Shown: piece by piece, positions 1-25,480 of the stretch
Layout: the number at the start of each line of letters is the position of its first letter
How positions within the stretch are numbered: the stretch's first letter is position 1
Source of the DNA: Bryobacterales bacterium
Lineage (GTDB): Bacteria > Cyanobacteriota > Vampirovibrionia > Obscuribacterales > Obscuribacteraceae
Assembly: GCA_903970295.1 (NCBI GenBank)
Contig: CAJCHQ010000339.1
Coordinates: forward strand, 1-25,480
DNA: 25,480 bases
Direction of reading: 5' to 3'
Position numbers and translations under genes: made by a program
Notes under the pieces: generated by a model
Told to the model about the DNA's origin: nothing
What the model saw: the letters and a program-made list of their open reading frames with translations, nothing else
Database searches by the model: none

Positions 1-399
1 GACGCCAAATATGCAGCCGCGCATCAGCCGCAAATGTCGAATCAGAGGCCGTCGGGATTCGACGCCCCGGTCTACAGCAATAATCTGATCGACAGCAAAT
101 ATATGGAAGCGGCTCCTAACCCAAGTGGAGTGAGCACCAAATCGGCGATTTTCAAAACCAAAGACGCACCACTGGTAGTGAATCAGTGGTATCAGAGCGC
201 CTTGAAATCGACCGGCTGGGAAATCGAGGCACCGAGAACGCCATCCCAACCAAATCCTTTGCAGCAAGCGGGCAATTTGTTTATGGCTAGAGCGCATAAG
301 AACGGCAACTCGCTCATGTTTTATTGTGTGCGAACGAAAGGAACTGATTACACGCGAATCAATGTCAGCATTCTGCCGACACCGCCTGGGGCGAGATAG
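1..399 (+). CDS. Unknown protein, 3' portion (5' end outside window)
   Basis: The frame is open from base 1 to the TAG at 397-399. The first in-frame ATG (position 34) has no Shine-Dalgarno sequence before it, and the reading frame continues upstream of it as D-A-K-Y-A-A-A-H-Q, so this is most likely the C-terminal part of a longer protein. The visible part has a Gln/Pro/Asn-rich stretch followed by a compact domain of about 85 residues, including a W-Y-Q-S-A-L-K-S-T-G-W motif. A segment of the type 'VxxWYxxxLxxxGW' is common in small secreted or lipoprotein domains of unknown function, so a periplasmic or surface location is possible, but no signal peptide can be checked because the N terminus is missing. 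D-A-K-Y and D-S-K-Y recur 22 residues apart, hinting at a short internal repeat. I do not recognise the family. Confidence 0.6.
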   Translation, partial: DAKYAAAHQPQMSNQRPSGFDAPVYSNNLIDSKYMEAAPNPSGVSTKSAIFKTKDAPLVVNQWYQSALKSTGWEIEAPRTPSQPNPLQQAGNLFMARAHKNGNSLMFYCVRTKGTDYTRINVSILPTPPGAR

Positions 400-784
400 G
401 CAGTCACCCGGTTAAGAAACCGCAAAGCTAGCGTAGCCTCACGAAGCTTTGCCTTGTATGACACTTCCTTCAGATCGCTTTAACGAACCAAATTGTAAAT
501 GTCGCTAGGGTGGCGCTAGCCAGCGGCCTCTTGGCTTCAAGCAAGGCCAGGCAGGCTTCGCGCTCTCTTTGAGACGTTGTTTCTCAGGGCGGCCGGTCGG
601 TGGCGACGTTCGCCCTTAACTTTACATGCGCTGAATTACTAACATGCCTTTTGCTAGTTTCTCGACGCTTATCTTTCCTCACTTCTAAAAGTCTACAACC
701 ACTCTCAGATTCCTCATACATCCAGGCAATACCACACGTGCACCGCATGTGGTATCAGCCTAGCATCGCTAACAGGAGCCAAAC
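400..784. other. Non-coding stretch between the partial gene and the MOSC operon
   Basis: No credible gene is present in these 385 bases. An 8-bp inverted repeat (GCAAAGCT at 422-429, AGCTTTGC at 445-452) just after the first gene could form a hairpin, but no T-run follows, so a terminator call would be weak. A stronger hyphenated palindrome at 729-755 is listed separately. No convincing -35/-10 pair was found by eye. Confidence 0.5.
729..755. promoter_or_regulatory. Hyphenated palindrome upstream of the MOSC/amino-sugar operon
   Basis: The arms ATACCACA (729-736) and TGTGGTAT (748-755) are perfectly complementary, and the interior TGC/GCA can extend the stem past a 2-nt bulge. The element ends 29 bases before the MOSC start codon and 20 bases before its AGGAG. 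The position fits either an operator for a dimeric repressor or a 5'-UTR hairpin. No regulator gene is adjacent, so the binding partner is unknown. Confidence 0.4.
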
Positions 785-1567
785 ATGGCAACGAATAGCA
801 TCACCGTTACAGCAATCAACCGCTACCCGGTGCGTTCCTGCGCTGGAGAAGCAATGTCTGCAGCTCAGGTCACTCCCAACGGATTGGTTCTCGATCGTCA
901 GTGGCGATTAGCCAGACCCGACGGCAAATTTCTCACCCAGACCCAGTGGCCGAAGATGGCTTTGATTCGCCCAAGCGTCGTCGACTCACGGCTGCAGTTG
1001 AAGTTTGCCGACAGCAATCAAATTGCGCCAGCAGTCCGAGACAATCCAGACGTTCCCCTGTTCCGCATCTCCGACCAGCATCAAGGCATCGATCAGGGTG
1101 ACGAAATCGCCGAATGGCTCGGCAGTGTTCTCGATATCGAAGCGCGATTGCTAAGAGTGCGCACCGCGACCGGCGTTCACGACTTCGCCAGACCAAATAT
1201 GTCGCCGATCGAAATAATAACCGAAGAATCACTGGCCGACCTCAATTCCCGGTTGAGCGAACCAGTGCCCATTGACCGTTTCCGTCCCACCTACGTCGTC
1301 AGCGGCCTGAGCCGACCTTACGAAGAAGACTCGTGGAATCGCGTCCAAATCGGTGACATATTTTACGCAGCATCAACCGAACCTTGCGGCCGCTGCCCGA
1401 TGATCAACATCAATCAGCAAACCGGAAAATGGGGCAGCAAAGAATTGCTGAAAACGCTGATTGGCTATCGGAGAACGCCGCAGGGCGTGATTTTCGGCAA
1501 GTATCTGGTGCCGGAATCCAACGGCACAGTGCACATCGGCGATAAAGTTACAGTCCTTGCAGCCTAA
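785..1567 (+). CDS. MOSC-domain protein (YcbX/mARC-like, without ferredoxin domain)
   Basis: This 260-residue protein has the two-part MOSC architecture. An N-terminal beta-barrel (about residues 5-90, with Y-P-V-R-S-C-A-G and L-D-R-Q-W-R-L-A) is followed by the MOSC domain (about 120-258), which carries the hallmark R-F-R-P-T-Y-V-V-S-G and E-P-C-G-R-C-P-M motifs. Cys204 in the R-C position matches the cysteine that ligates molybdenum in YcbX and mARC; Cys201 is an additional nearby cysteine. Family members reduce N-hydroxylated compounds or carry sulfur and Mo-cofactor. At 260 aa it lacks the C-terminal 2Fe-2S domain of E. coli YcbX (about 370 aa), so it would need a separate electron donor. 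AGGAG at 775-779 supports the ATG. It lies 23 bp before the GH4 gene and is probably cotranscribed with it, although no biochemical link to sugar use is evident. Confidence 0.88.
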   Translation: MATNSITVTAINRYPVRSCAGEAMSAAQVTPNGLVLDRQWRLARPDGKFLTQTQWPKMALIRPSVVDSRLQLKFADSNQIAPAVRDNPDVPLFRISDQHQGIDQGDEIAEWLGSVLDIEARLLRVRTATGVHDFARPNMSPIEIITEESLADLNSRLSEPVPIDRFRPTYVVSGLSRPYEEDSWNRVQIGDIFYAASTEPCGRCPMININQQTGKWGSKELLKTLIGYRRTPQGVIFGKYLVPESNGTVHIGDKVTVLAA

Positions 1568-1590
1568 CGCATTTCTGAAAGGGTACGCAC

Positions 1591-2895
1591 ATGACGAAGA
1601 CATACGTCTACTACGGAGGCGGCAGCTCTCGTGCGGCTGGCACCATGGCTTCCTTCATCAACCACGCTTCGCACTTCGATGGCGCCCACTTCATTCTGGT
1701 CGATATCGATGCCGACCGTCTGAAGATCGTGCTCAAGCTCGCGCAGAAAATGGCTCGAGAAGCCCAGGCCAACTTCACCATCTCCGCCACCACCGACGGT
1801 CGCGAAGCACTGCGCGGCGCCGACATCGTCCTCACCAGCTTTCGCCCGGGCGGTTTCGAAGCCCGTTACTTCGACGAGAGTATCCCGCTCAAACACGGCG
1901 TGCTCGGTCAGGAAACGCAGGGTCCTGGCGGCTTTTTCATGGCGCTGCGCACGATCAATGCAATCAAGACGATCGTCAACGACATGGAGGAAATCTGTCC
2001 GGATGCGATTTTGATCAATTACACCAACCCGATCAACATCGTCTCTCAGGCAGTCACCCAGAACAGCAAGATCAAAACGATTTCGTTGTGCGAGGGTCCG
2101 ATTGTTTTTCCTCGCTGGTTTGCCGAGGTGATTGGGCTCGACCCCAACAAACTCGACTCGACCATGATCGGCTTGAATCACGGCAGCTGGAGCGTCCGCC
2201 ATCTCTATGACGGCAAAGACTTCATGCCGATGCTGCAAGCAGGTTACGAACGCCTGCGACTGACGCCGGGCACTCCCGCCGACGACCTGCGTCTCGTGCG
2301 CCTGGCTGTGACGATGGGCAGCCTGCCGGCGCATTACTTCAAGTATTTCTACTTCAACGACGAAATTGTGGGCGAGCTTCAAGCCCGCCTGCCAAACACA
2401 CGCGCCAGCGACATCCTCGCCGAAGTGCCTTCTTACTGGGAGCACTACGTAGAGCAGTCGGAAACGCCGGCAGTATCAGCGCTCGTTCCCGAAAAGTCGC
2501 GGGGCGGAGTGCTGGAGCTGGAACTGGCCGTGAACGTGATCGCCGCCATCGTCAACGATCGCAACGAAGTGTGGCCGGTGAACGTGCCCAACAATGGCGC
2601 CATCGCCGATTTCCCCGATCACCTGGTGGTCGAGGTACCGGCGTATGTCGGCAAAGACGGTGCCACGCCGATCAAGAGCGGTCACATGCCCACGCATCTG
2701 CTCGGGCTGGTCGAACATCTGGCGCGCTATCAGCTCGCCACTGCCGACGCTGCCTGGAAAGGTACGCGCACCGATGCCATTCGCGCCCTCGCCGGTCACC
2801 CGCTGGTGCCAGGACTCGACATGGCGATCAAACTCTACGACGAAATGTCTGGAGCACTCCAGAACTATCTTCCAACCCGCCTCTTGAAAGGTTGA
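1591..2895 (+). CDS. Glycoside hydrolase family 4 (6-phospho-glycosidase type)
   Basis: A 434-residue NAD+- and metal-dependent GH4 enzyme, within the family's usual 400-480. It has an N-terminal Rossmann motif (Y-Y-G-G-G-S-S-R, 7-14), an acidic NAD-binding segment (V-D-I-D-A-D-R, 37-43), the GH4 block E-T-Q-G-P-G-G-F-F-M-A-L-R (108-120), and N-Y-T-N-P-I-N (143-149). A metal-ligand pair is likely at Cys167 and His197 (L-C-E-G, G-L-N-H-G). GH4 enzymes oxidise C3 of the glycone transiently to cleave glycosides, usually 6-phosphorylated ones, in the cytoplasm. Downstream neighbours are a NagB-superfamily protein 4 bp away and a BadF-type sugar kinase. This suggests an amino-sugar glycoside substrate such as a phosphorylated chitobiose-like disaccharide, by analogy to ChbF; that is inference. 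A GAAAGG-type SD precedes the ATG. Exact anomer and sugar specificity cannot be read from the sequence. Confidence 0.9.
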   Translation: MTKTYVYYGGGSSRAAGTMASFINHASHFDGAHFILVDIDADRLKIVLKLAQKMAREAQANFTISATTDGREALRGADIVLTSFRPGGFEARYFDESIPLKHGVLGQETQGPGGFFMALRTINAIKTIVNDMEEICPDAILINYTNPINIVSQAVTQNSKIKTISLCEGPIVFPRWFAEVIGLDPNKLDSTMIGLNHGSWSVRHLYDGKDFMPMLQAGYERLRLTPGTPADDLRLVRLAVTMGSLPAHYFKYFYFNDEIVGELQARLPNTRASDILAEVPSYWEHYVEQSETPAVSALVPEKSRGGVLELELAVNVIAAIVNDRNEVWPVNVPNNGAIADFPDHLVVEVPAYVGKDGATPIKSGHMPTHLLGLVEHLARYQLATADAAWKGTRTDAIRALAGHPLVPGLDMAIKLYDEMSGALQNYLPTRLLKG

Positions 2896-2899
2896 TACC

Positions 2900-3655
2900 A
2901 TGCGCCTGATCGTTCACGAAGACTACGCGGCAGCCAGTGAAGTTGCTGCCGATCGCATCGACAGCTTCGTCAAATTCAACCCCACCGCCAACATTTTGCC
3001 TGCCAGCGGCAACACTCCGGAGCTCGCTTACAACTTGTTGGCGGGTAAAAGGCGGCGGTGGAAGTTCGACCCAGCTGGCCTGAAAATATTTCAGGCTGAT
3101 GAATATCTCGGACTGCAAGCGAACGACGAACGAACCCTGTGGGGATGGACGGAACGAGCGTTCATCAAGCCACTCGGTTTGTCGGTTGCAAACGCCGTGC
3201 GCTTCCACACCGATACGACCGACCCCATCGCCACTTGCCAGGCCTGGGATGACGCCGTGGAGTCTGCGGGCGGTCTCGACCTCGCCATTCTCGGTGTCGG
3301 TCCTCCTCCCAAAGCGCACTTGTGTTTCAATGACGCCCCCTGCCTGCCGACCGACAACAGTCGCGTCGTCACGTTGCCGGAGGAAACGCTGGACAGCAAC
3401 GGTATCTACTGGGGCGGCCGTCATCGTGTGCCACCACAGGCGATGACAGCCGGTATGCGGCAACTGCTGGGATCGAAGGAGATCCTGGTGATTATTTCCG
3501 GAGCCAAGAAGCGCTCATGCTTGTACAGCATGTGCCTGGGACCGGTCACCGAAGACGTTACAGCATCCTACCTTCAATTGCAAGACAACGTCACGGTGAT
3601 TGCCGACCGTGCCGCTGCAGGCAGCCTCACCGACGGGATTTGGCCAAGGGTTTAA
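2900..3655 (+). CDS. NagB/6-phosphogluconolactonase-superfamily protein, divergent active-site loop
   Basis: This 251-residue protein has the NagB fold signature: A-S-G-N-T-P-E phosphate loop (35-41), F-Q-A-D-E-Y-L-G (64-71) containing the equivalent of E. coli NagB Asp72 (D67), and a loop L-G-V-G-P-P-P-K-A-H-L-C-F-N-D (131-145). NagB normally reads G-x-D-G-H-I-A-F-N-E in this loop. Here His140 matches H143, Asp145 replaces E148, Lys138 stands where D141 should be, and the loop is two residues longer with three prolines. Canonical NagB converts glucosamine-6-phosphate to fructose-6-phosphate and ammonia. The altered loop makes a plain nagB assignment unsafe, and a related aldose/ketose isomerase or deaminase is possible. 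The start ATG is 4 bp after the GH4 stop codon, with AAAGG overlapping the GH4 3' end, so the two are translationally coupled. Confidence 0.82.
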   Translation: MRLIVHEDYAAASEVAADRIDSFVKFNPTANILPASGNTPELAYNLLAGKRRRWKFDPAGLKIFQADEYLGLQANDERTLWGWTERAFIKPLGLSVANAVRFHTDTTDPIATCQAWDDAVESAGGLDLAILGVGPPPKAHLCFNDAPCLPTDNSRVVTLPEETLDSNGIYWGGRHRVPPQAMTAGMRQLLGSKEILVIISGAKKRSCLYSMCLGPVTEDVTASYLQLQDNVTVIADRAAAGSLTDGIWPRV

Positions 3656-3677
3656 AGCCCGTCGCCTTCCCGCATGC

Positions 3678-3684
3678 AGAAGGA
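3678..3684 (+). promoter_or_regulatory. Ribosome binding site deciding the kinase start
   Basis: AGAAGGA (completing AAGGAG with base 3684) lies 7 bases before the ATG at 3692. An in-frame ATG at 3674 sits upstream of this site with no SD of its own, so 3692 is the better start. It gives a protein beginning M-K-Y-V-L-G-V-D-A-G. Confidence 0.7.
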
Positions 3685-3691
3685 GACTTCC

Positions 3692-4696
3692 ATGAAATAT
3701 GTTCTTGGAGTTGACGCGGGAAACAGCAAAACAATCGCCCTGGTCTCGAAGCTAGACGGCACAATTGTCGGCTCCGGACGAGGCGGTTGTGGAGACATCT
3801 ACAACGCCGACGCTTCGTCACCGCAGCAAGCAGCACTTGCGGCAATGCAGAACGTCGACGCTGCTGTCCAAGGCGCTTTAAGTGCCGCGGGTTGCCGCGC
3901 AGACGACATTGTCTACGCCGCATTCAGTATGGCAGGCGCGGACTGGCTGGATGACTTCGCTTTGATTGAGAATGCCCTCAAGCAAACAAGTTACGCCCGC
4001 CATTTCACAGTCGTCAATGACGCAGTTGGCGCCTTGCGTGCCGGCGCCACAGACCACTGGGGCGTCTGCATTGCCAATGGCACAGGAGCGGCAATCAGCG
4101 GGCGTTCGCCGACAGGGCAAACGTGGCACGCCAGCTGGTGGCAACAGGGTGGGGGTGGTCGCAGCCTGGGTGTCAACGCTCTAGCAGCGATCTGCCGGGC
4201 AGAACTCGGCATCACCGACAGTACCATGCTCAGCGAAAAGATCGTAGCGTTTTACGGTATGAGCAGCGTCGAGGAAACCCTCTATCACTTCACGAAGAGA
4301 GAAGGTGTGCGCCTGGGAAACGTCGCCGGATTGGCGCGCACAGTCCTAGACGTAGCCGAAATGGGTGATCGAATCGCTCTAGAACTCGTCTGTGCCGAAG
4401 CCGTAAATTTAGCGGATTATGCACTGGCGGCGGCAAGGAAGGTGGGGATCGACCAAATGCCGTTCCCGCTCGTCTTGACTGGCAGTGTGTTCAAGCACAG
4501 CTCGCCGCTCATGACGAACACGATTCTGGCACGGGTGCATTCGACATGCCCTGCAGTAACAGTCTTGAGAAGTGAGCTGGAACCCAGTGCCGGTGCCGTT
4601 ATTATGGCTCTGGAGGGGGCAAATGTTGCCGTCGACGACAGGATTCGCAAACGACTGGAAGACAGCGCACCGAATGCCGAATTCTTCGTGACATAA
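3692..4696 (+). CDS. BadF/BadG/BcrA-type ATPase, probable N-acetylglucosamine/glucosamine kinase
   Basis: A 334-residue sugar kinase of the ASKHA fold. Phosphate-1 motif G-V-D-A-G-N-S-K-T (6-14), phosphate-2/catalytic region V-V-N-D-A-V-G-A-L-R-A-G-A (107-119) with Asp110 as likely general base, the N-G-T-G-A-A loop (129-134), and an adenosine-type L-V-L-T-G-S motif near residue 260 are all present. A cytoplasmic kinase of this group phosphorylates GlcNAc, GlcN or related sugars using ATP, which would feed the adjacent NagB-like protein. BadF-family homologues also activate radical dehydratases, but those need an iron-sulfur Cys pair and a dehydratase neighbour, neither of which is seen. It starts 36 bp after the NagB-like stop and is the last gene of the operon, followed by a long hairpin. 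Confidence 0.85.
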   Translation: MKYVLGVDAGNSKTIALVSKLDGTIVGSGRGGCGDIYNADASSPQQAALAAMQNVDAAVQGALSAAGCRADDIVYAAFSMAGADWLDDFALIENALKQTSYARHFTVVNDAVGALRAGATDHWGVCIANGTGAAISGRSPTGQTWHASWWQQGGGGRSLGVNALAAICRAELGITDSTMLSEKIVAFYGMSSVEETLYHFTKREGVRLGNVAGLARTVLDVAEMGDRIALELVCAEAVNLADYALAAARKVGIDQMPFPLVLTGSVFKHSSPLMTNTILARVHSTCPAVTVLRSELEPSAGAVIMALEGANVAVDDRIRKRLEDSAPNAEFFVT

Positions 4697-4708
4697 CCGG
4701 ATGCAGAT

Positions 4709-4750
4709 GCGGAGAATTCAATCGCTTTGATAAGCGGTCGAATTCTCCGC
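4709..4750 (+). terminator. Long hairpin closing the amino-sugar operon
   Basis: The 11-bp arms GCGGAGAATTC (4709-4719) and GAATTCTCCGC (4740-4750) are perfect complements. A second inner stem (CGCTT 4723-4727, AAGCG 4732-4736) closes on a TGAT tetraloop across a 3x3 internal loop. The 3' flank (GTCTCATCTTTCTTTCCTCT) is T/C-rich rather than a pure T-run, so termination may be imperfect. The hairpin starts 13 bp after the kinase stop codon. Confidence 0.65.
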
Positions 4751-5063
4751 GTCTCATCTTTCTTTCCTCTCTAAAGTTTCAAAATTAGGTCTGCTTCTAC
4801 TACTCTTTATCGTTTTTCAGAATGACGGCTGCCCAATTGCTGCAAGATGTCCGAAGCTATGTGCCCCTTTAAACTGGGATCTGAAAAAAGGGACTGCACC
4901 TGTTGCACCGTCGACAATTGGGCACTCATGAAAGGCTTTCCTATAATTGAGTTCATTCCGAACATTCAGACAACCGTCGTCAACTTCTCAGTGACTGAGA
5001 TGTCACAAAGCTTTCGCATACTAACTCCTGGTCCCGATCTTTAGAATTGGAAAGGAGTTTGAT
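4751..5063. other. Intergenic stretch before the disordered-protein/response-regulator pair
   Basis: No credible gene. An open frame at 4847-5044 has no SD and an odd Cys-rich composition. A 15-bp perfect palindrome TCTCAGTGACTGAGA at 4986-5000 lies 63 bp before the next start codon and could be an operator. The SD GGAAAGGAG for the next gene is at 5049-5057. No clear -10/-35 pair was seen. Confidence 0.45.
4986..5000. promoter_or_regulatory. 15-bp palindrome, candidate operator
   Basis: TCTCAGTGACTGAGA is a perfect odd-centred palindrome located 63 bp upstream of the disordered-protein start, a typical operator distance. No second copy was noticed in the window. The function is inferred from position only. 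Confidence 0.3.
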
Positions 5064-5459
5064 ATGACTGCAAATTCACGTCCAGAATCAACGCTCTCTC
5101 AGTCGGATGCCCATGCCGCCAACAAGCCCGATCATAAAACACAGCAATGGGAGGCGATTAGCGCCTCCATAAATGCGCCTCCCATTTCGAAGTCTGCTCA
5201 AGATCAGATCTCGAAGGACGCAGATCCGAATCCAAAACCTGACCTTTCGAATGATGTCAAACGGAGGATTACGAATCCTGGTTATGATGCTTCGAACGAC
5301 GCACACGTGACGACCACAATTGCTAGCGAACCAAAGGATTCAGTCACGACACCTGCTAATTTGAGTCGCGCCGTCAAAGGCATCCTTCATGGCTTCGCCA
5401 TCAATGGAGATTCCGAGCACACGCGAGAAATCCTACTGAGGGAGGGTAAGCGCAAATAG
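5064..5459 (+). CDS. Small disordered hypothetical protein
   Basis: 131 residues, polar and low in hydrophobics (rich in Ser, Asn, Asp, Lys and Pro), with no signal peptide and no TM segment. Residues 1-105 look disordered. The C-terminal 27 residues (A-V-K-G-I-L-H-G-F-A onward) could form a short amphipathic helix. The start is well supported by GGAAAGGAG 6 bases before the ATG. The gene lies 39 bp before the response regulator and is probably cotranscribed with it, so a regulatory or partner role is conceivable, but no family is recognised. Its coding sequence contains an unusual pair of alternative hairpins (5146-5186). Confidence 0.65.
   Translation: MTANSRPESTLSQSDAHAANKPDHKTQQWEAISASINAPPISKSAQDQISKDADPNPKPDLSNDVKRRITNPGYDASNDAHVTTTIASEPKDSVTTPANLSRAVKGILHGFAINGDSEHTREILLREGKRK
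5146..5186 (+). repeat. Inverted repeat with two competing right arms inside a coding region
   Basis: The left arm AATGGGAGGCG (5146-5156) is a perfect complement of CGCCTCCCATT (5176-5186). Its inner part GGAGGCG also pairs with the nearer CGCCTCC (5162-5168) over a 5-base loop. The two right arms are direct repeats of each other, so the two stems are mutually exclusive. The element lies about 80 bases inside the small hypothetical gene. Confidence 0.5.
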
Positions 5460-5498
5460 TGCCATAAGTACCGTTACACTTCCAAGCGAGATACTTTG

Positions 5499-6179
5499 AT
5501 GCCAAATCTTTTATTAGTCGAAGACGATGCGCCTCTGCTCGACGTGATTTTGGCCGAATTAGGCGAAAAATACACAGTCGACACCGCCTCGAATGGTCAA
5601 GTCGGCGCCGAATTACTAAGCAACAATGTGTATGATCTGGTCGTGCTAGATTGGAATTTGCCTGATATGAGCGGCGTCGATATCTGTCGCAGATATCGCT
5701 CAAATGGTGGCACGGCGCTTATTTTGATGCTGACCGGTAAGAAGGCATTAACCGATAAAGTAACTGGTCTCGATGCTGGTGCAGACGACTATTTGACCAA
5801 GCCATTCCACCTCGCCGAGTTTTCGGCGAAGCTGCAAGCGTTGTTGCGCCGACCAAGTCGTGGGCAGGACAAATTGGCTGTCGGTCCAGTGGTGCTGGAA
5901 CCGAACAAGTTTAGAGTGACCCTAAACAACACAGAAGTGCGATTAGTTCGCAAAGAATTTGCGATTTTGGAGTTGTTGATGCGTTACGCCGGACGCGTTT
6001 TCACCGTAGAAGAAATCATTGCGCGCGTCTGGACTATAGACGAAACACCGAGTCTCGAAGTGGTTCGGTCGCACATCATGAACCTGCGCAAGAAGCTTGA
6101 TCGCTTCAATATCGTTCAAACCGTTCATGGTGTCGGCTACAAAGCTCAAGCTTCTGCACGTGCAGAACAGGTGGATTAG
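5499..6179 (+). CDS. OmpR/PhoB-family response regulator
   Basis: A 226-residue two-domain regulator. The receiver domain (2-115) has the acidic pair Asp9-Asp10, phosphoacceptor Asp51 (V-L-D-W-N-L-P), Thr79 and the invariant Lys101 (L-T-K-P-F). The winged-helix DNA-binding domain (about 125-222) has the recognition-helix region V-V-R-S-H-I-M-N-L-R-K-K-L and the closing V-H-G-V-G-Y-K wing. It would act as a phosphorylation-controlled transcription factor in the cytoplasm. The ATG at 5499 is preferred over the adjacent TTG at 5496; the SD is weak (AGCGAG). No histidine kinase is adjacent. The closest one in the window, a HAMP/HisKA kinase at 12986-14470, is on the opposite strand 7 kb away, so this may be an orphan or may pair with it. 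Convergent with the methyltransferase gene, 60 bp away. Confidence 0.95.
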   Translation: MPNLLLVEDDAPLLDVILAELGEKYTVDTASNGQVGAELLSNNVYDLVVLDWNLPDMSGVDICRRYRSNGGTALILMLTGKKALTDKVTGLDAGADDYLTKPFHLAEFSAKLQALLRRPSRGQDKLAVGPVVLEPNKFRVTLNNTEVRLVRKEFAILELLMRYAGRVFTVEEIIARVWTIDETPSLEVVRSHIMNLRKKLDRFNIVQTVHGVGYKAQASARAEQVD

Positions 6180-6239
6180 GCTACAGCGTTGGTGTCGCTT
6201 TGGGAGCTGCCGCAATGGCATTCAGCCAGAAGACGCAGA

Positions 6240-7451
6240 TCACGTCCGGAACGTTAACAGCCGTTCACAAGGGGGTCCCACGTAGCGCCCTCTGACGTAG
6301 TAGCGCCGGTTTATCCTCGGATCCCACGGGCGAAACCTCTCGAATCTAAAAGTCTGATTCGGCAATATTGTCGGCTCGGTTTGGTCGGTAAAGGGCCGGA
6401 GGCCGAGTTTGCTTAACGACTTTTCGACTGTTTCGACCTGATAGTCAGGAACGGGAAAGATGCGTGCAATCCCACCGGGCTGCAGTACTCGCTTTATTTC
6501 AGCAATTGACGTTGCTATCTTCTCTTCGTCAGCCGCTGAGAGGACTTTCACGCTTTCACCCAGATACATGGGCACAGAATAGTGCGCATAAACTCTCTTG
6601 AACGTGGTGTCAGCGAAGGGCAACTTTGTGCCTTCGCCGGCCAGCGTGTTTGGTTGCGGGAACCTGCGCCCATACAGACGCTCGAGCTCATTAGTGCCTC
6701 GCACGCCACGGAATAGGCCACGGTTTACATCTTCCAGGTCGCTCATTGCCAAACGAGGATCAAGGCTGAAAATGGTGCTTCGAAGCTTTGCTTGCCGGCA
6801 ATCACGAGCGAAATTCTGTCGGGAGCCAGAACCTAAATCCAAGATGCGCCAATTTTGATCTAGTTCTTCAGCTGGAATCCGCAGGTTTCTCAAATAGTGG
6901 TGGAGACCGCCTGCACTCATTAGTGATGCCTGATAAGTACCGGGCGCGGGTTGCGGGATGTCAAGACTCGCCCGGAAAATCGAGTTGCTCTCATCGATTG
7001 GCGTTAGAACTTCATGCTTTAACCATTCTCGACTGATTTCCTCGAGCTCGGGTCCTAGCTGTGCCATTCTGCTTTGCTCGATCTCTGTGAGCCCTGGCTC
7101 AAATTCTGCAATTCGCTTTGCCGCTGGCTTACGCCAAAATTCGAGCACCGGTTGGAATTTGTCTGCCTCACCTGCTTCTACAACTCTGCCAGCCAGTTTG
7201 AGAATGTTTCTTCCGGTGCTGAGAAATTCGGTCCCTTTGCCCTTTGTGCCAATGACGAACGCTGCTGTGGCTATCCCCAAGGAGATACCTGCAACTTCAG
7301 CCAAGTCTTTGCTCGGATGCTTATATGCATCCGAGACAGCGTTGATGAGCCAGCTTTGCGCGCTTTGATGTGGTGCGGAATTGTCACGCTCAATCGCATC
7401 CTTTTTGGTGGGATCCGCAAAGCTCGTCGAAATCAAGCTTGTTCCTAACAT
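6240..7451 (-). CDS. SAM-dependent class I methyltransferase-domain protein
   Basis: 403 residues. The C-terminal half is a Rossmann methyltransferase: motif I I-L-D-L-G-S-G-S (about 203-210), an acidic residue after strand 2 (S-L-D-P-R), G-T-K-L-P-F-A-D-T-T-F-K-R-V (motif IV region) and I-K-R-V-L-Q-P-G-G (motif V/VI). The N-terminal 190 residues are unassigned and contain a short hydrophobic glycine/alanine segment (about 54-69, A-G-I-S-L-G-I-A-T-A-A-F-V-I-G) that could be a membrane-interacting helix. Substrate is unknown. GGGGAG 4-5 bases before the ATG supports the start. It is the last gene of the minus-strand run, 168 bp after the stand-alone leaderless-domain gene, so it may belong to the same transcription unit and modify a surface protein or glycan; this is speculation. 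Confidence 0.8.
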   Translation of the reverse strand: MLGTSLISTSFADPTKKDAIERDNSAPHQSAQSWLINAVSDAYKHPSKDLAEVAGISLGIATAAFVIGTKGKGTEFLSTGRNILKLAGRVVEAGEADKFQPVLEFWRKPAAKRIAEFEPGLTEIEQSRMAQLGPELEEISREWLKHEVLTPIDESNSIFRASLDIPQPAPGTYQASLMSAGGLHHYLRNLRIPAEELDQNWRILDLGSGSRQNFARDCRQAKLRSTIFSLDPRLAMSDLEDVNRGLFRGVRGTNELERLYGRRFPQPNTLAGEGTKLPFADTTFKRVYAHYSVPMYLGESVKVLSAADEEKIATSIAEIKRVLQPGGIARIFPVPDYQVETVEKSLSKLGLRPFTDQTEPTILPNQTFRFERFRPWDPRINRRYYVRGRYVGPPCERLLTFRT

Positions 7452-7619
7452 TCAACTCCCCTGATCGAATCAATCTCGCGTGTTCTCGCTTGGTGGTCTT
7501 CGATGCTATGAGCCTTTTGGGTCAGTTTGCGGTCATTCCTGTGGGAGTACTACGCAATACAAACGACACCCAAACCGGGCTGAATGTTTTACAAGAATTA
7601 GGTGCTCTACCATCGCTCT

Positions 7620-8249
7620 TCAGTGCGGTGCAAGACCCAGCTGAGCCAACTGCAAACCCGATAGCGCTTGCGGCAATTCAGCTCGCGGTGCTTGAGAATT
7701 CGTGCTGTCGGCTTGCGAAAGTTGTTGAAATCCCTGGCTGAACTCGGAGAGACCGTCTGTTGCTATCTGTAGAAAATCCAAATTGCCGAGAGTCGATGAA
7801 TTCTCCGACGGCTGTTTAGAAGCTGCAGTCGTATCTGCCGACTGAGCACCAGGAGTGACACCATTAGCTTGCCCTACCTGAGGATTGAGCGCCTGAGCAA
7901 GGATACTCATAACTTGTTCGGGATGATACTCAGATGGCGAAGGCGATCCTAGGGAACTCGCAGAATCAGCCATCATCGAAGCCGCAGTGTTGTCGGCTGG
8001 AGACATCGCCGAGAAATTCAAAATCGAGCCATCCTGCGAATGCCCATCGTGGCTGAGATCGGAACGTCCATGGTGGCTATTTGCAGCAGTAGCGCCAGAG
8101 CCAGCACCACGAGCGGCGTTGGCTTGCGCTTCATCTACTTCATTGGCGGCATGGTCAGTAACTCTTCCGCTGCTCAAGAGCTGCAAGTACGACTGAGCAT
8201 CGGCAGTGTTTGGTGTTTGGTCAAGGGTGGCATTCGCTGCATTTGTCAT
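7620..8249 (-). CDS. Stand-alone copy of the leaderless N-terminal domain of the GH26 protein
   Basis: 209 residues, aligning end to end with residues 1 to about 210 of the next upstream gene product. Shared blocks include S-L/T-L-D-Q-T, Q-S-Y, L-S-S-G-x-V-T-D-H-A-A-N-E-V-D, L-N-F-S-A, an E/Y-H-P-E-Q-x-M motif and a closing A-Q-L-G-L-A. The copy ends exactly where the linker begins in the larger protein, so the domain boundary is marked by nature. It has no signal peptide, no TM segment and no recognisable enzyme motif. The composition (Ala, Ser, Gln, Asn, His) suggests a flexible N-terminal half followed by helices. CGGAG lies 8 bases before the ATG. Nucleotide similarity to the neighbour is still visible, indicating a tandem duplication. 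The family is unknown; possible roles are export signal, anchor or partner of the GH26 enzyme. Confidence 0.75.
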   Translation of the reverse strand: MTNAANATLDQTPNTADAQSYLQLLSSGRVTDHAANEVDEAQANAARGAGSGATAANSHHGRSDLSHDGHSQDGSILNFSAMSPADNTAASMMADSASSLGSPSPSEYHPEQVMSILAQALNPQVGQANGVTPGAQSADTTAASKQPSENSSTLGNLDFLQIATDGLSEFSQGFQQLSQADSTNSQAPRAELPQALSGLQLAQLGLAPH

Positions 8250-8384
8250 AATTTATGCTCCGGTACATATTTTGAATTTGGCATTCCAACACGCACCGAT
8301 TTACCGTCGCCGCATTGCTAGCGAAACGTCTTTCGTTGAGTCGTAAAGCGTGGTGGTATCTCTTAATCAGCCGAAAGATTGAGT

Positions 8385-10334
8385 TTAGGTTTCATCACCG
8401 TCTACGCCACCATTACTAAAATCCTGAACGTATGCGGCGTAGCTATTTGGAGAGTTCTCTAAAGTTGTTCCGACCCCACCGCTTGCACTATCGAAATAAT
8501 CCTGGAATGCGACGCCCTCGTTTTGTGACTGGGTATTTAAGAAATTAGCTATGTCGTTGATGAAGTTGGGGTCATCTCCATTACCGTACATCCCAGCATT
8601 CGAATTGCCGGACTGTTCGTACGGCGCAGCTACTGCATACTCGGGAATAGCAAATGGCTTGCCTTGCTGTTGGGCGAAAGCAGCTAGCTCATTTAACCCG
8701 CCCGCCTCGGTCGTTAAGGTGTTCCAAGTCTGTGACGAGTTGGGATTAGTGTTTCCCCAATCCTGATCGTAAATATCAACACCAATCGAATTCACGTTTG
8801 CATTGCCGGGATAATAATCTTCTACCGGAATGTTGTTATATTCGCCGTTTGCTGGATTCCAATCGAAGCTAAAATTGGCTCCCGGTACAGCCTTCATCGC
8901 CTCAGCAGCGTTGTTATAAGCATTGATGAAATCTTGCGGATTGCCGTCATAATTATCTGTTGCCCAGGGCCCATTCATTTCCACTCCCAATCGAATGGTA
9001 TCGTTACCCTGACCGGCAGCCACAAGTTGCTGCGCCATCTGGGTAAACTCGGCATCGTTGGCACCACTTGCGGTGGATGCCAATGTCTGTCCGTCGTATG
9101 TTAGCGGCACACCAAGAACCATGCCTTGCCCTGGGTTGGCCGCCACCCAACTTGCATATTGACCAGTCTCGTATTGCGTAGTTTGTGCTGCAGGCTGTGT
9201 CCAGTCAAGGTAAGCTGACGGGACAACAGGTTTTCCAAGCGCCTGCGATATTGAATCTGCCTCCTGGGCATCGGTGTCACCCCCGAAGAATGCTACAAAG
9301 CCAGCTGTGCCCGAGCTTGTGCTGCTGCCCAGATTGACTGTGGTACCAGTATCGCCACCAGTTGTAGAAGTGGCACCGGTACCGCCGCTTGTGCCATCGC
9401 CAAGGTTGACTGTAGTGCCGCTGGCGCCGTTTGAACCAGCAGCATCGCCTGTGCTACCAGTGGATGGTGTGCCAGTTGTCGCTTCGCCTGTGCTGACAGC
9501 GGGTGGTGTCCCAGTCGTAGCTTCGCCTGTGCTAACAGCGGGTGGTGTCCCAGTCGTCGCTTCGCCTGTGCTGACAGCGGGTGGTGTCCCAGTGACCTCT
9601 GCGGTTTCACCTGACGCGCTCGATGACGAGGATGATGATGCTGCTGCCGACAACGGATTGCCCGCACCGCTAGTTGCGGCAGTGGTCGCGCTCGTGTTGT
9701 TGTCAGACTGGTAAAGAGCAAGTCCTAGCTGAGCCATGTCCAAACCGACCTGCGCATTCAGTAAATCGGCTTGCGCCGCCTGCGAACTAGGATTCTGAAC
9801 CTGCGCGAACTGCTGAATCGCCTGGCTGAACTCTGCCACGCCGGCGGACGTCAGTTGCAGCGGATTCACACTACCTAGCGGCGAAGAGCTCTCTGCGGAC
9901 TGTGTTGAGGCTGCACTCGATTCGGCGCCCTGAGCGGGAGCCACATTGGCAGCGGTGCTTTGACCCTCCTGCTGACCGAGCGTTTGCGCTAGCTTGTTCA
10001 TGATCTGTTCGGGGTGAAATTCATTGCTGGAAGAAGATTTGGTTGACTTAGCGCCTTCACCCATGACTGAAGCTGCACTGCCCTCCCCCGGATTTAGCGC
10101 CGAGAAATTCAAAGCCGAGTCATTTTTTGCATGTCCATCGTGATGAGAGTGCCCATGACTGCTATCACCTCTGCTGCCACCATGTCCGGTACCATGACCG
10201 GCATGAGCCTTTGCGTTGTCTACTTCGTTAGCGGCATGGTCAGTAACCTGCCCGCTACTCAGCATCTGTGCGTAGGATTGAGTATCTGAAGAATTATTTG
10301 TTTGATCGAGGGATGTTTGTACTGCATTTGTCAT
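8385..10334 (-). CDS. GH26 beta-mannanase-like enzyme on a novel leaderless N-terminal domain
   Basis: 649 residues in three parts. Residues 1-215 are a novel domain with a His-rich tract (44-68) shared with the neighbouring gene. Residues 216-344 are a Ser/Thr/Pro/Gly linker with three identical 13-residue repeats plus one degenerate copy. Residues 345-649 are a GH26-like TIM barrel: opening G-F-V-A-F-F-G-G, acid/base Glu452 in R-L-G-V-E-M-N-G-P-W, and nucleophile Glu565 in K-P-F-A-I-P-E-Y-A-V. The two glutamates are 113 residues apart, close to the 108 of Cellvibrio Man26A. GH26 enzymes cleave beta-1,4-mannan and some mixed or beta-1,3 glycans, normally outside the cell. No Sec or Tat signal peptide is present, which conflicts with that location unless another export route exists. 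GGGGAA 8 bases before the ATG supports the start. It is followed at 135 bp by the stand-alone domain gene. Confidence 0.8.
   Translation of the reverse strand: MTNAVQTSLDQTNNSSDTQSYAQMLSSGQVTDHAANEVDNAKAHAGHGTGHGGSRGDSSHGHSHHDGHAKNDSALNFSALNPGEGSAASVMGEGAKSTKSSSSNEFHPEQIMNKLAQTLGQQEGQSTAANVAPAQGAESSAASTQSAESSSPLGSVNPLQLTSAGVAEFSQAIQQFAQVQNPSSQAAQADLLNAQVGLDMAQLGLALYQSDNNTSATTAATSGAGNPLSAAASSSSSSSASGETAEVTGTPPAVSTGEATTGTPPAVSTGEATTGTPPAVSTGEATTGTPSTGSTGDAAGSNGASGTTVNLGDGTSGGTGATSTTGGDTGTTVNLGSSTSSGTAGFVAFFGGDTDAQEADSISQALGKPVVPSAYLDWTQPAAQTTQYETGQYASWVAANPGQGMVLGVPLTYDGQTLASTASGANDAEFTQMAQQLVAAGQGNDTIRLGVEMNGPWATDNYDGNPQDFINAYNNAAEAMKAVPGANFSFDWNPANGEYNNIPVEDYYPGNANVNSIGVDIYDQDWGNTNPNSSQTWNTLTTEAGGLNELAAFAQQQGKPFAIPEYAVAAPYEQSGNSNAGMYGNGDDPNFINDIANFLNTQSQNEGVAFQDYFDSASGGVGTTLENSPNSYAAYVQDFSNGGVDGDET
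9440..9593 (-). repeat. 39-bp tandem repeat coding a 13-residue linker repeat
   Basis: Three near-identical 39-bp units (9478-9515, 9516-9554, 9555-9593) encode T-G-T-P-P-A-V-S-T-G-E-A-T each time. A fourth, degenerate unit at about 9440-9477 reads T-G-T-P-S-T-G-S-T-G-D-A-A. The near-perfect DNA identity points to recent expansion by slippage or recombination, so copy number may vary between strains. Confidence 0.85.
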
Positions 10335-10489
10335 CGTCTAAGTTCCCCATAGCAGGTAATCGGATTTTTGTCGCATGGTAATGAATGCTGCACCGAGATG
10401 CAGTCGCTGCCTCGTTTGGCCGCTGTTTGAAAATCAATAGGAAGAGGGCTTTTGTTGATTAAACTATAATCATCGCTAGTAAATAAAAC

Positions 10490-10503
10490 GTGTAGTGTTT
10501 GTG
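10490..10503 (-). promoter_or_regulatory. Shared 14-mer, copy 1 (upstream of the GH26 gene)
   Basis: On the minus strand this reads CACAAACACTACAC, lying 155 bp before the GH26 start. It differs by one base from a 14-mer 96 bp before the LysM gene (12961-12974). A recurring motif in two intergenic gaps of the same gene run may be a shared regulatory site. Confidence 0.3.
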
Positions 10504-10539
10504 CACGGTCTTTTGAAATCGCTCCTCCAGACGAATAGA

Positions 10540-11622
10540 TTAACGAACCACAATCACTCGAACCATCTGAGCACCACTATTGGTTTGGAAGTTACCGGAA
10601 GCATTGAAGCCCAGAGATAAAGTTCCCGTGCCAGGCGGAGGGAAATTCAATTGATTGGTACCTAGAAAAAACGTGTCCGGCACGTTCGCTGCAATCGGAC
10701 CTGTTTTGCCGACAACTCCAACTAAAGACGCAAACGGAGCTGCTGGATCCGGAACACTTCCCGGCTGAACTAAGCCCGGAACACCATTAGCATCTCGCGG
10801 TGGCAAGCCTGCCGTCTGCCATGTGCCAACAGCTTGCGAGTCCAGCCAAATTTTTTCTCCCGGTGCCACAGTCAATTGCGTTGGTGTCCAATTAGGATTG
10901 TTCGCCGCTACCAAAACCACATTGACACTAATTACTGTCTGCCCGGAGCTGGCTATGCGATCGTAGATGCTGGGCATGTTCCAATCGGTCTTGTTCGGCG
11001 ATCCGCTGTTGCTTTCAGTCGAAATTAGGTTTAAGACTGGAATGTCGGCAGTGTTACCCTGGGGAGCTTCCCTTTCCAGCCCAGTCGGATGTTCAGCTGA
11101 TCTGCTCGCACTATAAGTGATCACGGCTGGCTTGCCGAGTCCTGGCACTGAACCTAGCACCGGCAAAAACGAAAGATCGATCGCAGGACCAATTTCGAAA
11201 GTTGACACGGCGGTGCATTCGTACATCCAAGTAGTTAAATCGATGGGCGGGGGCACCGGCATATTTGGGCCGAAACGTTCCGTTTGAGGAGAGCGAAAGT
11301 TTGTTGAGTCGATATAAAGATCCACGCCACTACCACCATAACCGCCTACCGCCTTCATCTTGGCGAATCTGCTAAAGCCGCTTTGTGCGAAGACATTGGC
11401 AACTGTTTGCACAGAATCGAGAGCATCCGAATAACGCTTTTGTTGAGAGGCTCTGGAGGCGGCCTCATGCGAGAGCAAGTAAGTTGCACCGACGCCTGTG
11501 ACTAGACCGAACATGTCGATGATCGGTACGAAGATAAAAAATATAAGCGCAAACAATGTCAAAGGTAATTCAGCTAAGCTACTACCTGCAATTGATCGAA
11601 CGCGTCTCGGTCTCAGTGCCAT
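10540..11622 (-). CDS. TadE-like pseudopilin fused to a LecA/PA-IL-like lectin domain
   Basis: 360 residues. The N terminus is TadE-like: a basic start, the prepilin-style G-S-S-L-A-E-L-P-L-T-L (13-23) with the typical Glu, and one TM helix (about 19-42). A middle region (60-230) is unassigned. Residues about 235-360 resemble the Pseudomonas LecA (PA-IL) galactose-lectin fold: A-P-G-E-K-I-W-L-D-S-Q-A-V-G-T-W, then A-P-F-A-S-L-V-G-V-V-G-K, and F-N-A-S-G-N-F-Q-T-N-S-G. In LecA the last segment holds the calcium ligands. Aligned here, D100 is Asn340, T104 is Asn344, N107 is Thr347 and N108 is kept as Asn348, so calcium and sugar binding may be altered. The protein is probably inserted in the membrane and displayed outside, as an adhesin-like minor pilin. 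GGGGAA precedes the ATG. Confidence 0.72.
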   Translation of the reverse strand: MALRPRRVRSIAGSSLAELPLTLFALIFFIFVPIIDMFGLVTGVGATYLLSHEAASRASQQKRYSDALDSVQTVANVFAQSGFSRFAKMKAVGGYGGSGVDLYIDSTNFRSPQTERFGPNMPVPPPIDLTTWMYECTAVSTFEIGPAIDLSFLPVLGSVPGLGKPAVITYSASRSAEHPTGLEREAPQGNTADIPVLNLISTESNSGSPNKTDWNMPSIYDRIASSGQTVISVNVVLVAANNPNWTPTQLTVAPGEKIWLDSQAVGTWQTAGLPPRDANGVPGLVQPGSVPDPAAPFASLVGVVGKTGPIAANVPDTFFLGTNQLNFPPPGTGTLSLGFNASGNFQTNSGAQMVRVIVVR

Positions 11623-11859
11623 ATCCTAATTCCCCACTTCTGATTTCCCAGTCATGAATGGCGACGGAACATGCTGCAATAATCGAATGGGTGATTTGAT
11701 AATTTTTTCGACTCGGCAGCGGTGCACAGTGAGAATAATAGAAAGCATTTGTCACTTACATGTCACACAGCGTCCTAGCCGTCCTCCAGTTCGACTAACA
11801 GTGCTATCTGTGGCGCTACGAAATGCCTGACATGCACCAGCTATTCTGCGCGCCCCTGG
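11623..11859. other. Gap with tandem TGTCAC repeats upstream of the TadE-lectin gene
   Basis: The 237 bases hold no gene. TGTCAC occurs at 11750-11755 and 11761-11766 with an 11-bp period, followed by CGTCCT at 11771-11776 and 11780-11785. Direct repeats with one-turn spacing are typical of OmpR/PhoB-family binding sites. The repeats lie about 130-160 bp before the TadE-lectin start codon. Confidence 0.4.
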
Positions 11860-12864
11860 TTATGTAGAGGCGTACGCTGCCAAATCAGAGGTATTAGGCA
11901 ACTGTAGTTTCATGCCTGCCAGCAGCTCCGAATCCGGTGGTAATTTATTGATTTGCTCGACTAGTCGACCGTATCCATTGTTGTTGAACAACTTTGATGC
12001 AATCGAATTTGAGGTCTCTCCTGATTGCACAACATAATGCTGCCGGGAAGCAGGCGAATCCTTAGGCGTTTCCTGAACCTTGGGCCGATGTCTCCCCAGC
12101 AGCTCAGACTGGAACAACTGACCATCACCATTTTGCAGGGCCAGGCGATCGCCATCGAATTTCATTTGATACGTTGCCTGGGGAGTTTTAAAAAAGCTGC
12201 CTTTAGAATTTGTGTGAACTGCACCCGAAAGAACTTGGGCATCGTCACCGGTGCCAACCTTTAGCGAAGCAAATTTTGCCCGCGAGGTGCCATAAGCCTG
12301 ATCTGCTTGGGCGATCACTGCAAACGCTCTATTTTCAGCTTGGCTGCTTTTGGGCGGGTGATGAGTTTCGCCTTCTCCCACACACTTGAGTGCAGCAGCC
12401 TCGCTTGCTTCCTGGCGTTTGCGCATCACTGTCAGTGGTCTGACAGATTGCTTGAATACAGACTCGCATACCGCACTCCAAATGTCATCATTGGCAGCTG
12501 GAGAGTTTTTACCATCAGTGAGCGCATCTAAAAATGATATTTCGCCACTCGATCCTGGTTTGGGGAAAGCATCGCCGATATCCGCCGACATTTTCGAAAA
12601 CGCCTGGTTCTGCGCCGTCTCGAATGCATTTGGGCCGGCAGCAATCTGGTTGAACGAAAACTCGTGGACATCGGACATCGTCGTCGCGGGAGCAAGTTTT
12701 GCACTGACATCGCCAACTGCAGATGGCGCTCTCGATGGCCGCTGCGCAAAAGCGCTTTCTCTTAGCCGCTCGGATATGTCATCAGCGCCATATTCAGAAT
12801 GGCTCTGGCTGGGCGCTGACAAACTGCTGTCATAAGAATGAATTGGTAAGGTTTGCGATGTCAT
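11860..12864 (-). CDS. LysM-domain protein without signal peptide
   Basis: 334 residues. Residues 276-323 form one LysM module (H-Y-V-V-Q-S-G-E-T-S onward, ending G-M-K-L-Q-L-P), a glycan-binding motif that recognises peptidoglycan or chitin-type GlcNAc chains. Residues 1-270 are mostly polar and probably flexible, with a possible small beta-rich region around 200-255 (Y-Q-M-K-F-D-G-D-R-L-A-L). There is no N-terminal hydrophobic segment, so export through Sec is not indicated, although LysM usually acts in the cell wall. The SD is weak (CCGAG about 11 bases before the ATG). It lies between the histidine kinase (121 bp upstream) and the TadE-lectin gene (237 bp downstream). Function is unknown beyond glycan binding. 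Confidence 0.78.
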   Translation of the reverse strand: MTSQTLPIHSYDSSLSAPSQSHSEYGADDISERLRESAFAQRPSRAPSAVGDVSAKLAPATTMSDVHEFSFNQIAAGPNAFETAQNQAFSKMSADIGDAFPKPGSSGEISFLDALTDGKNSPAANDDIWSAVCESVFKQSVRPLTVMRKRQEASEAAALKCVGEGETHHPPKSSQAENRAFAVIAQADQAYGTSRAKFASLKVGTGDDAQVLSGAVHTNSKGSFFKTPQATYQMKFDGDRLALQNGDGQLFQSELLGRHRPKVQETPKDSPASRQHYVVQSGETSNSIASKLFNNNGYGRLVEQINKLPPDSELLAGMKLQLPNTSDLAAYAST

Positions 12865-12960
12865 AGCGTGACTCGGACGAACAGATATTCGGCCGCTCTA
12901 GTAAGGGGAAAGAATCAAGGGAAGATTCAAATAACCTTAGATATTGCCTGTGGGCTAATT

Positions 12961-12974
12961 GTGTGGTGTTTGTG
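12961..12974 (-). promoter_or_regulatory. Shared 14-mer, copy 2 (upstream of the LysM gene)
   Basis: On the minus strand this reads CACAAACACCACAC, 96 bp before the LysM start and 11 bp after the histidine kinase stop codon. It matches copy 1 (10490-10503) at 13 of 14 positions. Confidence 0.3.
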
Positions 12975-12985
12975 AAACTACGCTA

Positions 12986-14470
12986 TTAAATAGCCGGGAT
13001 CCTAAAGCTGACGGTGGTGCCCGCTCCCAACTCGCTGACAAGCTCGATCGTCCCACCGTGTTGTTCGACGATGCTTTTGCATATTGCCAAACCTAATCCA
13101 GTCCCACCTTTCTCGCTGGCATCGCTTCGCTCGACTTGTTGGAAGCGGTCGAACACCAAGTTGAGATGCGACTCTGGAATGCCGCGACCATGGTCTTCCA
13201 CACTGATTTCTACTTCGCGATCTATCAACCGGCTGCAGATTTTGACAGTTGTGCCTGCCCCTGAAAATTTGATTGCGTTTCCCAATAAATTGACTAGAAC
13301 CTGAACGATCCGGCCCTCGTCGGCGAGTATCTGCAACTGCGTTTCTTCGCTGATGATGGCAATGTTCTTTCGACTGGCGAGACCTTCGACACTGCTTTTT
13401 GCCCTTTGGATGATTTCCTCGAGAGCCAATGGCTCAATGTCTAAATCCAGTTTGCCTGATTCGATCGAGGCTATATCCAACAAGTCTTGCACCAGGGACG
13501 TTAATCTATCGATCTCATTTCTAGAGCGGGCTAGAAGCTTGAGCCCATTATCATTCAGCTCTCCGTATCTTCCGGTACTTACGAGCTCGATCGTTCCACC
13601 CACTGTAGTCAACGGGCTGCGCAAGTCATGACTCACCATTGTCATGAATTCTCGTTTCAACCGCTCGACTTCGTCCCGTGCGGCTTGCTCCTTCCGAGCC
13701 GACTCGGCAAGACGATCGGCCATGTCATGGAACGTCTGATCGTAATCAGTCAATTCGTCCTGACCGGAAACCACCTCGTGCAGCGGCTGACCGCTAGCAA
13801 AGCGCGCAGTGTTATCGGTCAAAATCTTCAGACGTCTGCCGATGCTGTTTCTGAACACATATATAAGTGCAATTGCCAGAATGAAATCGGCGCCGGTGAT
13901 GACCAGGGCCAGTCGATAAAGCTGAGTGCGAGCCTGCTCACTTTGACTAAAGGTGACCGAATATGACTGCCGATCCAGTCGCAACAATTGGGAGCGCTGC
14001 TCGATCAACGTCGACCAGAGCTGCTTCAAATCAGCCAAATATTTGTTCACCTGCGTTTTATCTGCATCATGCTTCCACTGATTGAGGACATAGAACATTT
14101 GTTCTGTGCCCTTTTGAATTTTTTGCAAAGGCAGCTGACGCGAATCCTGGCTCTCAAAAAGTTTACCGAGCCCGCTAAATCGCTCAGCCATCTGAGCCGG
14201 TGAATCTTGTTCGACGACACTGAGATCGACCTGACCGTTGGACAACTTCTGAGAACAGTCACTCAAATTGTCGGAAAGGCAAAGAGCTAATATCCAATTG
14301 ATCTGGCCAATCAAATTTTTGGAGCGATACTCTTGATCTTCCAATCTCTCCAAATCGCTGAGCAAAAACAAGAGCCCTGCCGACAACAATGCCTGCACCA
14401 GAAAGGGCAAACCTATCCACAGAGTAGCCTTCTGAGCGAGTGAAATTCTTGGCATAGCTTCTTCAACCAT
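12986..14470 (-). CDS. Membrane sensor histidine kinase (HAMP-HisKA-HATPase)
   Basis: 494 residues. TM1 (about 15-37), a helical extracytoplasmic sensor of about 147 residues, TM2 (about 185-206), HAMP (207-260), a HisKA dimerisation helix with phospho-acceptor His281 (M-V-S-H-D-L-R-S-P-L), and an ATPase domain with N-box Asn398 (L-L-G-N-A-I-K-F), G1 D-H-G-R-G (426-430), F-box F-D-R-F and G2 G-G-T-G-L-G-L (455-461). All catalytic motifs are intact. The sensor resembles the four-helix-bundle type by composition (Gln-, Leu- and Lys-rich helices), and contains Cys64 and Cys72. An internal ATG at 14455 has a better SD (GAAGAAG) than the ATG at 14470, so the protein may be five residues shorter. 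It is transcribed divergently from the TadG-like gene, and its cognate regulator is not adjacent. Confidence 0.93.
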   Translation of the reverse strand: MVEEAMPRISLAQKATLWIGLPFLVQALLSAGLLFLLSDLERLEDQEYRSKNLIGQINWILALCLSDNLSDCSQKLSNGQVDLSVVEQDSPAQMAERFSGLGKLFESQDSRQLPLQKIQKGTEQMFYVLNQWKHDADKTQVNKYLADLKQLWSTLIEQRSQLLRLDRQSYSVTFSQSEQARTQLYRLALVITGADFILAIALIYVFRNSIGRRLKILTDNTARFASGQPLHEVVSGQDELTDYDQTFHDMADRLAESARKEQAARDEVERLKREFMTMVSHDLRSPLTTVGGTIELVSTGRYGELNDNGLKLLARSRNEIDRLTSLVQDLLDIASIESGKLDLDIEPLALEEIIQRAKSSVEGLASRKNIAIISEETQLQILADEGRIVQVLVNLLGNAIKFSGAGTTVKICSRLIDREVEISVEDHGRGIPESHLNLVFDRFQQVERSDASEKGGTGLGLAICKSIVEQHGGTIELVSELGAGTTVSFRIPAI

Positions 14471-14520
14471 GTGATTGTGCAGACGAACCCGAGACTAACA
14501 CACTCAAAAGCAAATTAGGC

Positions 14521-14550
14521 TTGTTTAATTTCTCCGCTTGCGCATATGAT
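14521..14550 (+). promoter_or_regulatory. Candidate sigma-70-like promoter for the TadG-like gene
   Basis: TTGTTT (14521-14526) and TATGAT (14545-14550) are separated by 18 bases, in the 131-bp divergent region between the histidine kinase and TadG-like gene. The -10 is a good match and the -35 is partial. A transcript starting near 14557 would leave a leader of about 45 bases. Confidence 0.4.
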
Positions 14551-14601
14551 TCTAGGAGAATGATCCAATCAGCAACAAACGAAATTACCAGGACCCGCAA
14601 A

Positions 14602-16233
14602 ATGAGACCCAACCGCGATCGCGGCAATGTTCTAATTCTGGTTGTAGTAATTTTTCTAGCCATTGTGCTGGCGATCGGTCTTTTTTCATTGTCGTATACT
14701 CGCCTCGTCGGCAGCCATCAGGAGCATAAAACGGCAATCGAATCCGCCGCTCTAGCGGCCGCAAACGATCTGAGCCGGATTGTGATCGAAGATCCTAATT
14801 TTGGTTTTATCGGGCTCTCTGACGCGCCGCCGACTCTACCCGGCACAATAGCCGGCGATCGCTTTTACACTTCCGTCCAAAGTATCAATACTCTGATGGC
14901 CAGAATCAGACTTGACATGATCATCGCCGACAAATTGCGCAATCTAACCATGGGGATGCTTCTCGCTCGCGAATATCAACAGGCACGACAAGCGCTCGCT
15001 CGTCTATCAACAAAGCTCAACGAGGCAGTCCTACCAGGAGGTTCGGCGCGCGCCGCTGACGGAACGATCATCCGTCCATACAACGATGCTCAACAAGCTT
15101 ACCTGGCAAACTGTGTGCGATTGAATGGTGGCAAAAGCGATCTCAAACAAGGGTCGTTGAAAATCACCCTGGGGCTCGCTACCGGGCTCTGCACGAATAC
15201 GCCCATTCCTACACCGACAACAATCGCCAGTTTAAGCAAAGATCTAATGCAAGAGAATAATTGCTATCTGCCATTTGTCGACATTCCTTATAACGGTTTT
15301 GATTTCGTTTTCTCGGCCGGAGCCGATTCGCAAGAATTGGTCGATGTGAAGACCTTTTATACAGGTACAAAAGGATTGCCATATGCACTCGGTGATATTG
15401 TCAAATGCGAGGCCGACCAGATTACAGATTACAAAAATCAGTATGCGCAAACAAATGTGGCGACTTTGCACATTGCTGCTTGTGCTCAACCAGCGTGTGT
15501 GCGAGACCCGATTCCGAACGAAAGCGCCTTAGCGCTTCGATTCTCCTCGGGCACTTTTGCAAACATCGCCAGACCAGGCGACATCCTCTTCAATGCGCGA
15601 ATTCAAAATGCTCCCGCAGATGTCGTGGCCTCCCCATCGACTGGCGATGTTCCTCCAAACTCGATGTTACCCACAATTTTGGTTGATGCGACAACGACTC
15701 ATCCTAGCTTTGGCGTTGTGGCTAATCTTGCGGTTTATGACTGGATAAGAAATCAGGGTCTGAAGATCGATGTAGGTTCTTTGATCAATTTTCTCAACAA
15801 GCCGTTTGACAAATCAATTGCAGCAAATATCCCTCAGGTGCATTATTTCCGAGCCGACACCGGAGGCAATATTGTCGAAACTGTCACTGCCGACGATCCG
15901 ACATTGGCATTGCCTGTCAGTCAAAATCAGTATTACGCGATGTCGGGTGGTGTCATCTGCAACGACGACACAGCGCCGAACCCAATTTGGTACGATTTAT
16001 TCGTCAGAGATTTTGTTTATAAGCTAGGACGGATCAAAGGTGGCTTGCACGCCGGTGAACCCTTCGGCACTGGCGGTGCAATCATTCCCGCTAATGTACC
16101 GAAAACTCCTCCACCTCTCGATGAGGGTGCCACTCAGTACGCCACTTTTCCAACTGGCCCCGCCGGTGGTGGCGTGCGTCCCACATACGGAAAAATGGGG
16201 ACGGCAGTCGAGATCAGATTTAAGACGCGATAG
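14602..16233 (+). CDS. TadG-like membrane-anchored protein
   Basis: 543 residues from the ATG at 14602, chosen because AGGA lies 8 bases upstream and because the protein then starts M-R-P-N-R-D-R-G-N-V-L-I-L-V-V, the normal TadG layout. Alternative upstream starts at 14521 (TTG) and 14560 (ATG) have poor SD spacing. One TM helix (about 9-31) is followed by T-A-I-E-S-A-A-L-A-A-A-N-D-L-S (44-58), matching the conserved helix after the TM segment in TadG/TadE proteins. The remaining 480 residues are predicted extracytoplasmic, contain several cysteines and no recognised von Willebrand domain. TadG-type proteins are minor components of Flp/Tad pili or related secretion systems. Here the assembly ATPase, secretin and prepilin peptidase are not in the window, so the machinery must lie elsewhere. 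Confidence 0.75.
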   Translation: MRPNRDRGNVLILVVVIFLAIVLAIGLFSLSYTRLVGSHQEHKTAIESAALAAANDLSRIVIEDPNFGFIGLSDAPPTLPGTIAGDRFYTSVQSINTLMARIRLDMIIADKLRNLTMGMLLAREYQQARQALARLSTKLNEAVLPGGSARAADGTIIRPYNDAQQAYLANCVRLNGGKSDLKQGSLKITLGLATGLCTNTPIPTPTTIASLSKDLMQENNCYLPFVDIPYNGFDFVFSAGADSQELVDVKTFYTGTKGLPYALGDIVKCEADQITDYKNQYAQTNVATLHIAACAQPACVRDPIPNESALALRFSSGTFANIARPGDILFNARIQNAPADVVASPSTGDVPPNSMLPTILVDATTTHPSFGVVANLAVYDWIRNQGLKIDVGSLINFLNKPFDKSIAANIPQVHYFRADTGGNIVETVTADDPTLALPVSQNQYYAMSGGVICNDDTAPNPIWYDLFVRDFVYKLGRIKGGLHAGEPFGTGGAIIPANVPKTPPPLDEGATQYATFPTGPAGGGVRPTYGKMGTAVEIRFKTR

Positions 16234-16375
16234 TCGGTAATACGGCCAGCGAGCAACATGGTCGCGAGCCGCAACGACAATTTGGGTCGACAACAGCCGG
16301 AGCACAACTAAGTCGCCCTCCTAAATCTCTCAGCAAGCGAGTATGCTCTGCATGATTACTGATGAGGAACCAGGC

Positions 16376-16999
16376 ATGCGGTGCGATAAAGAATTTTATA
16401 TTAGCTTGGTCGTTCTCAGTCTGACGTGGTTGTTAATGGTCTTGATACCACCCTGGTCTATTGCCGATCTCAATACACCTGCGGGGCATTACCCGCTAAC
16501 CTTTTCCTCTTATGTCGAGTATGCCCCGATAAATTGCCAGCCTGTGAATAAAGGTTTTGATCCGGCGATTATTAATTGGCTGCGCCTGGGGTTGCAGTTT
16601 GTCGTCGTTGCCTCGATCCAGCTATTTCTTATTAAGTGGGCTGCTAAAATCGACAGAAATGCGCGCTGGCACGACGCGCCGTCGCACAAGTTTCGAATCA
16701 TCGCCCTCGCCCTTACAGTGCTTTCGCTCGTTGGCGGTCTGACTGTCGCAAAAAGCGATATCGAATTGAACTATGTTTTCCTTGCTCGCTCTCAGTCGGA
16801 GCTTTCTCCCGTGTACGCGCCGATAGAACCTTTGCCGGCCGGCACTGTAATCACGTCCCACATGGTCGCGCCAGTTTTTGGCGAGCTCATTCACGACTCG
16901 AAGCTCATAAGGAATTCCAGTACCCTACAGGGTCTGCGAACGACTAGGGCGCTGGGTAGAGGCGACTACCTTCGCACGGATGATGTGATGTCTCCTTGA
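16376..16999 (+). CDS. Three-TM protein with SAF/CpaB-like C-terminal domain
   Basis: 207 residues from the ATG at 16376, supported by GAGGA 7 bases upstream; an in-frame ATG at 16343 lacks a good SD. TM helices are at about 8-24, 70-88 and 107-124. The C-terminal segment (145-207) reads Y-A-P-I-E-P-L-P-A-G-T-V-I-T ... A-L-G-R-G-D-Y-L-R-T-D-D-V, the 'predicted-to-be-periplasmic' SAF pattern found in CpaB/RcpC and FlgA, where the domain is thought to bind glycans or pilus parts. CpaB normally has one TM helix, so the three-TM arrangement is unusual. Position 142 bp after the TadG-like gene supports a Tad-related role. The middle 45-residue loop (25-69) should be extracytoplasmic. Function is otherwise unassigned. 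Confidence 0.62.
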   Translation: MRCDKEFYISLVVLSLTWLLMVLIPPWSIADLNTPAGHYPLTFSSYVEYAPINCQPVNKGFDPAIINWLRLGLQFVVVASIQLFLIKWAAKIDRNARWHDAPSHKFRIIALALTVLSLVGGLTVAKSDIELNYVFLARSQSELSPVYAPIEPLPAGTVITSHMVAPVFGELIHDSKLIRNSSTLQGLRTTRALGRGDYLRTDDVMSP

Positions 17000-17322
17000 A
17001 AGGATTGCGTACAGAAATACTTCGCTGAGCGACTACTGCGACGGTTATCAACAGCCACTCGAAACTGGACTGGCACCAAGTCAGGACCACACCAGTCCGC
17101 CGCTAGCGATAGCAAGTTCACCACTTGGAAACAATTTCATCCACACATCCGTAGTTGTCAACACGCGGAAGGCTTGAAGAATGGCGCACTTCGCGCGGAT
17201 AAGCGCTAACCGCGCTAAAGATAATGGCGTGAGCAGTGGAAAACGTACTCATCTAAGACCGGCAAGGATTGTTCAAAAAAGAGCGTCTTGATAGAGCTTG
17301 AGTATTCTTTTCAACAACGCTC

Positions 17323-17430
17323 GCAGTCAAACCTACTCGCCGACAATCGCCCAATCCCACAACACCTAACGACTCTTGCTGTTTTGCGGCACGAGCAAGA
17401 GTTTGTTTGCCGACAAGTAGGTTTGACTGC
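17323..17430 (+). repeat. Nested inverted repeats in the tricorn 5' leader
   Basis: The outer arms GCAGTCAAACCTACT (17323-17337) and AGTAGGTTTGACTGC (17416-17430) are perfect 15-bp complements. Inside, ACTCTTGCT (17372-17380) and AGCAAGAGT (17394-17402) are perfect 9-bp complements with a 13-base loop. GCCGACAA also occurs beside each outer arm (about 17339-17346 and 17409-17416). The structure ends 70 bases before the preferred ATG and 59 bases before its SD. Confidence 0.7.
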
Positions 17431-17489
17431 TACTCGCTACGACTGGAGTTCTCACGAATTTCCTCGCATCGTCCACAACCCGTCCACTA

Positions 17490-17495
17490 GGGAGG
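17490..17495 (+). promoter_or_regulatory. Ribosome binding site deciding the tricorn start
   Basis: GGGAGG lies 5 bases before the ATG at 17501. The upstream in-frame TTG at 17288 would add 71 residues rich in Gln, Arg and Thr, translated through the inverted repeats and not like tricorn. The 17501 start is therefore preferred. Confidence 0.85.
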
Positions 17496-17500
17496 CTCTC

Positions 17501-20500
17501 ATGTCTTCTCATCCCGGTTACTACCAACACGCCCACATTCACCGCGACACGATCGTATTCGTGTGTGAGGGCAATCTCTGGTCTGTGTCCATCAAGGGAG
17601 GCCCAGCCACGCGCTTGACCACCGGCGAACACGATTGTACTTTTCCGCGCATTTCGCCGAATGGTCGGCAGATCGCTTTCGTCGGACTTGAAGATGGCCC
17701 GAGCGAACTCTATCTGATTCCCTCCTTCGGTGAAGCGCCAACCCGCATCACTCATCTCGGTAGCGGCAGCATCAACCTCTGCGGCTGGTCAGCCAACGGC
17801 AAGAAGCTCGTCTTCGCTGCCGATGCCGGTCTGCCCTTCTCTCGCACGAAACAGGGTTACACCATCTCAGTCAAAGGCGGGCAGCCGGTAAAGCTTCCCC
17901 ATGGACTGGTCGAGACAATCGCCACAAACGAAGACGGCGCCACCGTTCTCGGCATGAACGAAATCGACTCTGCATCGTGGAAGCGTTACCGCGGCGGTCA
18001 GAAAGGAGAACTCTGGATCGATCCTGAAGGCAACGGCGAATTCGCCCACTTCGTCAGACACATCGAAGGCAACGTTGTTTGCCCGATGTGGGTCGGTGAG
18101 CGTGTCTACTTCGCTTCGGATCACGAGGACATCGCCAACATCTACTCGGTGAAACCCGACGGTTCTGATCTCCAGAAACACACGCACCACTCCGATTACT
18201 ACGTCCGCTTCCCCTCAACAGATGGCGAACGCATCGTCTACACCGCCGGCGGTGACCTCTATGTCTTCGACCCGGTCAAAAACGCCTCCGCCCAAATCCC
18301 GGTCTCAGTGCCTGTTATGAAGCGGGAAACCGAACGGCGCTTGCTGCCTGCATCCGATTGGCTGGAGTCTTATGCGCCCCATCCGGAAGGTCACTCGCTG
18401 GCATTGATCGCCCGCGGTCAGCCGATTGTCAAACCGAACTGGGGCAGTCATGCCACTCAGCACGGCTCCGGCAATCGCATCCGCTATCGCTTGATCGACT
18501 GGCTGCCTGACGGCAACCGCTTTGTGGTCGTCAGCGATGCAGCCGGCTACGAACGTCTCGAATTGCATTACGCCGACAAGAGCAAAGCGCCAGTGATTCT
18601 GACCAAAGAGGATCTCGGGCGTTTCGTTGAATTGTCGGCTTGTGTTGATTCGGTTGCGGTCACGAACCACAAAAACCAACTGCTGCACGTCGACTTCGAG
18701 ACCGGCAAGGTCAAAGTTCTCGACACTGCAGAAGTCGGCAACATTCACGACATAGCCTGGTCGCCCGACGGCGTCTGGGTCGCTTACACTTACCCGGCGA
18801 CAGTGACGAGGGACCTCTTCGTCGCAGCTGGCCGCATCCGTGTCGTCAATGCCATAACCGGCGTCACGCACGATGTGACCAGAGAGATCCTGAGCGACCG
18901 CCTGCCGGCATGGGACCCCGATGGCGATTACCTGTACTTCGTTTCGTCGCGAACGTTCAAACCGCAATGGGATGCGGTCAAGATGGACATGGGATTCGCC
19001 TATGCCAGCCGGCTCTACGCCATACCGCTGCGCAAAGATGTGATCACACCGTTCGACGATGACCCCAATCCGCTGGTGAAAACCGTTCGTGAAACCAAGG
19101 TCCAGGAGCTGGCTGAAGGCGTGTCGATCGACATCGACTTCGACGGCATCCTTGAACGAGTAATTGCCTTCCCTGATTGCGTTGCCACTGGCGAATACAC
19201 CTCTTTGATCGCGGTCAAGGGTAGGGTTTTGTTCGTTCAGTACGACTCGATCAGTGCCTCACTTGATGCGCCGTCAGGTTCTTGGATCAACGAGAAGGCG
19301 CCGCAGCATTCGACGCTCTGGCTTTATGATTTCGAGCAGCAACGCATGATTCATGTCGCTGCCGGAGTTTCAGACGTCCGTCTGGCCAAAGGTGGTGAAT
19401 TTGTCTTCTTCCACACCGGCGAAGGCAAAGAGACCATCCGCGTCTTCGACGTGGTGGAGGAAATTGCCGAAGGCACCGAATATATCGATGAACCCGCCGA
19501 CGAGTACACTCGCCGGTCAGGCTTGATCGATATCTCGGAAGTGGAAGTGTCGGTCAAGCCGCAGGAAGAATGGGCGCAAATTTTCCACGAAGCCTGGAGA
19601 ATGCAAGCTCAGAACTTCTGGACCGAAGACATGTGCGATGTGGACTGGAACTTGGTCCGCGACCGCTATGCAAAGCTCCTACCCAGGTTGAGAACCCGGG
19701 GAGATCTAGCCGACCTGATCTGGGAAATGCAAGGCGAGCTGGGAACTTCTCACGCATACCACAGCGGGGGCGACTACCAGCCGTCGAATGGCTATTACCA
19801 GGGTCATCTCGGTGCCGATCTTGTTTGGGACAAAGCTCAGGGCGGCTACAGAATCACCTCTATCCTCAGGGGAGATCCTGGCGACCCGACAGCTGATTCA
19901 CCGCTGGCAGCTCCCGGCCTCGGTATCACCGTCGGTGATATCATCGTCGCGGTCGACGGTGTCTCTGTCACATTCAGCGAAAGTCCGCAGAAGCTGCTGG
20001 TCAACAAGGCTTTCAAGCGCGTTGGTCTGACGCTGAAAAATGCGGACGGCGAGCTGAACGAAGCGACGATCGTCGCGCTGGCTGACGAAGAACCCTTGCG
20101 TTATCGCGCCTGGGTCAACGAAAACCGGCGCCAGGTGCACAAGAAGAGCGGCGGTAAGCTCGGTTATGTGCACATCCCGGACATGGGCGAAACTGGTTAC
20201 GGCGAATTCTATCGCGGCTATCAGCTCGAACATGGCAAACAGGGATTAGTTGTCGACGTTCGTTTCAACGGCGGCGGCTCGGTCTCGGCACTCATCCTGC
20301 AGGTTCTGCTGAGGCAGGTGAAAGGCTGGGATATCTCTCGCTGGAACGGCACTGGCACCTATCCGATGGAGTCGGTCGCCGGTCCGAAAGTAATCGTCAC
20401 GAATCAGTTCGCTGCTTCTGACGGCGACATCATCACTCACGCCGTGCACCTCTACGGTGTGGGTAAAGTTATCGGCAAGCGTACCTGGGGCGGTGTCATT

Positions 20501-20815
20501 GGCATCGACCCGCGTCACGCGCTGGTAGACGGCAGTATCGTTACTGTTCCTGAGTATGCCTTCTACTTCGAAGACAAAGGCTGGTCTGTTGAAAACCACG
20601 GTGCAACGCCCGACTTCGACGTCGACGTGAAACCGCAAGACTACGCTAATGGCGTTGATCCACAGTTGGACACTGCCATCGAGATCGCTCTGGAAGAACT
20701 GAAAGCAAATCCAGTCAGGATTCCCGACTTCAGCCAACGTCCGCGTAAGCCGATCCCGCCTGTATCCAGAACTACCCCGACCGGTGACTCCTCCAAAAAG
20801 AAAAGTCGCCGGTAA
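17501..20815 (+). CDS. tri: Tricorn protease
   Basis: 1104 residues from the preferred ATG, close to the 1071 of Thermoplasma tricorn. Order: a six-bladed beta-propeller (about 1-310, with repeated S-P-N-G-R-Q-I-A-F type blades), a seven-bladed propeller (about 320-660), C1 helical domain, PDZ domain (about 770-860) and C2 catalytic domain. All four catalytic residues align with Thermoplasma S745/H746/S965/E1023: Ser750-His751 (G-T-S-H-A-Y), nucleophile Ser973 (F-A-A-S-D-G-D) and Glu1031 (V-E-N-H-G-A-T-P-D). Tricorn is a cytoplasmic hexameric serine peptidase that trims proteasome- or Lon/Clp-derived oligopeptides to 2-4 residues. No signal peptide is seen, consistent with this. A lysine/arginine-rich tail follows (K-K-K-S-R-R). 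A strong terminator lies 40 bp downstream. The propeller-domain limits are approximate. Confidence 0.95.
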   Translation: MSSHPGYYQHAHIHRDTIVFVCEGNLWSVSIKGGPATRLTTGEHDCTFPRISPNGRQIAFVGLEDGPSELYLIPSFGEAPTRITHLGSGSINLCGWSANGKKLVFAADAGLPFSRTKQGYTISVKGGQPVKLPHGLVETIATNEDGATVLGMNEIDSASWKRYRGGQKGELWIDPEGNGEFAHFVRHIEGNVVCPMWVGERVYFASDHEDIANIYSVKPDGSDLQKHTHHSDYYVRFPSTDGERIVYTAGGDLYVFDPVKNASAQIPVSVPVMKRETERRLLPASDWLESYAPHPEGHSLALIARGQPIVKPNWGSHATQHGSGNRIRYRLIDWLPDGNRFVVVSDAAGYERLELHYADKSKAPVILTKEDLGRFVELSACVDSVAVTNHKNQLLHVDFETGKVKVLDTAEVGNIHDIAWSPDGVWVAYTYPATVTRDLFVAAGRIRVVNAITGVTHDVTREILSDRLPAWDPDGDYLYFVSSRTFKPQWDAVKMDMGFAYASRLYAIPLRKDVITPFDDDPNPLVKTVRETKVQELAEGVSIDIDFDGILERVIAFPDCVATGEYTSLIAVKGRVLFVQYDSISASLDAPSGSWINEKAPQHSTLWLYDFEQQRMIHVAAGVSDVRLAKGGEFVFFHTGEGKETIRVFDVVEEIAEGTEYIDEPADEYTRRSGLIDISEVEVSVKPQEEWAQIFHEAWRMQAQNFWTEDMCDVDWNLVRDRYAKLLPRLRTRGDLADLIWEMQGELGTSHAYHSGGDYQPSNGYYQGHLGADLVWDKAQGGYRITSILRGDPGDPTADSPLAAPGLGITVGDIIVAVDGVSVTFSESPQKLLVNKAFKRVGLTLKNADGELNEATIVALADEEPLRYRAWVNENRRQVHKKSGGKLGYVHIPDMGETGYGEFYRGYQLEHGKQGLVVDVRFNGGGSVSALILQVLLRQVKGWDISRWNGTGTYPMESVAGPKVIVTNQFAASDGDIITHAVHLYGVGKVIGKRTWGGVIGIDPRHALVDGSIVTVPEYAFYFEDKGWSVENHGATPDFDVDVKPQDYANGVDPQLDTAIEIALEELKANPVRIPDFSQRPRKPIPPVSRTTPTGDSSKKKSRR

Positions 20816-20854
20816 TCCGAGTCAAATCGGAAAGTGCTAAGGCACGAACCACTG

Positions 20855-20892
20855 GGACACCATGAACGAAAAATTCATGGTGTCCTTTTTTT
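20855..20892 (+). terminator. Rho-independent terminator of the tricorn gene
   Basis: A perfect 12-bp stem (GGACACCATGAA 20855-20866, TTCATGGTGTCC 20874-20885) with a 7-base loop is followed by seven consecutive T residues and then AGTTTTTT. It lies 40 bp after the tricorn stop. Confidence 0.95.
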
Positions 20893-20940
20893 AGTTTTTT
20901 TCTACGTAAAACATCTATTTTTCGCTAAGTATAATCGCCA

Positions 20941-21005
20941 AAAATCAAAAAAAACCTCTCGGAAGTGGCAAGGAACATTGCTGTATCCTTGACACTAGCC
21001 GAGAG
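20941..21005 (-). terminator. Rho-independent terminator for the minus-strand unknown gene
   Basis: Read on the minus strand: CTCTCGG, then AGTG and CAAGGA, a 10-base loop, the complementary TCCTTG and CACT, then CCGAGAG, followed directly by GTTTTTTTTGATTTTT. Outer arms are at 20999-21005 and 20956-20962. It lies 59 bp after the stop codon of the 21064-21954 gene and sits back-to-back with the tricorn terminator. Confidence 0.85.
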
Positions 21006-21063
21006 CGCGAGCGTAAGTCAGCCGAATTTGACGTCTGAGCAGAACGAAGAAATTGCTGTCCTT

Positions 21064-21954
21064 TCAGTAAATACCCGTCTCCAAATCTCCGTCAGCAACG
21101 CGACGTTCCAGATTCACAACGGCATTGCGCAGAAGCTCAGCCTGCTTCAGGCTGTCAGGCAGCGGTTGATCGAGACCGATGCCATGCTGCTCCTTGATCC
21201 GAGACTCATCGATCCACAGCACGCCTTCATCGAACTCGGATAACCACGAATAGCCGTCCATGAATTCAGACACAGGAGCGACTATCTGCTCGTAATCTTT
21301 CTGATGTTGACCGTGGCCAACGGCATCCAAAAACATTGCCATGCCCGCATCGCAGAAACTGCTGACCGCATCCAGCAGGCCGGCTTGCTCCATGTCGAAC
21401 AAGGTTGTCGCTTTCTGATCCGCCTCCTGACCAGCTTGTAGATACCCCTTTGCGAGCTCTCGCAGAGTCGCAGCGTCGGCACCAGCCAGACGGGCTCGGT
21501 CATATTGCTGTTCTGTTTGCTGAGCGCTCGCCACTGCACTTTTATAGTCTGCCATCTCAGGTAGGTTTTTCGCTCGCTCGAGCGCCGCCAGCAATTCAGC
21601 CACCGCCTTTTTCAGAGCCGCTTCCTTGGACATGAACATAGCCGCCGCGGAGAGCTTGTCGCTTTCCTCGCTGGGTTGGTCGGCGCTGGACGAACCGACG
21701 ATTTGATCAACCGTGAGTTTCTGTGGATGTGACACTTGCGTCGATATAACTGGCGATTGCGCCGAATGTTTTGAAGGCTGCGCCGGCACTTCTGGCGTCG
21801 TCGCTGCAAGATTTTCCGTGGGCGAGCCCTGAACCTTTACAGTTCGGGCCAAAGCTACTGACTCCGGGTGTGAATGCGGGTGGAGGGCAATCAGCAGCGC
21901 CCAACCGCTTACGACGATGATTAAAGCGATGGATACCATTTTGGGTTTGGTCAC
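21064..21954 (-). CDS. Membrane-anchored protein of unknown function
   Basis: 296 residues from a GTG start, with AAGGA 9 bases upstream. One N-terminal TM helix (about 6-24, V-S-I-A-L-I-I-V-V-S-G-W-A-L-L-I-A-L) is followed by a His/Pro/Ser/Thr-rich linker (25-100) and a mostly alpha-helical C-terminal part (100-296) rich in Ala, Glu, Gln and Leu. Helices around 105-185 could form a coiled coil. The C-terminal part contains two cysteine-free helix-rich segments and one Cys (about residue 200, S-S-F-C-D-A-G). The topology suggests a periplasmic or extracytoplasmic helical domain. No family recognised. A short ORF ends 15 bp upstream with its stop overlapping this gene's SD, suggesting coupling. 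Its own terminator is at 20941-21005. Confidence 0.75.
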   Translation of the reverse strand: MTKPKMVSIALIIVVSGWALLIALHPHSHPESVALARTVKVQGSPTENLAATTPEVPAQPSKHSAQSPVISTQVSHPQKLTVDQIVGSSSADQPSEESDKLSAAAMFMSKEAALKKAVAELLAALERAKNLPEMADYKSAVASAQQTEQQYDRARLAGADAATLRELAKGYLQAGQEADQKATTLFDMEQAGLLDAVSSFCDAGMAMFLDAVGHGQHQKDYEQIVAPVSEFMDGYSWLSEFDEGVLWIDESRIKEQHGIGLDQPLPDSLKQAELLRNAVVNLERRVADGDLETGIY

Positions 21955-21969
21955 GATACTATTTCCTTC

Positions 21970-22083
21970 TCAGATTTCACAAGCGGTGAATCCATTGTTG
22001 TTAATCAGGGAGGAGGGGATAGCCTCTCCTTTTGGGTGAAAAACTTCTCGACTTATCAGCTTGTGTCCCATCTGCTTTCTCAT
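21970..22083 (-). CDS. Possible 37-residue small ORF coupled to the downstream gene
   Basis: A 37-residue ORF beginning M-R-K-Q-M-G-H-K-L and ending N-G-F-T-A-C-E-I. GAGAAGG lies 6 bases before its ATG (22090-22096). Its TGA stop merges into the SD (GAGAAGGA) of the next gene, whose GTG start is 15 bp away. It could be a small protein or a leader peptide that couples translation. An in-frame upstream ATG at 22182 without an obvious SD would give 70 residues. No family is recognised and purely random occurrence cannot be excluded. Confidence 0.35.
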   Translation of the reverse strand: MRKQMGHKLISREVFHPKGEAIPSSLINNNGFTACEI

Positions 22084-22183
22084 AGCCGACCTTCTCAGTT
22101 GAGTGTGGAACTCACTCGGAATTACGGTTAAAACTCGATAGGCTCGATTGAGGTGAAAACCCTCTCCCAAAATCAAAAGCACA

Positions 22184-22647
22184 CGGAACTCTTTGTGACT
22201 ATCGAAAAGGGCTTGATTCTTAGAGCTATCGTATGTAAATGTTGTTCAATTTATAGTTGTCAGCAAGATTGTTGTTTCGCTCGCCACGATCGCTGTGTAC
22301 TCAATTAAGAGACCCGTGTAGCCCGTTAGCGCAGCTCAATATGGTTGCCCCAGCGATGGGAAAGGTCACTTGCCGCGAGGGGTGACGCGAATGACAATCA
22401 CTCTGGAAATGTTCTGTTTCCGCATAGTTAATTACAAGAAAAAGTAAGTAATCTGCCTGACAGTGTAGCGCTCGTCTTGTTGAGATGTTGCGCCACTTTG
22501 GGGCTGGCCACAAGAAAACAAGTCGAAGATTGTCGCCGCAGGTTGACTGCCGGTCAAATGCTACCAAAATTACTGACTTTTCGTCTTCGCTTTTACTTTG
22601 CCATATTAGAACATTTCTAGCTATGTAACTAAAAAAACAAACGTAAA
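22184..22647. other. Intergenic stretch with no supported gene
   Basis: I see no supported gene. An open frame on the minus strand at 22301-22567 has no SD and a composition (W, H, R and C rich) unlike the surrounding genes. Stretches are AT-richer than the neighbours, and the promoter for the minus-strand unknown gene probably lies at the left end, but no clear consensus was identified. Confidence 0.45.
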
Positions 22648-22671
22648 GAAGTGGGGTTTTAGTCCCACTTC
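22634..22671 (-). terminator. Rho-independent terminator of the small membrane-protein gene
   Basis: The 8-bp stem GAAGTGGG (22648-22655) / CCCACTTC (22664-22671) has an 8-base loop. On the minus strand it is followed by TTTACGTTTGTTTTTTT, a strong T-rich tail. It lies 34 bp after the stop codon of the 22706-22996 gene. Confidence 0.85.
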
Positions 22672-22705
22672 CTTACCACCTCGATCGAAACTTCAGTAGA
22701 GAATT

Positions 22706-22996
22706 TCAAGTCTTCGGCTGGAGGTAGATAAAGGCGAAGAATGCCACTAGATACACCACCGTCACTCCCAGATTCCACTCGGCTATGGTCGTCGCCGCCG
22801 ACACACCGATGAAAGCCGCGCTTGCACCCAGGATCACAGCCGAAAGTAAAGCACCCGAGATGAAGCCGTATTTCATCGCCACCTCGTAGTTGATTTTGAA
22901 ACGGTTGGTGCCGATTACCGTGGACAGAATTGCCAGAGCCAGGCCACTTGCGACTACGGCAAGAACGAACAGCACGACCGTCAGGACGATTAGCAT
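22706..22996 (-). CDS. Small three-TM membrane protein
   Basis: 96 residues with three predicted TM helices (about 3-25, 44-70 and 72-91), joined by a short hydrophilic loop containing T-N-R-F-K-I-N-Y-E-V-A-M-K. Two positive residues and a tyrosine in the first loop, and no cysteine or catalytic motif, are visible. The SD GAGGAG lies 5-8 bases before the ATG, a very strong start. It is a monocistronic gene with its own terminator, located 136 bp after the TldE stop. It looks like a generic small integral membrane protein (DUF-type); no function can be assigned. Confidence 0.75.
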   Translation of the reverse strand: MLIVLTVVLFVLAVVASGLALAILSTVIGTNRFKINYEVAMKYGFISGALLSAVILGASAAFIGVSAATTIAEWNLGVTVVYLVAFFAFIYLQPKT

Positions 22997-23059
22997 GAGA
23001 CTTCTCCTCTGTGATTAATGCTGCTGGAAAAACTTACAACTCCTCTAACTAAAGCGGCC

Positions 23060-23097
23060 AAAAAGCGGCCAGAGCGCATTTAAAGCGCCCCGGCCGC
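23060..23097 (-). terminator. Rho-independent terminator after the TldD-TldE operon
   Basis: Read on the minus strand: GCGGCC with GGCCGC as outer stem, then GGGCGC with GCGCTC as inner stem (one G-U pair), a TTTAAAT loop, then TTTTT. Arms are at 23085-23097 and 23065-23077. The stem ends about 36 bp after the TldE stop codon. Confidence 0.85.
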
Positions 23098-23132
23098 GAT
23101 CTTGTACCAGTCTCGTTTGGACGAAACCGGTC

Positions 23133-24455
23133 TTACTCGCCCGCCACCACCATGTTGAACTTCAAGGTCGGCGAAGAGACGCTACGACGAAGCACCAAAT
23201 CATTGGCCATCTCCGCAGCAGAGAACATCTCCAGAAGATGACCGGCAATAGTGACATTGTCGATCGCCTCAGCCAGCTGACCATTGACGATGCGCCGGCC
23301 GCCTGCGCCCACCGAGTAATCGCCGGTGACCACATTGAAGCCCCTGCCCTTGATCTCAGTCAAGTACAACCCGTCCTTGACCGAGCCTAAGAGCGCCGCG
23401 GGAGTTGGCGCCGCGGAGCCAGGCTTGATGAAGAGATTGGTTGTCTTGAAGCCACCGTTTGGCACGCTCTTCAGCTTACGAGCCGAATAGGCGTCGAGCA
23501 AGTAGGACTGAAGAACGCCACCGTGCACGATTGTGCGGGTGCTTCTAGCCAGTCCCTCATCGTCGAAAGGCGACGAGCCCAGACCCCAGGGCAAAAGCGC
23601 GTCATCGACAATTTCGAGCTCGGGGCAAGCGATGCTTTCGCCCAACTTACCCAGCAGAAATGAGCTCTCCATGTAGATGCTCGGTCCCGCCATCGCAGAA
23701 ACCAGAGAGCGAAGCAGTTCGGCCCCCATATCGGGATGAAAGACGACCGGGTACACACCCGACTTCATCTTGCGAGCCCCGAGCTTGAGCACTGCTTCTT
23801 CAGCCGCCTTTCTGCCGACCGTTGTCGGATCGTCCAGATCGGCGAACCTACGGCTGACTGAGCTGTATCCACCGCTCTGCATTTCGCCTGCGCTCTGAGC
23901 GACAATGCCCAAGCCGAAACTGCAATGGGCTGCCTCATGGGAACGAAAAACACCTTCCGAGCTCGCATAGAAGGTCATGCCGGTGAAACGGGAGCAGGAA
24001 GCCGACTCCGTTTTTGTCACGCGGGGGTCGAACTCGTAGGCGGCCCGCTCGGTCTGCAAAGCCAGCTCCAGCATCTTCGCAGGTGTCAGATTGGCCAGAC
24101 CGGGGTCGACGAGCGGTATCGCAGTCACGGCTTTCGCCGCAAACTCCGCAGCCGGCAAGCCGGCAAACGGATCTTCCTGGAGCAGCTTCGCTTCGGCGAC
24201 TGTCGCAGCGACGACCCGGCGCACACCGGCGACAGTGAAGTCCTTGGTGTTGCCGACTGCCGTTTTGTTGCCGACAAAGATTCGCAATTTCATGCTCTGA
24301 TCGTCGGAAGCTTCGATGTTTTCTCGTTCGCCATTGCAAACACTGACTTCTTCGCCGGAGCTGAAGCTGACGGTGACATCGCAGGCAGTAGCACCGCGCT
24401 TCTTCGCTTCGCCGATCACACGCTCGGTGAGCGCTTGATAGTTGACGTTTTTCAT
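23133..24455 (-). CDS. tldE: TldE/PmbA, regulatory partner subunit of the TldD metalloprotease
   Basis: 440 residues, near the family's usual 450. The start at 24455 has a strong SD (GGAAAGGAG, 24463-24471) and gives M-K-N-V-N-Y-Q-A-L. The frame runs upstream into TldD-overlapping sequence, which is not used. It has the PmbA/TldE layout: N-terminal domain with N-G-E-R-E-N-I-E-A-S (about 41-50), middle domain with S-G-V-Y-P-V-V-F-H-P-D-M-G-A-E-L-L (near 240), and C-terminal G-R-G-F-N-V-V-T-G-D-Y-S-V-G-A-G-G-R-R. The HExxxH zinc motif is absent, as expected for TldE, where H-P-D-M-G-A replaces it. TldE forms a complex with TldD that degrades unfolded small peptides and matures microcin B17 in E. 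coli. The TldD stop is 5 bp upstream, so the two are translationally coupled. Confidence 0.93.
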   Translation of the reverse strand: MKNVNYQALTERVIGEAKKRGATACDVTVSFSSGEEVSVCNGERENIEASDDQSMKLRIFVGNKTAVGNTKDFTVAGVRRVVAATVAEAKLLQEDPFAGLPAAEFAAKAVTAIPLVDPGLANLTPAKMLELALQTERAAYEFDPRVTKTESASCSRFTGMTFYASSEGVFRSHEAAHCSFGLGIVAQSAGEMQSGGYSSVSRRFADLDDPTTVGRKAAEEAVLKLGARKMKSGVYPVVFHPDMGAELLRSLVSAMAGPSIYMESSFLLGKLGESIACPELEIVDDALLPWGLGSSPFDDEGLARSTRTIVHGGVLQSYLLDAYSARKLKSVPNGGFKTTNLFIKPGSAAPTPAALLGSVKDGLYLTEIKGRGFNVVTGDYSVGAGGRRIVNGQLAEAIDNVTIAGHLLEMFSAAEMANDLVLRRSVSSPTLKFNMVVAGE

Positions 24456-24460
24456 GATGG

Positions 24461-25480
24461 TTACTCCTTTCCGCCCACTGTCAGGCCCTCGATCAGAACC
24501 GTCGGGGAGAATACTCCGACGGGGACCGATTGCCCCTTGCCGCAAGTGCCGATGCCGGGATCGTAGGCCAGGTCGTCGCCGACCATCATCACCCGAGTCA
24601 TCGCGTCCGGCCCGTTTCCGGCTATCGTTGCGCCCTTGACGTAGTTGGTCAGTTCGCCATCGCGAATAACCCACGCCTCGGAAGCGACGAAGACGAAATT
24701 GCCGCTGGTGATATCGACCTGACCGCTGCTGAAGTTGGGAGCGTACAGACCGTATTTGACCGATTTGATGATGTCTGCCGGCTTGGACTGGCCAGCGTCG
24801 ATCCCCGTCGTGGTCATGCGCGGCATCGGCGGATAGGCATAGCTCTCTCGACGGCCGTTGCCGGTCGCCTGCATGCCCATCATTCGCGCATTGAGCTGGT
24901 CTTGCATGTAGCATTCCAGAATGCCGTCACGAATGAGCACATTGCGCCGAGTGGGAGTGCCTTCCCCGTCGACATTGAGCGAACCGCGGCCACCCGGCAA
25001 CGTACCATCGTCGATGATCGTGACGAGAGGACTGGCCACCTGCTGACCAATACGGTCTGTATAAGCCGAAGTCTTTTTGCGATTGAAATCGCCCTCCAGA
25101 CCGTGACCGACAGCTTCGTGGATGAGAATGCCTGTCCAGCCATTCCCGAGCACAACCGGCATCACTCCCGACGGTGCTTCCTCAGACTTGAGCAAGCGCA
25201 GAGCAAGCGCCGCCGCTTCACGGGCGATCTCGGTCACGCGTCCCTGGGCAGCGAAGACATCGAAGTCGATGCGCCCGCCGCCGCCTGAGTTACCTGATTC
25301 GCGGCGATTGCCGTCGACAGCCAGACAGTCCACGCTCAGCCTCAGCATCGGCACATCATCGACAACCAGAAGTCCGTTGCTGTTGACGATGGCGATGGTT
25401 TCTTCGCTCAGAGAAAGACTGACCGAGACTTTGCGGATGCGTGAATCGACCGCGAAAGCGGCAGCTTCGGCTTCGCGCAG
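24461..25480 (-). CDS. tldD: TldD zinc metalloprotease, C-terminal part (5' end outside window)
   Basis: 340 codons of an open frame running off the right edge; TldD is usually about 480 residues, so roughly 140 are missing. The codons to the window edge (S-E-E-T-I-A-I-V-N-S-N-G-L-L-V-V-D-D) match the TldD N-terminal domain. The zinc-binding motif H-E-A-V-G-H is encoded at 25103-25120 and the third ligand Cys is probably in G-T-C-G-K-G-Q (24542-24544). G-R-G-S-L-N-V-D-G-E-G-T-P and the S-x-Q-V-D-I-T-S-G-N-F block are typical. With TldE it forms a cytoplasmic heterodimer cleaving short unstructured peptides. It precedes tldE in the same operon, and a likely ATG lies beyond 25480. Confidence 0.95.
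   Translation of the reverse strand: MREAEAAAFAVDSRIRKVSVSLSLSEETIAIVNSNGLLVVDDVPMLRLSVDCLAVDGNRRESGNSGGGGRIDFDVFAAQGRVTEIAREAAALALRLLKSEEAPSGVMPVVLGNGWTGILIHEAVGHGLEGDFNRKKTSAYTDRIGQQVASPLVTIIDDGTLPGGRGSLNVDGEGTPTRRNVLIRDGILECYMQDQLNARMMGMQATGNGRRESYAYPPMPRMTTTGIDAGQSKPADIIKSVKYGLYAPNFSSGQVDITSGNFVFVASEAWVIRDGELTNYVKGATIAGNGPDAMTRVMMVGDDLAYDPGIGTCGKGQSVPVGVFSPTVLIEGLTVGGKE

Follow-up and report, generated by a model that had tools for sequence, protein, structure and literature searches.

We identified, in a 25,480-nucleotide stretch of DNA (the window), a tandem pair of minus-strand open reading frames (ORFs) in which a leaderless GH26 enzyme, P0002, comes first and is followed 135 bases downstream by P0001, a free-standing copy of the enzyme's N-terminal tail. 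The arrangement is real and modestly unusual, bringing together a leaderless GH26 group, an extreme charge composition and one member with a duplicated, otherwise unseen tail; a literature search, which leaves absence unproven, did not find a description of the pair. The explanation we place first, and hold tentatively, is that P0002 may be a secreted enzyme whose tail would serve as a spacer or tether and for which an ABC-type exit is most likely, with P0001 as a tail-only paralogue retained as a protein.

Table 1 Coordinates of the tandem pair and its parts within the window
Feature	Positions	Strand	Basis or description
P0001	7620..8249	(-)	ORF, 209 aa, stand-alone tail copy, ends ...LGLAPH-stop
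P0002	8385..10334	(-)	ORF, 649 aa, leaderless GH26 enzyme bearing P0001-type tail
P0002 residues 1-208, tail common to P0001	9711..10334	(-)	modelled: short helices in disorder
P0002 residues 209-336, Thr/Ser/Gly/Ala-rich linker	9327..9710	(-)	composition; 39-bp tandem repeat 9445-9593
P0002 residues 337-649, GH26 (beta/alpha) barrel	8388..9326	(-)	structure and family comparison
Glu452, candidate catalytic acid/base (RLGVEMNG)	8979..8981	(-)	conservation + Man26A alignment
Glu565, candidate catalytic nucleophile (IPEYA)	8640..8642	(-)	conservation + Man26A alignment

The sequence-only reading had proposed that the front end of the enzyme was duplicated, and the duplication is borne out by 104 of 211 residues common to P0001 and the start of P0002 (49 % identity, E 3e-47), with DNA similarity of about 66 % identity, in two pieces, running from each ATG to approximately codon 206. 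The P0001 frame is intact over its 209 codons at 52 % identity to P0002 over aligned codons, and the differences between the two show a third-position excess (61, 53 and 111 of 204 for the three codon positions). Values of dN/dS were 0.34/1.69 by NG86 and 0.42/0.80 by YN00, with dS near saturation and a YN00 ratio of 0.52 indicating only mild constraint, and a ribosome-binding-like CGGAG, judged by eye, lies upstream of P0001. This sequence pattern favours P0001 as a protein under constraint, retained rather than decaying. Its stop exactly at the end of homology, three residues past residue 206, the lack of any linker trace in the three downstream frames read by eye and the failure to find an orthologue would all suit P0001 as the decaying remains of a second, broken copy of the enzyme gene; however, an intact frame at only 49-52 % identity, the third-position excess, dN/dS below 1 by both methods and a ribosome-binding-like site of its own render such decay unlikely. 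Pairwise identities were 56.9 % between P0001 and the relative P0003, 60.0 % between P0002 and P0003 and 52.0 % between P0001 and P0002, and since P0001 is about as distant from P0003 as P0002 is, the duplication is not recent and may precede or follow the P0002/P0003 split. We would regard P0001 as an old tandem paralogue of the P0002 gene that lost linker and barrel while the protein was kept.

The upstream regions of the two genes have nothing significant in common, promoter-like sites (9 vs 7.0 expected) and terminator-like sites (7 vs 8.1) were at chance level, the intergenic strand 8250-8384 folded no better than shuffles (z -1.46), and tRNA and Rfam searches returned no match. The next ORF downstream of P0001, likewise on the minus strand, is methyltransferase-like (6240-7451; PF08241, 21.3 bits, cut-off 21.2) and contains a single hydrophobic stretch, residues 50-68.

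Neither protein carries a Sec or Tat signal, as had been claimed from the sequence. In-frame stops two codons upstream of each ATG (TAA for P0001, TAG for P0002) make a missed leader impossible for either. Querying with whole P0002 recovered at least five proteins (P0002 itself and P0003-P0006) among 7986 scored candidates; P0003 has the same layout at 72 % identity, while P0004-P0006 have the barrel in common with P0002 but not the tail, their front ends being different. The maximum 15-residue hydropathy within the first 50 residues was -0.23 to 0.23 in all six proteins (P0001-P0006), none has RR in its first 40 residues, and the N termini of P0003-P0006 are all neither hydrophobic nor twin-Arg, with the true start of P0006 uncertain on its 2252-bp contig. 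As judged from these sequences, leaderlessness is a property of the GH26 group and not of this tail, and because P0004-P0006 are leaderless with other front ends the tail cannot be a family-wide export signal. The residues following the barrel differ between homologues with no conserved C-terminal signal visible. Pattern matches in genome_contigs for relatives of whole P0002 and of its GH26 part (93 and 348) and in viral_contigs for P0002 relatives (107) included none that was confirmed.

P0002 is best explained as a GH26 beta-glycanase, putatively mannanase- or glucanase-like. The nearest match to its (beta/alpha)8 barrel among solved structures is to GH26 enzymes, and PF02156, at 13.9 bits on P0002, falls below its curated cut-off of 20.2; it matches five of five family pieces when E values up to 1 are admitted, the best being 1.3e-6, and is annotated in the database for P0005 and P0006. 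Two glutamates, Glu452 (E120 of the aligned piece) and Glu565 (E233), are invariant in all five family members and in three distant actinobacterial proteins, and align with HENAG and TEFG respectively of Cellulomonas fimi Man26A; they are candidates for the acid/base and the nucleophile respectively, the catalytic roles of such a pair in GH26. The tail is thus joined to the sort of enzyme that normally works outside the cell, as the sequence-only reading held, and P0002 would be expected to cut an external beta-glycan. Between tail and barrel, residues 209-340 hold no Lys or Arg. The corresponding linker of P0004, a JGI metagenome protein, consists, at residues of about 190-345, of 12-residue units of the TPNTSSGEAATA kind, nearly identical and repeated in a long array with many more copies than in P0002; linker length is thus variable between relatives.

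The tail itself evolves rapidly about a small number of short helical blocks, since between P0002 and P0003 it is 60.4 % identical as against 88.5 % for the barrel, with the linker at 58.4 %. The model of P0001 has a mean pLDDT of 47.1 with no residue at 70 or above and places helices at 15-26, 29-49, 88-95, 110-121, 159-182 and 191-203, and that of the P0002 tail has pLDDT below 50 across residues 1-156; on these models the tail is likeliest a mostly disordered, lineage-specific stretch. Invariant columns number 43 of 90 within helices and 40 of 117 outside, a contrast that 12 of 207 circular shifts equal or exceed, so that a concentration of conserved columns in the helices is only suggestive. 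P0001 as query matched only itself among 606 candidates (proteins of 0.55-1.75 times its length), no stand-alone orthologue being found among them, and P0002 residues 1-212 matched only P0002 and P0003 among 1363 candidates, even at E up to 10. Searches with P0001 gave no match by tblastn in plasmids and phages, none in PHROGs and no Pfam family; the sole PHROGs match of the P0002 tail, a tail-fibre family at E 0.56, was taken as chance.

These searches do not sustain the proposal that the 210-residue stretch is a general export or anchoring module: among the matches listed it is found only in P0001, P0002 and P0003, and the database search for other fusions of the stretch found none on other enzymes, nearly the outcome (confinement to this pair) named in advance as counting against it. 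As an export signal of the family it is further contradicted by the different front ends of the leaderless P0004-P0006 and by the want of a confident fold. A narrower version, in which Ser/Thr/Asn/Gln-rich disordered N termini would be read by a one-step route, either type III-like (flagellar) or undescribed, with P0001 as cargo or carrier, appears improbable: over its first 40 residues each of P0001-P0003 is polar, lacks a hydrophobic core and has no Lys or Arg before residue 24, and conserved blocks lie at residues 9-43, helix positions included, but the other N termini of P0004-P0006 and the absence of the stretch from other enzymes in the searches with P0001 and P0002 residues 1-212 argue against it. 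A short N-terminal motif common to the tail, P0004-P0006, the LysM-like protein described below and ORF 5064 was not established, since local alignments of the first 50 residues gave p 0.026 at best in 15 comparisons, and the idea was dropped; the tails of P0004 and P0005, compared with each other, gave p 0.018.

P0001 could also be a partner or regulator that pairs with the P0002 tail through a C-terminal helical hairpin (about 158-206) and sets oligomeric state, location or activity, a reading we consider rather unlikely though somewhat better placed than decay or a tail-borne signal. The genes are in tandem on the same strand, the modelled helices are homologous (159-182 and 191-203 in P0001, 158-177 and 185-217 in P0002) and helices 110-121 and 159-182 are amphipathic relative to shuffles (p 0.023 and 0.001). 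The models are however of low confidence, of ten helix segments compared with shuffles only five reach p<0.05 for amphipathicity, the final helix not being among them (p 0.56, 0.62), and pairing is not seen as conserved because no stand-alone orthologue was found. We favour, tentatively, a 208-residue tail of short amphipathic helices that would act as spacer or tether for the enzyme rather than as a family export signal, with P0001 probably following the enzyme to its destination and associating with the same surface or matrix.

The scarcity of Lys and Arg in P0001 and P0002 is a new observation, missed by the sequence-only reading. Lys+Arg make up 10 of the 649 residues of P0002 (1.5 %) and 5 of the 209 of P0001 (2.4 %), against 627 in 6356 pooled residues (6.1-13.6 % each) for 17 other window ORFs that we chose for comparison, giving binomial tails of 5e-18 and 2e-5 respectively. 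Across P0003-P0006, which are 523-686 residues long, the Lys+Arg count is 8-18, and Cys is absent from all six proteins, as it is from one of the 17 neighbours (ORF 5064-5459). The pI of P0002 is 4.05. Two Streptomyces relatives with hydrophobic N termini, H1 and H4, have 13.3 % and 10.7 % Lys+Arg, and an Arthrobacter relative, whose annotated start is doubtful, has 5.0 %. The maximum charge per 20 residues was +1.4 for P0002, +2.2 for P0001 and +2.1 to +6.1 for the 17 neighbours. Cationic stretches block ABC export according to two studies (PMC9223453; PMC11031901), and because its linear charge density peak of +2.2 exceeds the +2 mark of PMC9223453, P0001 is not clean by that mark. Depletion of Lys, Arg and Cys would suit signal-peptide-free export, and agrees in this with the earlier expectation of an exported enzyme; a low Lys/Arg content fits other extracellular routes too.

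That P0002 might be cytoplasmic, degrading imported oligosaccharides with export needless, we consider very unlikely. It lacks a signal of any known kind and sugar-phosphate genes are present at a distance of about 4 kb or beyond, but the long Thr/Ser-rich linker, the pI, the absence of Cys and 1.5 % Lys+Arg are unlike its cytoplasmic-type neighbours, and the Streptomyces relatives carry hydrophobic leaders. The sugar-phosphate genes (1591-4696, plus strand) are relatives of a GH4-like alpha-galactosidase, a glucosamine-6-phosphate deaminase and an N-acetylglucosamine kinase, each below curated NCBIfam cut-offs.

Tad-pilus-like genes lie around the pair at 14521-16233 (+), 16343-16999 (+) and 10540-11622 (-), the set consisting of a Tad-domain protein (PF13400, 23.2 bits, cut-off 22.3), a SAF-domain protein, presumably CpaB-like, and a protein with a hydrophobic N terminus and no family match, which we take to be TadE-like. 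A second leaderless protein of extracellular kind is encoded at 11860-12864 (-), where residues 277-323 resemble a LysM domain and score 18.1 bits in Pfam against a cut-off of 20.9; its N terminus is not hydrophobic and is without similarity to the tail, and no start codon intervenes between the ORF and an in-frame TAG 12 codons upstream. In style the genes may resemble those of Obscuribacterales (Melainabacteria).

P0002, made without a leader, would leave the cell without Sec or Tat and in one step, with an ABC-type (type I) exporter or one like it as the most likely exit. No exporter gene was recognised on reading the ORFs of the window. RTX-type nonapeptide repeats (glycine/aspartate-rich) were not found, the sole tandem array in the window being the linker repeat and Pfam showing no RTX-type match, and P0002 is therefore not classed as an RTX type I substrate. 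According to PMC2275737, PlyA and PlyB of Rhizobium leguminosarum are leaderless glycanases that need the PrsDE type I system; with leaderless type I glycanases already in print, the undescribed route put forward by the sequence-only reading is not required. A more far-reaching idea, to which we give very little weight, is a lineage-specific system, independent of Sec and Tat, for the export of proteins strongly depleted in Lys/Arg and Cys; it would recognise N-terminal tails that are disordered and evolve fast, relying on their composition and short helices rather than on a fixed sequence, with P0001 as a stand-alone tail and carrier or surface partner of the enzyme. Were the enzyme shown to be outside the cell, the GH26 group would provide a clean case of a change from a signal-peptide route, as in the Streptomyces relatives, to leaderless export, matched by whole-protein loss of positive charge; a charge rule for one-step exporters would become testable in natural sequences, and P0001 would offer a convenient means of asking whether tails of this sort carry information.

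Among characterised enzymes, the lichenase CtLic26 (2vi0) and Cellulomonas fimi Man26A (2bvt) are 17-18 % identical to P0002 over the barrel; P0002 differs from them in lacking a signal peptide, in its disordered tail and in having hardly any Lys or Arg. Two Streptomyces plasmid glycosyl hydrolases, WP_331738150.1 (homologous at P0002 residues 393-649, E 1e-17) and WP_329404948.1 (residues 393-603, E 7e-16), have the same Glu pair at 26-27 % identity but, unlike P0002, a hydrophobic N terminus, 10.7-13.3 % Lys+Arg and 5-7 Cys. By mode of working, and not by sequence comparison, P0002 resembles the PrsDE substrates PlyA, PlyB, PlyC and RL2412 of R. leguminosarum described in PMC2275737, leaderless polysaccharide-cutting enzymes sent outside, as we propose for P0002; those proteins are predicted there to have type I features such as glycine-rich repeats, whereas none is seen in P0002.
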